Made by a program: the position numbers and the translations under genes. Of a DNA stretch of 64,000 nt, positions 1 through 64,000 are shown in pieces (position 1 is the first letter of the stretch; each line of letters begins with the position of its first letter). The notes beneath the pieces were generated by a model. The model did no database searches. It saw only the letters and a list, made by a program, of their open reading frames with translations, and was not told the origin of the DNA. The stretch is taken from contig CP012157.1 of assembly GCA_001602455.1 (NCBI GenBank), positions 1,173,733 through 1,237,732 on the forward strand, given 5' to 3'. This stretch comes from Betaproteobacteria bacterium UKL13-2 (GTDB taxonomy: Bacteria > Pseudomonadota > Gammaproteobacteria > Burkholderiales > Usitatibacteraceae).

Positions 1-1
1 T

Positions 2-241
2 GCTGACTATGATCGGCCTCAGTACTGGACAGGCTTGCGACCCTCCACGCCATCGAATCGGCCAGTGATTGGACGCGCACACTACAGCAACCTTTTCTTG
101 AATACTGGCCACGGTACCCTGGGGTGGACCGAGGGGCCCGGATCAGGCAGGGCGCTCGCCGATATCGTATCGGGCAAGATTCCCGACGTGGATTACCGAT
201 TCTTGAATGTTGATGGTCGGGCACCGGTTCGGTCAAGCTAA
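2..241 (+). CDS. dadA: D-amino-acid dehydrogenase, C-terminal end (partial)
   Basis: Only the last ~79 codons are present, because the gene runs in from the left edge. The frame reads through [16 protein letters not shown] and [13 protein letters not shown]. This matches the C-terminal FAD-domain signature of DadA-type flavoenzymes (GLRPMTPDGPP and [10 protein letters not shown] are the family pattern), followed by [17 protein letters not shown]. The enzyme deaminates D-amino acids and passes electrons to the respiratory chain. A TTG inside the frame at 35 is not a real start, since homology continues upstream to the window edge. The next gene starts 29 bases downstream on the same strand and also deaminates amino acids, so co-transcription is plausible but unproven. 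Confidence 0.85.
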
Positions 242-270
242 CGGCATCGAATGCAAAACGAAAGCTAACC

Positions 271-1482
271 ATGGTCGGTCTCGACGAAATTAAGCAAGCG
301 GTCACAGTGCTTGACGGGTATGTGGTTAATACGCCTTGCCTCCATTCGCGCACGTTGTCGGAGATCACCGGGGCTGAGGTGTATCTGAAGTTCGAAAACC
401 ATCAGTTCACCGCGAGCTTCAAAGAGCGCGGCGCACTGAATAAATTGGCGTCATTAACGGTTGAGCAAAAGCAGCGCGGTGTCATCGCCGCGAGCGCGGG
501 TAATCATGCCCAGGGTGTGGCGCATCATGCGGCACGATTGGGTATTCCCAATGTGATTGTGATGCCGCGTTATACGCCGAATGTCAAAGTCGAGATGACA
601 CGCCGCCATGGGGCAGAAGTGGTTCTACATGGCGATGGATTTGACGAAGCAAAAGCGCACGCCTATCAACTGGCCGACGAGCGAGGTTTGGTATTTGTTC
701 ATCCCTACGATGACGATAAGGTCATCGCCGGGCAAGGTACGATTGCGCTTGAGATGTTGAGCGCGCACCCATCGTTGGACACACTCGCAATTGCCATTGG
801 TGGTGGCGGATTGATCTCCGGGATTGCCACTGCGGCTAAAGCCATCAAGCCGGACATCGACGTGGTGGGTGTCGAGACCACGCGCTACCCGTCAATGTAT
901 GCCGCGATTCACCACTGCACGGCGAACTACGGGCCATCCACGATTGCCGACGGTATTGCCGTCAAGGAACCGGGCAAGCTGACATTGGAAATCGTCAAGA
1001 AACTCGTGACAGACATTTTGCTGGTTGACGAAGGCGATATCGAAGAAGCCATCGTGATGCTGCTCGAAATTGAAAAGACGGTGGTGGAGGGGGCTGGTGC
1101 CGTTTCACTGGCCGCGTTGATGCGCCATCGTGATCGATTTGCCGGTCGTAAAGTGGGCTTGGTGTTGTGTGGTGGCAATATCGATCCGCTCATGCTGGCA
1201 GAAATCATTCAGCGTGGCATGGTGCGCTCTGGCCGCCTGGCGCGGATCAAAGTTGAGTTGCGTGATTTACCGGGTGCCTTGGCAAAGATTACCAGCGTGA
1301 TCGCTGAATCCAATGCCAATATCGAAGAGGTGCATCACCAGCGCGCTTTTACGAACTTACCGGTACAAAGCGCGGAGGTGGAGTTTGTCTTGAAGACGCG
1401 CAATGCGGCGCACATCGATGAGATCGTCGGGCGCTTAGCCGCAATCGGCTTTCGCGCCCGCGCCGTGCATCACGACGCTTGA
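271..1482 (+). CDS. ilvA: threonine ammonia-lyase (threonine dehydratase) with ACT domain
   Basis: This is a PLP-dependent fold-type II enzyme of 403 residues that converts L-threonine to 2-oxobutanoate and ammonia. The Schiff-base lysine lies in the motif TASFKERGA, near residue 50. The phosphate-binding glycine loop GGGGLISG follows near residue 177. The last ~75 residues (IKVELRDLPGALAKI onward) form a single ACT domain. Length and single ACT domain resemble the short threonine dehydratases rather than the ~510-residue biosynthetic E. coli IlvA with two ACT-like units. A biosynthetic or catabolic role therefore cannot be decided. The 3' end overlaps the convergent terC gene by 13 bases. 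Confidence 0.9.
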   Translation: MVGLDEIKQAVTVLDGYVVNTPCLHSRTLSEITGAEVYLKFENHQFTASFKERGALNKLASLTVEQKQRGVIAASAGNHAQGVAHHAARLGIPNVIVMPRYTPNVKVEMTRRHGAEVVLHGDGFDEAKAHAYQLADERGLVFVHPYDDDKVIAGQGTIALEMLSAHPSLDTLAIAIGGGGLISGIATAAKAIKPDIDVVGVETTRYPSMYAAIHHCTANYGPSTIADGIAVKEPGKLTLEIVKKLVTDILLVDEGDIEEAIVMLLEIEKTVVEGAGAVSLAALMRHRDRFAGRKVGLVLCGGNIDPLMLAEIIQRGMVRSGRLARIKVELRDLPGALAKITSVIAESNANIEEVHHQRAFTNLPVQSAEVEFVLKTRNAAHIDEIVGRLAAIGFRARAVHHDA

Positions 1483-2375
1483 TCAGCCGGTTCTACGACT
1501 GCAGCCGACGGGGCGGGTGGTGGTGTAAGGGCCTTTGTCAGCATGATGACAAACGGGATCCAGCCTACCCACATCACCAGATCGATTAGCTCCATCGCAA
1601 TTGGCACTTCACCTGTCGGGAAGTAACGCGCCGCCGTGTATTCCTCCAAGTAATCAAACACCGTCAGCCAGACGATCGTGAATGCAAAACACAGGGGCGT
1701 CGCGGATAACCTGCCTTGCAGTCGCTTCAGCAGCGGAATACACATGACAATGCCGATACAGAAGATATACAGCCCAATCCGCCAAGCGTGATGATCGATG
1801 AAAAATTGTTTGATAAGCGGCTCGGATATGATCATCTTGGCGGCAGTCCATCCCAAGATACCCGCACCCGCAACGATGATTTGCGGAAAGCGTTCAACCC
1901 ATTTAAGAATGAGCGTGGAGCCCCACATCACGATCGGGATGCTGACGAGCAGACCGATCACGACCAGCAAGAAACTGCCGTGTGCCGCGCCCGCAACCGC
2001 GAGTACGTTGTCCACACCCATGATGGCATCGGCAACCACGATAGTTTGGATCGCCTGACGGAATGTTGTGCCACCTTGGATATTGTCGTGATCTCCACCT
2101 TCATCTGCCACCAACTGGTACGCGATCCAGATCAGCGCAACACCACCCGCCAACAGAAATCCGGGAATTTTCAGCAACCAGACCACGCCCATTGTGAGCA
2201 CCGCACGCACCAACACGGCGCCGATTGCGCCCCAGAAGACTGCTTTCTTTTGAAGATGTGGCGGCAAATTTCGTGCAGCGAGGCCGATCACAATTGCGTT
2301 ATCGCCCGCGAGAACCAAGTCGATTGCGATAATCGCCAGCAGCGCTTGAAACCAAGCGAGCGAGAATAACTCCAT
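1470..2375 (-). CDS. TerC family integral membrane protein
   Basis: The 301-residue, strongly hydrophobic protein has the TerC family signature near its start (IDLVLAGDNAIVIGLAAR) and a second acidic membrane motif, DAIMGVDNVLAVAGAA. About seven to nine membrane segments can be traced. The paired acidic motifs are typical of the TerC/YjbE group, whose members have been linked to metal ion (especially manganese) export or to tellurite resistance. The substrate here is unknown. AGGGGG lies a few bases before the ATG on the minus strand and supports the start. The stop region overlaps the end of the convergent threonine dehydratase gene by 13 bases. I looked for a manganese riboswitch upstream and saw none. 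Confidence 0.85.
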   Translation of the reverse strand: MELFSLAWFQALLAIIAIDLVLAGDNAIVIGLAARNLPPHLQKKAVFWGAIGAVLVRAVLTMGVVWLLKIPGFLLAGGVALIWIAYQLVADEGGDHDNIQGGTTFRQAIQTIVVADAIMGVDNVLAVAGAAHGSFLLVVIGLLVSIPIVMWGSTLILKWVERFPQIIVAGAGILGWTAAKMIISEPLIKQFFIDHHAWRIGLYIFCIGIVMCIPLLKRLQGRLSATPLCFAFTIVWLTVFDYLEEYTAARYFPTGEVPIAMELIDLVMWVGWIPFVIMLTKALTPPPAPSAAVVEPADQAS

Positions 2376-2507
2376 GCAAACCCCCTGTCATTATTTGCTT
2401 AACTGCGTTAGTTGTCTGACTACGTTTTTTACATTCTGCCAAGAAACCCACAGGCTGTCTTTATCTCCTGAGTATTTCGCGGATCGTGAAACATTCAGGC
2501 GGGCGGC

Positions 2508-4334
2508 TTACAGCGCGGTCGTTAGTGCTTCGTAGCGTGCGCGAAGCGCGGTCGGCAAGTTGTGGGATAACTTGGTGAGTAGTTCGTTGTGTAGCGCAAG
2601 TTCCTGTTTCCAGTGCGACTGGCTGATCGCCGTAATGGCTTCAAATTGCGGCGTCTGAAAACTGAGTCCCGTCCAGTCAAGGTCTGTATAGCGCGGAATA
2701 GCGCCAAGCGGTGTGTCATTAGCGGAGGCCTTGCCTTCTATGCGGCCGATGATCCAATTGAGCACGCGCATGTTGTCGCCGAAGCCTGGCCAAATAAACT
2801 TGCCATCGTCACCCTTGCGAAACCAGTTGACACAATAAAGCGTTGGGGCGTGCGCAACGGACGCCCCAACCGACAGCCAATGCGAAAAATAGTCGGACAT
2901 GTTGTAGCCACAAAAGGCGAGCATCGCAAATGGGTCGCGGCGAACAACACCAACCTGACCGACGATGGCGGCTGTGGTCTCGGAGCCGAGCGTGGCAGCC
3001 ATATAGACGCCTTCGTTCCAGTTGTTTGCTTCGATCACTAGAGGGACCGTGGTGGAACGACGACCGCCAAAAATCATCGCTGAAATTGGTACGCCATTTG
3101 GGTTGTCCCATTGGCTATCGAGTGACGGACACGATGTCGCGGCAACGGTGAAGCGCGCGTTTGCGTGTGCAGCCGGGCGTCCAGATGCTGGTGTCCAGGA
3201 CTTGCCCTGCCAGTCGGTCAGATGCGCGGGCGGCGTGTTGGTCATACCTTCCCACCACACGTCACCTTCAGGTGTCAGCGCAACGTTGGTAAAAATCACG
3301 TTCGCTTTCAGCGATTCCATACAATTTGGATTAGTCTCATATGAGGTGCCCGGAGCCACACCGAAGAAACCTGCCTCTGGATTGATGGCGTACATCTTGC
3401 CATCCGCGCCGGGCTTGATCCACGCGATATCGTCGCCAACGGTGGTCACTTCCCAGCCCGCTTCCTTAAATGGAGTAGGTGGAATCATCATCGCAAAATT
3501 TGTTTTACCGCAGGCTGACGGAAATGCTGCGGTCACGTAGTGTTTGTTTCCTTCCGGCGTCTTCACCCCAAGAATGAGCATATGCTCGGCCAGCCAGCCC
3601 TGCTGTTTGCCCATCACCGACGCGATACGCAACGCAAAACACTTTTTGCCAAGCAATGCATTGCCGCCATAACCAGAGCCATAAGACCAAATTTCGCGCG
3701 TCTCAGGGAAGTGAACGATGTACTTATGTTCTTTGTTCGATGGCCACGCCACGTCCTTTTGGCCTTGCGCGAGGGGCGCACCAACCGAGTGTAGACAGGG
3801 GACGAATTCTCCATCCTCACCCAGCACGTCGAGAACTTTTTGGCCCATACGCGTCATGAGTTTCATGTTGACGGCAACGTAGGCGGAGTCTGAAATCTCA
3901 ATACCGATGTGGGCGATGTGCGAGCCTAGCGGCCCCATGCTAAACGGTACGACGTACATGGTACGACCACGCATTGAGCCGTCGAACAATCCATTCAAGG
4001 TGGCGCGCATTTCTGCGGGTGCCGTCCAGTTGTTCGTGGGGCCGGCGTCTTGCTTCGTTTCGGAGCAGATAAAAGTACGATCCTCGACGCGGGCGACATC
4101 GGTTGGGTCAGACCACGCTAAATAAGAGTCTGGACGTAGCGCCGGATTGAGCTTCCTAAAGGTTCCTGCGTTGACAAGTTCGCGACAAAGCCTGGCGTAT
4201 TCGCTGTCCGAGCCATCGCACCAATAGATGCAGTCTGGCTTGGTCAGTGCCGCGACTTGCGCCACCCAAGCGAGCAGCTTAGGATGCTTGGTAGGGGGTG
4301 TATTCAACAATACGGGCTTGGCTTGTGCATGCAT
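2508..4334 (-). CDS. pckG: phosphoenolpyruvate carboxykinase (GTP)
   Basis: The 608-residue protein matches the GTP-dependent PEPCK family in length and motifs. The P-loop/kinase-1 region is [13 protein letters not shown], with the reactive cysteine in SACGKT. The metal-binding stretch is [11 protein letters not shown] and the guanine-site region includes [12 protein letters not shown]. It interconverts oxaloacetate plus GTP with phosphoenolpyruvate plus GDP and CO2 in the cytoplasm, for gluconeogenesis. The gene stands alone on the minus strand, with ~150 bases of non-coding sequence on each side. The ATG at 4334 is followed at once by another in-phase-looking ATG in a different frame, but only 4334 keeps the reading frame. 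Confidence 0.97.
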
Positions 4335-4489
4335 ATGCGGGGCCTTCGAGGGAGGTCAATGTCATGACACTGACGCAAATTAGGGGTGGCCAAAATTATC
4401 CCATGCCGACACCGTGATTTCCTTCTCGCCGGGTAAGGCATCTCAATCTGAACGCGATCCGGATTTTGATCGTTGTGTGTGGTGTACGC

Positions 4490-5179
4490 TTAATTCGCAG
4501 GTGCGGGTTGCTGCCCGTAGGTTTTGAACTTTTCAATCACCACATCCATCTCGGCATCGCTCAGGTGGGTTAGCTCGCCTAGTTGCAGCGCGTGCCAGTA
4601 CATCTTTGCGAGCACCTCGACTTCGATGGCGACCATCAGTGCAGTTTTCAAGTCACTGCCGCAAGCGATCATGCCGTGGTGCGCGAGTAAACACGCGCGG
4701 CGGCCCTCTAATGCCGCGACAGCGTGTTCCGATAACGCTTGGGTGCCGAAGGTCGCGTAGGGCGCACAGCGAATGTCTCGGCCACCAGCAATCGCCACCA
4801 TATAGTGAAAAGGTGGAATGCCGCGATGCTGGCAAGCGAGCGTGGTCGCGTAGATGGCATGCGTATGTACGACGGCACCAACATCCGGACGCGCGAGATA
4901 GATGTCGCGATGAAAGCGCCATTCGGATGAAGGTAGCGTGCTGCCCTGATGTTCCCCGTCCCAATCCATCAATACAATTTGTTCGGGCTTGGTCACATCG
5001 TATTCGATCCCGGTCGGCGTCACCAAAAACCCGCTACCGCACGATCCCTCTGGTGTGCGTGCGCTGACGTTGCCTGACTTTCCGTAGTTGATGCCCGCTG
5101 TATTCATGCGATTTGCGGTTGTGATGATATCGCGACGCAAGTCGAGGTGTTCGACGGTGTTCAAACTCAAAAAAGTCAT
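4490..5179 (-). CDS. class II aldolase/adducin family protein, probably methylthioribulose-1-phosphate aldolase (Ald2-like)
   Basis: This 229-residue protein has the class II aldolase/adducin fold. The N-terminal NYGKSGNVSAR matches the substrate-phosphate loop. PSSEWRFHRDIY supplies the acidic residue, and the zinc ligands appear as VVHTHAIYA and LLAHHGMIACG. It starts four bases inside the end of mtnA (ATGA overlap), so the two are translationally coupled. Known partners of MtnA in this position are MtnB (dehydratase, universal methionine salvage) or Ald2 (aldolase of the DHAP shunt, giving DHAP and 2-methylthioacetaldehyde). The sequence resembles the fuculose-phosphate-aldolase/Ald2 type. 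None of the later salvage genes (mtnC, mtnD) is nearby, which favours the shunt. This assignment is inference. Confidence 0.72.
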   Translation of the reverse strand: MTFLSLNTVEHLDLRRDIITTANRMNTAGINYGKSGNVSARTPEGSCGSGFLVTPTGIEYDVTKPEQIVLMDWDGEHQGSTLPSSEWRFHRDIYLARPDVGAVVHTHAIYATTLACQHRGIPPFHYMVAIAGGRDIRCAPYATFGTQALSEHAVAALEGRRACLLAHHGMIACGSDLKTALMVAIEVEVLAKMYWHALQLGELTHLSDAEMDVVIEKFKTYGQQPAPAN

Positions 5180-6258
5180 ATTGCCACCTCGGTCGCCAGT
5201 GCTGCGAGTTGGTTTGGCATAAAAATCCCACGCTCAGTAATGAGTGCGGTGACCAGACGCGAGGGGGTGACATCAAAGCCAGGATTGCTCACCGCTGTCT
5301 CAGCCTTGAGTATGCGCACCTCTGAAATGCTGCCATTAGAATCCCACCCGCGGATGGCTGCCACCTCGCTACGGTCGCGCTCCTCTATTTCGATCTCAGG
5401 CACACCGTCTTCAATCGAGAAGTCAATACTCGACGTTGGGGCGGCGGCATAAAACGGAATACCGTTGTCGCGTGCGGCGAGCGCTTTTAGATAGGTGCCA
5501 ATTTTGTTTGCGACGTCGCCGCGTCGTGACACCCGATCTACGCCCACGATCACCATATCAACCTTGTTGTGCTGCATGAGGTGCCCCCCACTGTTGTCGA
5601 CAACATAGGTGTGCGGGACACCGGCCTGAGCAAGCTCCCACTCGGTGATTAATCCTTGGTTGCGCGGCCGTGTTTCTTCCACCCAAACATGGACGGGAAC
5701 ACCCGCTTGATGTGCAAGGTAGATCGGTGCGGTGGCGGTACCCCAGTCCAAACACGCCATTCTCCCGGCGTTACAGTGTGTCAGGATATTGACCGGTCGA
5801 TGCGTCCGCGCATAAATCTCGCGGATGATGCCAAGACCATAGATGCCGATTTGCTGGTTGCACGTTTCGTCTTCCGCCGCAATTTTCGATGCTTCATCCC
5901 ATGCTGCATCGGGACGTGCCGCGGGGTCAATCGCAATGAGCGGGCGACGCATCCGTTCGATCGCCCACGCCAAGTTGACGGCAGTAGGACGAGTCGCCGC
6001 GATATCGCGGCAGGCGGTGAATAGCGATTCGTCGGTCGCGTCCTTAGACATGGCTAGCGCAATACCGAATGCGGCCGTCACGCCGATGAGCGGCGCGCCA
6101 CGCACACGCATCGCACGGATGGCCTCAGCGCAGTCTTGCCAACTCGACAAGATTTTTCGTTCGACCGCAAACGGCAACAGAGTTTGGTCGATGATGACAA
6201 CGCGATTGGCGATACGGTCGGCGATCAGGCTCTTGAGGGGCTTTGTTGTGAATGGCAT
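5176..6258 (-). CDS. mtnA: S-methyl-5-thioribose-1-phosphate isomerase
   Basis: The protein belongs to the eIF2B-like sugar isomerase family. It shows the family motifs VVIIDQTLLP, MRVRGAPLIGVTAAFG, ILTHCNAG with the catalytic cysteine, VWVEETRPRNQG, and GVDRVSRRGDVANKIGTY with the catalytic aspartate. It converts methylthioribose-1-phosphate to methylthioribulose-1-phosphate. I chose the ATG at 6258 (360 residues), because the frame upstream to 6372 adds 38 residues with no family similarity. No clear ribosome binding site precedes either start. The downstream aldolase overlaps the stop by four bases. No mtnK or mtnP is in the window, so the methylthioribose-1-phosphate must come from genes elsewhere. 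Confidence 0.92.
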   Translation of the reverse strand: MPFTTKPLKSLIADRIANRVVIIDQTLLPFAVERKILSSWQDCAEAIRAMRVRGAPLIGVTAAFGIALAMSKDATDESLFTACRDIAATRPTAVNLAWAIERMRRPLIAIDPAARPDAAWDEASKIAAEDETCNQQIGIYGLGIIREIYARTHRPVNILTHCNAGRMACLDWGTATAPIYLAHQAGVPVHVWVEETRPRNQGLITEWELAQAGVPHTYVVDNSGGHLMQHNKVDMVIVGVDRVSRRGDVANKIGTYLKALAARDNGIPFYAAAPTSSIDFSIEDGVPEIEIEERDRSEVAAIRGWDSNGSISEVRILKAETAVSNPGFDVTPSRLVTALITERGIFMPNQLAALATEVAI

Positions 6259-6289
6259 GGTTTGATACGGCAGTTGTGGTGCGGGTTGA

Positions 6290-8134
<1,845 letters not shown>

Positions 8135-8175
8135 TTGGAAACAAATCGGAACGTCAATCGAAACAATGCACCGCC

Positions 8176-8252
8176 GTCCCAGCGAAGGCGGGGATCCAAG
8201 TTTGGTGTGTCGCGAATATTTTTAAATTGGATTCCCGCCTTCGCGGGAATGG
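8176..8252. repeat. intergenic inverted repeat between pyrG and kdsA
   Basis: The two arms are GTCCCAGCGAAGGCGGGGAT (from 8176) and its imperfect reverse complement ATTCCCGCCTTCGCGGGAAT (8231-8250), with TTGG/CCAA extensions and about 28 bases between them. The right arm is itself a small palindrome (CCCGCCTTCGCGGG). The wording is that of widespread short palindromic intergenic repeats in proteobacteria. It sits 42 bases after the pyrG stop and may act as a transcript-end hairpin. Confidence 0.6.
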
Positions 8253-8270
8253 GGCTGTGGTGGGAATTTA

Positions 8271-9110
8271 ATGAAACTTTGTGGATTTGACGTTGGGCTC
8301 GATAAACCTTTCTTCCTGATAGCCGGCCCGTGTGTTGTCGAGTCGGAGCAATTGCAAGTCGATGTTGCGGGTCAACTCAAAGAGATGACGACGGCGCTGA
8401 ATATCCCATTCATCTTTAAGTCGAGCTACGACAAGGCTAATCGTTCGTCCGGCAAGTCGTTTCGCGGCCCGGGCATGGATGAAGGCTTGCGTATACTCGC
8501 TGAAGTAAAAAAGCAGCTTGGCGTTCCGGTGCTGACGGATGTGCACAATGCGGATGAAATAACAACGGTAGCAGGGGTTGTTGATGTTTTGCAGACACCA
8601 GCATTCTTGTGTCGTCAAACCGATTTCATTCATGCCGTTGCGCGTGCCGGTAAGCCGGTGAATATCAAGAAAGGGCAGTTCTTGGCACCGACAGACATGA
8701 AGAATGTCGTTGATAAAGCGCGTCAGGCGAGCGGCACCGACAACATCATGGTGTGTGAACGTGGCGCTTCGTTCGGCTACAACAATCTAGTCTCCGATAT
8801 GCGCTCGCTCGCGATCATGCGTGAAACAAAGTGCCCGGTGGTATTTGATGCCACTCACTCAGTGCAGCTACCGGGCGGGCAGGGCTCTACGTCGGGCGGA
8901 CAGCGTGAGTTTGTCCCGGTGTTGGCGCGCGCCGCGATTGCGGTCGGTGTCTCGGGTGTGTTTATGGAAACACATCCTGATCCATCAAAGGCGCTTTCTG
9001 ATGGCCCGAACGCATGGCCGCTACCGATGATGAAAGAATTGTTATACGTACTAAAAGAAATTGACGCGCTGGTGAAGCAGCGTGGATTTGCAGAGCAGTC
9101 ACTGATGTAA
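8271..9110 (+). CDS. kdsA: 3-deoxy-8-phosphooctulonate synthase (KDO-8-phosphate synthase)
   Basis: KdsA condenses phosphoenolpyruvate with arabinose-5-phosphate to give KDO-8-phosphate, the first committed step to the inner-core sugar of lipopolysaccharide. The 279-residue protein shows [31 protein letters not shown], the active-site loop [21 protein letters not shown], and [14 protein letters not shown]. All are in the usual order and at the usual length (~280). KdsB, which uses the downstream product, is encoded in the same window at 61383. The ATG at 8271 follows TGGTGGGAATTTA, a modest ribosome binding site. Confidence 0.97.
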
Positions 9111-9116
9111 AGAGAT

Positions 9117-10524
<1,408 letters not shown>

Positions 10525-10553
10525 AGGCATTTAGTCAGCGAGACCACTGACCT

Positions 10554-10841
10554 GTGAGATTTCTTCCCCACACATTGATCGCGCTCATCATTGCGATCCA
10601 GTACCCGCTCTGGATCGGCAAAGGGAGTTGGCTGCGCGTGTGGGGGGTGAATCAGCAACTCGCCGAACAGAAAAGTAAAAACACCAAACTCGCGCAGCGT
10701 AATGCCGGGCTTGATGCTGACGTGCGTGATTTGAAAGAAGGCTTGGTGGCGGTCGAGGAGCGTGCGCGTGTCGAGCTGGGGATGATCAAACCGAACGAGA
10801 CTTACTACCAAATTCTTGAGCAGCAGCAACCGAAACTCTAG
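10554..10841 (+). CDS. ftsB: cell division protein FtsB
   Basis: This small 95-residue bitopic protein has one membrane helix near residues 5-20 (TLIALIIAIQYPLWIG). A predicted coiled coil follows (VNQQLAEQKSKNTKLAQRNAGLDADVRDL), and the FtsB/DivIC motif VEERARVELGMIKPNETYYQIL completes it. FtsB links FtsL and FtsQ in the divisome. The start is GTG at 10554. The position right after enolase is the conserved location of ftsB. A half-copy of repeat family A begins ten bases after the stop. Confidence 0.93.
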   Translation: MRFLPHTLIALIIAIQYPLWIGKGSWLRVWGVNQQLAEQKSKNTKLAQRNAGLDADVRDLKEGLVAVEERARVELGMIKPNETYYQILEQQQPKL

Positions 10842-10850
10842 CCCCCGCTA

Positions 10851-10893
10851 GTCATTCCGACAGAGCCCTGCGGGCGACGAGGAATCTCATCCG
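10851..10893 (+). repeat. half copy of palindromic repeat family A
   Basis: GTCATTCCGA is followed by a variable stretch and then GAGGAATCTCATCCG. It matches the left half of the 9117 element and is closest to the copy at 47875. It begins ten bases after the ftsB stop. The rest of the gap to 11095 contains no recognisable gene. Confidence 0.65.
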
Positions 10894-11095
10894 TTTTCAT
10901 GCGCAATGTCTACGCCGAGCGGCAGCGCCGCTTAGACCTTTGCCTCGTCGTAAGCGATTGGCATGATTTTCTTGCCGAATGTGCAACCCGTGATCCCACA
11001 ATAACGAAATGAAGTGGTCATTTGTGGTGGCTAATAGTCCAAAAAGTTCCCGTTCGGGGTATTTCCCTAGAAGTTTGGCCTTAGGTGCCAATTAA

Positions 11096-11162
11096 TTACC
11101 GATCAGGAAATTCATGTTGCTTTCTGGTGGTCGCGCTGTGATAATTTCCCGAACAGGAAATT
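11096..11162 (+). promoter_or_regulatory. hipBA promoter with two operator-like palindromes
   Basis: A promoter can be read as TTGCTT (11117-11122), a 17-base spacer and GATAAT (11140-11145). A perfect palindrome with 7-base arms, AATTTCC (11143-11149) and GGAAATT (11156-11162), overlaps the -10 box. An upstream near-copy, TTACC-GATCA-GGAAA (11096-11110), lies before the -35 box. The arrangement fits two operator dimers bound by the HipB-like repressor encoded directly downstream. The second palindrome ends four bases before the hipB ATG, so transcription probably yields a very short leader. Confidence 0.65.
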
Positions 11163-11165
11163 TCC

Positions 11166-11402
11166 ATGAACATCACCGTTGATACCCCTCATGCACTAGG
11201 CCAAGCCGCACGCACTGCGCGGAAGCGACTTGGTCTGACACAACCGCAGCTTGCTCTTGCGGCTGGCGTCGGCGTACGCTTCATCGTTGACATGGAGGCA
11301 GGCAAGCCTACCATTAGGCTCGAAAGCACACTTCGTGTTCTGCACGCGCTTGGCGCCAAGCTGAATGTAGATGGCCTGCCGTCAAATGATAGGGAGCTTT
11401 AG
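11166..11402 (+). CDS. hipB: HipB-like antitoxin, Xre-family DNA-binding protein
   Basis: The 78-residue protein is mostly a single helix-turn-helix domain (ARKRLGLTQPQLALAAGVGVRFIVDMEAGKPTIRLESTLRVLHALGAKL). This is the pattern of HipB-type antitoxins (KRLGLTQ.QLA...GV....). It is expected to bind the adjacent palindromes to repress its own operon, and to bind and neutralise HipA. The hipA ATG comes one base after the hipB stop, with a GGAG inside the last hipB codons, so the two are coupled. Confidence 0.88.
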   Translation: MNITVDTPHALGQAARTARKRLGLTQPQLALAAGVGVRFIVDMEAGKPTIRLESTLRVLHALGAKLNVDGLPSNDREL

Positions 11403-11403
11403 C

Positions 11404-12696
11404 ATGACCAAACAACTAGAAGTCTGGTTGTTGCGGAAACATGTTGGCACGCTGACACAGGTTGAGGGAAGGTTGCACTTTTCGTATGCGGCTGACTGGC
11501 TAGAAAAGAACTCAGCCGAAGATGGCATTGCTGTTGACAAAATCCCGCTATCGCAATCACTCCCCGAAAGAGTTGAGCCATTCGATGATCGCGCCGCGCG
11601 CCCTTACTTTGCTGGGCTACTGCCCGAAGGCCACAAACGTAACCTGATCGCACGCGCCCTGCACGTTTCTGGCAAGAACGATTTCGGCCTACTCGATGGA
11701 ATCGGTGGCGAATGCGCGGGTGCGGTGACATTATTGGAATTAGGCCGGCAGCCAGAAACGCCAGATTCGCCAAATGTAGTGCGTTGGCTAGATGGCGAAC
11801 AGCTTATGCACCTTCTCGATGAAATGCCGAAGCGACCGATGCTTGCTGGCGAAGATGGAATTCGTCTTTCGCTTGCCGGTGCGCAGGACAAATTGCCAGT
11901 TGTTGCAGAAAGCAACCGGATTGGTGTACCACTAAAAGGCACACCAAGCTCACACATCATCAAGCCGCCTATTTCAGGGGTTGATGGTAGCGTTTTTAAT
12001 GAGGGTTTCTGCATGCGTTTGGCTGCTGAACTCAAATTGGACGTCGCAAAAGCGACCATCCATCACATCAGCGATCGGCACTTTCTGCTTGTCGAGCGTT
12101 ACGATCGGCAGTTCATCAAGCAAAGCAACACCACGCATAAAAAACTTCAGCGGTTACATCAGGAAGACTTTTGCCAAGCGCTTGGCGTAGCTCCTGAAGC
12201 GAAGTATCAAAACGAAGGGGGCCCTGATCTTGCGCAAGCCTTTGATCTTGTGCGCCGCGCCACAAGGCCAAGCGCGCCAAATACCTTGAGGCTGCTTGAT
12301 TTCGTGATTTTCAATGCGTTGATTGGCAATCATGATGCTCACGCGAAAAACTTTTCGCTGCTTTATACGCCTAAGGGTGCCGTGCTGACTCCGCTATACG
12401 ATGCCCTGTCCACCGCGGTGTATCCGGCACTGAGCGACAAGATGGCCATGAAGATTGGGAGCAAGTACAAGTTTACTGAGCTACAGACCAGACACTGGGA
12501 GCAGTTCGCAACGGCCGCTGCACTATCACCTGCCCAAGTAAAAAAGCGCGTTTTGGAAATTGCCAAACGCCTGCCAGAGTTGGCCTATGCAACGCACGCG
12601 AAGATGGATGCAGAAGGCAATAGCCATGCGGTTCTTGGGCGCATTGTGAAGCTAATCGACCACCGTTGCGCCCTCACCATTCGTCGCTTCACTTGA
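11404..12696 (+). CDS. hipA: HipA-like serine/threonine kinase toxin
   Basis: HipA toxins are kinases that in E. coli phosphorylate glutamyl-tRNA synthetase and cause growth arrest or persistence. The 430-residue protein has the N-terminal subdomain (FAGLLPEGHKRN), the SLAGAQDKLPV loop, the ATP region HIIKPPISG, the catalytic loop FNALIGNHDAHAKNFSLLY with its aspartate and asparagine, and the metal-binding aspartate in LTPLYDALST. Catalytic elements look intact. The frame is open 33 bases upstream, but the ATG at 11404 has GGAGCTTTAGC in front of it and starts the conserved region. The actual target in this organism cannot be read from the sequence. Confidence 0.88.
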   Translation: MTKQLEVWLLRKHVGTLTQVEGRLHFSYAADWLEKNSAEDGIAVDKIPLSQSLPERVEPFDDRAARPYFAGLLPEGHKRNLIARALHVSGKNDFGLLDGIGGECAGAVTLLELGRQPETPDSPNVVRWLDGEQLMHLLDEMPKRPMLAGEDGIRLSLAGAQDKLPVVAESNRIGVPLKGTPSSHIIKPPISGVDGSVFNEGFCMRLAAELKLDVAKATIHHISDRHFLLVERYDRQFIKQSNTTHKKLQRLHQEDFCQALGVAPEAKYQNEGGPDLAQAFDLVRRATRPSAPNTLRLLDFVIFNALIGNHDAHAKNFSLLYTPKGAVLTPLYDALSTAVYPALSDKMAMKIGSKYKFTELQTRHWEQFATAAALSPAQVKKRVLEIAKRLPELAYATHAKMDAEGNSHAVLGRIVKLIDHRCALTIRRFT

Positions 12697-12759
12697 TGAC
12701 TAACGGGTGCGCGGGTAAATTCACGCCAGAATCAACCTTCTGACTTACTCAGACCTTCA

Positions 12760-15561
12760 TTACGCAGAATCGAGGAAGGCATTTACCTGCCCAAGTTCTC
12801 GCTCAAACTGTTGCAGCATCTCGGCGATAGCTTGCCAATTCGCCTCACCGCATTCCTGTTCAATCTGTTTAGCCAGCGATGCCAATCTCGTCGCGCCGAT
12901 CAAGCCCGCTGCCCCTTTGATGCGATGGGCGGTGCGCATGGTCGCAACGATGTCGCGCGCCGTAATCGCGAATCTTAAATCCGACGCATCTTGGTCATTT
13001 GCGTCACGAAATATGCGAATCAATTCGGCTTTTGTGGTGGCGCTGCCCCTAAAAATAGCGGCGAGTGTGTTGGTGTCAACGGCGGCGTGATGCGCGGTAT
13101 CGCCTCCTAGCGGGGGCTTGTTAGCGCGTAATGGCAACCAAAGATTGAGCTTTTGCGCGACATCGGTTATTTCTAATGGTTTTGTCAGAAAGTCGTCCAT
13201 TCCGACGGCCTTGCATTTGTCGGCCTCGCCTATCATTGCGTTCGCCGTGCAAGCAATGACAGGTGTCCGCGCACAACCGGTTGCCAATTCAATCGCGCGC
13301 AACTGCGTGACCATTTCGTACCCATCCAGAATCGGCATTTGGCAATCGACGATCACCAAGTCATAGCGGCCGGTCTTCCATTTTTCGAGTCCGTCTAAAC
13401 CATTTTCTGCCGTTTCAGCGGCATAGCCCAATGCTTTAAGCTGGTGCACTAAGACGAGGCGGTTAGCCGGGTGATCATCCACCACCAACACGAGCGTGCC
13501 ATCGGCGGGTGCGCTGAGCGCGTTGGATGCGAGGTCTCTCGCGATTAAAACGCGCAAGTCGTTGGCGCGGTTGGCGCGGTTGGCGCGGTTGTCGGTCACT
13601 TGTGGTGGCAGCGCCTCTATCGCCGCTGCTGGGGCTAGTGCGACAATCAGTCTTACCGTGGTGCCCACGCCCAGCTTACTTTCCATGCTGATGCTGCCGC
13701 CCATCATCTCGGCCAATCGCCGACAAATGGAAAGTCCCAGTCCGGTGCCACTGTAGCGCCGCGTGCTGTTGGTATCGATCTGTGTGAAGGGCTCAAATAG
13801 AAACTTCATCTGGTCGGCAGACACACCAATGCCACCGTCGATGACCGAAATTTCAATCAATTCCAAGTTGGGTCGTTTTTTGACCAGCTTGGCATGAATC
13901 GCGATCTGTCCTTCATTGGTGAACTTGATGGCATTGCTGACGAGGTTATTCAGAATTTGTTGCAACCGTTGTGGGTCAGCCCAAACGTGTGGACTAATCT
14001 GCGGGTCAATGTCGCTTTTCAGCGTTAACCCTTTTCTGCTGGCGGAGGCGCGATACAGGTTGCAAGAATTTCCCACGATGCGACTCACTGAGGCGATCTC
14101 ATTGATAATTTCCAGCTTTCCCGCTTCGATCTTAGAGTAGTCGAGAATGTCGCTGATAATGCGTAATAGAGATTGCCCTGACTGGCTGACGACGTCGAGT
14201 TTGGCACGTTGATCGTCGTCCAGATCGCTGAGGGTAAGCAACTCGATCATGCCTAGAATGCCGTTCAACGGCGTGCGAATTTCATGGCTGATGGTGGCCA
14301 AAAAAGTACTCTTGGCGTGGTTAGCCGATTCGGCGACGTTCTTGGCTTCCGCCAATTCGGCTGTGCGAATGCCCACCAATTCCTGAAGATGCAAGCGGTG
14401 TGCTTGGAGCTCTTCGGTCAATTGCTTTCTCTGCGTCCCATCTTCTTTAAGCGCCACATAGTGACTGATCGTGCCATCCCCCGCTCGCAGCGGCGCGATG
14501 ATGTCAAACTCGGTGTATTCCGTCCCGTCCTTACGGCGATTTAAGAATTCCCCCTTCCATGTCCGGCCACTGGTGAGCGCAGCCCAGAGCGCCTTGTAGG
14601 TTTCCGGTGCGGTCTTTCCCGATTGCAGAAAGCGCGGGTTCTTGCCGATAACTTCTTCGACGCTGTATCCCGTCTCCATGACAAACGCGTGGTTCACGTA
14701 TTCGATTTCGCCTAGAACGTTGCTAATGACAATACCGTCTGGGCTCTGATCGACAACCTGCGACAATTTGAGGATGTTTTCTTCGGCTACCTTGCGGGCC
14801 GTATTATCGCGAATGTTGCATTGAATGACTTCGATGCTGCCCTCAAGATAGACGTTGCTGACGAACTCTACGTTGACCACTTTTCCGTGTGCCGTTTCCA
14901 AAGGGAGATCGGCATAACGAATGTATTTTTGTCGCTGCAATTCGAGGAAATTTGCTTTGTTGTCTGCGATATTTTTAAAAAAGCCGAGATCCCAAATGTA
15001 CTTCGCTTTGATCTCCGCAATTGTGTAGCCGAGTAGACTCAACAAGAAAGGATTAGCGTCAATGACGATTCCGGTGACGGCGTCGAGGATGAGAATGCCA
15101 TCTTGCGCGGATTCAAACAGGCGACGGAATCGTTCCTCGGATGTATAAAGCTGTTTTTGCTCGTCATAGGCCCACCCGACAAATACATAGCCAGATACTG
15201 TGCCTTGTGCATCATGCGTGACCGAGACGGTCGCGAACACGGGAATGGGGCGGCCGTCTTTGCGCAGAAGGTTCAGTTCGTAGCCGCTGGTCGGTGCGGT
15301 GGACCAACGCCTCGACGCTTGCACTTCGCGCGTCACGGGCATCACGGGCGTCGCGGTTAAGGGGTCAGCGAATGAAGAATTTTCCTGCGGGGCAGAAACA
15401 TCCAGCATGTTGAGCTTACCGACGACATGATCGGCCTCGAAGCCCAGCAATTGTTCTGCCCCGCGATTAAAAAATTGGATGACACCCGCTTGATCTGTAG
15501 CGATACACAATAGGTTGGTATTCGTCGTTAAAGCGTCTTTTATTGCGCGGGCATTTATCAT
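12760..15561 (-). CDS. multi-PAS hybrid sensor histidine kinase with receiver and HPt domains
   Basis: The 933-residue protein has, in order, three PAS domains (about residues 10-135, 140-255 and 265-380) and a coiled linker. A HisKA domain follows, with the phospho-histidine at H426 ([14 protein letters not shown]), then an HATPase domain ([20 protein letters not shown]). A receiver domain has D739 ([13 protein letters not shown]), and a C-terminal HPt domain has H879 ([14 protein letters not shown]). It lacks membrane segments, so it senses a cytoplasmic cue. The ATG at 15561 is preferred over upstream starts, which add unrelated sequence running into the divergent promoter. Three copies of a 9-bp repeat (13561-13587) encode an Asn-Arg-Ala run before the receiver domain. 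The likely partner is the divergent REC-EAL gene. Confidence 0.9.
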
Positions 15562-15779
15562 TGGTTTTTTAGCAGTAATGCCTGAGCCAGTGACAGCACT
15601 GCTGATTATCTCTCGCGGATAACAGTATGCAATGACTATGCGTTGCATCGCAAAAATTGCTCTGTTCGGTAACCAACAGAGCGCCAATTTCATTTGTTCG
15701 TCTTGATACTGAACGCTTGCACCGCAAAGCGGTAGACTTAGCGGGATGTTCCTTAACCGGCAGCGTAAAGGAGTGCAGT

Positions 15780-16997
15780 ATGGACATGCAAAAAATCCGT
15801 TTCTTGGTTGTCGAAGACCAGCCATTTCAGCGCTGGGAAATGGGCAAACTGCTGGAGGAACTCGGCGCGCAATATGTGTTTATGGCAGAGGATGGTCGCG
15901 CCGCGTTAACGGTGATCCAGGATTTGACCGAGCCGGTGGATATCATCATCACGGATCTCAATATGCCCGGTATGGACGGCATGGAATTTATCCGCCACCT
16001 CGGTGAGCTCGAGAGCTCATCATCCGTCATTCTGGTGAGCGCCTTAGAACCTCCGCTCATTGCATCGGTCGGGACGATGGTCAAGATGTACCACGTCAAC
16101 CTCCTCGGAATGCTGGAGAAGCCGCTTACGGCGAAGAAATTGGCGGCGGTGATTGAGCGGTACCAGCCCTTGGCAGAGCCAAAACGTGGGCGCGCAGTTG
16201 GGCCTGCGATTGCTTTGCCGGAAATTAGCGAAGGTCTGCGTAATGGCGAGTTTGTCGCCTATTTCCAGCCGCAAGTCGAACTTACTGATCAAAAGATCGT
16301 AGGTGCCGAGGCGCTGGCACGTTGGCAGCATCCTGATAAAGGCCTTCTGTCGCCGACCACGTTCATCAAGACGATTGAACACAGTGATTTGATGGATGAT
16401 TTGACGTTTGTTATGTTGACACAAGCAGCGGAGGCTGCTCAGAAATGGCACGACGCAGGGCTAGATATTGCGGTGTCAGTCAACATCTCTGCCGCGTCAT
16501 TGACCAATGCCGATTTTGCCGACAAGGTAATCAACCTGATGCAAACGTTTCGCTTGGAACCGCGACAACTGATTTTGGAAATCACCGAGTCCGTCGCTGC
16601 CGCCGATGCAGGCCACGCGCTGGAGAACCTGTCTCGACTGCGAATGAAGGGGTTCGGCTTATCCATCGACGACTATGGCACTGGCTACTCCTCCATGGCG
16701 CAGCTTTCTCGCATCGCGTTCACTGAGCTAAAGATTGATCAGTCATTTGTTCGTGGCGCACCGGTCGCCGGCGCACACCGCGCCCTATTGGAGTCGAGCA
16801 TCGCCATCTCTTATCGTCTAGGGTTGACCTCGATTGCTGAAGGCATCGAGACTCGCGAGGAGTGCAATTTGATGCTCGACTTAGGCTGCGAACGTGGGCA
16901 GGGCTACTACTTTGCCATCCCGATGCCCGTGGCCACGTTCCTGCCATGGGCGCGAAAGTGGCAGGACAAGGGCAGTAGTGAGGCACGTCCGATATAA
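15780..16997 (+). CDS. response regulator with EAL (c-di-GMP phosphodiesterase) output domain
   Basis: The N-terminal receiver domain (residues 1-125) has the acidic pair in VVEDQ, the phosphoacceptor D59 in IITDLNMPGMDG, and a late lysine in EKPL. The C-terminal EAL domain (about residues 145-395) keeps the catalytic signature: VGAEALARWQHP, ILEITES, SIDDYGTGYSS, LKIDQSFV and AEGIET. It is probably an active c-di-GMP phosphodiesterase controlled by phosphorylation, like RocR/VieA-type proteins. The ATG at 15780 has AAGGAG nine bases upstream. The longer frame from 15657 overlaps the intergenic promoter. The divergent hybrid kinase is the obvious candidate phosphodonor. Confidence 0.92.
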   Translation: MDMQKIRFLVVEDQPFQRWEMGKLLEELGAQYVFMAEDGRAALTVIQDLTEPVDIIITDLNMPGMDGMEFIRHLGELESSSSVILVSALEPPLIASVGTMVKMYHVNLLGMLEKPLTAKKLAAVIERYQPLAEPKRGRAVGPAIALPEISEGLRNGEFVAYFQPQVELTDQKIVGAEALARWQHPDKGLLSPTTFIKTIEHSDLMDDLTFVMLTQAAEAAQKWHDAGLDIAVSVNISAASLTNADFADKVINLMQTFRLEPRQLILEITESVAAADAGHALENLSRLRMKGFGLSIDDYGTGYSSMAQLSRIAFTELKIDQSFVRGAPVAGAHRALLESSIAISYRLGLTSIAEGIETREECNLMLDLGCERGQGYYFAIPMPVATFLPWARKWQDKGSSEARPI

Positions 16998-17031
16998 GGG
17001 AGCTTCTAAAAACCTACTGCGCGGGCGAATC
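16998..17031 (+). repeat. copy of dispersed repeat family C end sequence
   Basis: The stretch GGGAGCTTCTAAAAACCTAC followed by TGCGCGGGCGAAT matches, as reverse complement, the sequence at 34188-34221, which ends in GTAGGCTTTTAGAAGTTCCC. It lies directly between the REC-EAL stop and a response-regulator fragment. Confidence 0.55.
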
Positions 17032-17033
17032 TA

Positions 17034-17222
17034 TTGAGCGCGACGCGCATCATCTTGGCAGATGATTACGCCTTACCGGTGGCTCGGATCAGCTCGCGAC
17101 TCGGCAACATTGATGGCGTTGATGTGGTCGCTATCGTTATCGCCAGCGATGGCCGCGAGGCCGCGAGGCTGCACTGCCGGGCGTTACCCTTAGCCGATCA
17201 TGCTTTTGTTCGCAGCGTGTAA
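17034..17222 (+). pseudogene. remnant of a NarL-type response regulator receiver domain
   Basis: The 62 codons read MSATRIILADDYALPVARIS and VDVVAIVIASDGREAARL. This resembles the first third of NarL/FixJ-family regulators (RIVLADDH.LVR..., VEVVAEASDGREAL). It then ends in unrelated residues without the phosphoacceptor strand or an output domain. There is a TTG at 17034, but no ribosome binding site. It follows a family C repeat copy, and the convergent SCO1 gene ends 20 bases later. I read it as a decayed gene fragment. Confidence 0.5.
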
Positions 17223-17241
17223 CCGAGTGATCGGCCAGCGT

Positions 17242-17895
17242 TCAATCGCGGGCTGTCGTCTTCGCAACGAGTTTCACAAAGGCAGGATCAATACCGCCGA
17301 TTTCAAAGGTTTTACCGACAATCCTTCCGTCGCGGTCGAGCAGTAGCAATACGCTGGTGTGATTAAAGTCGCCACCGCCGAGCTCCCGGTACTGAATGCC
17401 GAGGATCGCCGCGAGCTTTCGTGTGTGGGCGGCATCACTGCGTGCAAGCGTCCAGACGTTTGTGTCGATATGGCGCTCCACTGCTAACGCCTTGAGCGCC
17501 GTCGGGTCGTCACGCGCAATGTCGAAACTGACCATCAATACTGGAACCTTGTTGCGAACGGCAATTGGTAGTGCGGCCTCGGTCTTTTTCAGCGATTCCA
17601 CGATCCGTGGGCAAACAAATGGGCAGTGGCTATAGAACATGGTGACGAGTAGCGGCTTGCCACGGAATCGATCGAGTGAGAACTCCCGCGCGGCTTGATC
17701 CACCAGTGGCACGCTCAGTTGATAGACCGAGTCGCCCGGCAATTTGCGGCTGACGGTAGGCGGGATAGTGTCGGCGGGTGCGATCTCGGCGGCATGGGCA
17801 ACGTGAATAATGCCTAGAAAACACAGTGTAGCGAGTCTTTGCGCGGTACTCACGCAGCGATGATACTGAATGTCGCACAGGTGTGTGGAATTCAT
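17242..17895 (-). CDS. SCO1/SenC family copper chaperone
   Basis: The 217-residue protein begins with a signal peptide (ATLCFLGIIHVAHAA). It has the SCO thioredoxin-like fold, with the copper-binding CPFVC motif in MFYSHCPFVCPRIVESL and the distal histidine ligand in DFNHTSVLLLLDRDG. SCO proteins deliver copper to the CuA site of oxidases or to other periplasmic copper enzymes. Here the gene follows nirK and nirV with an ATGA overlap, so it probably serves copper loading of the nitrite reductase. The ATG at 17895 is chosen, because the frame upstream lies inside nirV. Confidence 0.88.
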   Translation of the reverse strand: MNSTHLCDIQYHRCVSTAQRLATLCFLGIIHVAHAAEIAPADTIPPTVSRKLPGDSVYQLSVPLVDQAAREFSLDRFRGKPLLVTMFYSHCPFVCPRIVESLKKTEAALPIAVRNKVPVLMVSFDIARDDPTALKALAVERHIDTNVWTLARSDAAHTRKLAAILGIQYRELGGGDFNHTSVLLLLDRDGRIVGKTFEIGGIDPAFVKLVAKTTARD

Positions 17896-18764
17896 TTTGA
17901 TGCCTCCGTAAAGGTTGTATTTGCAAGCGGCCGAACGCAGCGAAAACCGAGATTGCGCGTGGAGTCGATTGCGCTCAATGACGACAGCAGTGCGATGCGC
18001 ATGAGCACCGCGTAGTTGTCCCGGTCCTTCAGACTGATCGCACCCGCACCACAAAATTGCAGCTTGTCAGGGTCGCCTTGTTTTCGACTGTCGGATGAGA
18101 CCAGCAGCGCGTTGAAGTCATCAACCCATTCCCAAATGAGACCGTGCATATTCCGTACCCCATAAGCATTGGTGGGGCCGCCCACATTCGGCAACGCACC
18201 GGCGGATGACTGGCTGTACCACTTGAGTATTCCCGCTCGCCATGCCGGATCGGCGCGTGCGTCCTTCACCTGCGCGTCCGCCGCGGCGACCAACTCCCAC
18301 TCAAGCCATGTTGGCAAGCGCGCATTTTCGGATTCACAAAACGCTTGTGCGGCAAACCAGCTCACGTTGGTCACAGGCTGATTCGGGCCGGCATCCTCGC
18401 CTAGCGTGGTCGCCGTCGACCATCGTGCGAGATAACCGCGATCTGCAAACACACGCGGAACCTTATCTCGCAGCCACGTTCGGTGGCGTTTGGCAAATGC
18501 CAAGTACTCGCCGTTGGTGACTGGCGTCTGACGTATGGAGAATGCAGCAACTTGGGTCAGTCCGACGTTGGTGTTGATCGCCGCATCGTTGGCCATCACG
18601 CTCGAAAACATGCTGGCCGCAATCGGCACGTAGTCGGCAGCGGCGGCACTGGCCGTGATCCACACCTGCACCAGCACCAGCCCGGCGAGCAATAGCGATA
18701 GTTGGAAACGCCGCCCCGTGCGGGTCGGACAATCTGCGGCGTCCATCGCTGTCGTCGTAACCAC
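17892..18764 (-). CDS. nirV: NirV-like formylglycine-generating-enzyme (SUMF1) family protein
   Basis: The 290-residue protein has an N-terminal signal-anchor (LSLLLAGLVLVQVWITASA). It then has the SUMF1/FGE-sulfatase fold: FSIRQTPVTNGEYLAFAKRH, QPVTNVSWFAAQAFCE, RLPTWLEWELVAAA, VRNMHGLIWEWVDDF, and a C-terminal RNLGFRCVRP. Proteins of this family found next to nirK are called NirV. Their precise role in nitrite reductase maturation is not settled. The gene starts at the very end of nirK (one shared base) and overlaps the SCO1 gene by four, so the three form one operon. The two active-site cysteines of true FGE are not obvious. Confidence 0.82.
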   Translation of the reverse strand: MVTTTAMDAADCPTRTGRRFQLSLLLAGLVLVQVWITASAAAADYVPIAASMFSSVMANDAAINTNVGLTQVAAFSIRQTPVTNGEYLAFAKRHRTWLRDKVPRVFADRGYLARWSTATTLGEDAGPNQPVTNVSWFAAQAFCESENARLPTWLEWELVAAADAQVKDARADPAWRAGILKWYSQSSAGALPNVGGPTNAYGVRNMHGLIWEWVDDFNALLVSSDSRKQGDPDKLQFCGAGAISLKDRDNYAVLMRIALLSSLSAIDSTRNLGFRCVRPLANTTFTEASK

Positions 18765-20281
18765 TAATGACCCGATGCGGCTGACGGAGCCGGCTGCGTG
18801 CGGACTTTCTTGACTTCATCTGCAGAAATTCGCGCACCGGAGTTTCCCCAACTGCCATACACGTAGGTGAGAATATTTGCGACTTCGTCATCGTTAAGTT
18901 GAGTCATCGGCGGCATGACAGAGTTGTACTCCTTACCATTGACCACCACTTTCCCGGATAGTCCGTGCAACACGGTGCTGATGATCCGTTTGGTATCACT
19001 GGTCAGGTAGTCAGACTTTGCCAACGGCGGAAACACGCCGGCCAGACCCTGGCCGTTCGCTTGATGGCACACGGAGCACGTACCAGTGAAGAGCACCTTG
19101 CCGGCGTTGATCTGGTCTTGTTGCGTCAAGGTTCCACCCGCGGCCGCTGCGGCGGCTTTGGTGACGGCGGCAAGGCTAGGCTCCGCACGGTCGCCCAGAT
19201 AGACTGAATCAAGTTCTTTGCCGGAATAGATTGCCTTGTTTTCCGGGCCATCAACTTTGAGAATGGCCAATGCACCTTTGTTGAATGCGCGGAAGATGGA
19301 GTGATCCACCAACACATAGCTACCCGGCACCTCGGTACGAAATTCCACCACCGCTGCACCGCCTGCCGGGATCAACGTCGTTTGTACGTTGTGTTGAATG
19401 TTGCTGCCACCTTCGTAACGAACGTTGTCAAAGATTTCGCCGATGACGTGGAAACTGGAAACCAAATTCGGGCCGCCATTGCCGACGTACATACGCACCT
19501 TCTGGTTTGTTTTAGCCTGCAGCGCTTTGTCGCCCGTCATCGAGCCCTCGGCACCGTTGAATAAAACGTAAGTGGGGCGTTCGTCAATGGCTTTCTCCAT
19601 GTCAAACGGCTGCAAGCCCTTTTCTCGGTATTTGCCTGTCGTGTAGAAGTCCCCCTGCATCACATAGAACTCGTGATCGACTTTCGGCAATCCGCCGGGC
19701 GGCTCAACAAGGATCAATCCGTACATGCCGTTTGCCACATGCATACCAACTGGCGCGGTGGCGCAGTGATAGACGTAGATGCCTTCGTTGAGCGCCTTAA
19801 ATGAAAACTGCGATTCGTGACCCGGCGCAGTAAAACTTGAGGCGGCACCGCCGCCAGGGCCGGTCACACCATGCAGGTCTATGTTGTGCGGCATCTTGCT
19901 GGTTGGGTGGTTCTTCAGATGAAATTCCACCGTGTCGCCTTGACGCACGCGGATAAAGCTGCCGGGGACTGTGCCACCGAAGGTCCAAAAGGTGTAACTC
20001 ACGCCCTCTGAGATTTGCATATCTTTTTCGATGACTTCGAGCTCAACAATAACCTTCGCCGGATACTTTCGATTGGTAGGCGGCGGTACGTTCGGCGGGC
20101 TGGTGAGTACGGCGCGTATCGGCTTTCCCTGCGGTGGGCCGAAGTCACCCGGCGCACGAGGCGGCTTAACTTGTGGAGCTTGTGCGGCAATGGCCGATGA
20201 AAGAAAACAAACGAGTGTGACAAATGCTGCTGCCGCGCCAATACGCAGCGGTCGTAATGGATGTAATGCGTTCATGTTCAA
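18764..20281 (-). CDS. nirK: copper-containing nitrite reductase with C-terminal cytochrome c domain
   Basis: The 505-residue precursor has a signal peptide (residues 1-33) and two cupredoxin domains. The type 1 copper ligands are H132, C173, H181 and M186 ([16 protein letters not shown]). The type 2 ligands are H137, H172 and H327, and the catalytic pair is D135 and H278. An Ala-rich linker (about 372-384) leads to a cytochrome c domain with CSVCH at 402-406 and a distal methionine in NSVMPPM. This three-domain layout is known from Ralstonia-type NirK and allows internal electron delivery. It reduces nitrite to nitric oxide in the periplasm. nirV and a SCO1 gene follow in the same operon. 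No clear FNR box was found upstream. Confidence 0.96.
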
Positions 20282-20310
20282 CTCCTTTCGAGAGTGTTTG
20301 CAAACTGGTG

Positions 20311-20340
20311 GCAGGTGGTGGCAGGTGGTGGCAGGTGGTG
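20311..20340. repeat. three perfect 10-bp tandem repeats upstream of nirK
   Basis: The unit GCAGGTGGTG occurs three times in a row, with a partial unit before it. It starts 30 bases before the nirK ATG, in the region where its leader or promoter should be. Copy-number change could alter promoter spacing or leader structure, but no effect can be shown from sequence. Confidence 0.7.
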
Positions 20341-20440
20341 CGTGGGTCAGGCGATAAGGCTGGCAAAAAAAGAAAAGAAGTGACGCGGCCGCGTGGAGAA
20401 TCGGTGCGTCGAAGTTCCCCTTAGATGAAAGTCCAGCGTT

Positions 20441-20479
20441 GGCGGGTATCTTCGAGTAAAAATGCTCGAAAGTGCCCGT
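20441..20479. repeat. hairpin repeat family B copy
   Basis: GGCGGGTATCTTCGAG, AAAAAT and CTCGAAAGTGCCCG form an imperfect hairpin. It is the same design as the copies at 34242 and 40008 but is the most diverged. It lies 48 bases after the stop of the small membrane protein gene and upstream of nirK. GAAGTTCCC at 20411 precedes it by 30 bases. The same spacing is seen at 34212/34242, so both may belong to one larger element. The rest of 20282-20526 holds no gene. Confidence 0.6.
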
Positions 20480-20526
20480 GGATAGTCGTGTTCTTTGTTG
20501 TAAAAGGGGGATGTTCGGCAGCGTCG

Positions 20527-20781
20527 TTAATCACCTTCACCACCGAGAGTCTTGTCGCCTGGATGTTTTCCCGTGAGCAAGAAGGCGCTCATCGCTGCGG
20601 CCATTGCCGTGATGGCCCACAGCACAAAAAAACCGAGCGAATAAATCGCGCTGCGGGATGCACGTACGTGTTCACCAAGCACCACTAACTCCATCGGGTC
20701 AACCAGCGTGAAGATGATGCCGAGGCCGATGCCCGCTGCAATGAAGGCAGGCCAGAGGATGGAAAGGGTAAGCCGTAGCAT
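20527..20781 (-). CDS. small two-helix membrane protein of the cbb3 oxidase cluster
   Basis: I do not recognise a named family. From the ATG at 20781 the product has 84 residues and two strong membrane segments ([21 protein letters not shown] and [20 protein letters not shown]). The segments are separated by a short loop containing [11 protein letters not shown], and a hydrophilic tail [14 protein letters not shown] follows. The start lies five bases after the fixH stop, so it is the last gene of the cco accessory operon. The longer frame to 20886 overlaps fixH and adds a charged non-membrane stretch, so it is rejected. An accessory role in cbb3 oxidase assembly is inferred only from position. 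Confidence 0.72.
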
Positions 20782-20786
20782 ATGGT

Positions 20787-21350
20787 TTAGGGCGCGTCGC
20801 GATGAGGCTTGTTCACGCTCGCGGGACGCAACGTGATGGAGGGAAGTGCGGCCGTACCGACGTTTATCTCTTGCTGTAGCCGCCACTGCTTGTCTTTATC
20901 CTCCAGCAACACGTTCCATTTACCGCTGCGCAATGCGGGCAGTTTGCCGATGTAGCCGCTTTCGTTTGGGGCAAGGTTCGTCAGGTTTACCACGTTGTCG
21001 AATCCGCTGCGGGTGGCATGTACGAGCGAAAGTGTAAGGACGCCGTTGACATCAGAGCCATCAGCGCGCCTGACCGCGACATTGACGCGATCCTGCCTCT
21101 GGTCGAAGGTAACGGTTGCGCTCAAGCCAGCTTGACGCGCAACGTCGTCGCGATGTAACGCCTGATTTATCGCCTTACCCTGTTTGTAATAGTCATCAAC
21201 CACCAAACCATCTTGCCCGGAAACCGCGAGGTAGAGCGTGATAAAACCTGCAACCACCACCACGGCAGGCCCAGACATCAGGAGCCACGGCCACGGTTCG
21301 CGGTACCAAGGGCTGGATGCGGCAACGGCGGGTGTATTCATACGAGTCAT
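20787..21350 (-). CDS. fixH: FixH/CcoH family cbb3 oxidase assembly protein
   Basis: The 187-residue protein has one N-terminal membrane helix (GPAVVVVAGFITLYLAV), followed at once by the FixH signature VVDDYYKQGKAINQ. A periplasmic beta-rich domain follows, with LLEDKDKQWRLQQEI near the end. FixH/CcoH is needed for stable assembly of the cbb3 oxidase. It lies directly after ccoG (nine-base gap) and before a small membrane protein gene. The first in-frame Met at 21350 is used. A second at residue 4 is equally possible. Confidence 0.87.
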   Translation of the reverse strand: MTRMNTPAVAASSPWYREPWPWLLMSGPAVVVVAGFITLYLAVSGQDGLVVDDYYKQGKAINQALHRDDVARQAGLSATVTFDQRQDRVNVAVRRADGSDVNGVLTLSLVHATRSGFDNVVNLTNLAPNESGYIGKLPALRSGKWNVLLEDKDKQWRLQQEINVGTAALPSITLRPASVNKPHRDAP

Positions 21351-21359
21351 CGATTGGTT

Positions 21360-22838
21360 TCAGGGTTTGTAGAAGGTGGACTTCTCGTGCAGGCTAAACA
21401 TATCCGGTGCGGCGCGTCCGTCTGCATCCACTGCCGTGACATCAAACTCAATTTTGCTAATACCCTTGGGCGCTGCATCCATCTCCATGCGTAATGAAAT
21501 CGCGAACATCTTTGACGCGGCGGGGCCAATCTCAAGCGGTTGTTGAACGCCATACACGCTGAGTCCGTCGATGCCGCGAACACCCACCGTAAACCGCTGT
21601 ACGCGTTCCTGTGTGTTCATGACTTGCAGCCGATAGACGTTCTCAATCTGACCACCCGCCAACTCGCGGGCGAGTGTGGTCCGATCACGGATGACATCGA
21701 CGCGGACTGGCACCCGATTCCAAAGGGTGATAACGGCCGCAATGATGATTGTCCAAAGAATTGCGGTGTACACCAGGACGCGCGGGCGAAACACCCGAGC
21801 GAGCATCGCCGGCCAGTCGGCGTGTTGCTCCAAGGCGTTGAGTGTTGAATACCGGATAAGGCCGCGAGGATAGTTCATCTTGTCCATCACTTGGTTACAT
21901 CCGTCAATACACGCGGCACAGCCGATGCACTCGTATTGCTGGCCGTGGCGGATGTCGATACCAGTCGGACACACTTGTACACAGATATCGCAATCGACGC
22001 AGTCACCCAGCCCTTTGGCTTTGTCGTCGGCGGATTTACCGCCGGTGTGACGCGGACGGCTGCCGCGCGGCTCACCGCGCGTGTCGTCATAGGTGATGAC
22101 AAGTGTGTCGCGGTCGAACATCGCCCCTTGGAAGCGTGCGTACGGGCACATGTACTTGCAAACTTGTTCGCGCATCCAGCCGGCGTTTCCGTAGGTGGCG
22201 AAGCCGTAGAAAAAAATCCAGAATGTTTCCCACGGCGCGATCGTGAACGCAAGTGCTTGGCTGAATAGCTCGCGCGCCGGGACGAAGTACGCGACAAGTG
22301 TAAAACCAGTCCAAAGTGAAAGTGCAATCCACAAGCCGTGTTTCAGCCCTTTTCGGCTGAACTTGCCCATGGATAGGCGACTTTGGTCAAGTTTCATTCG
22401 CCGGATTCGATCCCCTTCGATCTTGCGTTCGATCCATAAGAACATTTCGGTGTAGACCGTCTGTGGGCAGGCATAACCACACCACAAGCGACCGGCCACA
22501 GCGGTAAACAAGAACAGTGAGAACGCACAAATCAACAGCAGAACGGTGAGATAGATGAAGTCCTGCGGCCAGAACACGATGCCGAAGATGTAGAACTTGC
22601 GTGCGGTGAGATCCAATAACACCGCTTGTCGATCATTCCATGTCAGCCATGGCGTGCCGTAGTAGGCCAGTTGTGTGGCGAACACAAACAGCCACCGCCA
22701 GTTGGCAAACCAGCCGGCGACCGCACGCGGGTAGATTTTCTTGCGGACTTCGTAGAGCGCATCCTCCCGATCATCCGGTGGACGACCAGACGGAGCGGTA
22801 CTGACGATAATCGGAATGACGTTCTGGGAACTGCTCAT
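21360..22838 (-). CDS. ccoG: cytochrome c oxidase accessory protein CcoG (FixG/RdxA family)
   Basis: This polytopic membrane ferredoxin-like protein is implicated in copper reduction for cbb3 oxidase assembly. Membrane segments are followed by the RLWCGYACPQTVYTEMF motif. Two 4Fe-4S clusters are then marked by CVDCDICVQVCPTGIDI and CIGCAACIDGCNQV. After the last helix comes a C-terminal immunoglobulin-like domain. The ATG at 22838 gives 492 residues. A GTG at 22862 would add eight, and neither has a strong ribosome binding site. It sits between ccoP and fixH, the normal order of the ccoNOQP-ccoGHIS gene set. Confidence 0.93.
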   Translation of the reverse strand: MSSSQNVIPIIVSTAPSGRPPDDREDALYEVRKKIYPRAVAGWFANWRWLFVFATQLAYYGTPWLTWNDRQAVLLDLTARKFYIFGIVFWPQDFIYLTVLLLICAFSLFLFTAVAGRLWCGYACPQTVYTEMFLWIERKIEGDRIRRMKLDQSRLSMGKFSRKGLKHGLWIALSLWTGFTLVAYFVPARELFSQALAFTIAPWETFWIFFYGFATYGNAGWMREQVCKYMCPYARFQGAMFDRDTLVITYDDTRGEPRGSRPRHTGGKSADDKAKGLGDCVDCDICVQVCPTGIDIRHGQQYECIGCAACIDGCNQVMDKMNYPRGLIRYSTLNALEQHADWPAMLARVFRPRVLVYTAILWTIIIAAVITLWNRVPVRVDVIRDRTTLARELAGGQIENVYRLQVMNTQERVQRFTVGVRGIDGLSVYGVQQPLEIGPAASKMFAISLRMEMDAAPKGISKIEFDVTAVDADGRAAPDMFSLHEKSTFYKP

Positions 22839-22876
22839 CGCGGGGTATTCATCTTCTGGCACGCTCGAACTGAGTA

Positions 22877-23932
22877 CTATTTCTGCGTTGGCGGTGTCGC
22901 AGATACCGGCGCTAGAACGTCTGCCGGTGCCGCTGCCGGTGCCACTGCCGGTGCCACTACCGCTGCCGCTGCCGCAGGCTCGGAGGCTCCCTCACCCACG
23001 GGCGGCTCCCCTCCGCCTAGGCTGTACACGTAAGCGGCGAGCAAATGTATCTTTGCCGGGCCGAGTTTTTCACCCTGTGCCGGCATCGCACTCTGGCCTA
23101 CGACCAGTTGATTGACACCACGGCCGTTTTTAATGGTGGCCGAGATATCCTCCACTGCGCTCCCGTATAGCCAAATGTCATCGGTCAAGTTAGGCGCACC
23201 AAGTTGGCGATTGCCCTTGCCATCTGCGCCATGACAAGCCGCGCAGATCGCAAATTTTGGCGCCGCCGCCGCCGCCATGCTGGCGTTGTGTTTGAGACCC
23301 GCCAGAGAGCGAACGTAGTGGGACATCTCATTGGTACCCGCCGCGCCGCCGATCGCTTCGCCCAACGCTGGCATAACTCCATTACGGCCACTGGTGATGC
23401 TGGCTTCAATGGTTGCCGGGTCGCCGCCATAGAGCCAGTCTTTGTCGCGCAGGTTGGGGAATCCTTTGCCCCCCGCTGCGTCAGACCCGTGGCACTGTGC
23501 GCAGTAATTCAGAAATAAGCGTTGCCCTGCCGCGTTGGCTTGCGCATCTTTCGCGAGTGTCGGAATATCAATCGCCGAGTGCTTGGCGAAGATGGGCCCA
23601 AAATCTACGTCGGCTTGTTTGACTTCAGCCTCATATTGCCCAGCCGAGCTCCATCCGGCTAGGCCAGCGAAGCCGCCAAGTCCGGGGAAGATAAACAAGT
23701 ACAACGCACCAAAAAACAGGGTGAGGTAGAACAACCAGCGCCACCAGTTGGGCAACGGATGATTGTATTCAGTCAAGTCGTCATCCCAAACATTGCCGTG
23801 CAACTCAGGTGCGCTGCCGATTGGTAGTTTTCTTGTGGTTTGGCTCCAGAGCAAGACACCACAGGCAACCATCGAAACCACGGTAATGATTGCAACATAC
23901 CAGTGCCAGAATGCGGTCAGATGGTGTGTCAT
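22877..23932 (-). CDS. ccoP: cbb3-type cytochrome c oxidase subunit III (diheme cytochrome c)
   Basis: The 351-residue protein has an N-terminal hydrophobic segment and a second membrane helix (WLFYLTLFFGALYLFIFPG). Two cytochrome c domains follow with CAQCHGS and CAACHGA, plus methionine ligands in GVMPALGE and SAMPAQGE. It passes electrons from soluble donors to CcoO and CcoN. The last ~35 residues are an Ala-Val-Pro run encoded by a 6/12-bp repetitive stretch (about 22920-22978), unusual for CcoP and probably a disordered periplasmic tail. The start overlaps the ccoQ stop by four bases. Confidence 0.96.
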   Translation of the reverse strand: MTHHLTAFWHWYVAIITVVSMVACGVLLWSQTTRKLPIGSAPELHGNVWDDDLTEYNHPLPNWWRWLFYLTLFFGALYLFIFPGLGGFAGLAGWSSAGQYEAEVKQADVDFGPIFAKHSAIDIPTLAKDAQANAAGQRLFLNYCAQCHGSDAAGGKGFPNLRDKDWLYGGDPATIEASITSGRNGVMPALGEAIGGAAGTNEMSHYVRSLAGLKHNASMAAAAAPKFAICAACHGADGKGNRQLGAPNLTDDIWLYGSAVEDISATIKNGRGVNQLVVGQSAMPAQGEKLGPAKIHLLAAYVYSLGGGEPPVGEGASEPAAAAAVVAPAVAPAAAPADVLAPVSATPPTQK

Positions 23933-24132
23933 TTTGTTGCCTTCTCTACGTTGTTGGCGCGCTCCAGATTTGCTGACGATTGCGGCACTTCGCTGTCGTC
24001 GTCCAAGAACGGCAGATTGGCGGCTTCGTCAAACCGCACTTTGTTCTGTGCGCGCCATGCCCAATAAACGATGCCCGCAAAAACAAGAAACGATAAAAGC
24101 GTGACAGCCGAGCGAAGTGTGGTCAGATCCAT
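23929..24132 (-). CDS. ccoQ: cbb3-type cytochrome oxidase subunit CcoQ
   Basis: The 67-residue protein has one membrane helix (AVTLLSFLVFAGIVYWAWRA) followed by an acidic tail containing NLPFLDDD, the usual CcoQ/FixQ pattern. It stabilises the cbb3 complex. It lies between ccoO (11-base gap) and ccoP (4-base overlap). Confidence 0.92.
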   Translation of the reverse strand: MDLTTLRSAVTLLSFLVFAGIVYWAWRAQNKVRFDEAANLPFLDDDSEVPQSSANLERANNVEKATK

Positions 24133-24143
24133 TTACATTCCCC

Positions 24144-24755
24144 TTACTTGGTCTTGAGTGCGGTGCCCAGCACTTGGAGATAGGCGACGAGCGCGTCTTC
24201 TTCAGTCTTATCCTTGACTGCCTCTGCTGCTTTGCTGATTTCGTCATCCGTGTAAGGGACACCGACACTTCTTAGCGCACGCATTTTTGGCGCCACCCCG
24301 TCTGCATCCAGCTTCGCCTTCTCTAACCACGTATAGGCTGGCATATTCGACTCCGGCACAAGATCGCGCGGTTGACGCAAATGCAGACGATGCCAGTCGT
24401 CGCTGAACTTGCCGCCGACACGGTGTAAATCTGGCCCAGTACGTTTACTTCCCCACTGGAAGGGGTGGTCATAGACAAATTCACCGGCCACTGAATAGTG
24501 ACCGTAACGTTCCGTTTCGGCGCGGAACGGCCGGATCATTTGTGAGTGGCAGTTGTAACAGCCTTCGCGGATATACACGTCGCGCCCTGCTAGTTGCAGT
24601 GCCGTGTAGGGCTTCAATCCTGCGACGGGCTCGGTCGTGCTACGTTGGAAGAACAGCGGAACGATTTCTACCAAGCCACCGACCGCGACAACGAGGATGA
24701 CCAAAATGATCATCAAGCCGACGTTGCGTTCGATCTTGTCGTGAGTCAGTTTCAT
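24144..24755 (-). CDS. ccoO: cbb3-type cytochrome c oxidase subunit II (monoheme cytochrome c)
   Basis: The 203-residue protein has an N-terminal membrane anchor ([20 protein letters not shown]), then a cytochrome c domain. The heme motif is CYNCH in [18 protein letters not shown], and the axial methionine is in [30 protein letters not shown] is a highly conserved CcoO stretch. It starts three bases after the ccoN stop and forms part of the ccoNOQP operon. Confidence 0.97.
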
Positions 24756-24758
24756 GAC

Positions 24759-26234
24759 TTAATTTCCTTGCGCGGCGGTTTGTGCCGCAAACGCGGGCAT
24801 CGGTAACGATCCCGGCGACATCTCTTCCGGAATCGGCGCATCGTAGGCGTTGCCCGCCGCGACCGTCTTGAACACGTTGTAGGCCATGATCAACATGCCG
24901 CTAAAGAACAAGGTGCCGCCGAGCAGACGGATCATCCAGTACGGGTAACTCGCCTTCACGGACTCCACAAACGTGTAGGTGAGGGTGCCGTCGCTATTGA
25001 CTGCGCGCCACATCAAACCCTGCATCACGCCAGAGACCCACAGCGCAGCGATGTAGAGCACAACACCCAATGTGGCGATCCAGAAATGTAGCGAGATCAA
25101 CTTCACGCTATACATTTCTTTCTGGCCGAACAACTTCGGAATGAGGTAATACATCGAGCCGATCGAGATGAATGCGACCCAGCCCAACGCGCCCGAATGT
25201 ACGTGGCCGATAATCCAATCGGTGTAGTGCGCCAAGCCATTAACCGTTTTGATCGACAACATCGGGCCTTCAAAGGTCGACATGCCATAGAACGAGAGCG
25301 ACACAATCAAGAACTTCAAGATTGGGTCGTCGCGCAGTTTGTGCCATGCGCCGGAGAGGGTCATGATGCCGTTGATCATGCCGCCCCAAGACGGTGCCAG
25401 CAGGATGAGGGAAAACACCATACCCAGCGACTGCGCCCAATCGGGCAACGCGGTGTAGTGCAGATGATGTGGGCCCGCCCACATGTAGGTAAAGATCAGC
25501 GCCCAGAAGTGCACCACGGACAATCGATACGAATAAATCGGCCGTTCCGCTTGTTTCGGCACAAAGTAATACATGATGCCGAGGAAGCCAGCCGTCAAAA
25601 AGAAGCCCACTGCGTTATGGCCGTACCACCATTGGATCATTGCGTCCTGTACACCTGCGTACGCAGAATACGATTTCCACATCGTCACGGGAATCGCTGC
25701 GCTATTGACCAAATGCAGTATCGCAACGGTCAAGATAAATGCGCCATAAAACCAGTTCGCCACGTAGATATGTTGCGTGCGGCGCATCATGATGGTGCCG
25801 AAGAAATTGATTGCGTAGGCGACCCAGACGATTGTGATCAGGATATCGATCGGCCATTCGAGTTCTGCGTACTCTTTGCCCGATGTGATGCCGAGCGGCA
25901 GCGTGACGGCAGCGAGTAGGATGACCAGTTGCCAGCCCCAGAAGTGAATGGCGGCCATCTTGTCCGAAAGTAACCGCGTCTGGCAGGTGCGCTGCACAAC
26001 GTAATACGAGGTGGCGAACAACGCACAGCCGCCAAAGGCAAAGATGACGGCGTTGGTGTGTAAGGGACGTAATCGCCCATAAGACAGCCATTCGATGCCA
26101 ACGGTGAGATCAGGCCAAATCAACTGGGCGGCAATGATGACACCGACCAGCATACCGACAATGCCCCAGACGACGGTCATGATCGCGAATTGCCGCACGA
26201 CCTTGTAGTTGTAGGTATTTGCGTTACTTTGCAT
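24759..26234 (-). CDS. ccoN: cbb3-type cytochrome c oxidase subunit I (catalytic)
   Basis: The 491-residue, twelve-helix heme-copper oxidase subunit reduces oxygen with very high affinity. The heme and CuB histidines can be seen in [46 protein letters not shown], and the paired histidines of THIVHSGALG-like [16 protein letters not shown]. The cross-linked tyrosine characteristic of C-type oxidases is expected in the [17 protein letters not shown] segment. The gene is first of ccoNOQP and is preceded by a perfect FNR box at 26305. The ATG at 26234 begins the conserved N-terminus. Confidence 0.98.
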
Positions 26235-26304
26235 CGCGGAAACCTTATGTTGTCAAATTAATTTTGGTACACCTGTCATGTTGGCGGGGGGATAGAAAAT
26301 GGTG

Positions 26305-26318
26305 TTGATATGGATCAA
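26305..26318. promoter_or_regulatory. FNR/ANR-type binding site upstream of ccoN
   Basis: The site TTGATATGGATCAA is a perfect TTGAT-N4-ATCAA palindrome, 70 bases before the ccoN ATG. An activating site of this kind normally sits about 41 bases before the transcript start, which would leave a leader of roughly 35 bases. The FNR homologue encoded at 31898 has the recognition-helix residues that read TTGAT. Confidence 0.85.
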
Positions 26319-26399
26319 AAAGTACGTAACGCCTCAAAAAATAATGTGCTGTAGCGCACTCGATAGATCGATTTGCGCTAATCGATAGATTGATTTGCG

Positions 26400-26606
26400 C
26401 TAAGGCGCGCTAGGGTTGTTCGTTTCAGCATGTTGTGAACTGGCGTCACAACCGCGCCCTGGGACGGCGTCGTCGTCGATCAATATGCGTCGACTTGGTG
26501 AGTCCAGGTCATCCATCTGGCCGTCGGATACGGCCCACCAAAAGATGGCACCGATACCCGCTGCAATGAGCAACGAAAGAGGCACTAATATCCAGATGGA
26601 TTCCAT
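26400..26606 (-). CDS. ccoS: cbb3-type cytochrome oxidase assembly protein CcoS
   Basis: The 68-residue protein has one membrane helix (WILVPLSLLIAAGIGAIFWWAV) immediately followed by the family motif SDGQMDDLDSPSRRIL. CcoS is required for insertion of heme or copper cofactors into the cbb3 oxidase. It overlaps the end of ccoI by 22 bases, so it is translated from the same transcript. The extended polar tail is not conserved in the family. Confidence 0.92.
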   Translation of the reverse strand: MESIWILVPLSLLIAAGIGAIFWWAVSDGQMDDLDSPSRRILIDDDAVPGRGCDASSQHAETNNPSAP

Positions 26607-29329
26607 CGTGCCTTCGTTTGCGGAGGTGTGACGCGATTCGACGTGCCTGCGTGCATGAGGCGGCTCGCGTTGAGAACGACAATCAGCGAGCTCACTGCCA
26701 TACCAAGTGCAGCGATAAGTGGGGTCACAAACCCTGCTAGGGCGAGTGGTACCGCAATCAGGTTGTAGGCCAGCGCCCAGCCGAGATTTTGTTTGATCAC
26801 GCGACGTGCGTTTCGCGCCAATACAAATGCATTTGCGAGCGTAGTGAGCAGGTGATCGCGGCCCGCAGCAAGCACTGCATCTGCCGATACGCGCGTCAGT
26901 GTGGCACCCTCGGCAAGGCCGATACTTCCATTAGCCGTCGCCAGCATCGGCGCATCATTAACACCATCACCTATCGCGACGACCGTTGCACCGCGCTGGC
27001 GAAGGGCCAAAATGTAGGCTTGTTTATGTTGAGGTAATTGGGACGAGTGCGTGTATTCAGCCGCGATACCTAACTGCGAGGCAACCGATTGCACCACCGC
27101 GTCGCCGTCGCCCGACAACACATGGATGCGAATGCCGGACTGCTTCAAGCGATCGATACACGCACGCGCATCTGGTCGGATCGGGTCAGATAGTTGGAAC
27201 GTGGCACATCGCCATGCGGGATGGTCAATTGAAGTCAGTACGATTTCGGTGGCAATGGTAGTTCCGCGCAGCGTGCGACGAGTGGGTTCAAATGCCGTGG
27301 CAAACGCAGGCTTACCCAAGCGGTAGCGATGACCATTTACGCTGCCTTCAACACCCTCACCGGGAATGTTGATGAGCGACGTTGCCACCGGGATATCGCC
27401 GATATTCATTTGCGTGGCGTATTCGATGATGGCGGCAGCCGCAGGGTGCAGCGCCCCTTGTTCGAGCGCGGCTGCGACGCGAAGCACATCAACTTTGTTG
27501 GCGCAAGTGCAGCTAAATTCGCTCACCACCATCTGCCCGGTCGTGAGTGTTCCGGTTTTATCAAACACCACATCGGTCGCCTCAGCGAGGGTTTCTACCA
27601 AATGCCCGTGCGCAACTAATAGCCCATCGTCGGTCATGCGACTTAGTACACTGGCTAAAGCGGTTGGCGCGGCAATGGCAAAGGCGCATGGACAAGTCAC
27701 CGCCAGCACGGCAATCGCAATTTCTGCGGCGCGTGCAGCGTCAATTTGGCTCCACAAAACGGCGGCGAGTGCCGCGGCGATAAGTGTTCCGGGCGCAAGC
27801 CATTGCGCTGTGCGCTCCGCGACACCTTGGAATTGGGGACGGTAGAGTAAGCCTGACTCAACCATTTTCCCGAGGCGTGACAACAACGTTTTGTCACCCA
27901 CAGCCGTGATGCGCGCAATCAAGGGGGAATGGATGTTGATTGTTCCGCCAATGAGTGGATCACCTTTGCGACGCTTCACCGGACGCGATTCCCCGGTCAT
28001 CAGCGACTCATTGAGTTCGCTCTCCCCGCGAACGACGACCGCATCGGCGGGAACGCTCTCGCCTGGCCTGACCGTGACAAAGTCGCCGACGGCCAAATGT
28101 TCCGCGCGAATGTTGAGCGTGGATTCGCTCAGCGGATAGTTCACCAGCTTTAGGCATCGCAGCGGCGTGGCATTGGTGAGTCGGTCAATGCTTTCGCTGG
28201 TACGGAGCCGAATTGATGCTTCGATCCAGCGCGCACCGAGCAGCAGAAATACAAACATGGTGATGGCATCAAAGTAGTGCTGTCCGGTTTGTGTGACGAG
28301 CGCGACTGTGCTGGACGCGAATGTCAGAAATAGTGCAATCGCAACGGGCACATCCATCCCGACATAGCCGTTTTGCAAGGTATGCCAGACGGTGCGAAAA
28401 GCGTTCTGGAAAATAGGGCGAGCGGAGAAAAGCAGCACTGGCAAGGTGAGCAGCCATGCCGCCCAACTCATGAGTTGTTTGCCGTCGTCGGTGATGTCGC
28501 TTGAGTCCGCTAGATAGATTGGCACCACAAGCATCATGACCTGCATCATGCAGAGTGCGGCGACGCCAAGTTCGAGTAGTTGAGTACGGCGCTGTTGTTT
28601 GCGCACCTGCATTCGTGCCTCGTGTTCGGCGGGTTGAGCGCGTAGCCCAACCCGACCTAGCGCCGCGATGATTTGGGCTTCGCACGCCTGCTGTTGATCG
28701 ACCCTGACGCGTGCCACTTGAGTCGTTAGATTGACGCTAATCTGGTCAACGCCCGGCACAGAATTGAGCACACGTTCTGCCAGCCACACACAAGCTGTGC
28801 ATCTCAGGCCATGGAGATAAAGCGTGAGATGTCCATACACGGCTGCTCGTGTCTTGCGATCCCCGATGGGCAAGCCCGTCGGAAGTGAAGTCGCGCTTAG
28901 TGGCTCGGGTGGCGGCAGATCGCGTGGGTCAAACTGGTCTGAATAGCCCACTCGGTGGCGATAAAAGTCAATCAAGCCAGCCCGAATGATGGTTTGCGCG
29001 ACATTGAGGCAACCGACGCAACACATCGGGCGCATACCTTGGTCAATCTCAAGTGTGAAGTGAGTGTCAGCGGGCACATCGATGCCGCAGTGGAAGCAAC
29101 GCGTGGTCGCCATCGCCGCGTCCGTTGCCGCGTCCGTTGCCGCGTTTATGGTCGCGTCTATGGTCGCGTCCGTTGTCGCGTCCGTTGTCGCGTCCGTTGT
29201 CGCGTTTGTGGTCGCGTCCGTTGTCGCGTCTGTGGTCGCGTTTGTGGCCGCGTCTGTGCTCGCGTCCGTGGACGTGCCGGGATATGCGTAAGCGCTCCCA
29301 CCAAACAATTTTCCAATACGCATATCCAT
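26585..29329 (-). CDS. ccoI: copper-translocating P-type ATPase CcoI (FixI family)
   Basis: This P1B-type ATPase supplies copper for cbb3 oxidase assembly. It shows a FixI-type N-terminal cysteine region (CFHCGIDVP, MCCVGCLNVAQ) and a heavy-metal domain with CTAC. The membrane motif CPC is in TCPCAFAIAAPTALASV, the phosphorylation site is DKTGTLT, and GDGVNDAPML and a TGES loop (LMTGESRPV) are present. The start is uncertain. The ATG at 29329 lies just after the upstream gene and gives 914 residues, including a run of Thr-Asp-Ala-Thr units from thirteen 12-bp repeats. An ATG at 29113 just after the repeats would give an 842-residue protein of normal FixI architecture. The longest frame (29371) overlaps the upstream gene. 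Confidence 0.93.
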   Translation of the reverse strand: MDMRIGKLFGGSAYAYPGTSTDASTDAATNATTDATTDATTNATTDATTDATTDATIDATINAATDAATDAAMATTRCFHCGIDVPADTHFTLEIDQGMRPMCCVGCLNVAQTIIRAGLIDFYRHRVGYSDQFDPRDLPPPEPLSATSLPTGLPIGDRKTRAAVYGHLTLYLHGLRCTACVWLAERVLNSVPGVDQISVNLTTQVARVRVDQQQACEAQIIAALGRVGLRAQPAEHEARMQVRKQQRRTQLLELGVAALCMMQVMMLVVPIYLADSSDITDDGKQLMSWAAWLLTLPVLLFSARPIFQNAFRTVWHTLQNGYVGMDVPVAIALFLTFASSTVALVTQTGQHYFDAITMFVFLLLGARWIEASIRLRTSESIDRLTNATPLRCLKLVNYPLSESTLNIRAEHLAVGDFVTVRPGESVPADAVVVRGESELNESLMTGESRPVKRRKGDPLIGGTINIHSPLIARITAVGDKTLLSRLGKMVESGLLYRPQFQGVAERTAQWLAPGTLIAAALAAVLWSQIDAARAAEIAIAVLAVTCPCAFAIAAPTALASVLSRMTDDGLLVAHGHLVETLAEATDVVFDKTGTLTTGQMVVSEFSCTCANKVDVLRVAAALEQGALHPAAAAIIEYATQMNIGDIPVATSLINIPGEGVEGSVNGHRYRLGKPAFATAFEPTRRTLRGTTIATEIVLTSIDHPAWRCATFQLSDPIRPDARACIDRLKQSGIRIHVLSGDGDAVVQSVASQLGIAAEYTHSSQLPQHKQAYILALRQRGATVVAIGDGVNDAPMLATANGSIGLAEGATLTRVSADAVLAAGRDHLLTTLANAFVLARNARRVIKQNLGWALAYNLIAVPLALAGFVTPLIAALGMAVSSLIVVLNASRLMHAGTSNRVTPPQTKARWNPSGY
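29118..29273. repeat. thirteen tandem 12-bp repeats at the ccoI 5' end
   Basis: Units follow the pattern GCGTCCGTTGTC with variants (GCGTTTGTGGTC, GCGTCTATGGTC). They are exactly 12 bases each, so 156 bases hold thirteen units. In the ccoI frame (minus strand) they encode Thr/Asn-Asp-Ala-Thr-like tetrapeptides. They lie between two possible start codons (29329 and 29113) and may be either an N-terminal extension or an unstable leader. Changes by whole units keep the frame. Confidence 0.9.
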
Positions 29330-29333
29330 TCGT

Positions 29334-30245
29334 TTAAGGATTTCCCACGCACAACTTTGCAAGCGCGGCAAAGTCTGCTAGTTGCGGAAGTTTTGCGAGA
29401 CCTGCGATACCGAGGCCAATGATGACGGTCCCTGCGGCAATCCGTGCGCCCCGAATTTGCGCGAGACGACGTATCGGGCCTGCGGCGACGCTGGCGGCGA
29501 GCATCGCGGGCAATGTGCCTAGGCCAAACGCTGCCATGATGAGCGCGCCGTATTGCATGCTGCCGCTTGCCATGGCCGTGGCCAAGGTTCCGTAGACTAG
29601 CCCACAGGGAATCCAGCCCCAGAGTAAACCGAAGGCAAAGGGTTGTGCTTGGCCGTCGCGGAAATGACCCCGTAATCTTGGCCCGATAACGGGCTGCATG
29701 CGATTCCAGATGCGCTGCCCGGCACGTTCAAACGGCGTCAGAAACGCGACGACGCCAGCGATATAAAAGCCAGTGGCGATGACTAAGCATTGCCCGACGA
29801 TGAATAGGGCGAGACGTATTGGGGCGAGCTCGTTCATGACGACCCGCTCGGCGAGAGAGCCCGCGATACCGGACACCAATGCACCGGCAATCACATAACT
29901 GGTGATGCGGCCTGCATTGAAGGCAATACTCGCACGCATGATGGTGCTCGGTGGCGCGACGGCGGCTCGCGTCGATGCGAGGTTGGGGGCGTTGTATCGA
30001 GTGGCATCGTGGGTGGCATCGTGGGTGGCATATTGCCGAGCAACTGTCGTGGATGTGTCGAGTTGCAACCAAATGCTCGGACGTGAACCCAACATGGAGC
30101 CAGGTGACGGCGTGGCGATAGCCATCGCAACCGTGCTACCACACATGCCGATGCAATGCAGGCTTCCCAGAAAGCCTGTGGCGAGTGCCGCCGCAAATGC
30201 GGATGCGAGCGCTACTAATGTTGCCGGGGCTATTTCTAGTCCCAT
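29334..30245 (-). CDS. TauE/SafE-family (DsbD-like) membrane protein
   Basis: The 303-residue polytopic protein contains GFLGSLHCIGMCG, an early membrane motif of the TauE/SafE group of small transporters often found beside ccoI and ccoS and probably involved in copper or redox handling. Later segments include PFAFGLLWGWIPCGLVYGTLATA. The cysteines in HCIGMCG and PCG could bind metal or thiol. AGGAG stands five bases before the ATG at 30245, so that start is chosen over the one at 30260. A 12-bp unit repeated twice (about 30005-30032) encodes a His-Asp-Ala-Thr duplication in a soluble loop. Its substrate is unknown. Confidence 0.82.
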   Translation of the reverse strand: MGLEIAPATLVALASAFAAALATGFLGSLHCIGMCGSTVAMAIATPSPGSMLGSRPSIWLQLDTSTTVARQYATHDATHDATRYNAPNLASTRAAVAPPSTIMRASIAFNAGRITSYVIAGALVSGIAGSLAERVVMNELAPIRLALFIVGQCLVIATGFYIAGVVAFLTPFERAGQRIWNRMQPVIGPRLRGHFRDGQAQPFAFGLLWGWIPCGLVYGTLATAMASGSMQYGALIMAAFGLGTLPAMLAASVAAGPIRRLAQIRGARIAAGTVIIGLGIAGLAKLPQLADFAALAKLCVGNP

Positions 30246-30269
30246 TGGAACTCCTGTCACGCGACTATT

Positions 30270-31682
30270 TCAAATAATTTTTGAGAAATGCTGCCGCTCC
30301 CGATCATGCTGGAGGTGGCGGTCGAACGTCATCGCAACGGCGCGCACCATGACACGCCCACACGGGGTCACCGTAATCCAATGATGGTCGAGCTCAACCA
30401 CGTCGTGCTCACGCAAAATGCCGAGCGCTTCGAGTTCCGGTGAGAAGTACTGATGGAAGTCGATCAAATAGGCCTCTTCGATCGCATCGATCGAAAGCGC
30501 GAACTGACACATCAATGACTCAATCACGCTGCGTCTGAGCATGTCATCGGCGGTCAATTCAATGCCGCGCATTGTTGGCAGCTCGCCACGGTCGAGGCGG
30601 TCATAGTAGTCGTCGAGCGTACGGACGTTTTGGCTGTAAGTCGGGCCAACTTTGCTGATCGATGAAATCCCGAGCGCGATCAGATCGCCGTCCGGCTGCG
30701 TTGAGTAACCCTGAACGTTACGGTGAAGTCGGCCTCGGCGCGCTGCGACTGCGAGGCTGTCGTGAGGCAGGGCGAAGTGATCCATGCCGATATACAAATA
30801 GCCCGCTGCGGTGAGACGACGAATGGCAAGCATCATGAGCTGCAACATGGCCTCCGCCGTGGGCAGGTCATCTGATTCAATCCGTCGCTGGGGCTTGAAC
30901 ACGGTTGGCAGATGCGCGTAGCGGTAAAGCGCGATTGTGTCGGGGTTGAGTGCGATCACCCGATCGAGGGTATGTCTCAGGCTGCTGACTTGTTGCTTGG
31001 GCAAACCATAAATCAGATCGATGTTGACCGATGTCATCCCAACGCGACGCGCAGTATCAATCACGGCAAAGGTCTCCTCCTCCGGCTGAATACGGTTCAC
31101 CGCTTTTTGTACGTCCGGATCAAAATCTTGCACACCAACACTAATCCGGTTGAACCCGAGGTTGGCGAGCGTTTCCATCTTCGCCGTGTTCGTGGTACGG
31201 GGGTCGATCTCGATGGAGTATTCGCCTGATCTCATTTCGAAGTGGCGCGATAGTATGCGCATGAGTTCGGTTATTTCTTCCGATGAAAGAAATGTGGGTG
31301 TGCCGCCGCCGAGGTGGAGCTGCTCAACGCGACGCGACCCCGACATCTTCTCAACGGTAAGCGCGGCCTCTTGCTCAAGATAACGCAGATATTTGGCGCT
31401 CAGACTGTGGTCGCGAGTGGGAATCTTGTTGCAACCGCAATAAAAGCAAATGGTGTTGCAAAAAGGGATGTGGATATAGAGCGACAGCGGCGGGTTAGCT
31501 TCCCGAACCGCGCGCTGTGCCAGCGTTTGCGCGTGGGTCGCCGCATTGTAAGCCTCGACAAATCGGTCGGCGGTGGGGTAGCAGGTGTACCGTGGGCCGC
31601 TTTGGTCATATCGCCGGATGATCTCGGCGTCCAGAATGAGATCGTTGCCAGGATACAGGTGGTGGAGGGCGAATGATCTCAT
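30270..31682 (-). CDS. hemN: oxygen-independent coproporphyrinogen III oxidase
   Basis: This radical SAM enzyme converts coproporphyrinogen III to protoporphyrinogen IX without oxygen, supplying heme under microaerobic or anaerobic conditions. The cluster motif is CNTICFYCGCNK. RYDQSGPRYTCYPTADRF at the N-terminus and GGGTPTFLS after the cluster are HemN hallmarks. The ATG at 31682 gives 470 residues. The frame is open to a TTG at 31727 but has no ribosome binding site there. With the ATG start, the FNR box at 31754 lies at almost the same distance (71 bases) as the box before ccoN (70). It is the first gene of the leftward respiration block. Confidence 0.96.
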   Translation of the reverse strand: MRSFALHHLYPGNDLILDAEIIRRYDQSGPRYTCYPTADRFVEAYNAATHAQTLAQRAVREANPPLSLYIHIPFCNTICFYCGCNKIPTRDHSLSAKYLRYLEQEAALTVEKMSGSRRVEQLHLGGGTPTFLSSEEITELMRILSRHFEMRSGEYSIEIDPRTTNTAKMETLANLGFNRISVGVQDFDPDVQKAVNRIQPEEETFAVIDTARRVGMTSVNIDLIYGLPKQQVSSLRHTLDRVIALNPDTIALYRYAHLPTVFKPQRRIESDDLPTAEAMLQLMMLAIRRLTAAGYLYIGMDHFALPHDSLAVAARRGRLHRNVQGYSTQPDGDLIALGISSISKVGPTYSQNVRTLDDYYDRLDRGELPTMRGIELTADDMLRRSVIESLMCQFALSIDAIEEAYLIDFHQYFSPELEALGILREHDVVELDHHWITVTPCGRVMVRAVAMTFDRHLQHDRERQHFSKII

Positions 31683-31753
31683 CACGGGCGAAAAATCTAT
31701 ATGGAAAGCGCGATTGCTTATGTACAATAATGAGCTTATGTCCCATTCGCGTG

Positions 31754-31767
31754 TTGATGTAGATCAG
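31754..31767. promoter_or_regulatory. FNR-type site between hemN and fnr
   Basis: TTGATGTAGATCAG matches TTGAT-N4-ATCAA with one mismatch at the last base. It lies 71 bases before the hemN ATG and 130 bases before the fnr ATG, in a divergent promoter region. Spacing matches the ccoN and universal-stress sites, so activation of hemN is likely. It could also give autoregulation of fnr. Confidence 0.7.
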
Positions 31768-31897
31768 ATGTAGGGGAAATGCTGGGCGAATGCAGAGCAC
31801 ATGTAGGGAAAATAGACCCACACCCACGGACTTCCGACGATCACGACGTTACCGCTGGGGTATTGCGATTTTTCACCAAGGCTGTACTTGCGCAGAG

Positions 31898-32665
31898 ATG
31901 TCTATGAACCCTGAGATGACAGCCGAATTGAAGCGCTACACCACACCGTTAGATCTCGGTGCGCTGAAGACCGCCTGTGCGAACTGCAACCTGCGTGAAA
32001 TTTGTCTTCCGGCTGGGCTGACGCCGCACGAGGTCGATCAGCTCGACGAACTGGTTTACGTGCGCAAGAAAGTAAAGCGCGGCGATACGCTGTATCGCGC
32101 TGGGGCTAAGTTTGATGCTCTCTACGCGGTCAGAAGCGGTTTTTTTAAGACGCGGGTGACCATGCCAGACGGGCGCGATCAGGTGACTGGCTTTTCAATG
32201 GCCGGCGAGATACTCGGCATGGATGGTATTAGTCAGGATAAGCACAATTGTGACGCCATTGCACTTGAGGATGGTGAGATTTGTACCATCCCATATTCGC
32301 ATCTGGAGCGTTTATCCATCGAGGTGCCGTCACTACAGCGTCATTTCCACAAAGTGATGAGCCGTGAGATTGTTCGTGAGAACGGCGTAATGATGTTGCT
32401 CGGCACCATGCGCGCCGACGAGCGGCTGGCAGCATTTTTGTTGAATTTATCGCAACGCTTAAATGCGCGTGGTTACTCGGCACTGGAATTTCATTTGCGC
32501 ATGACGCGTGAGGAAATCGGCAGCTACCTCGGCATGAAACTTGAGACAGTCAGCCGCCTGTTTTCAAAGTTTCAAGCCAATGGGTTGATCGCAGTGGATC
32601 AAAAGTACGTCCATCTGCGGAACATCGAAGGGCTGCGCGAAATCTACGCCCACCACACACGATAG
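31898..32665 (+). CDS. fnr: FNR-family oxygen-sensing transcriptional regulator
   Basis: The 255-residue protein has the N-terminal 4Fe-4S ligands C27, C30 and C36 (TACANCNLREIC) and the fourth cysteine C118 (KHNCDAI), spaced as in E. coli FNR. A cyclic-nucleotide-binding-like barrel follows, then a C-terminal helix-turn-helix MTREEIGSYLGMKLETVSRLFSKF. The E--SR recognition residues read TTGAT half-sites. It should activate microaerobic genes when oxygen is low. Matching boxes precede ccoN, hemN and the stress gene nearby. Three closely spaced ATGs (31898, 31904, 31916) are possible starts. The open frame back to 31790 lacks family similarity. Confidence 0.93.
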   Translation: MSMNPEMTAELKRYTTPLDLGALKTACANCNLREICLPAGLTPHEVDQLDELVYVRKKVKRGDTLYRAGAKFDALYAVRSGFFKTRVTMPDGRDQVTGFSMAGEILGMDGISQDKHNCDAIALEDGEICTIPYSHLERLSIEVPSLQRHFHKVMSREIVRENGVMMLLGTMRADERLAAFLLNLSQRLNARGYSALEFHLRMTREEIGSYLGMKLETVSRLFSKFQANGLIAVDQKYVHLRNIEGLREIYAHHTR

Positions 32666-32692
32666 CAGTGGGCGAGTCGTGAGGTATTCCGG

Positions 32693-33130
32693 CTAGCGGT
32701 AGACCAAGACCGGAATCGACGAATGGGTTAATACCTTCGTCGTCTCACTACCCAGAAGTATTGCAGACAGACCGCGGCGGCCGTGAGAAGCCATGACGAT
32801 CAAATCACATTTGCGTTTTTTGGCAATCGTGATGATCGCATCGTATGGCCGATCAGAGGTCACGGACGTAAACTCATACGGGGCGTCTTCTAGTTGCTTA
32901 GTGACGGTTGCTTTAATGGCATCGGAGCGCTTTTTGAGCATGCTATCCCACTGCTTGGTTGACAATGGCGCTACCATGTAGCCATCACCGCCGACCATGT
33001 TGGGGAATTCAGGCAGCGCGGTCATCACCGTTAGTTTGGCGTCATGGGCGGCGGCGAGTTTGCTGGCGTACTTGAGTGCTTTCAATGACAGCTTGCCGCC
33101 ATCGACCGGAACGATAATTGACTTAAACAT
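32693..33130 (-). CDS. uspA: universal stress protein, UspA family
   Basis: The single-domain 145-residue Usp protein begins MFKSIIVPVDGGKLSLKAL. It has the ATP-binding signature GSETTKVLTHSSIPVLVYR at its C-terminus, preceded by DLIVMASHGRRG. Such proteins dimerise, bind ATP in many cases, and aid survival under energy or oxygen limitation. A perfect FNR box at 33198 lies 67 bases upstream, so it is probably induced at low oxygen together with the oxidase genes. It converges on fnr with a 27-base gap. Confidence 0.93.
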   Translation of the reverse strand: MFKSIIVPVDGGKLSLKALKYASKLAAAHDAKLTVMTALPEFPNMVGGDGYMVAPLSTKQWDSMLKKRSDAIKATVTKQLEDAPYEFTSVTSDRPYDAIITIAKKRKCDLIVMASHGRRGLSAILLGSETTKVLTHSSIPVLVYR

Positions 33131-33197
33131 GGTGGTAACTCCTTCATTGTGAGAGGTTGGCGATCACATAATCTTAGGCTTAAGCGCGAAATGCGGT

Positions 33198-33211
33198 TTG
33201 ATGTTGATCAA
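33198..33211. promoter_or_regulatory. FNR/ANR-type binding site upstream of the universal stress gene
   Basis: TTGATGTTGATCAA is a perfect TTGAT-N4-ATCAA palindrome 67 bases before the Usp start codon at 33130. The spacing is within three or four bases of that seen at ccoN and hemN. The plus-strand greB gene begins 104 bases to the other side and is a less likely target. Confidence 0.82.
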
Positions 33212-33315
33212 CTCGCACTCAATCCGCTGCCAAAATTCACCTTGATTCGCGCGAACAGTTTGGGGCGTGAATCCAATTCGCATCGGTGCGATGCCACACA
33301 TAGCGTGTTGAGAAA

Positions 33316-33972
33316 ATGAATAGAGCATTTACGAGAGAAACGGACGAAGGTGATGATGACGCGGGTGCAGAGGGCGGCACGCCGATTCCTGCGGGCATCA
33401 AAAACTACATCACGCCGGGCGGTCATCAGCGTCTTCGCGACGAATTGAAGTACCTGCTCGATCGTGAACGGCCGGCGGTGACATCCGCCGTGTCGTGGGC
33501 GGCAAAAAATGGTGACCGATCTGAAAACGCCGACTACCAATACGGCAAGAAGCGTCTGCGCGAAATTGATCGCAGGATTCGTTTCCTAACCAAACGGCTC
33601 GATGCCGCCGAGGTGGTTGATCCGCTTACACCGCGTGACGAAGAGCTGGCCGGACGTGTCTTTTTTGGCGCGACTGTGGTCTATTCAAATGCAACCGGGC
33701 TGGAAAAAACGGTCACCATCGTCGGTATCGACGAGCTCGACCTATCGCGCCACTACATCACATGGATTTCACCGTTGGCGCGTGCGCTGATGAAAGCGCG
33801 CGAGGGCGACAGCGTGACGTTGCATGCGCCGGGCGGCCGCGAAGAACTCGATATTCTGGAAGTCCGTTACGAGGCGGTGGTGATCGATGCGTTTGTCCCG
33901 CAGGCACCGATCAGCCTAAATGTGGCAGCCGTGGGTTCCAGCGAACAAGACTCCGCGAAGTCAGGAGCCTAG
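33316..33972 (+). CDS. greB: transcription elongation factor GreB
   Basis: GreB rescues backtracked RNA polymerase by stimulating transcript cleavage. The coiled-coil domain contains GDRSENADYQYGKKRLREIDRRI, with the acidic tip residues (D-E in RSENADY and nearby) typical of GreB. The C-terminal FKBP-like domain includes FFGATVVYSNATG and ISPLARALMKAREGDSV. At 218 residues it is longer than E. coli GreB. It has an acidic N-terminal extension (TDEGDDDAGAEGG) and ~30 extra C-terminal residues. The stop is followed directly by the repeat patch at 33973. Confidence 0.92.
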   Translation: MNRAFTRETDEGDDDAGAEGGTPIPAGIKNYITPGGHQRLRDELKYLLDRERPAVTSAVSWAAKNGDRSENADYQYGKKRLREIDRRIRFLTKRLDAAEVVDPLTPRDEELAGRVFFGATVVYSNATGLEKTVTIVGIDELDLSRHYITWISPLARALMKAREGDSVTLHAPGGREELDILEVRYEAVVIDAFVPQAPISLNVAAVGSSEQDSAKSGA

Positions 33973-34221
33973 GGGGAACTTCTCGAAACCGTCGCGAGCG
34001 GGTGAAGCTCGTGCCGAGGGGTTTGGCAAACACGGGACACATACCCCGTGTACGGCGAGCACCGCAGGCGCGCAATTCGCCCTGGGGGGAATTTCTAAAA
34101 ACCGTCGCGAGCGGGTGAAGTTGGCAGTGACGGGGTGGGCAAACGCGGGACACGTACCCAGTGTACGGCGAGTACCGGAACTGACGGATTCACCCGCGCA
34201 GTAGGCTTTTAGAAGTTCCCT
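33973..34221. repeat. tandem, partly palindromic dispersed repeats (family C)
   Basis: Two related units of about 113 and 137 bases lie in tandem, beginning at 33973 and 34085. Each opens with GGGGGAAyTTCT..AAACCGTCGCGAGCGGGTGAAG and contains GGGACACrTACCC.GTGTACGGCGAG. The second unit ends in TTCACCCGCGCAGTAGGCTTTTAGAAGTTCCC (in pieces: TTCACCCGCGCAG at 34189, TTTTAGAAGTTCCC at 34207). This is an inverted copy of its own head, giving ~30-bp terminal inverted repeats. The head also matches 16998-17031. No real protein is encoded, and I found no transposase. Confidence 0.65.
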
Positions 34222-34241
34222 GGGGAGGAAACTCTATTAGT

Positions 34242-34285
34242 GGCGGGTATTTTCAAGCAAAAACGCCTGAAAACGCCCGTCGTTG
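34242..34285. repeat. hairpin repeat family B copy, left of the CRISPR locus
   Basis: GGCGGGTATTTTCAAGC, AAAAA and CGCCTGAAAACGCCCGTC form a hairpin. It is ~90% identical to the copy at 40008 on the other side of the CRISPR-Cas locus and in the same orientation. Confidence 0.75.
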
Positions 34286-34740
34286 CTGGTGTTTGCCAAC
34301 GTTCTTTGGTTTGCTGAAGTCATCGTGTAGAGGGTCGTGCTTCTACGTGTCCCACCATGTGAGGAAGTTCGCGCGAATATCTAGCGTCAGCGGAGACGGA
34401 GGGTTGAAAAAATTGTCGCGGCTGGCGCGAAGTATTTCCCTCTTTAAAGAACGGGGAAGTGTCCTACGTCAAACGGCGCGAGCCGTGCGAGGCACCTCCG
34501 CGATTCGCCTTTTCCAAAGACGGAAGTCCACCAAGGCGATCAAGCGATGACGAGAATGATGCGTTCATAAGTAACGGACACAATCAGGCCAAAACCAGAC
34601 CGCAAACACCCACGCTGTCATTCCGACCGGAGCGTAGCTGAGCGGAGGACTCCGCTTTCCGCAGCGTAGATGTTTTTGCTGAACGGGGGAGCGCGAAGCG
34701 CCAACTTATTCGGCAGGGGCGTTCGCCCCTAGCCGACTAA
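34286..34740. other. gene-free stretch upstream of the CRISPR array (putative leader side)
   Basis: No convincing gene is seen. Short frames here have no recognisable domains. A diverged family A repeat begins with GTCATTCCGA at 34617. A small palindrome AGGGGCG/CGCCCCT lies at about 34715-34730, and the array starts at 34741. Because crRNAs are read on the plus strand, the last 100-150 bases would be the leader if the array has one. I cannot identify a promoter with confidence. Confidence 0.45.
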
Positions 34741-35136
34741 GTTGTAGCTCCCTCTCTCACCCCGGAAGGCTACAATTGGCGTTGTAGACACCACAACATT
34801 TTTTAAGTTGTAGCTCCCTCTCTCACCCCGGAAGGCTACAATTGCGAGCTGCTCGAGCGGCTGATCAAAATTGTTGTAGCTCCCTCTCTCACCCCGGAAG
34901 GCTACAATTTGTGGGCGTGTAGCTCGTCTATTGACGCGGTTGTAGCTCCCTCTCTCACCCCGGAAGGCTACAATCTTACGCAGGCTGTACGCGGCTGCGG
35001 ACGGGTTGTAGCTCCCTCTCTCACCCCGGAAGGCTACAATATTTTTATGGTCAACTGGTCTGACCTATCGTTGTTTCTCAGGGCTCTCGACCTATCGTCG
35101 GTTGTAGCTCCCTCTCTCACCCCGGAAGGCTACAAT
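34741..35136 (+). CRISPR. type II-C CRISPR array, six identical 36-bp repeats
   Basis: Repeats lie at 34741, 34807, 34873, 34939, 35005 and 35101, each 36 bases and identical. They begin GTTGTAGCTCCCTCTCTC and end CCGGAAGGCTACAAT. Four spacers are exactly 30 bases and the fifth gap (35041-35100) is 60 bases. The repeat strongly resembles the Neisseria meningitidis II-C repeat (GTTGTAGCTCCCTTTCTC...GCTACAAT). Pairing with the tracrRNA at 39812 shows that crRNAs are read on the plus strand, opposite to the cas genes. Every repeat ends in TACAAT, a possible -10 box. A terminator hairpin follows at 35148. All repeats are perfect, so no degenerate trailer repeat marks the old end. Confidence 0.98.
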
Positions 35137-35147
35137 AGAGTCACTGG

Positions 35148-35185
35148 AAACCCGCATGGTTTAACGACCTTGCGGGTTTTCTTTC
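35148..35185 (+). terminator. rho-independent terminator at the end of the CRISPR array
   Basis: AAACCCGCA (35148-35156) pairs with TGCGGGTTT (35171-35179) around a 14-base loop and is followed by TTCTTTC. It lies 11 bases after the last repeat and would end plus-strand crRNA transcripts before they run antisense into cas2. Confidence 0.75.
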
Positions 35186-35200
35186 GCCCAAATTCCGCGC

Positions 35201-35533
35201 TCAGAACAGCAAGACTTGCTGGGCGCTGACCTTTTTTTCTTGAAAGAGTGGCAGGCCAACCAGTAATTTCATCGATGCGAACTGTTTTTCAGTGACAGTC
35301 AGGACGCGAACGGAGCCTGCGGGCGGCAGATTTTGAATCAAGCGCTGCATATGCTTTTGCTCAGCATCGGCACCGTTCAGAATTCGTCCATAAACCGAAA
35401 ATTGCAGCATGTCGTAACCATCATTCAAGAGGAATCGACGAAAGACGGTGTAGGCGCGCCGATCCTCTTTCTTTACTACTGGTAAATCGAAGAAGACCAT
35501 GAGCCGCATAAAGCGCCGCGTCTCTTTGCTCAC
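35201..35533 (-). CDS. cas2: CRISPR-associated endonuclease Cas2
   Basis: The 110-residue protein has the Cas2 ferredoxin-like fold. The first strand MRLMVFFDLPVV carries the conserved aspartate. FRRFLLNDGYDMLQFSVYGRI and SVRVLTVTEKQFASM follow, as in type II Cas2. With Cas1 it forms the spacer integrase. Its start codon shares a base with the cas1 stop, so the two are coupled. The array terminator lies 16 bases beyond its stop. The first Met at 35533 is used. Residue M9 (MRLMVFFDLP) is an alternative start closer to the usual N-terminus. Confidence 0.97.
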   Translation of the reverse strand: MSKETRRFMRLMVFFDLPVVKKEDRRAYTVFRRFLLNDGYDMLQFSVYGRILNGADAEQKHMQRLIQNLPPAGSVRVLTVTEKQFASMKLLVGLPLFQEKKVSAQQVLLF

Positions 35534-36441
35534 TACATTTCGCGTTGATGTTGCCGAAGACCAATCAGCTTCGGCAACTCAAGCGCCTCTTCGTCTGCGC
35601 CTTCATGCAGCCGCACCAGCGATTCAATGGTGTGCTCAATTGCGGATAAGGCGGCCATCACGCCGCGTACCATACCAACATCTACATTCAGTAGCGCCAC
35701 TAAGTCGGCTTTGTCTTTCGGCTGTAACTCTGCCGTCTCTTCAGCGGGGCGGTTAGATGAAACATAAAGGTCAACAATTGGGCGGAAAGGCTCAATCACA
35801 TCATCGGCAAGGTTGAAGGCGTTTTGCTCGCTGCGATGGAATAGCCCGATGCTTGGCAGGAAGCCGTGTGCGACCAGCCCGCGTGCAATGGTGCCGCGCA
35901 AGATGGCATAGCCGTAGTCCAAGGCCGCGTTTGTCCAACCGGGCTGCGAACGATCAAAGCTCGCGCCGAAGAGCGCACGGAAATAGACAGCGCTTGCTTG
36001 CGCTTCCATGTTCTCGGTATCGCCGGAGCGCACGCGCCGAACAAAGGACTCTAATCGATCAACTTCTTGTTTTGATCGAAGCTTTAAACACCGCGCTTGG
36101 TTCCCAATCTTAGCTTTGATGATTTCTGCCCACGCACGCTTTGCCAACGGCTTATCGATGGCCATTTGCAATCGCATCATTCGAGTGGCGCGGCTGTGCG
36201 AGAGGTAGGGGATAAACACACCATTTGGTTGATGGTTATCACCGGTTGAGAACAACCCGATGCCGTACTCCGCACAGGCCGATAGCACCGGATGGGTAAT
36301 GGTTATTTCGCGGTGATGCAACACAATCACGGCAATGTCCTCAAACGGAACCCGTGCAGACTGGTTCTGCTCAACGACGAGCGCGAAATGCTCGCGCTTG
36401 AGTTTGGCGGGCTGGTTGACGACGACGCTACGCCAGACCAC
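35533..36441 (-). CDS. cas1: CRISPR-associated endonuclease Cas1 (type II-C)
   Basis: Cas1 is the integrase that inserts new spacers. The conserved N-terminus VVWRSVVVNQPAKLKREH, the catalytic region with NMEAQASAVYFRALFG (glutamate), LVAHGFLPSIGLFHRSEQNAFNLADDVIEPFRP (histidine, glutamates) and overall length fit type II Cas1. I chose the GTG at 36441 (302 residues) because GGAG lies seven bases upstream and the family N-terminus begins there. ATGs at 36465 and 36489 would add 8-16 residues inside the end of cas9. The gene overlaps the cas9 stop by 14 bases and touches cas2. Confidence 0.97.
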   Translation of the reverse strand: MVWRSVVVNQPAKLKREHFALVVEQNQSARVPFEDIAVIVLHHREITITHPVLSACAEYGIGLFSTGDNHQPNGVFIPYLSHSRATRMMRLQMAIDKPLAKRAWAEIIKAKIGNQARCLKLRSKQEVDRLESFVRRVRSGDTENMEAQASAVYFRALFGASFDRSQPGWTNAALDYGYAILRGTIARGLVAHGFLPSIGLFHRSEQNAFNLADDVIEPFRPIVDLYVSSNRPAEETAELQPKDKADLVALLNVDVGMVRGVMAALSAIEHTIESLVRLHEGADEEALELPKLIGLRQHQREM

Positions 36442-39400
36442 GCCGTTGCTCCAATGGGGCGGCATAGGTGGTTCCCAAAACATCAACATTGTATTTCTGG
36501 ACTGCTAGAGCAGTTTTGATGCCGATACCTTCTATTTGCCCACCTTTACCTACGGACGATGCACGGTCATGAGCCCAAAGGCTGAACGCGCCGGTTCCGC
36601 GGTGACAACTTGCGTAGTAACCGCGTACCGGTGCTTTGCCTTTCTGGGTGATGGTCACCAGATCGTTTGGATACAGCGAAAAAAGGAACTCAAATGAGTC
36701 ATCGATTGCTGTCCATTCGTCCTCATCCTTAGACGCGACGATCGCACGGTTTGGAAGACCCGTGACTTTATGGTGGACATATACGGGTACAAGATGAAAC
36801 TTGCCAGCTTTAGTGAATACGTCCACTCGCAACATCGTGTCGTTCTTCGCGATACCCCCACGAACCGGTACGCCAGACAATTTGTCGATTTCTAAGGTAA
36901 CTGTACGAACGATGGGGCCCGTAGGATTTCCTTCCTTATCCGGCTTGTGAAGCGGATTACTCGCAGCAAACGCCTTGTCTGCCTTGCCGCCAAATTCCTC
37001 CAGGCGTTTACGAATAGCCGCATATAGTTTTTCGTTCCGATGCGGATCAATTAGGCGATCCAAATCCTTCATCGTCAACGCAGTGAGCGCGACTTTTTCA
37101 GTCACACCACCTTGGGCTTTAAGGCGTTCGGGCTGTCCGTAGATGGTTTCCTTATGTGCCGCGCCGCTGTTACGTCGTTGCGGTGCGCGCGAAACAAACA
37201 GCGGTCTGACCGCGTGTACATCTTCCTCGGCGTAATTGCCAAGCCGCAACAAATCTGAACGCAACTGCGCAGGGTCGTCAATCTTTAACCGCATCTGGAC
37301 TTCATCACGAAAGTGGGGCCACGGATCGGGGAAGTGTTCATGCAACTGCTGGAACATGGCGGCGTTGATGATCTCGCCGGTCTCGACATCGACAAAGCCT
37401 TCTGCAACCTGATCGAGTTCTTTGCGTCTTGCATAGTCCGACATTCGTTTGACCATGCCGTGCGTACAGGCGGCAACCACCACGGCGTCAAGTGCATGGT
37501 GGCGATCACTTTCATCGCGTACCTTAATCAAACCCCAGCGCGCTCGTAGGAATGCGGTCAGTTGCCCAGACAAGACAACGCAGCGTTTACTTTCGCTACC
37601 TTCAGCCAGTTTGAGGAACTGTTCGACTTGATTCTTGAAGAAGCGGCAAACATAGCGGGTGTCATTCAGATTGCGCTCGCGAAATTCGTCGGCCTGCTCT
37701 TTACCAAAGTCTTTCCTTAGCAGCCTACTGCGTTTGGCTTGCCGGTACAGTTTGTTTGATTCAACGAAGCCGACGAATTGCCGCCACCGTTCGCTGTTGT
37801 GTTCGCCATCCAGATATTCATAGGGCGTGCGGTTGCCCTTGTTGCGATTTTCCGCAGCGAGAACAAGGACCTTGTTGCTTTTACTGTCGTCAAAGCTACG
37901 AGAGTAGGGCAGCGCATGGTCGATTTCGACGTAACCGGGCTCAAGCAATCGGTTAAGGTCGATTCCTTGTATGGAGTAGGCACACTTGCCTTGTTGCTCT
38001 CGGTACAGCTTCCATTTCTCAAACTCACCACCCTTGGCTGCGCCGACGATGCCAAACTCCGCGACAAAGGTTTGTTTGTCCTTTTCGTTTCGCTCGCGAT
38101 AGGCCTCTTGTTCCTTGCCTACTTTCATTCGTTCATCGAACGGTTTTGAAAGTTCGCGCGCCATCTCGATATGAACCGAACTCGGCGAGCCATAGCGGGC
38201 GATGAGAGCATTCAATACCTTTCGTGCTTGATTTAAGGAGCGAAGCACAACCGGATTACGAGGGATGTCGCCAAGCTCGTCGTTGAAAACCATACGGCCG
38301 TCTTTGTCGCGGGATTTATAAAGTGGTGGAAGATATTTTCGGTTACCTTCACCAACCTTATGCAGTTGGCTGTGGTGGTACTCCGCCCTTTCACATGCCT
38401 CGTCATAACGTAAGCCGCGCTCCATATACGGAACGATTTTGCGTAACGCTTTAAGCGAAAGCGCGTGAAATTTATCAAAGCGAATGTCCAACAAGGCGTT
38501 TTCCGTTTTAGCACCGCCTGGAAGCCCTAACTTCTGAAGCTCGTTCAAAACCTCATCATCATCTTTGAATACACTTAGCACACCAGCAATTTCGTCCAGC
38601 GTTTCAGGCTGCCCTTCTAGCGCCGCGCACGATATTTGCTGCCATTCTGATTCGAGGTCGGCTTTTTTTAGCGTTGCACGAAGCTCTTGCCACGCCGCCA
38701 ACTTGGTTAGCGCCGCAGATTCAGGATCCTTCGCTTTGCCCTCGGCTTTCTGAAATTCGCTGGGATAGGCGAGGCTCGCAAATTTGAAGCTATCAGGCAT
38801 GAGCCCAGCTTTTACGAGCGCAGCACGAAGTTGTTTGTACGTAAAGTCTCCTACTTGCTCGTAGGGAAGACTCAGCGCCATCGTGCGCTCTGCGTCAGCC
38901 AGTGGACGTGTCCGACCATCGACGATGATGCGTAGGTTGTTTAACCTTGTTAGCCAGACATGGCGTTCAGCGGTAAAGCTCGCTTTTGGTGCGCGGTACT
39001 CTTGTTTCTCAAAGGTACATTTGCCCAGCATTTTGAGAAGGTCATTACCAGAAAGCGCTGGCTTCTGTTCCCAAAATAGTCCACTCTTGTGATCGCCACT
39101 ACCGCGAATCTTAGCTTCTAGGTTTGTATCCGCATGTGGATTGCCGTACTCGCGTTGCCGCTCAAATAGTTGCTTCAGTTCATTGTCAAGCAACTCACGC
39201 GATAGCGCTTTTGTATACTCGCCGCGTTTGTTGCGCTGTGCACTAGGAAATTCTGCCAGTACCATTTCCGCTGCGGTCCGATAGCTCTTGTCGTTCATGA
39301 GCTTTGTTGTGCTGGCCAAGCCCTGTTTGACTTTTCCGCCTTCTCCCTTCGTGTCCCCATCTGCTTTTCGCGCTTCGGCTCGGCTCACCCAATGGAATCC

Positions 39401-39787
39401 GCGGTGTTTACAAAGGTGATAAAGCACACGCGCCCATTCTTCTGGGCTAAGCGCTCGGTCCAAGCCATCTTTGCGGAGTTGCCACGGAGAGGCGTGCGAA
39501 GCAGAAGGCTGAATGAAAGTTTTTGTGTCTGCGATCAGTCCTTCGTGCTTCAACAATCGCGCCAACTTAATCAACCGCCAAGCGCGACGGCGCAAGCGAC
39601 GGCGCATGAGGCGCGCAGACCGTCGCGCGAGGTTCAGCGACTCGCCTTCTTTCGCCGTTTCTGCTTTATCGAAGCAACGAACCCCAAGGTCAACAATACG
39701 GGTCGGCGACAGCACCGCCCAACCCACTGAGGCAATACCAATATCGAAGCCAAATGTCAGTGGGCCCAAATTCTTCTTGTCATTCAT
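36428..39787 (-). CDS. cas9: type II-C CRISPR-associated endonuclease Cas9
   Basis: The 1119-residue Cas9 is close in size to the Neisseria-type enzymes. RuvC-I has D15 in FGFDIGIASVGWAVL. An arginine-rich bridge helix spans about residues 55-77 (RRSARLMRRRLRRRAW). The recognition lobe runs to ~500. RuvC-II has E541 in VHIEMARE. The HNH domain has H624 in VEIDHALPYSRSFDDS, with N in LAAENRNKGN. RuvC-III has D767 in SDRHHALDAVVV. The C-terminal ~330 residues should hold the PAM-interacting region. All catalytic residues are present, so it should cut both strands. The ATG at 39787 has AAGGAA upstream. The open frame to 39991 runs through the tracrRNA gene and is rejected. PAM cannot be read from sequence. 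Confidence 0.98.
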   Translation of the reverse strand: MNDKKNLGPLTFGFDIGIASVGWAVLSPTRIVDLGVRCFDKAETAKEGESLNLARRSARLMRRRLRRRAWRLIKLARLLKHEGLIADTKTFIQPSASHASPWQLRKDGLDRALSPEEWARVLYHLCKHRGFHWVSRAEARKADGDTKGEGGKVKQGLASTTKLMNDKSYRTAAEMVLAEFPSAQRNKRGEYTKALSRELLDNELKQLFERQREYGNPHADTNLEAKIRGSGDHKSGLFWEQKPALSGNDLLKMLGKCTFEKQEYRAPKASFTAERHVWLTRLNNLRIIVDGRTRPLADAERTMALSLPYEQVGDFTYKQLRAALVKAGLMPDSFKFASLAYPSEFQKAEGKAKDPESAALTKLAAWQELRATLKKADLESEWQQISCAALEGQPETLDEIAGVLSVFKDDDEVLNELQKLGLPGGAKTENALLDIRFDKFHALSLKALRKIVPYMERGLRYDEACERAEYHHSQLHKVGEGNRKYLPPLYKSRDKDGRMVFNDELGDIPRNPVVLRSLNQARKVLNALIARYGSPSSVHIEMARELSKPFDERMKVGKEQEAYRERNEKDKQTFVAEFGIVGAAKGGEFEKWKLYREQQGKCAYSIQGIDLNRLLEPGYVEIDHALPYSRSFDDSKSNKVLVLAAENRNKGNRTPYEYLDGEHNSERWRQFVGFVESNKLYRQAKRSRLLRKDFGKEQADEFRERNLNDTRYVCRFFKNQVEQFLKLAEGSESKRCVVLSGQLTAFLRARWGLIKVRDESDRHHALDAVVVAACTHGMVKRMSDYARRKELDQVAEGFVDVETGEIINAAMFQQLHEHFPDPWPHFRDEVQMRLKIDDPAQLRSDLLRLGNYAEEDVHAVRPLFVSRAPQRRNSGAAHKETIYGQPERLKAQGGVTEKVALTALTMKDLDRLIDPHRNEKLYAAIRKRLEEFGGKADKAFAASNPLHKPDKEGNPTGPIVRTVTLEIDKLSGVPVRGGIAKNDTMLRVDVFTKAGKFHLVPVYVHHKVTGLPNRAIVASKDEDEWTAIDDSFEFLFSLYPNDLVTITQKGKAPVRGYYASCHRGTGAFSLWAHDRASSVGKGGQIEGIGIKTALAVQKYNVDVLGTTYAAPLEQRRGLA

Positions 39788-39805
39788 GCGTAAATTCCTT
39801 AATAT
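39777..39805 (+). promoter_or_regulatory. predicted tracrRNA promoter
   Basis: TTGTCA (39777-39782), a 17-base spacer and TAATAT (39800-39805) form a good sigma-70-type promoter on the plus strand. The predicted start is at about 39812, the first bases of the anti-repeat. The promoter overlaps the start codon and ribosome binding site of cas9 on the other strand. Confidence 0.7.
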
Positions 39806-39811
39806 GAAGTC

Positions 39812-39907
39812 TTGTAGTCTTCCGGGGTGAGAGCCGTTGCTACAATAATGAATCAATCTAACGATTGAATCAGTACCCGCCCGACAGGCTTGCCTGTCGG
39901 GCTTTTC
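39812..39907 (+). ncRNA. tracrRNA of the type II-C system
   Basis: The anti-repeat (39811-39846) is a degenerate reverse complement of the CRISPR repeat. CTTCCGGGGTGAGAG (from 39819) pairs perfectly over 15 bases with the repeat. After a bulge (CCGTT against TCCCT), GCTACAAT pairs with GTTGTAGC. The bulge and GTTGCTACAAT wording match the Neisseria meningitidis tracrRNA. Downstream come a short hairpin (TCAATC-TAAC-GATTGA) and a terminator stem. The gene is ~95 nt, divergent from cas9, and transcribed on the same strand as the crRNAs. Confidence 0.92.
39879..39907 (+). terminator. terminator hairpin of the tracrRNA
   Basis: GCCCGACAGGC and GCCTGTCGGGC form a perfect 11-bp stem with a TT tip, followed by TTTTC. 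It both ends the transcript and provides the 3' stem of the tracrRNA. Confidence 0.9.
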
Positions 39908-40007
39908 ATTTGTTGCGGTCGTTGCGTGTGGATTGGCTCGGTCGGCAGACGTTATGTTCGCTAGGATACTATTGTCACTTAACGTCCGCAAGGCGTTAGC
40001 GCCAAGT

Positions 40008-40050
40008 GGCGGGCAGTTTCAAGCAAAAACGCTTGAAAACGCCCGTCCTT
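40008..40050. repeat. hairpin repeat family B copy, right of the CRISPR locus
   Basis: GGCGGGCAGTTTCAAGC, AAAAA and CGCTTGAAAACGCCCGTC form a strong hairpin. It is in direct orientation relative to the copy at 34242. It lies 11 bases beyond the phnE stop and could serve as a 3' end structure of the leftward phn operon, though no T-run follows on that strand. Confidence 0.75.
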
Positions 40051-40060
40051 ATTGGGGTTT

Positions 40061-40861
40061 CTAGATAATGCGCCGCCGAATCGCGCTCACCGCAATCTCA
40101 GCGATGATGACCACAACAAAGATGGTCGAGAGTACGACCGCGACTTGATCCCAGCGGAACAGGTTCATCGCGGTGTCCATCGCCATGCCAATACCACCCG
40201 CGCCGACTAGCCCAAGTACGGCGGATTCGCGCACGTTGATGTCCCAGCGGAACAGCGCAATGGAAACAAACGATGGCATGACTTGCGGCCAGTAGCCTTT
40301 CAGGAAGACAGACGTCGGCGGCGCGCCCGTGGCGGTGAGCGCATCAATCGGCCCGCGATTCGCCTCTTCCAATGCCTCGCCCAACAATTTACCAACAAAG
40401 CCAATGGAGCGGAATGCGATCGCCATTGTTCCCGCCATCGCACCCGGGCCAAAAATGGCGATGAATAGCAACGCCCAAACTAGGGTATTGACCGAGCGGC
40501 TCGATACTAGGATGAGCTGCGCGAGCATGTTGAGTGGCTTGATGGGCACCACGTTGCGCGCTGCCATGATGCCGACCGGAATCGACATCGTGAGGGACAG
40601 CAGCGTGCCGAGTGTGGCGATGTTGAGTGTTTCGATCAGGGCTGCGTGTACGGATTTTTGATAGTAAGCCGTATCCATCGGCCACATACGTTGGAAAAAA
40701 TCAGCAAGCTGTTCTGGTGCGTCGTAAAGAAACTCGGGGATGACCTCAATGTTCTTTATCGAAAAAACGATCGCGGCGACCGAAATAAAGTAGAACGCAA
40801 ATCGCAAGAATCGCTGTTCGGGGGTGAAGCGCTCCCACCGTCGAATCGCGTGTGTGCTCAC
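40061..40861 (-). CDS. phnE: phosphonate/phosphite-type ABC transporter permease (second PhnE)
   Basis: This 266-residue inner-membrane permease has about five to six helices. It contains the EAA-like cytoplasmic loop EALEEANRGPIDALTATGAPPTSVFLKGYWPQVMPSF, which contacts the PhnC ATPase. GLVGAGGIGMAMDTAMNLF is the PhnE signature near the C-terminus. It starts with an ATGA overlap on the other phnE gene, so the two probably form a heterodimeric channel. It is the last gene of the leftward five-gene operon. Confidence 0.92.
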   Translation of the reverse strand: MSTHAIRRWERFTPEQRFLRFAFYFISVAAIVFSIKNIEVIPEFLYDAPEQLADFFQRMWPMDTAYYQKSVHAALIETLNIATLGTLLSLTMSIPVGIMAARNVVPIKPLNMLAQLILVSSRSVNTLVWALLFIAIFGPGAMAGTMAIAFRSIGFVGKLLGEALEEANRGPIDALTATGAPPTSVFLKGYWPQVMPSFVSIALFRWDINVRESAVLGLVGAGGIGMAMDTAMNLFRWDQVAVVLSTIFVVVIIAEIAVSAIRRRII

Positions 40862-41739
40862 GATGCCCCCAACCCGGCAGATTTTTCTTGCGACAGTTTT
40901 GTTGCTCTGCGGTTACGCAGGTAATCGAGTAACGCTAAGTTATCGTTGAAGAGCGCTCTGACGTAGTTTGAGAAAACCTCCGCCATGATGATCAGCGCGA
41001 TGATCGACAGCAGAATCGCGCAGACAAAGTCATAGTCAAAGCGCTGGAACGCGGAGAACAGGCTGCCGCCGATGCCGCCCGCACCAACAATACCAATCAT
41101 GGTTGAATGGCGCAGGTTGGAATCGAACTGATACGAGGCAAAACCTAAAAAGCGCGAGAACACCTGCGGAATGACGCCATAGATCAGCACACCAAAAAAC
41201 CCCGCACCGGAGGCACGGACAGCCTCAACTTGTTTCGGTGAAATTTCCTCAATGGCTTCGGCGAAGAGTTTGGAAATGAACCCGATGGAGCCCACCACCA
41301 GCGCGCCGATACCGGCGATGGCGCCAAATCCAACGGCCTTCACAAAAATGATGGCGATCACCACTTCATGAAACGAGCGACACACCGCGATCAGCGCACG
41401 CGCCGGCCAGACGATCCATGCGGGCATGAGATTGCGTGCGGCGAGAAGTCCGATCGGTAGCGACAAGCCGATACCGATGACGGTGGCGATCACCGCAATT
41501 TGGATACTTTCGAGCAAGCCTTTGGTGATCATCTCCACCTTTTCGGCGCTGAAGTTCGGCGGAAACATACGCCCCAAAAACTTTTGTCCGGCGCTGAGTC
41601 CATCAACAAAACGTGCCCACGTCACATCGAGCTGACCCATCGCCCACACGACATAGAATGCCAGCAGGATGAAGCCGATACGCAGCGGCCAGTTTGGAAT
41701 GAAGGCGACGCGAGTTTTGTGTGTGGCCGGAATGCTCAC
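40858..41739 (-). CDS. phnE: phosphonate/phosphite-type ABC transporter permease (first PhnE)
   Basis: The 293-residue permease is homologous to the next gene. Its ATPase-contact loop is [35 protein letters not shown], and the conserved [21 protein letters not shown] follows. The N-terminal region predicts a cytoplasmic start and first helix ([16 protein letters not shown]). It overlaps phnC by four bases upstream and its paralogue by four downstream, so all are translated from one message. Confidence 0.92.
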
Positions 41740-42503
41740 TCTAACCAGTCCTCACCACCGTAGATTTCTTTGAGGTGGTCATCGGTGAGTTCCGCTGGAC
41801 TTCCATTGAACACGACCTTACCGCCGGTCATGCCGATCATTCGCTGGCAGAAACGTTTGGCCAGCGCCACGTTGTGGATGTTGACGATGATCGGAATATT
41901 GCGCGTTCCTGCCATCTCCGCCATGATTTCCATGATCTCCACCGATGTCTTCGGATCGAGGGATGAGGTGGGCTCGTCTGCCAGCAAAATTTCGGGGCGC
42001 TGCATAATGGCACGCGCGATACCAACCCGCTGACGCTGACCACCAGACAAGCCATCCGCACGCTGATTGACGAAATTGCCCAGACCTACCGCATCGAGTA
42101 ACGCAAAGGCTTCGTCGATATCGTCTTGCGGGAATTTTCGCAGCCATGCTCTGAATGCGGAAACATAACCAAGCCGTCCCGTCAGCACGTTCTCCATCAC
42201 AGTCAAGCGTTCGACCAAGTTGTATTCTTGAAACACCATGCCGATACGGCGGCGCGCTTCGCGCAGTGGCACGCCGGACAGTTTGGCGAGATCCTGACCT
42301 TGGAAGAGTATCTGGCCGGCGGTGGGGTCGATGAGGCGATTGATACAACGAATCAGGGTTGACTTGCCAGTGCCTGAGGGGCCGATGATTGCAGTAATGC
42401 CATCGCCGGGAATATCGAGGTCAATCCCCTTTAAGACAGGCACGCCTTTTTTGTACTCTTTGGTCAGTCCACGGATTTGGATACTTCGGTCGAGTGGATT
42501 CAT
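41736..42503 (-). CDS. phnC: phosphonate/phosphite-type ABC transporter ATP-binding protein
   Basis: The 255-residue ATPase has Walker [18 protein letters not shown], the PhnC-typical [20 protein letters not shown], the signature [15 protein letters not shown], Walker [13 protein letters not shown] and an H-loop histidine in VNIHNVALA. It powers import by the two adjacent PhnE permeases. It overlaps both the phnD gene upstream and phnE downstream by four bases. Confidence 0.96.
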
Positions 42504-43567
42504 TTCTTTGCGCCGGCTGCAGATTCAGCAGCGCGTTTTGCCAGCGCTTCGCGCGTAAATACTTCGCCGCTTGCTTTGGCGACTGCGCGAACCGCATCAT
42601 AGTCTTCTTTATAGTCCAGCGGCCAGTGGCGATCGGCCGTGCCGCGGAAGGCAGCCGTCAGCTCAGGCGTGAAGCGGTAGTTGATGGTGCAATCGGCAAT
42701 TTTCTTCTTGAGTTCAGGTAGTAAATCGTGCACCACCACGGCGCTACCCGGCGGGAATGGTTTTGAGCGAAAGATCACGCGCAGGTCATCTGCCTTCACC
42801 ATTCCACGGTCAATCATACGAAACCAAACGTCGTCCGCTACCGCGGCGGCGTCATAGTCGCCACTCATTACCCCGGCCACCGAGTTATCGTGTTTGCCGG
42901 AATACAGGACTTTGTAATCCTTGTCTGGTGTGAGCCCTTGTGCGGGGAACAGAGCGCGTGGGGCCAAGTTGCCGGAGTTGGAGGTGGGCGTCACATGAGC
43001 AATACGTTTGTCTTTTAGGTCTTTCGGCGCCTGAAACGGACTATCCTTTTTTACGAGCAACACGAGCCGATAGACGGCCGGACCTTTGGCGTCGCCACGA
43101 ATCGCAAACGGCTGGGCACCAGCGATATTTACCGCAAACGGGGTGTCGCCGGCAGACAATTGTGAAACATGAATGCGTCCACTGCGCAATGCTTCGATGG
43201 TGGCTGCCGCCGAGTGGACTTTAAAGAAACGTGTGGGCTTGCCGGTGCAGCTAGTCATGTGGTCAATGTAGGGTTGCCACAGTTTTTCGTAGAGGGCGGT
43301 GTCCTCGGTCGGCGTATAGCCGTACAACAACATTGACGGATTGCGTAACTTTTTCGGATCTGTCGGTGTATCCGCCAACATGTCGCCGTCGTTGTCACAG
43401 TAGATCGTATCGAGTTCACCACGATTTTTGCAGGTCTGTGCACTCGCGGTTGGTGCGGAAAGCAGCAGGGAAAATGCGATGATAAGCGCGACCGAGAGCG
43501 CGGAGGCTGCGGCTGGTGTTAACCTCGTGTGAGATGTTGATCGGCAAACAAGATTCGTATTGCGCAC
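42500..43567 (-). CDS. phnD: phosphonate/phosphite-type periplasmic substrate-binding protein
   Basis: The 355-residue protein has a signal peptide ([17 protein letters not shown]) and a PhnD-family body: [61 protein letters not shown] and [14 protein letters not shown]. The serine/threonine helix start (TSNSG) binds the phosphorus oxyanion in this family. It begins with GTG and overlaps phnC. A clear paralogue lies directly upstream. Substrate (phosphonate, phosphite, methylphosphonate or phosphate) cannot be decided, since no C-P lyase, ptxD or phnX gene is present. Confidence 0.92.
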
Positions 43568-43641
43568 GGCGGTCCTTCGTTAGCGGTAAATGTTGAAAGC
43601 GGGAGACGGCCCTTGTGGGGCCGAGCGCATGTAGTAGCGGA

Positions 43642-44697
43642 TTATTTCTTTGTTTTCGCCGCTTCGGCTTCCTTCGCCGTCTGCTTCTCATATGCGCTGC
43701 GATTGAACACTTCACCCGAGCCCGCCGCGACCCGTCTTACGACCTCCCAGTCTTTCTGGAAGTTCACCGGAAAAAATCGGTCCGCGCCGTCGAAGGCTTT
43801 GACCATCTCTGGCGTGAACCGGTAGTCGTAAAAACACTTGACCAGCTTCGTGGCGAGAGCCGGATCGAGGTCGTGTGCGTAAGCAAAACTCGACGTTGGA
43901 AATTTGTTCGATTTGTAGATGATGCGGAAGTCGTCTTCCTTGATTTGTCCGCGTGAAGCCATACGGTGATAGACGTCCGATGCCACAGCGGCAGCGTCGT
44001 AGTCGCCGGAGTTCACGCCCATGATGCTTTGATCGTGTTTGCCGGAAAACAATATCTTGTAATCCTTGTCTGGCGTTAGCCCTTCTGCAGGAAACAGCGC
44101 TAACGGTGCCATGTGGCCTGAGTTGGACGATGGCGACGTATGAGCCACCTTTTTGCCCCTTAAGTCAGAAAGTTTCAAAAACGGAGAGGCTTTTTTGACG
44201 ACCACCAACAAGTTGTAGCCTTGATAGTCCTTCTCCGTGCCCTTGACGGCAAACGGGACGGCGCCAGCGATGTTCACGGCAAAGGCCGTGGGCCCGGTGG
44301 AGAAACCGCCGACGTGGAGACGACCGGAGCGCATCGCTTCAATTTCCGCTGCGTTTGAATTGACCTGGTAGAAAACCACCCGCTTATCCAAACACTTGCT
44401 CAAATCCTGCGTGAAGGGCTGGAAGATTTTTTCATACACAGCCGGGTCTTCGACCGGCGTGTAGGTGAACACGATGGTGTTGGGATTCTTCAGTTTCTTA
44501 CTGTCCTTGGGCGTATCTGCAACAAGATCTTTGTTTTCGTCGCAGTACATTGCGTCGAGGTCGCCGCGGTGCTTGCACTCCTGTGCCGCCGCGGAGCGCA
44601 CGAACGCGCCGACCGTTAGGGCAGCCAAGATCGCGATTACTGAAACGAAGCACTGGCGGGCTTGTCCGACCTGAGGGTACTGAAAATTTGCATTCAT
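43642..44697 (-). CDS. phnD: second phosphonate/phosphite-type substrate-binding protein
   Basis: The 351-residue paralogue of the next gene has a signal peptide (VIAILAALTVGAFVRSAAA). It then has YQVNSNAAEIEAMRSGRLHV, HTSPSSNSGHMAPLALFPAEG and [17 protein letters not shown]. Both copies carry an unusual N-terminal stretch with the pattern CK.RG.LD..YCD...D..ADTP. AGGGGAA precedes the ATG at 44697, so the longer frame to 44787 is not used. It is separated from the other phnD by 74 bases and is first in the operon. It likely widens the substrate range of the same permease. Confidence 0.9.
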   Translation of the reverse strand: MNANFQYPQVGQARQCFVSVIAILAALTVGAFVRSAAAQECKHRGDLDAMYCDENKDLVADTPKDSKKLKNPNTIVFTYTPVEDPAVYEKIFQPFTQDLSKCLDKRVVFYQVNSNAAEIEAMRSGRLHVGGFSTGPTAFAVNIAGAVPFAVKGTEKDYQGYNLLVVVKKASPFLKLSDLRGKKVAHTSPSSNSGHMAPLALFPAEGLTPDKDYKILFSGKHDQSIMGVNSGDYDAAAVASDVYHRMASRGQIKEDDFRIIYKSNKFPTSSFAYAHDLDPALATKLVKCFYDYRFTPEMVKAFDGADRFFPVNFQKDWEVVRRVAAGSGEVFNRSAYEKQTAKEAEAAKTKK

Positions 44698-44801
44698 GGC
44701 ATTCCCCTTTTGTTGTTTGATCTGAGCGAAAATTCGACCCTCGTAGTTTAACAACCTCGCTCCAGAAGAATCCGGGCGAGGCATCATTATTGAGCCGATA
44801 C

Positions 44802-45827
44802 ATGAAAATTCATCGTAATCCTGCCTGCCGCTTTTTTCTCACGTCGATGACGGTGGCCGCATTGTCCACGGCGTTGTGCGCGCAGATGCCTGCCGCAAAG
44901 GTGGCACCACCCGCCGCACCACCCGCCACACCACCCGCCACACCAGCCGTGGGACAGCAAGGCTACGACCCGACCCAAAGTCGTGCCACGCGGATTGAAG
45001 AGCGAAATGACAGTCTTCGTGGACTTCTCTGGGAGGTGAAATCAAAGGATGGCAACATCGCATATCTGTTTGGAACCATTCATGTTGGAAAGCCGAGCTT
45101 TTATCCGCTGCCGCGCCCAGTTCAAGTTGCGTGGTTGGCATCGAGCAAGATTGTGGTGGAGGCCGACATCACGGATCAATCTGAGGGTAAGGAAATCGCC
45201 AAGATTGTGGATTATCCAAAAGGTGAGACCATCGAGCGCCATATTTCGCCGCAGTTGTTGACGAGGCTCAAGGCACAGCTCGAAAAACGCAAAATCCCGT
45301 ACGCCAACGTGTCGGGCATGCGTCCGGTCATTCTTGGTGGAATGTTGCCCATACTTGAATATGTCCAGTTAGGCTACGACATGAATTCTGGCTTGGATCT
45401 GGCGTTGGTCAAACGGGCGCAGCAAGAAAAGAAGCCGCTGCTCCAACTAGAGTCATCGCTCGCGCAGATAAAGCTGCTGACGAGTATGCCAAGCGCCTTG
45501 CAGGAGTCGTTCCTCGATAACGCGCTGACCATCATTGAGCAAGGGCGCTCAGCCGACCAGATCACGGGCATCGTGAACGCTTGGCAGTTGGGCGACGCGA
45601 AACTAATGCTCGAACTGACTGATGAAGCGTCGCGCAGCCAAAAGGATGCCGACAAATTCAATCAATTGTTGCTCTGGGGGCGCCACCCGGCGATGATGGA
45701 GAAGATCGAGGCCTATCTTGCAAGCGGTGAAACGCATTTCATCGCCGTCGGCTCTCTTCATCTCATTGGGCCGCGCGGGCTGGTCAATCTTCTCTCCCAG
45801 AAGGGGTATTCCGTTCGTCAGTTGTAG
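44802..45827 (+). CDS. TraB/GumN/PrgY family protein with signal peptide
   Basis: The 341-residue exported protein has an N-terminal signal ([18 protein letters not shown]). A Pro-Ala-Thr rich stretch follows ([15 protein letters not shown]), encoded by near-repeats. The TraB/GumN domain begins with [17 protein letters not shown] and ends with [20 protein letters not shown]. The two GxxH motifs and conserved glutamates suggest a metal-dependent, Tiki-like protease fold, but the role in bacteria is not established. The ATG at 44802 is preferred over a TTG at 44790. It diverges from the phn operon. Confidence 0.85.
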
Positions 45828-45942
45828 CGAGGGCGGCAGCGAATCCCACGACGGACTTGAAATTTGTCGATTTGCCCAAATTTGCTCCGCAAACCTTTTT
45901 TGTAACCAAAGTTTGTCATCAAATTTACGGAGAAAAATTGCT

Positions 45943-47865
45943 ATGACCACCGCGACCGACCAGCCCAACAGCGAGACCGTGAAGGAAACTCGTGCGTTCC
46001 AGACCGAAGTGAAACAGCTTCTGCAGCTCATGATTCACTCGCTTTATTCCAACCGCGAGATATTCCTTCGCGAGCTGATTTCAAACGCATCCGACGCCGC
46101 CGACAAGCTACGGTTTGAAGCGGTGACAACACCAGCGTTATTCGAGAATGACCCTGAATTGACGATCCGCGTGGGCTTCGACAAGGACGCCGGTACGCTC
46201 ACCATTAGCGATAACGGCATCGGTATGTCTCGTGAAGAGGTCATCGCCAACATTGGCACCATTGCGAAGTCCGGCACCAAGGAGTTTTTCTCGAAGTTGT
46301 CCGGCGACCAACAAAAGGACGCCAATTTGATTGGTCAGTTTGGTGTCGGTTTTTATTCGGCGTTTATCGTGGCGGACCGTGTCGCGTTGACCTCGCGCAG
46401 GGCCGGTGCCAGCGCCGCAGACGGCGTACGTTGGGAATCGACAGGTGACGGCGAATTCACGCTCGAGGCGATCGAAAAAGCCGGACGCGGCACAGAAATT
46501 GTTCTTCACCTCAAAGACGACGCTAAGGAGTTCCTCGACGACTGGCGCTTAAAAAGTGTGATTCGAAAATACTCCGATCATATCCAACTTCCCATCGTGA
46601 TGAAAAAGTCTGAGTGGGATGAAGAGGCCAAGGCACAGGTTGTCCGCGATGAGGATGAAACGATAAACCAAGCGAACGCCATTTGGACCCGCGCCAAGTC
46701 AGAGATTACCGAAGAGCAATATCAAGAGTTTTATAAACATGTCTCGCATGATTGGCAGCCGCCGCTGGCGTGGACGCACGCAAAAGTGGAAGGGCGTCAG
46801 GAGTACACCGAGCTCCTGTATGTGCCATCCAAGGCGCCGTTTGACATGTTTGATCGCGAGCGTAAACACGGGTTGAAGCTGTACGTTCGCCGTGTGTTCA
46901 TCATGGAAGATGCAGAGCAACTGCTGCCGCGTTATCTGCGGTTTGTCAAGGGTGTGGTTGACTCAAACGATCTGCCGCTGAATGTTTCGCGTGAGATTTT
47001 GCAACAATCAAAAGACGTTGATGCGATTCGCTCCGGTTGTGTGAAGAAGGTTTTGAGCCTGCTCGAAGACCTCGCCGAAAACCAGAAGGACAAATACATC
47101 AAGTTTTGGGATGCGTTTGGCCGCGTCTTCAAAGAAGGCATGGGCGAGGACTTTGCCAATAAGGAGCGTGTGGCGAAATTAGCGCGGTTTTATTCCACCC
47201 ATGAATCTGGCATCAGCGCGCAGTCTGTTTCGTTCGCCGATTACGTCGCGCGCATGAAACACGGTCAAGAAAAGATCTACTACGTCACCGCCGACAGCCT
47301 CATTGCGGCGCAGAACAGCCCTCACTTGGAGGTGTTTAAGAAAAAGGGGATCGAAGTTCTGCTTTTGACTGAATCGGTTGATGAATGGTGGTTGGGATCG
47401 GTCGACGAATTTGATGGCAAGAAGCTACTGTCGGTTGCGAAGGGTGATCTTGACCTTGGCGCATTGGCCGACGATGAAGAAAAGAAGGCCGCCGAAAAGA
47501 CGGCCGACGCGTTAAAGCCGTTGCTGGAAAAAATAAAAAACGCGCTCGCTGAGAGAGTAAAAGAAGTGCGAATCACCCATCGTTTGACTGAGTCCCCCGC
47601 GTGTCTGGTGGTTGATGAGCATGAGTTATCGGGCAACCTCGAGCGTATGTTGAAAGCGGCCGGGCAGAAGGTCAACGCGGTAAAGCCGATTCTTGAGATC
47701 AATCCGACCCATCCGTTGGTCGAAAAACTCAAAGCGGATGTGGACGCGGAGACCTTTGACGGCCTCAGTCTGATTCTGTTCGAGCAGTCGCTGTTGGCTG
47801 AGGGCGGGCAATTGGAAGATCCGGCGGGCTTCGTCAAGCGCGTCAATCAATTCATGCTTCGCTAG
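45943..47865 (+). CDS. htpG: molecular chaperone HtpG (Hsp90)
   Basis: The 640-residue protein has the GHKL ATPase domain ([51 protein letters not shown]), the middle domain ([18 protein letters not shown]) and the C-terminal dimerisation domain. Length is normal for bacterial Hsp90. The ATG at 45943 starts the conserved region, with GGAG ten bases upstream. The frame is open to 45718 but overlaps the TraB-like gene. A half-copy of repeat family A begins ten bases after the stop. Confidence 0.98.
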
Positions 47866-47874
47866 CCGCTGCTT

Positions 47875-47919
47875 GTCATTCCGACGCGAGCCCATCGGGC
47901 GACGAGGAATCTCATCCGC
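47875..47919 (+). repeat. half copy of palindromic repeat family A after htpG
   Basis: GTCATTCCGACGCGAGCCC followed by GGGCGACGAGGAATCTCATCCG is nearly identical to the copy after ftsB at 10851. Both sit ten bases after a stop codon, suggesting selection for 3' ends or a shared insertion preference. Confidence 0.7.
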
Positions 47920-47944
47920 TTGTAATTCAAGGGATGGTTTCTGC

Positions 47945-47996
47945 GAAAAAAATTAGGCTCCCGCCCGGTGCAACCCTTGCGGTTGTGCGCGGGAGC
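47945..47996 (-). terminator. rho-independent terminator of queG
   Basis: On the minus strand GCTCCCGC and GCGGGAGC form an 8-bp stem with an inner stem (ACAACC/GGTTGC-like). It is followed by CTAATTTTTTT. It lies 67 bases beyond the queG stop. Confidence 0.75.
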
Positions 47997-48062
47997 GGGG
48001 GTCATTTATTCGTGTTGAGTGGCCGCATCATCTATTTGTACCTGCGCCCCGTTTTACCCTCT

Positions 48063-49175
48063 TCAATCGCGGTCGTCACAGGCGAGTGCCCAGTCGATAT
48101 GCTCGGCGACCAAGGGGGTCGCCGACGTACGCGCAAAGCGCAAACGCTGCCGGAGTGAGTCGGCCTCGGCGACTGGGAGCTTGTCCGCTCGCAAGGCATT
48201 GCCAATGGCCACTGCGAGGTTGCGTTGCCACCGCTCGAAGCCGATGCGTCGAATCGCGCTGCCCCGCATGCGCTCCAGCCATGTTGTTTCATTCCAGTCC
48301 CAGAGTTCACCGAGCGTGATGTTGTCTAGCTGATGCCGAATCATAAAATCCTTCTCGCCAGTTGGTGCGGCATATTTGTTCCACGGGCAGGTAAGCTGGC
48401 AGTCGTCACAACCGTAGATGCGGTTGCCGATTGCTTCGCGAAATTCAATCGGTATTGCGTCTTTGTTTTCGATCGTGAGATAGGAAATGCAGCGGCGCGC
48501 ATCCACAACGTACGGGGCGACGATAGCGTTGGTCGGGCAGACATCGATGCAGCGCGTGCAGGTGCCGCAGTGTTCGGTGGTGGGTGCATCAATCGGCAGG
48601 GGCAGGTTGATGTAGATTTCCCCCAGAAAGAATAATGAGCCCGCTTCGCGATTCAATAGCAGTGTGTGTTTTCCACGCCAGCCTATGCCTGCCTTTGTTG
48701 CCAACGCAACTTCCATCACCGGCGCGGAATCGGCAAACACCCGGTAGGCCAGACTAGGCACTTTTTCCGCGATCGTTTCAGCGAGTGCCACGAGTTTGGC
48801 GCGCACCACCTTGTGGTAGTCGCGGCCTAAGGCATAGCGCGAGATGAATGCCTTCGATGGGTCGCTGAGGACTTCCCAGCCATCGCACGCCACCAGCGTG
48901 TCGTAGTTCAATCGTGTCGTGATAATCCGAACTGTGCCTGGCACGATCGAAGCGGGTATCGCGCGATGCGGAACTGTGTCCTGACCGGATCCATTGGCAC
49001 CCAGATAGCGAGCCATATAATCCATACTGCCGTGATAGCCGGAGGCGAGCCAACCCTCAAGCAGCACTGCCTCATTGGAAAGGTTGGTGTCGGTAATGCC
49101 AACTTCCTGAAAACCGAGCGACTTTCCCCAAACCTTGATGTCGGCAGCCAACTGCTGGAAGTCGATTTCATTCAT
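48063..49175 (-). CDS. queG: epoxyqueuosine reductase QueG
   Basis: QueG reduces epoxyqueuosine to queuosine in tRNA, using cobalamin and two 4Fe-4S clusters. The cluster motifs are CGTCTRCIDVCPTNAI and CDDCQLTCPWNKYA. The catalytic region includes RVFADSAPVMEVALATKAGIGWRGKHTLL. At 370 residues it has the normal length plus a HEAT-like C-terminal region. It diverges from tsaE with a 16-base gap. This pairing of queG with tsaE and amiC is common in proteobacteria. Confidence 0.96.
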   Translation of the reverse strand: MNEIDFQQLAADIKVWGKSLGFQEVGITDTNLSNEAVLLEGWLASGYHGSMDYMARYLGANGSGQDTVPHRAIPASIVPGTVRIITTRLNYDTLVACDGWEVLSDPSKAFISRYALGRDYHKVVRAKLVALAETIAEKVPSLAYRVFADSAPVMEVALATKAGIGWRGKHTLLLNREAGSLFFLGEIYINLPLPIDAPTTEHCGTCTRCIDVCPTNAIVAPYVVDARRCISYLTIENKDAIPIEFREAIGNRIYGCDDCQLTCPWNKYAAPTGEKDFMIRHQLDNITLGELWDWNETTWLERMRGSAIRRIGFERWQRNLAVAIGNALRADKLPVAEADSLRQRLRFARTSATPLVAEHIDWALACDDRD

Positions 49176-49191
49176 GCCAGCAGTCTATCGG

Positions 49192-49701
49192 ATGACAACA
49201 TTCTCTTCGCTCTACGTTGATTTTGCTGACGAGGCGCAAACCGCGCGGATGGCCGGCCAGCTTGCCACGGCGATACAGGCGGCGGCCGATGCTGGCGAGC
49301 TGCCGATCACGATTTTTTTGCGTGGGCACCTCGGCGTAGGCAAAACAACCTTCGTAAGGGGGGTGCTGCGCGGTTTAGGCTTCAACGGTCGGGTGAAGAG
49401 CCCGACCTATGCATTGGTTGAAGTTTATACAGTTTCTAGATTAAACTTGTATCACTTTGATTTTTATCGCTTAAAGGACCCTGACGAATGGCACGAGGCA
49501 GGCTTTCGCGATTCCGTAACGGACAAGGCGATCTCGTTGATCGAGTGGCCCGAGAAAGCGCAGGGAGCGCAGGTGCCCTTGCCGCTTCCGGATTTGGATA
49601 TTCATCTGACCGCAGCGGCCAATCTGGAGACGCAACGCCGGGCGCACCTGACGGCTACCACGCAACGCGGTCAACAACTGCTTGCGAAACTGCGCGCTTA
49701 A
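49192..49701 (+). CDS. tsaE: tRNA threonylcarbamoyladenosine biosynthesis ATPase TsaE
   Basis: The 169-residue P-loop ATPase has GHLGVGKTTFVRGVLRGLG, VKSPTYALVEVY, LNLYHFDFYRLKDPDEW and LIEWPEKA, the standard TsaE (YjeE) pattern. It works with TsaB and TsaD to make the universal t6A modification of tRNA. The ATG at 49192 is used, because upstream starts overlap the divergent queG gene. The amiC coding region begins 20 bases after its stop. Confidence 0.95.
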   Translation: MTTFSSLYVDFADEAQTARMAGQLATAIQAAADAGELPITIFLRGHLGVGKTTFVRGVLRGLGFNGRVKSPTYALVEVYTVSRLNLYHFDFYRLKDPDEWHEAGFRDSVTDKAISLIEWPEKAQGAQVPLPLPDLDIHLTAAANLETQRRAHLTATTQRGQQLLAKLRA

Positions 49702-49721
49702 TTTCTGTCCACGGCGTATCA

Positions 49722-51064
49722 GTGTCGCGGCGTTCGTTGCTCGCCACGGCGGCGATATTGCCCTTGGTTCCGTCGCAGGTGTTCGCTGCGTTGCCCACGC
49801 GGTCAAAGGTCGATGCCGCCCGTGTCTGGCCGGCCAATGAATACACACGAGTCACATTCGAAGCCGGTACGGCGTTCAAATACCAACACTTCTTTGTCAA
49901 AGACCCGGAGCGTTTGGTTCTTGATATCGAAAACATCGAGCTGGGCGAAGCGCTGAAGTCCCTATCCGAGAAGGTCGGTGCTAATGATCCATTTATCAAG
50001 TCGGTGCGTGTTGGATTGAATCGACCCAATGTGGTTCGGGTGGTGCTTGATTTGAAGACCGAAGTATTGCCGCAGGTGTTCGCCGTCCCGCCGGTCGGTG
50101 AGTTCGGACATCGACTGATGCTCGACATCTATCCCGCAAAACCATCTGACCCCATGCTGGCACTCCTCAACGAGGACACTGCAATGTTTGGCAAAGACGA
50201 TGATAAAGAAATGCCCCCACCTTCGGTTGCCTCGACAAAGCCCGTACCACCCGCTGCCGCGAAGCCTAGCCCGGCCGAACCTGCGGGGGGGGCGGTAAGG
50301 ATAGTGGCAAAGAGGCACCGAAGAAGCCTGAAACCCCCGCGATCATTGCGGGCAAGAAACCGCCGCGTCCGTATGTGGTGGTGTTGGACCCCGGTCACGG
50401 TGGTGAAGACCCGGGTGCGGTGGGCAAGAAGGGCACGCGCGAAAAGGATATTGTCCTGACGATATCGCGCCTCTTGAAAGATAAGTTTGAGACGGATACT
50501 CGTTTCCGCATCGCATTAACCCGGGATGCGGACTACTTCGTTCCATTGCACCACCGCGTGCAGCGCGCACGCAGACTTAAAGCAGACCTATTCATCAGCG
50601 TACACGCCGATGCATTCATTCATCCGCAAGCCAATGGCTCCTCCGTGTTTGCGCTGTCAGAACGTGGCGCGACTTCAACCGCCGCAAAGTGGATTGCCAA
50701 TAAAGAAAATGACGCCGACTTAATCGGCGGGATCAATTTGAGTATGCGAGACTCTAGCCTTGCGCGCATCCTGTTCGACCTCTCCACCACTGCGCAAATC
50801 AATGACTCGCTCAAGCTGGGACGTTATGTGTTGTCAGAGCTGGGTGAGGTCAATCGGTTGCACAAGCCGCAGGTAGAACAGGCAGGCTTTGCCGTATTGA
50901 AAGCACCGGATATCCCATCGATCCTCGTTGAAACTGCATTTATCTCCAACCCGGAAGAGGAGCGCAAGCTGCGCGACGCGAGCTATCAAAGCAAGATGGC
51001 GGACGCCATTGCAGACGGCGTTAGAACCTATTTCGCGAAGAACCCTGCGCTCGCACGGGCTTGA
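49722..51064 (+). pseudogene. amiC: N-acetylmuramoyl-L-alanine amidase AmiC, interrupted by a frameshift
   Basis: The first part (49722 to about 50292) encodes a twin-arginine-like signal (SRRSLLATAAILPLVPSQVFA) and an AMIN domain with FVKDPERLVLDIENIEL. The second part, in another frame, encodes GKDSGKEAPKKPETPAIIAG and the zinc amidase domain: VVVLDPGHGGEDPGAVG, a glutamate in TREKDIVL, LFISVHADAF and SILVETAFISNPEEE. The switch falls in a run of eight G (50285-50292). One more G, or two fewer, joins the frames. All catalytic residues are intact, so this may be a sequencing error, a phase-variable gene or a recent mutation. AmiC splits septal peptidoglycan during division. GTG at 49722 is the only sensible start. 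Confidence 0.85.
50285..50292. repeat. G8 homopolymer at the amiC frame switch
   Basis: Eight consecutive G lie in the Pro/Ala/Lys-rich linker between the AMIN and amidase domains. Such tracts slip easily in replication and are also common sites of sequencing error. Confidence 0.9.
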
Positions 51065-51166
51065 TTAAAATCTGGGACGGCCTATTTCGACCAATAGCGG
51101 CTCGTCTGAATACGTCATGGCAAGAAGAACGCCCCAGATCAGGGCTTTGTTCGCGGCTGTCTGATG

Positions 51167-53704
51167 TTAAGAGGCGATCTGCTGGCTTTTGAGGAGGGCG
51201 CTGACTTCAGACGCGGTTAATGGCTTGGCGTATAAGAAGCCTTGGAATGCGTCGCAGCCATTGGCGCGGAGGAATTCCAATTGACTTACTTGTTCGACCC
51301 CCTCCGCGATGACCCGCAATTTCAATCGCTTGCCCATCGCGATGATGGCCTCGGTAATAGAACTGCTATTGATGTCATCTGGAAGCTGCGAAATGAAGCT
51401 CTGGTCGATCTTTAGAGTTTGTGCGGGCAAGCGTTTGAGCTGGCCTAATGACGAATAACCGATACCGAAATCGTCAATAGAAATCGTCGCGCCCATGCGG
51501 CGCAACTCGGTCAGGATTTCAATGGACTGTTCTAGGTTTCGCATAGCCACGGCTTCGGTAATCTCGATATCGATGCTTGATGCCGAAACGCCGGTCTCGA
51601 GAAGTGCTGCTGTCATCGACGGCAGTAACTTGCGCGATAGGAATTGGCGAGCGGACAGATTCAACGACACCTTGAGGTCGTGATACCCGTCTTGCTCCCA
51701 CGCCTTGATTTGCAGGCACGCGGTGCGGAACACCCACTCGCCAAGCGGGATGATCAAACCCAATTCCTCGGCAATAGAGATGAAGTCCTTGGGGTAAATC
51801 TCGCCCTGTTGCGGATCATTCCAGCGTAGCAGTGCTTCAAGCCCGACAATTTTTCCGCTCAGCACATCGACTTGCGGCTGATAGCGCAAGAAGAATTCAT
51901 TGCGCTCAATACCGCGCCGAAGTCGTGATTCGACCTCAAGACGCTTGGACAACAAGAAATTGAGGTCGGAGGTGAAAAAGCGCGCCGTGTTGCGCCCGGC
52001 CTCTTTGGCTTGATACATGGCCGAGTCAGCATGCTTGAGCAGGTGTTGCACGTCATTCGCGTCGTTGGGATAGTGCGAAATGCCGATTGACGCGGTCACC
52101 GTGATTTGGTGGCCTAAGACTTCAATCGGTCGCGCCAGCTCCGCCAAAATCTTGTTTGCGACGACCTGCGCAAACTCTGGCTTTTCGAGGTCTGGCAACA
52201 CGATCACAAATTCATCGCCGCCTTCGCGCGAGACAGTGTCGCCCTCGCGCATCAATTTTGCGAGGCGCTTAGATACATCGCGCAACACATAGTCCCCGGT
52301 CTGATGCCCCAAGGTGTCATTGACCAACTTAAAGTGGTCTAAGTCGACGAACAGTAGCCCCACGTGACGCTGTTGGCGGCGTGCCGACAGAATCGCTTGA
52401 TTGAGGCGGTCTTGCATCAAGCGGCGATTTGGCAATCCCGTCAGTGCGTCATGGTGCGCCATATAGTGGATCGTGCGCTCGGTGTTGAGGCGTTCGGTCA
52501 CGTCCTGTACGAGCGAAGCCACACCGATCACTTTGTTGTCGGCGTCAACGAGCGGCGTGTTGTACCACTCCGCGCTGATCTCTTCACCGCGCTTGGTTTT
52601 GTTGGTCATTGAAATGCGCGTGGCTTGACGTGTTTGCATCAACTCCATCCACATGCTGGCGAGCCTCTGGCTATCTTCGCCACTGACCAGTGTGTAACCG
52701 GATTCACCGAGCGCCTCGTCTGCGCTGTAGCCAAAGATTACTTCCGCACCGGGGTTCCACGTCGCGACGCGGAATTCCATATCCCATTCGATGACACCAA
52801 GTGGCGTACGCTCAAGATGCAATTTAAGTCGCTGTAGAGCGAGTAACTCAGCGCGTTCGGCTTTGCGGCGATCAACCGCTTCTTGCTCAAGCGCACGATT
52901 GGCCTGTGCAACGCGCCCCTTTTCTTCTTCCAAGCGCATCGCGATCAGAACATGATCAAAACGTGCGGTGAGTGAATCAAGCAGCGCCTTATGTACTTTG
53001 CTGTGGACCACAACGAGCAGACCAGTCAACACGGCGATGGCCGCACCGAGGATCGAGCTAGTGCGGTTACCAAAGCCCAGTGTCATGACCCCCATTGGCA
53101 GGAGCGACACTAGGGCGGTCAGCGTGAATAGACTGCGATGCGGTGCGAGGTAGGCAACTGCACCAGTGGCCAAGAGTGCCACCAGCATCATCAACGGTAG
53201 TTGTGTCTCCCCCGCTTTGGGAAGAAGCGTGGCACCGATGACGCCCCATAGCGCGGCCATCAACAGGCTACCGATGACAAAGCGCGTTTCCCAGGTTGAC
53301 AGGGCATCCGGGCTTGGGTTCGCACGGATGAAGAGCTTGTACAGGACATAGCGGCCAACGATGACGAGACCGGCCGCGATGAACCAGACAAAGAGTTCCG
53401 GGCGCTCGCCGATATCGTTCCAAAGGATGGCACCCAACAGTAAGGTGACCATCAACTCGGCTAAGTAGCCGACGAGGGAAAACTGGAATAGCAGCCGCAC
53501 TTGCTCAGCAAAAATATGTTTGGCGACGAATGCGCGGTCGCGCGCTGACACCACTGTGGCGAGGGGAAGGCTGGACGCAGGCATCGTACCGATCGTTAGA
53601 CCGTCTTCAACGCTTACCGCTGCATTGTCACTATTCTCTGGAGCACGCACTGCGTATGCCTTTATGTTCTTTGCCGCCAACGTCGGTCGCGATTGGTGGT
53701 TCAA
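51167..53704 (-). CDS. membrane PAS-GGDEF-EAL cyclic-di-GMP regulatory protein
   Basis: The 845-residue protein has a ~55-residue soluble N-terminus and about six to seven membrane helices (residues ~70-245). A coiled linker and a PAS domain (about 290-415) follow. The GGDEF domain has an intact active site (REGGDEFVIVL), and the EAL domain is intact (VGLEALLRWND, IEITEA, SIDDFGIGYSS, LKIDQSF, AEGVEQ). Both synthase and phosphodiesterase motifs are complete, so its net activity is unknown. The gene splits the usual queG/tsaE-amiC-mutL-miaA neighbourhood. It is transcribed convergently with amiC and divergently from mutL. Confidence 0.93.
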   Translation of the reverse strand: MNHQSRPTLAAKNIKAYAVRAPENSDNAAVSVEDGLTIGTMPASSLPLATVVSARDRAFVAKHIFAEQVRLLFQFSLVGYLAELMVTLLLGAILWNDIGERPELFVWFIAAGLVIVGRYVLYKLFIRANPSPDALSTWETRFVIGSLLMAALWGVIGATLLPKAGETQLPLMMLVALLATGAVAYLAPHRSLFTLTALVSLLPMGVMTLGFGNRTSSILGAAIAVLTGLLVVVHSKVHKALLDSLTARFDHVLIAMRLEEEKGRVAQANRALEQEAVDRRKAERAELLALQRLKLHLERTPLGVIEWDMEFRVATWNPGAEVIFGYSADEALGESGYTLVSGEDSQRLASMWMELMQTRQATRISMTNKTKRGEEISAEWYNTPLVDADNKVIGVASLVQDVTERLNTERTIHYMAHHDALTGLPNRRLMQDRLNQAILSARRQQRHVGLLFVDLDHFKLVNDTLGHQTGDYVLRDVSKRLAKLMREGDTVSREGGDEFVIVLPDLEKPEFAQVVANKILAELARPIEVLGHQITVTASIGISHYPNDANDVQHLLKHADSAMYQAKEAGRNTARFFTSDLNFLLSKRLEVESRLRRGIERNEFFLRYQPQVDVLSGKIVGLEALLRWNDPQQGEIYPKDFISIAEELGLIIPLGEWVFRTACLQIKAWEQDGYHDLKVSLNLSARQFLSRKLLPSMTAALLETGVSASSIDIEITEAVAMRNLEQSIEILTELRRMGATISIDDFGIGYSSLGQLKRLPAQTLKIDQSFISQLPDDINSSSITEAIIAMGKRLKLRVIAEGVEQVSQLEFLRANGCDAFQGFLYAKPLTASEVSALLKSQQIAS

Positions 53705-54094
53705 TTTTTACGAGAGGATGACGTTTGCCCGCCCTCATCAGCCAAGATAAGGCCACCCTGTTCGGCGCTTACGCCTAATTCACCCATTACTTTTATAAGG
53801 TAACGTATGTGATTGTTCTCAAGCAGGATAACCTTAGTGATTTACTTTAGTACCGTCAAGCATTGAAGGGGCAAAATAGCGGCAAATCGGCAAATTTCGG
53901 TTGTGAATTTGCATCTACGCCAGAAAATGTGATGGCGTTCACAATCAGATCTTCCTCGCTCGGAAACACTCGGCTTGTATGCGCGTGAAATTCGGTTTTC
54001 CAGAAACGCGGTCAGCGACGCCTAGAATGTTTCTTTTAACGCCCGATCAACTCACCCGTTGCCGCCAAAGGGCAGCGGTTTTGCGCCCCGCCTC
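53705..54094. other. 390-base gap between the GGDEF-EAL gene and mutL
   Basis: No gene or RNA was recognised. It is the divergent promoter region for the GGDEF-EAL gene and mutL. The one clear motif is a CRP-like palindrome at 53928. Confidence 0.6.
53928..53943. promoter_or_regulatory. CRP/Vfr-like palindrome
   Basis: TGTGATGGCGTTCACA is a perfect TGTGA-N6-TCACA site. It is 167 bases before the mutL ATG and 224 bases before the GGDEF-EAL start, which is far for a typical activation site. No CRP gene is in the window. Confidence 0.4.
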
Positions 54095-56011
54095 ATGACT
54101 TACGACGTACCGTCTATTCAACCGTTGCCAGAGTTACTCATCAATCAAATCGCGGCAGGTGAGGTGGTCGAGCGCCCAGCCTCGGCGTTGAAGGAGCTCG
54201 TGGAGAACAGCCTCGACGCGGGGGCGACGGAAATTACCATCGATTTGGTGCAAGGTGGCATCAAGCGCATTCGGGTGGCGGACAACGGAATCGGCATTGC
54301 ACAGTCCGAGTTATCGTTGGCCGTGGCGCGGCACGCAACTTCAAAAATCCGCACGCTCGACGACTTGGAGCAAGTGGCATCAATGGGGTTCCGCGGCGAG
54401 GCGCTCGCGAGCCTCGCGGCAATTTCTCGACTGACGCTGACATCGCGCCGTCGCGAATCGCAGCACGCCCATCGGCTGCAAGTGCTCGGTGGTGACGCCG
54501 CCGAAATTGAGCCAGCGGCGCTGTCGGAAGGCACGGTTGTGGACGCGGAGGATTTGTTTTTCAACACACCCGCGCGCCGCAAATTCTTGAAATCCGAAGG
54601 GACTGAGTTTGGTCACGCAGAAGATGCGGCCACACGGATTGCGATCGCATTTCCGAGTGTCGCGATTTCACTGACCCATAACGGGCGGCGGACTTGGTCA
54701 TACGGCATTCAATCGCTCGCCTCTCGCGTCATGGCAATCATGGGTGATGAGTTTGCGGGCTCATCAGTGGCAATCGCTGAGCATCAAGCCGCCTTTGGCA
54801 TTTCTGGGCACATCGCCTTGCCGCGCTACTCGCGTGCCGGTCGTGATCAGCAGTACGTGTTTGTCAATGGTCGATTTGTGCGCGACAAGCTTTTGCAGCA
54901 TGCAATCCGTGAAGCCTATGCCGATGTACTACACCACCAGCGCCAACCAGCGTATGCAATTTTCTTGTCGTTGAATCCGGAGTTGGTTGATGTCAATGTA
55001 CACCCCGCGAAAGCGGAAGTTCGGTTTCGAGATTCGCGTGGGGTTCATCAATTCGTTTTTCATGCGCTAAAAAAAGCGCTTTCCCGCTCTAGTGCCGACG
55101 TGCCGACGCCACAGGCTAATCCTGCCGAGTTTGTCTCGTCAGCGCACCGCGTCGCGCCACGTCAGTTGTGGATACCGACATCGCAAGCGAGCGCCACGGT
55201 TTCCTCGGTGCCGAGTGCGAGCGAGTTTGCTGCTCGCTATACCGCTGGTGCGACGCCAAGTCGCTTCTACGAGGTGCTGCGCGGCGCGGAGGCACAGCCG
55301 CGCGACGTGATGCCCGACAAGCACACCGACACGCACACCGACACGCACACCGACACGCACACCGACACGCACACCGACACGCACACCGACACGCACACCG
55401 ACACGCACACCGACACGCACACCGACACGCCGCCACTCGGATTTGCCTTGGCGCAACTCCACGGCATCTATGTGCTGGCGCAGAACGCGGCAGGTTTGGT
55501 GCTTGTCGATATGCATGCGGCGCACGAGCGCATCCTGTACGAAAAGTTCAAACAGTCGGCAGACGCACGCACGACACCATCGCAGCCACTGCTCGCCCCC
55601 ATCGCCTTTGCATTGAGCGCTCGCGAACGAACACTGCTCGAAGAAAACCGTGCTTTGTTGGCCGACCTCGGCTTTGAATTTGGCGATTTGAGCCCCAATG
55701 AAGTCGCGATTCGTGCGGTTCCGGCGCTACTTGATCGTCGTGAACCGCGTGACTTGCTGCAGCAACTGCTGAAGGACTTGGCCGAGCATGGTGCATCGCA
55801 CGCCGCAGATGAGCGTCGTGATGCGATATTGTCGACAATGGCCTGCCATGCGGCGGTGCGTGCCAATCGCCAACTCTCGATTCCCGAAATGAACGCATTG
55901 CTGCGTCAAATGGAGGCGACTGATCGAAGTGGTCAGTGCAATCATGGACGACCAACCTGGTACCAGTTTGGAATGAATGATTTGGATCGCTTGTTTATGC
56001 GTGGTCGCTAG
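54095..56011 (+). CDS. mutL: DNA mismatch repair protein MutL
   Basis: The 638-residue protein has the GHKL ATPase domain ([51 protein letters not shown]) and a transducer domain ([26 protein letters not shown]). A linker and a C-terminal dimerisation domain ([38 protein letters not shown]) complete it. The endonuclease DQHA motif is absent here: the position reads DMHAAHER, and CPHGRP is replaced by CNHGRPT. The nuclease status therefore needs checking. The linker contains nine exact His-Thr-Asp-Thr units (55322-55429). The ATG at 54095 starts the conserved sequence. miaA follows after 20 bases. Confidence 0.96.
55322..55429. repeat. nine perfect 12-bp tandem repeats inside mutL
   Basis: The unit CACACCGACACG is repeated nine times without change (108 bases) in the linker between the MutL ATPase and C-terminal domains. 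It encodes His-Thr-Asp-Thr each time. Gain or loss of units keeps the reading frame but changes linker length. Such perfect copies indicate recent expansion. Confidence 0.97.
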
Positions 56012-56031
56012 GCCAAACCACACCCGTCAAG

Positions 56032-57000
56032 ATGAGTCATAAAGCACCTCCTGTTTTCTTTTTGCTGGGGCCGACCGCCTCTGGAAAGACCGCGCTCGCG
56101 TGTCATCTCGTTGATGTACTGGCACCAGAAGTTCGCTTGGAGATTGTAAGCGTCGATTCAGCGCTGGTTTATCGAGATATGGATATTGGAACCGCGAAGC
56201 CCAATGCGTCGACGCAGGCACATTATCCGCACCGACTGATCGATTTGATCCCACCCACGCAGGCATACTCGGCAGCCGATTTTCGGCGCGATGCCATGGC
56301 CGCAATTGAGCAGATCATCGCGCGCGGGGCAACGCCGCTGCTCGTGGGCGGCACGATGATGTACGTCAAAACGCTGCTTGAGGGGCTCAGCGCATTGCCG
56401 CTTGCGGATCAATCCATCCGTAATGCGATCCAAGACGAAGCAGCGCACTTGGGTTGGCCTGCGATGCATGCGCGGCTCGCGCTGGTGGATGCAGTGACCG
56501 CTGCGCGACTCGCCCCCAATGATCGTCAACGCATCCAGCGTGCCCTCGAAGTATTTGAAATCAGCGGTGTGCCGATGTCAGCCTTGCACCAGCGTGGCGG
56601 TGGTGAGGCAGATGCTTCAGTCTTTCCCTTTGATTCGCATTTGTTTGCGCTCCTGCCTTCCGACCGTGCGGTGCTGCATGCGCGTATCGCCGCGCGTTTT
56701 GATCAAATGCTTGAAGCCGGTTTGGTGGCTGAGGTGACCGCACTTAAGTCGCGTTACGCGCTGGATGCAGAGTTGCCTTCGATGCGGACAGTGGGTTATC
56801 GCCAAGTCTGGCAAATGATCGAGGGCGAGCTTGGCGACGATGCCATGCGTGACCACGCGATTGCCGCCACGCGGCAGCTTGCCAAGCGCCAAATGACGTG
56901 GCTGCGCTCGATGCCGGGTGTCGAAACGTTTGATTGCCTCGATCCTGCGTTGAACGCGCTCGTCGAATCTCGCTTGCGCGCCATCTTACTGCGGGCGTGA
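56032..57000 (+). CDS. miaA: tRNA dimethylallyltransferase
   Basis: MiaA adds the isopentenyl group to A37 of tRNAs that read codons starting with U. The 322-residue protein has the P-loop [53 protein letters not shown] and [16 protein letters not shown], and the later motif [10 protein letters not shown]. It follows mutL by 20 bases, as in most proteobacteria. The start is the ATG at 56032. Confidence 0.97.
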
Positions 57001-57007
57001 CCCGACG

Positions 57008-58450
57008 CTACTGAATTTCGGCGTCTGCTTCGCCGTCGTGGAAACGGATCGTGATGCGGTCTGCTGTATGCAGCTCGGCGCGCGATGAAATCACATTCAG
57101 CTCCGGTGCGCGGCGGGTCACCATCGCATATCCGCGTGACAGCACGCGATCTGGATTCAATAACGATAGCGCCTGAATGTGTCGGTTAAGTGCGTGGCGC
57201 TGCTGAGTTAGCGTCGCCAGCATGGCACGCGTGAGTGCCTGACCTATTTCGCTTAACTGTTGGTGGCGCAATCTCATATTCGGTGCAGCCGACCCAAGGC
57301 GCGCCCGTTGCAGGGTGTAGCGCTGCTGCTGGGCACTAAAGGCCCAGCGTAGCCCTCGGTCGAGGCGACCGGTGTACTGGTCGAGCGTCATACGCTCCCG
57401 CTGCAAACGCTGCTGAGGTGAGACGAGTCCGTGCGTCGCGAGGTCGACACGCTGCTGAAGTGTGGCGACGACGCGCAAGATGGTACGCGTCAGTTCGTCT
57501 CGGCGTTGACGAAGTTGTGCACGCAGAGCGGTCGTGTCAGGCGATAGGAGTTCGGCGGCGGCAGTGGGCGTGGGGGCGCGAAGGTCCGCCACAAAATCAC
57601 AAATGGTGAAGTCGGTTTCGTGCCCGACACCCGACACAACGGGAATGCAGGTCTCATCTTGGAAGCGTTGGATGGCACGCGCAACGGACTCCTCGTTAAA
57701 AGACCACAAGTCTTCGGCAGCGCCGCCACCACGGCAGATGAGCAGCGCATCGATTTCGTGGCGCACGCGGGCTGCATCAATCGCACCGACAATATCGGCA
57801 GCAGCATCGGCACCTTGGACTGCGGTGGGATAAACAATGATCGAAATCATCGGCGCACGGCGCGCAAAGGTTGCCAGAACATCGTGCAATGCGGCGGCCT
57901 TGGTCGATGTGACGATACCCACGCGACGCGGAAAATCAGGCAGCGGCCGCTTGCGCTCGGCATCAAATAGCCGCTCGGCCGCGAGCTTTTTCTTCAGCCG
58001 CTCAAAGGCTTCAAACAACGCACCAACACCCGCATGGCGCATTGTTTCTACACCGAGCTGAAATTCGCCACGCGCCTCATAGAGTGACGGCAGGGCACGG
58101 ATATCGACTTCAATCCCGTTCTCTGGCGCGAAGCCAACAGTTTGTGCGCGTTGGCGGAACATCACGCAGCGCACTTGCGCACGATCGTCTTTGAGCGAAA
58201 AGTACCAATGCCCGCTGGCGGCGCGTACCACGTTTGAAAGTTCGCCCCGAACCCAGCGAAGCTCAAAGTTCGCTTCCAGCAAGCCCTTCACCCGACGATT
58301 GAGCTCGCTGACGCTGATTGGGTCAGTGCCGCGTGCGGCAGTGGGTGCGCTGGCACCTGCGGTTGTTGTAAATCCAGCAAATCCGGCGTCTGGCGCGGGG
58401 TTTGGGGGGGGTAGCGCACACGAAAATAGCGGTAAGTCATTTGAATCCAT
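57008..58450 (-). CDS. xseA: exodeoxyribonuclease VII large subunit
   Basis: The 480-residue protein has an N-terminal OB-fold (ISVSELNRRVKGLLEANFELRWVRGELSN, HWYFSLKDDRAQVRCVMFR) and the nuclease domain (RVGIVTSTKAAALHDVLATFARRAP, LLICRGGGAAEDLWSFNEE, ISGVGHETD-like VSGVGHETDFTICDFVADLRAPTPTAAAEL). A long coiled-coil region follows. With XseB it degrades single-stranded DNA. The ATG at 58450 is chosen, because further upstream codons (to 58579) do not resemble the family. It converges on miaA with a seven-base gap. Confidence 0.95.
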   Translation of the reverse strand: MDSNDLPLFSCALPPPNPAPDAGFAGFTTTAGASAPTAARGTDPISVSELNRRVKGLLEANFELRWVRGELSNVVRAASGHWYFSLKDDRAQVRCVMFRQRAQTVGFAPENGIEVDIRALPSLYEARGEFQLGVETMRHAGVGALFEAFERLKKKLAAERLFDAERKRPLPDFPRRVGIVTSTKAAALHDVLATFARRAPMISIIVYPTAVQGADAAADIVGAIDAARVRHEIDALLICRGGGAAEDLWSFNEESVARAIQRFQDETCIPVVSGVGHETDFTICDFVADLRAPTPTAAAELLSPDTTALRAQLRQRRDELTRTILRVVATLQQRVDLATHGLVSPQQRLQRERMTLDQYTGRLDRGLRWAFSAQQQRYTLQRARLGSAAPNMRLRHQQLSEIGQALTRAMLATLTQQRHALNRHIQALSLLNPDRVLSRGYAMVTRRAPELNVISSRAELHTADRITIRFHDGEADAEIQ

Positions 58451-58635
58451 CCACCGGATGGTATCACCGATGAACGATATTGAGTGTGCCATAGCCTGAA
58501 TGATGGCGCACTGGGGAAAACTGCATAAGTGTCTGACAAATAAAGCAATTTTTTTCCGTGCAAAAAATGGGCGACGCAAAAAAAACCGTTACGGTTTCGT
58601 GACTTAGGTGCGCTTGGCACGCGCTATTCACAGAC

Positions 58636-58658
58636 TTATCCACAGTCGCTGTGGATGA
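58636..58658. promoter_or_regulatory. pair of inverted DnaA-box-like sequences
   Basis: A perfect DnaA box TTATCCACA (58636-58644) faces an inverted near-copy TGTGGATGA (58650-58658). Together they make the palindrome ATCCACAG-TCG-CTGTGGAT. They lie in the gene-free stretch between xseA and exbB (58451-59034). No dnaA, dnaN or other origin genes are nearby, so this is not called an origin. Confidence 0.5.
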
Positions 58659-58850
58659 AATGCAACGGCCTTGGGAAAACCCACGAAAGTGCGCGCTCAT
58701 TTCGCGAAAAATGGCTGAAACGCCACGCCTTTGCTGGGGTTTTGACTTCGGCTAAGTGTGGTGGCAGACGCTGGGCGCAGGCTGAACGGTTGAATTGGAC
58801 AGAGTTGACGTTCCAGATTCAATGCCACCGGACTCAATGCTTCAATACGT

Positions 58851-58917
58851 CAAAGCCACAAAGCCGCAACGCCACAAAGCCACAAAGCCGCAACGTCGCA
58901 AAGCCGCAACGCCAACA
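58851..58917. repeat. irregular tandem repeat upstream of exbB
   Basis: Units of the type CCACAAAGCCGCAACG recur three times, with 8-base half units (CCACAAAG) between them. They lie ~120 bases before exbB. An open frame crossing this region (58655-59095) has no recognisable domain and overlaps exbB, so I treat the region as non-coding. Confidence 0.6.
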
Positions 58918-59034
58918 AGGCAATGGAAACAATCTGGACATCGATTGGCAGGTAGATAAGTTAAACTTCGCCGTCATCCTCGCAGGCAACATGCTTGCGG
59001 CGTCTCAAGCTACACTGGTTTACTGGGGAATCAA

Positions 59035-59640
59035 TTGCTATCGATCATTCAAGCGGCTGGTTGGACCATTTGGTTCATCATTCTTTGTTCGGTGATTTGT
59101 TTTGCGATTATTGGTGAGCGCTTTTGGACGCTCCGTCGCAACGCGGTGCTCCCGCCCCACCTTTTTGTCGACACCGTCGAGGCATTTCGGGCGCAGGGAG
59201 CCGCACCTGAGTTGATCGAGAAGCTGCGTGCAAATTCTTTTCTAGGGCGAGTCTTTGCGGCGGGCATTGCCAACGTTAAATCTTCACGCGAGGTGATGAA
59301 AGAATCGATGGAAGAGGCCGGTCGTGCGGTGATGGTCGATATGGAGCGCTTCCTGACGGGCTTGGGCACCATCGCCACGGTCGCGCCATTGCTAGGTTTG
59401 TTCGGCACGGTGATTGGGATGATCGACATCTTCGGCTCAAGTGGTCCACAGGGTCAAAATCCGGCGCAGTTGGCGCTGGGTATTTCGGTGGCGCTCTACA
59501 ACACCGCCGCCGGTATCGCCGTTGCGGTGCCCGCGTTGATCTTCTACCGTCATTTCCGCGCAAAAGTCGATGTGATGGTAGTCGATATGGAGCAACAAGG
59601 CATCAAGTTGGTCGAGACGCTGCACGGAGAGCGCAAGTGA
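59035..59640 (+). CDS. exbB: ExbB/TolQ family proton channel protein
   Basis: The 201-residue protein has three membrane helices (WTIWFIILCSVICFAII, LGTIATVAPLLGLFGTVIGMI, ISVALYNTAAGIAVAVPALIFY) with the family signature around the second and third. With ExbD it uses the proton gradient to energise TonB- or Tol-dependent processes. The start is TTG at 59035 with GGGGA five bases upstream. It is coupled to exbD by a four-base overlap. No tonB or tolA gene is in the window. Confidence 0.95.
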   Translation: MLSIIQAAGWTIWFIILCSVICFAIIGERFWTLRRNAVLPPHLFVDTVEAFRAQGAAPELIEKLRANSFLGRVFAAGIANVKSSREVMKESMEEAGRAVMVDMERFLTGLGTIATVAPLLGLFGTVIGMIDIFGSSGPQGQNPAQLALGISVALYNTAAGIAVAVPALIFYRHFRAKVDVMVVDMEQQGIKLVETLHGERK

Positions 59641-60065
59641 ATTTCCGCCGTGGACGCGCGCGGGAAGAGCCTGAGATCAACTTTATTCCCTTGATCGACT
59701 TACTGTTGGTCATCCTGATTTTTGTGATGGTGACCACAACCTATTCGAAGTACAACGAACTACAGATCAACCTGCCTGAGGCGACTGCGGAGAAATCGCC
59801 TGACCGTCCGCAGGTATTGAATATCGCGGTTGATGCCAGCGGGAAGTATGCAATCAACAATGTCGCAACCAATTTTAATGGTGTGCCTGCATTTGCGAAC
59901 GCGCTTCGCGATGCGGCGGCGGCGTCACAGATGAAAGACCCGGTGATCGCCATTGGTGCAGACGCGGGGGCAACACATCAAGCTGTCGTGAATGTGATGG
60001 AGGCGGCACGCCTCGTCGGCTTCACCAAAATTTCTTTTACCACGCAAGCCAAGAGCGGCAAGTAA
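59637..60065 (+). CDS. exbD: ExbD/TolR family protein
   Basis: The 142-residue protein has one membrane helix near residues 17-37 (FIPLIDLLLVILIFVMVTT) with the key aspartate in PLIDLLLVILIF. A periplasmic domain follows (VLNIAVDASGKYAINN, VIAIGADAGATHQAVVNVMEAAR). It pairs with ExbB in the proton-driven motor. It starts with GTG overlapping the exbB stop. lpxK starts six bases after its stop. Confidence 0.95.
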   Translation: MNFRRGRAREEPEINFIPLIDLLLVILIFVMVTTTYSKYNELQINLPEATAEKSPDRPQVLNIAVDASGKYAINNVATNFNGVPAFANALRDAAAASQMKDPVIAIGADAGATHQAVVNVMEAARLVGFTKISFTTQAKSGK

Positions 60066-60071
60066 TTCGCG

Positions 60072-61208
60072 ATGGCGGGACGCGTGGAAGCCTTCTTCTT
60101 GCGCGAATGGCAGCACGCCTCAGCATGGCAAATTCTGCTTCAGCCCCTGTCCTGGCTCTATCGTGGGCTCATCGCATTGCGCGACATGGCATACACGCGG
60201 GGCTATTTCCGCGCAGAACGCATTGATGTACCGGTCATCGTTGTCGGCAACATTACTGTGGGCGGTACCGGAAAGACACCGATTGTCCTCGCCTTGTCGC
60301 AATGGCTCGCCACGCATGGGGCACGCCCCGGTATCGTCACGCGTGGCTACACGCGCACATCCGCAGCGCACCGCCCTCCAGAGTCGGTGATACAGGTGGT
60401 CACCCCCGCTCATGCTTGCTCAGCGACCTTCAGCGATGAAGCGCTATTGCTTGCTGAGCGCAGTGGGCGACCGGTCTTCGTTGGTGCAAAGCGGGCGCAG
60501 GTTGCGCAGGGGCTGCGTAAAAAATTTCCTGAAACAAATGTCATTGTGTGTGATGACGGGCTGCAGCATTATCGGTTGAAGCGCGATGTCGAAATTGCAG
60601 TCGTGGATGGGACGCGTGGTTTCGGTAACGGCCACTGCTTGCCAGCCGGGCCGCTGCGTGAGCCCGTCGAGCGACTGCGGCATGTGGACTGTATTGTCTT
60701 GAATAACCCCAATATAGACGGGCATCTTCAAGCGAATTTGCCTGAAACTGCCCGCCAATCATTGAGTTTGCGTTCCTATCTCGCGTCATTCAATGTGCCC
60801 ATCTTCGACATGACTTACCAGCGGGCGCGCCTGTCGAAGCTACACAACTCAGATGCGAGCCATGCGAGCGGCGAGCTGTCGCCAGACGCATTCGTCGAGG
60901 CCGTCGCCGGCAAGCGTGTGGTTGCCATCGCGGGCATCGGCAATCCTGAGCGCTTTTTTGCCCACGTTCGCCGACTGGGTATTGCGTTGCACGACGCGGT
61001 CGCATTCCCTGATCATCATGTATATCAACTTCAAGACCTTGGTGGTGTGACGGCAGATATCATCCTGATGACGGAGAAGGACGCGGTAAAATGCCGTGAG
61101 TTTGTTGGCGTCGATGATCGACTTTGGATAATGCGGGTTGATGCGGCATTGCCAGACGCTTTTTTTGAATTTGTCCTAAAGAAAATTGACCATGTCGCTC
61201 GACCCTAA
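60072..61208 (+). CDS. lpxK: tetraacyldisaccharide 4'-kinase
   Basis: LpxK phosphorylates the 4' position of the lipid A disaccharide. The 378-residue inner-membrane-associated protein has an N-terminal hydrophobic helix ([16 protein letters not shown]) and the P-loop [73 protein letters not shown], and the later [17 protein letters not shown] and FPDHHVYQ follow. It overlaps the trm112 start, as in other betaproteobacteria. Confidence 0.96.
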
Positions 61209-61383
61209 GTTGCTCGAAATTCTTGTTTGTCCGATGACCAAGGGGCCGCTGACGATGTCTGTCGACAAGACCGAGCTAATCTCTTGGTCCGCTCGCTTGG
61301 CCTACCCCATTCGCGACGGTATCCCCATCATGCTCGTGGATGAGGCGCGTGAACTCGGCATCGACGAAGAGCGGAAATCTTAG
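61192..61383 (+). CDS. Trm112 family protein
   Basis: The 63-residue protein, [20 protein letters not shown], ends in [19 protein letters not shown], the Trm112/YcaR pattern. Only one cysteine of the zinc-ribbon type is left (CP), as is common in this bacterial subgroup. It lies between lpxK and kdsB in the conserved lipopolysaccharide gene order. The ATG at 61192 is inside the end of lpxK. Its stop overlaps the GTG start of kdsB. Function in bacteria is unclear. Confidence 0.88.
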
Positions 61384-62201
61384 TGCCTGAGTTCATCTGC
61401 GTCATTCCGGCGCGCCTCGGATCGACAAGACTGCCGAATAAGCCACTCGCCGACATCGGCGGTAAGCCAATGGTGGTGCATGTCGCAGCGCGGGCGCAAG
61501 CCTCGGGTGCAAGTGCGGTCTACGTTGCGACCGACCATCGAGATGTGCAGACGGCGTGTGAGGCACACGGCGTGACGGCGTTGATGACTCGTCGCGATCA
61601 TCCCTCCGGTACGGATAGGATTGCGGAAGTGGCGACGCAACTGGGGTTAGGGGAGGATGCCATTGTGGTGAATGTGCAAGGGGATGAGCCCTTGATTGCA
61701 CCGACGCTGATCGCCTCGGTTGCACAAACGCTTAGTGAGATGGATGGCGCTGCAATCGCAACGGCGGCGCATGCGATCGAGTGGGCAGCAGACTTCCTTA
61801 ACCCGAACGTCGTCAAAGTCGTCAGAAACGAAACGGGTATCGCGCAGTACTTCAGCCGCGCCCCCATTCCGTTCCCTCGCGATGAAGCAGAGGCGGTTGC
61901 CATGGCGGCGGCCAATTTGCAGCCCCTGCCAGCGTCGGTAAAGGCGCTGCGGCATATTGGTATCTATGCCTATCGAGCCAGCTTCTTGCATCGATATGCC
62001 AGTTTGGCGCCAGTTGACGCCGAGCGACTCGAAGCGCTGGAACAGCTTCGCGCGATGTTTCACGGCTACGCAATCGCGGTGTTGGATTGGCAGGGTGAGA
62101 CACCGCCTGGCGTTGATACCGCGGCCGACCTCGAACGTGCGCGCGCGCGTCTTGCCAGCGGCTTAATTGCATCAAAGCCCGTCAGTGAGCAAACACGGTA
62201 G
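61383..62201 (+). CDS. kdsB: 3-deoxy-manno-octulosonate cytidylyltransferase
   Basis: KdsB makes CMP-KDO for lipopolysaccharide assembly. The 272-residue protein has [25 protein letters not shown] (nucleotide-binding loop), [26 protein letters not shown] with the metal aspartate, and the later [12 protein letters not shown] and [10 protein letters not shown]. It begins with GTG overlapping the trm112 stop. The last ~20 residues (after RARARLAS) are a non-conserved tail. Confidence 0.96.
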
Positions 62202-62236
62202 AATTTCCGCTCCTCGCAACAAACTAATAAAGGTAG

Positions 62237-62893
<657 letters not shown>

Positions 62894-62910
62894 GCAGGGG
62901 TACACATACG

Positions 62911-64000
62911 ATGACTTTTACGCCCCCTCAGAACGCCTTCTACGCCCAGTCTGGTGGCGTGACCGCCGTGATCAATGTGTCGGCACAAGCCGTCATCGAA
63001 ACGGCGCGCAAGTACCCGAAAAAAATCGGCAAAGTCTATGCGGGTCGCAACGGCATCATCGGTGCACTCACGGAAGACTTAATCGATACCTCCAAAGAGC
63101 CGCTCGCCAATCTCAAAGCCCTCGGCCACACGCCCGCTGGCGCATTCGGCTCATGCCGCTACAAGCTGAAGTCACTCGAACAAAACCGCCGCGAATACGA
63201 GCGCCTGATTGACGTTTTTCGCGCCCACAACATCGGCTATTTTTTCTACAACGGCGGTGGTGACTCGGCCGACACCTGCTTAAAAATTTCGCAGCTCTCC
63301 GAATCGATGGGCTACCCGCTCGTCGCTGTGCACGTACCCAAAACGGTTGATAACGATTTGCCGATCACCGATTGCTCACCGGGCTTTGGCTCAGTCGCCA
63401 AGTATGTCGCGGTATCGATGCGCGAAGCCGGCCTCGATGTGCGCTCCATGGCAAAGACCTCCACCAAGGTATTTGTGTTTGAGGTGATGGGCCGTCACGC
63501 CGGTTGGATTGCCGCCGCGACCGGGCTGGCCGCCGAAAATGCCGATGAAGCGCCACACATCATTTTGTTTCCCGAAATCGTTTTCGACCCGAAAAAATTC
63601 ATCGCCAAAGTTGACGCGACCGTGAAAAAGTGCGGCTACTGTGCGGTTGGCGTATCAGAGGGCATTCGCGGGGCGGATGGAAAATTTGTCGCCGAATCAG
63701 GCTTGGTCGATGCGTTCGGCCATTCGCAGTTGGGCGGTGTTGCCCCTGCGATTGCCGATTTGGTGAAACGCGAACTCAACCTCAAGCACCACTGGGCGGT
63801 CGCTGATTACCTACAGCGGGCAGGGCGACATATCGCATCAAAGACCGATGTGGAGCAAACCTACGCGCTTGGTCGGGCTGCCGTCGAATTCGCGGTCAAA
63901 GGCATGAACGGCGTCATGCCCGCCATCAAACGCAAATCGAGCAAACCCTACAAATGGGAAATCATCGCCGCACCGCTGGATAAGGTCGCAAACCACGAAA
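62911..64000 (+). CDS. pfp: pyrophosphate-dependent 6-phosphofructokinase (partial, runs off the window)
   Basis: The frame opens with ATG at 62911 after GGCAGGGG and stays open to the right edge (~363 codons seen). It shows the phosphofructokinase motifs YAQSGGVTAVINVSAQA, YAGRNGIIGAL, FFYNGGGDSADTCLKI, VPKTVDNDLPITDCSPGFGS and FEVMGRHAGWIAAATGLA. The PKTVDNDL motif and GGGDS pattern are those of PPi-dependent rather than ATP-dependent enzymes. It would make glycolysis at this step reversible and PPi-linked. The C-terminus is outside the window. No frame list entry is needed to see it, since translation of 62911-64000 is continuous. Confidence 0.92.
   Translation, partial: MTFTPPQNAFYAQSGGVTAVINVSAQAVIETARKYPKKIGKVYAGRNGIIGALTEDLIDTSKEPLANLKALGHTPAGAFGSCRYKLKSLEQNRREYERLIDVFRAHNIGYFFYNGGGDSADTCLKISQLSESMGYPLVAVHVPKTVDNDLPITDCSPGFGSVAKYVAVSMREAGLDVRSMAKTSTKVFVFEVMGRHAGWIAAATGLAAENADEAPHIILFPEIVFDPKKFIAKVDATVKKCGYCAVGVSEGIRGADGKFVAESGLVDAFGHSQLGGVAPAIADLVKRELNLKHHWAVADYLQRAGRHIASKTDVEQTYALGRAAVEFAVKGMNGVMPAIKRKSSKPYKWEIIAAPLDKVANHE

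Follow-up and report, generated by a model that had tools for sequence, protein, structure and literature searches.

Subtype II-C CRISPR-Cas systems carry cas9, cas1 and cas2 alone, csn2 being the mark of II-A and cas4 that of II-B. Their arrays are read opposite to the cas operon, have an additional repeat at the 5' end and hold a promoter inside each repeat. A described enzyme of this kind is Nme1Cas9 of Neisseria meningitidis, the name given to structure 6jdv in PMC9433092. The sections of PMC9433092 drawn on here name H1024, T1027, N1029 and Q981 of Nme1Cas9 as PAM residues, report a preference of His-class II-C Cas9s for a purine at the fifth PAM position, and describe orthologues picked at 59.6-70.4% identity to Nme1Cas9. 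We analysed a II-C locus in a 64,000-nt stretch of the genome of Betaproteobacteria bacterium UKL13-2, the whole of which is called the window. The features of the locus, in window coordinates, are as follows.

34702..34744, + strand: hairpin immediately upstream of the first repeat, extending 4 nt into it
34741..35136, + strand: CRISPR array with six repeats of 36 nt, all identical, spacers s1-s4 of 30 nt each and a single interval of 60 nt
34777..34806, + strand: spacer s1, protospacer in a phage tape-measure gene
34843..34872, + strand: spacer s2, diverged phage match only
34909..34938, + strand: spacer s3, protospacer in a terminase gene
34975..35004, + strand: spacer s4, protospacer in a virion-structural gene
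35041..35100, + strand: 60-nt interval, s5a (35041-35070) plus s5b (35071-35100) with no repeat in between
35201..35533, - strand: cas2, GTG start, 110 aa, TIGR01573 and PF09827
35533..36489, - strand: type II cas1, up to 318 aa, TIGR03639 at 278 bits (cut-off 120)
36428..39787, - strand: cas9, 1119 aa, TIGR01865 at 758 bits (cut-off 100)
39777..39805, + strand: candidate tracrRNA promoter by consensus match only, TTGTCA-17-TAATAT (9 of 12 positions)
39810..39905, + strand: tracrRNA with anti-repeat, middle hairpin and terminator, exact ends inferred

The three cas reading frames are intact and overlapping and exceed the curated cut-offs, and in Cas9 the domains HNH_4 and RuvC_III also score above cut-off. 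It should be noted that the true cas1 start may lie further in, as the TIGR03639 model begins at residue 19. In an alignment of seven Cas9 sequences, that of the window included, residues D15, E541, H624, H764 and D767 are invariant. On inspection, the list of ORFs showed no further cas-strand ORF of a size fitting csn2 or cas4 between the array and cas2 or beside cas9. A reading made earlier from the sequence only had claimed a complete type II-C system with cas2, cas1 and a 1119-residue Cas9 in overlapping genes, the Cas9 residues D15, E541, H624 and D767, six identical repeats, and a tracrRNA with promoter, anti-repeat and terminator. These claims were all substantiated: the cas9-cas1-cas2 set, the six repeats and the divergent tracrRNA are present, H764 joins the residues named, and the parts of the tracrRNA correspond to a sigma-70-like site, cofold pairing and a stem-loop, as described below.

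Repeats start at 34741, 34807, 34873, 34939, 35005 and 35101, with intervals of 30, 30, 30, 30 and 60 nt; the 60-nt interval was absent from the sequence-only reading. Rfam assigned all six to CRISPR-DR34 at 36.7 bits (gathering score 35). A search of the whole genome, a single contig of 3,387,087 bases, with up to three mismatches gave just these six copies and the backwards control gave none. As a check for self-targeting we searched the own genome, where the array stretch matched nowhere else at E <= 0.001, and s1 and s2 at E <= 10 matched nothing longer than 16 nt except the repeats and the anti-repeat. Chance repeats or a CRISPR-like artefact are ruled out by Rfam, the Cas9 alignment and profiles, the genome-wide repeat count and the phage matches.

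To place the locus among its relatives we scanned genome contigs, which matched in at least 590 stretches, at least 345 of them encoding relatives. In the best 80 of these, which were kept, Cas9 is 47-73% identical to ours (best segment) and the titles are mostly betaproteobacterial. The locus thus belongs to a large known II-C family, and the system itself is ordinary. In PLSDB 61 plasmid records matched Cas9, and in ten of them a single place spans 80% or more of the query, at no more than 42.1% identity among the matches listed; the closest by identity was an Acidovorax temperans plasmid (65.2% over 39% of the query). Mobile copies were sought in IMG/VR as well, where 141 stretches fit the peptide pattern and none encodes a relative of the window's Cas9.

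A single sigma-70-like site was found at 39777-39805 where 0.2 were expected in shuffles. Repeat and tracrRNA cofold at -84.0 kcal/mol including the terminator, a 10-pair stem-loop at 39879-39902. The anti-repeat, found upstream of cas9 on the + strand, sets the direction: the crRNA would be read from this strand, opposite to the cas operon. The anti-repeat pattern matched 87 of 88 relative loci, and as three of the matches are CRISPR repeats, 84 of the 88 are left with the anti-repeat motif. For the tracrRNA alignment six of the 87 were left out (three non-tracrRNA and three duplicates or near-duplicates), giving 82 sequences including the window's. Both 3' hairpins show two-sided pair changes across these; for example, one pair is A-U in 28, G-C in 22 and C-G in 6, and another A-U in 37 and G-C in 27, all raw counts that ignore kinship.

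Further we wanted to find the targets of the spacers, a search that the sequence-only reading had proposed. IMG/VR was scanned with seeds of 16-17 nt from the 3' ends of s2, s3, s4, s5a and s5b and from the 5' ends of s2 and s5b, and the six spacer units were compared with 152 viral loci (1,359,387 bases) at up to eight mismatches. Four units, s1, s3, s4 and s5a, match metagenomic phage contigs with 0-1 mismatch. Spacer s1 is found unchanged in L167 and L171 (3' flanks TCCGG and CCCGG), in contigs that were fetched with the seeds of other spacers, and s3 unchanged in seven viral contigs, all with G at flank position +5. For s4 there is one mismatch in L124 and in L167 and two in L136, with G at +5, and five at a second L124 site; s5a has none in L171 and one in L167, again with G at +5. 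The best match of s2 has five mismatches (L128), followed by eight in L122 and L125 in a similar context, and here +5 is C or A. For s5b the best match in the 152 loci was seed-driven, at eight mismatches. Other matches of s2, s3 and s4, at 6-8 mismatches, lie in unrelated contigs mostly fetched by the same seeds. Reversed spacers matched three times, all at 6-8 mismatches. Of 900 spacers from relatives none matched the 152 loci at four mismatches or fewer, one did at five and six at seven; hence the PAM set could not be enlarged with relatives.

The good matches sit on ten contigs. Nine of them are interlinked by common stretches with 92.8-99.9% identity, and the tenth, L136, is more distant (84% over 344 bases). 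Terminase, portal, head protease, capsid, tape-measure and tail genes mark these contigs as phage and not as host arrays, and by the spacer matches the main target is a single group of tailed phages of HK97 type. Phage origin of no fewer than four spacer units implies that acquisition worked at some past time. Among GenBank phages 26 records match L124, none across most of the query, and neither GenBank phages nor PLSDB plasmids gave a credible protospacer for the array, the scoring plasmid matches being other II-C repeats or weak. A search for a prophage of the target group in 27 other genomes of the family gave one short match only (G020, 75% over 145 bases). Within UKL13-2 itself the target phage matches both CRISPR arrays and pieces of a virion-structural gene. 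Pfam named no anti-CRISPR gene in 10 phage ORFs. The array of one His-class relative, L058, matched four Rhizobium-phage records at one 30-nt place (E 0.06).

The 60-nt interval is probably two 30-nt spacers whose intervening repeat was lost or never copied. The phage match of s5a stops at nt 30, the usual spacer length, and past this point the two matching contigs resemble each other and not s5b. Among 966 intervals in 71 arrays (90 loci were examined), 963 measure 28-32 nt and the remaining three 0, 41 and 46 nt, with none near 60. These observations make it unlikely that the interval is a single long spacer from a phage variant carrying all 60 nt contiguously, a reading favoured by s5b being unmatched in the contigs searched and by nine letters, GACCTATCG, common to s5a and s5b, which two spacers leave unexplained. 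The interval lies at the side of the array on which, according to section 4 of PMC12080349, II-C arrays grow. If it is a fusion, s5a lacks a repeat 3' of it and should give no guide.

To investigate the PAM we aligned the protospacer flanks, as the sequence-only reading had proposed; position 5 had been singled out from the H1024-equivalent His before any spacer scan. In the alignment H1062 and T1065 of our Cas9 correspond to H1024 and T1027 of Nme1Cas9, and A1067 and A1018 stand at N1029 and Q981. With one representative per clean protospacer the 3' flanks are CCCGGCGA (s1), CCGTGTAC (s3), CGCGGAAA (s4) and ATGGGTCA (s5a). Over positions 1-12 only position 5 is common, as G in 4/4 clean protospacers. 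The probability of G in 4/4 at a position named beforehand is 0.006, and that of a purine in 4/4 at +5, the published expectation for His, is 0.06. The G at +5 in all four protospacers, along with His at the H1024 position, suggests an N4G-type PAM, on weak statistics (n=4). The His of the His class (H1062) is thus accompanied by G at +5 at all clean sites, the diverged s2 site being unlike them. It is quite possible, though less likely than not, that the common G arose by chance and that the PAM is another or a longer one. There are four sites only, random draws give an invariant position somewhere among 12 in 19% of cases, close relatives of Nme1Cas9 recognise as many as four or more positions (in the part of PMC9433092 used here), and the s2 site, the most diverged match, has C or A at +5; against chance speak the indication of position 5 ahead of the spacer scans and the lack of any other common position in the first 12. 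The earlier expectation that the PAM is likely the system's own held in part: Ala at both the N1029 and Q981 positions agrees with it, whereas the His at the position-5 reader as in Nme1Cas9, the G at +5 and the retained T1027 do not. At the position-5 reader 89 aligned Cas9 sequences, duplicates included, have D in 37, H in 20, N in 18, Y in 6, G in 3, E in 1 and a gap in 4.

A family-wide search with phage contig L124 brought up a second CRISPR array in the same genome, beyond the window.

from 1,250,324 of the genome: I-E genes, upstream of the I-E array, about 13 kb past the window end (1,237,732)
1,259,988 to about 1,263,735 of the genome: I-E array with 29-nt repeat, about 22 kb past the window end

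Both the cas genes and the 29-nt repeat array of subtype I-E are present. All six ORFs scanned matched models, namely Cas3, Cse1, Cas7, Cas5e, Cas6e and Cas1e, and Cse2 and Cas2 were assigned by ORF place and size only. The array has 62 repeats, two of which carry a one-base deletion, and 61 spacers, of which 58 were compared and three left out; the repeat core is present 61 times, and one variant makes up the 62. At up to five mismatches 29 of the 58 (27 distinct sequences) match the same phage contigs as the II-C spacers, whereas the rest of the 152 viral loci gave no match, nor did reversed spacers. For 24 of the 29, at least one contig has AAG, AAA, AGG or ATG directly before the site. These contigs had been obtained through II-C seeds, and so the I-E matches testify independently to contact between this phage group and the host. 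The I-E system thus resembles the II-C system in its targets, and differs from it in an unrelated effector, a 29-nt repeat and a PAM 5' of the site. Co-occurring CRISPR systems in general are treated in the part of PMC8482600 consulted.

The same part of PMC9433092 calls N4C enzymes those with the most relaxed PAM among compact Cas9s. We speculate, as a tentative and rather doubtful idea, that our Cas9 reads a single base, N4G, as a G counterpart of these enzymes, and that the two CRISPR systems of the host turn complementary PAMs (5' AAG-like and 3' N4G) on one phage group. If true, a phage escaping from one system would gain no escape from the other.

The direction of the array, opposite to the cas operon, is predicted from the anti-repeat pairing and from the shared G 3' of the protospacers. 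No sigma-70-like promoter was detected in the array stretch 34640-35260 at the threshold used. The repeat ends with TACAAT, lacking the preceding TG of the Neisseria-type repeat of L029 (3' ends GGCTACAAT and TGCTACAAT, respectively). Just upstream of the first repeat the sequence 34690-34752 folds at -34.5 kcal/mol (z -5.0), and the genus-mates G009, G006 and G004 also fold a hairpin there, with different letters in G006 and G004. In the extraneous crRNA, which lacks a spacer, the hairpin would occupy the guide segment and could thereby silence the molecule. Sections 4 and 18 of PMC12080349 propose such hairpins as one II-C way of silencing extraneous crRNA, hence the device is already known.

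A Cas9 match at E <= 1e-50 was found in nine of 100 genomes, our own included. Such a Cas9 occurs in two of 12 genus-mates and a 25-nt stretch of the repeat in four. G006 has cas genes next to a single repeat at the corresponding place. In G009 the upstream hairpin and a single repeat are followed by 9 nt and then the right flank (window 39961), with no cas genes, and in G012 the flanking genes are 88 nt apart with neither repeat nor cas genes. Gain and loss of the locus inside the genus is the simplest reading of these genomes, which are drafts.

Taken together, we find it very likely that the locus is an intact II-C adaptive immune system, probably working, whose main target is one HK97-type phage group also targeted by the I-E system. 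Cas1-Cas2 would add phage DNA pieces of about 30 nt next to the last repeat, following the II-C literature. The guide, the spacer plus the 5' part of the following repeat on the + strand, would pair with the divergent tracrRNA, as the computed pairing indicates. Cas9 would cut phage DNA where flank position 5 on the 3' side is G, judging from four protospacers and the conserved His, and the hairpin before the first repeat would keep the spacer-less crRNA from guiding. The sequence-only reading, too, had suggested from the identical repeats and overlapping cas genes that the locus is functional. Counting against this explanation are the small array with its one abnormal interval, the array stretch without a sigma-70-like promoter, the repeat end that departs from the Neisseria-type one, the diverged s2 match without G at +5, the unmatched s5b, the mere four sites behind the PAM and the shrunken locus in two genus-mates.

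Part of this would be expected of a locus that is silent or decaying, with intact genes, immunity now residing with the larger I-E array and the short II-C array being lost. The II-C array has six repeats against the 62 of the I-E array and its stretch lacks a consensus promoter, and among the genus-mates G006 retains one repeat with cas genes, G009 one repeat without them and G012 neither. Since arrays may be collapsed in a draft assembly, the genus-mates speak only weakly for decay. The six repeats are identical, the cas genes are open with their catalytic residues kept, and s1, s3 and s5a match phage contigs perfectly, hence we regard decay as distinctly improbable.

The locus offers a PAM prediction that has already been compared with natural targets. 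In addition, two CRISPR types of the same bacterium clearly converge here on a single phage group, and metagenomic phage contigs that otherwise have no host are thereby tied to a betaproteobacterium.

Among relatives, Cas9 is 70-73% identical in Candidatus Desulfobacillus denitrificans (AP021857, L035), Dechloromonas denitrificans (L044) and the MAG JAJTHU01 (L042), with gene order and array side as in the window; the 36-nt consensus repeat of L035 is identical to ours. The position-5 reader is His in L042, as in the window, and Asn in L035 and L044. Relatives 60-70% identical with His, Asp or Asn at this position would allow the choice of base to be studied in similar proteins.

Compared with the N. 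meningitidis system, our locus is alike in several respects. The match of Cas9 to 6jdv, a comparison with orthologues that the sequence-only reading had advised, is full-length (residues 11-1107 of the window Cas9, 817 bits), and His and Thr are shared at the H1024 and T1027 positions. The same reading had seen a likeness to Neisseria in repeat and tracrRNA, in agreement with the few positions at which our repeat differs from the Neisseria-type repeat of L029 and with the divergent tracrRNA that has the same anti-repeat motif. The differences are Ala at the N1029 and Q981 positions, a length of 1119 aa against about 1082 aa in Nme1Cas9, and a middle hairpin and terminator other than those of the N. 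meningitidis tracrRNA. Set beside the 29 II-C orthologues tested in PMC9433092, taken as a group rather than one by one and as far as the part used here describes them, our Cas9 joins their His class, while these orthologues are nearer to Nme1Cas9 than it is.

The last interval of the II-C array is 60 nt long, and GACCTATCG is present in both of its halves with the copies 27 nt apart, which is accounted for neither by a simple fusion nor by a single long spacer. This interval and the further features considered here are as follows (window positions unless the host chromosome, G000:C1, is named).

35041-35100: 60-nt interval in the II-C array
33973-34082 (about 110 bases) and 34087-34220 (about 134 bases): two related intergenic stretches left of the II-C locus
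34239-34294, 40005-40060 and 34593-34658: short dispersed repeats flanking the CRISPR locus
40061-44787: ORFs right of the II-C locus resembling a phosphonate-type ABC transporter, translations judged by eye
G000:C1:1250324-1263735 (L300): type I-E CRISPR-Cas gene set and array, 13-26 kb past the window's end
G000:C1:2306197-2307433 and 2511615-2511890: pieces resembling the virion-structural (LamG-like) gene of the target phage

The type I-E array holds 62 repeats, and 29 of the 58 I-E spacers compared match the same phage contigs as the II-C array of the window. The LamG-like pieces in the host chromosome show 72-89% identity to the phage gene and are perhaps old prophage remnants.

For the two intergenic stretches there are more than 20 recurrences in their own genome, with identity up to 95%, and they are found also in genus-mates, e.g. 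G007 and G009. All three short repeats likewise have further copies in the genome; the first two listed, one on each side of the CRISPR locus, are 88% alike. Insertion or deletion of the locus might have been aided by these short flanking repeats. Assigned by eye from translations, the transporter-like ORFs would comprise two permeases, an ATPase and two binding proteins.

Lone CRISPR repeats were seen in two draft assemblies of genus-mates; the one in G009:C8 (L191 1446-1558) is without cas genes, and that in G006:C219 (L031 6010-6045) adjoins cas2-cas1-cas9.
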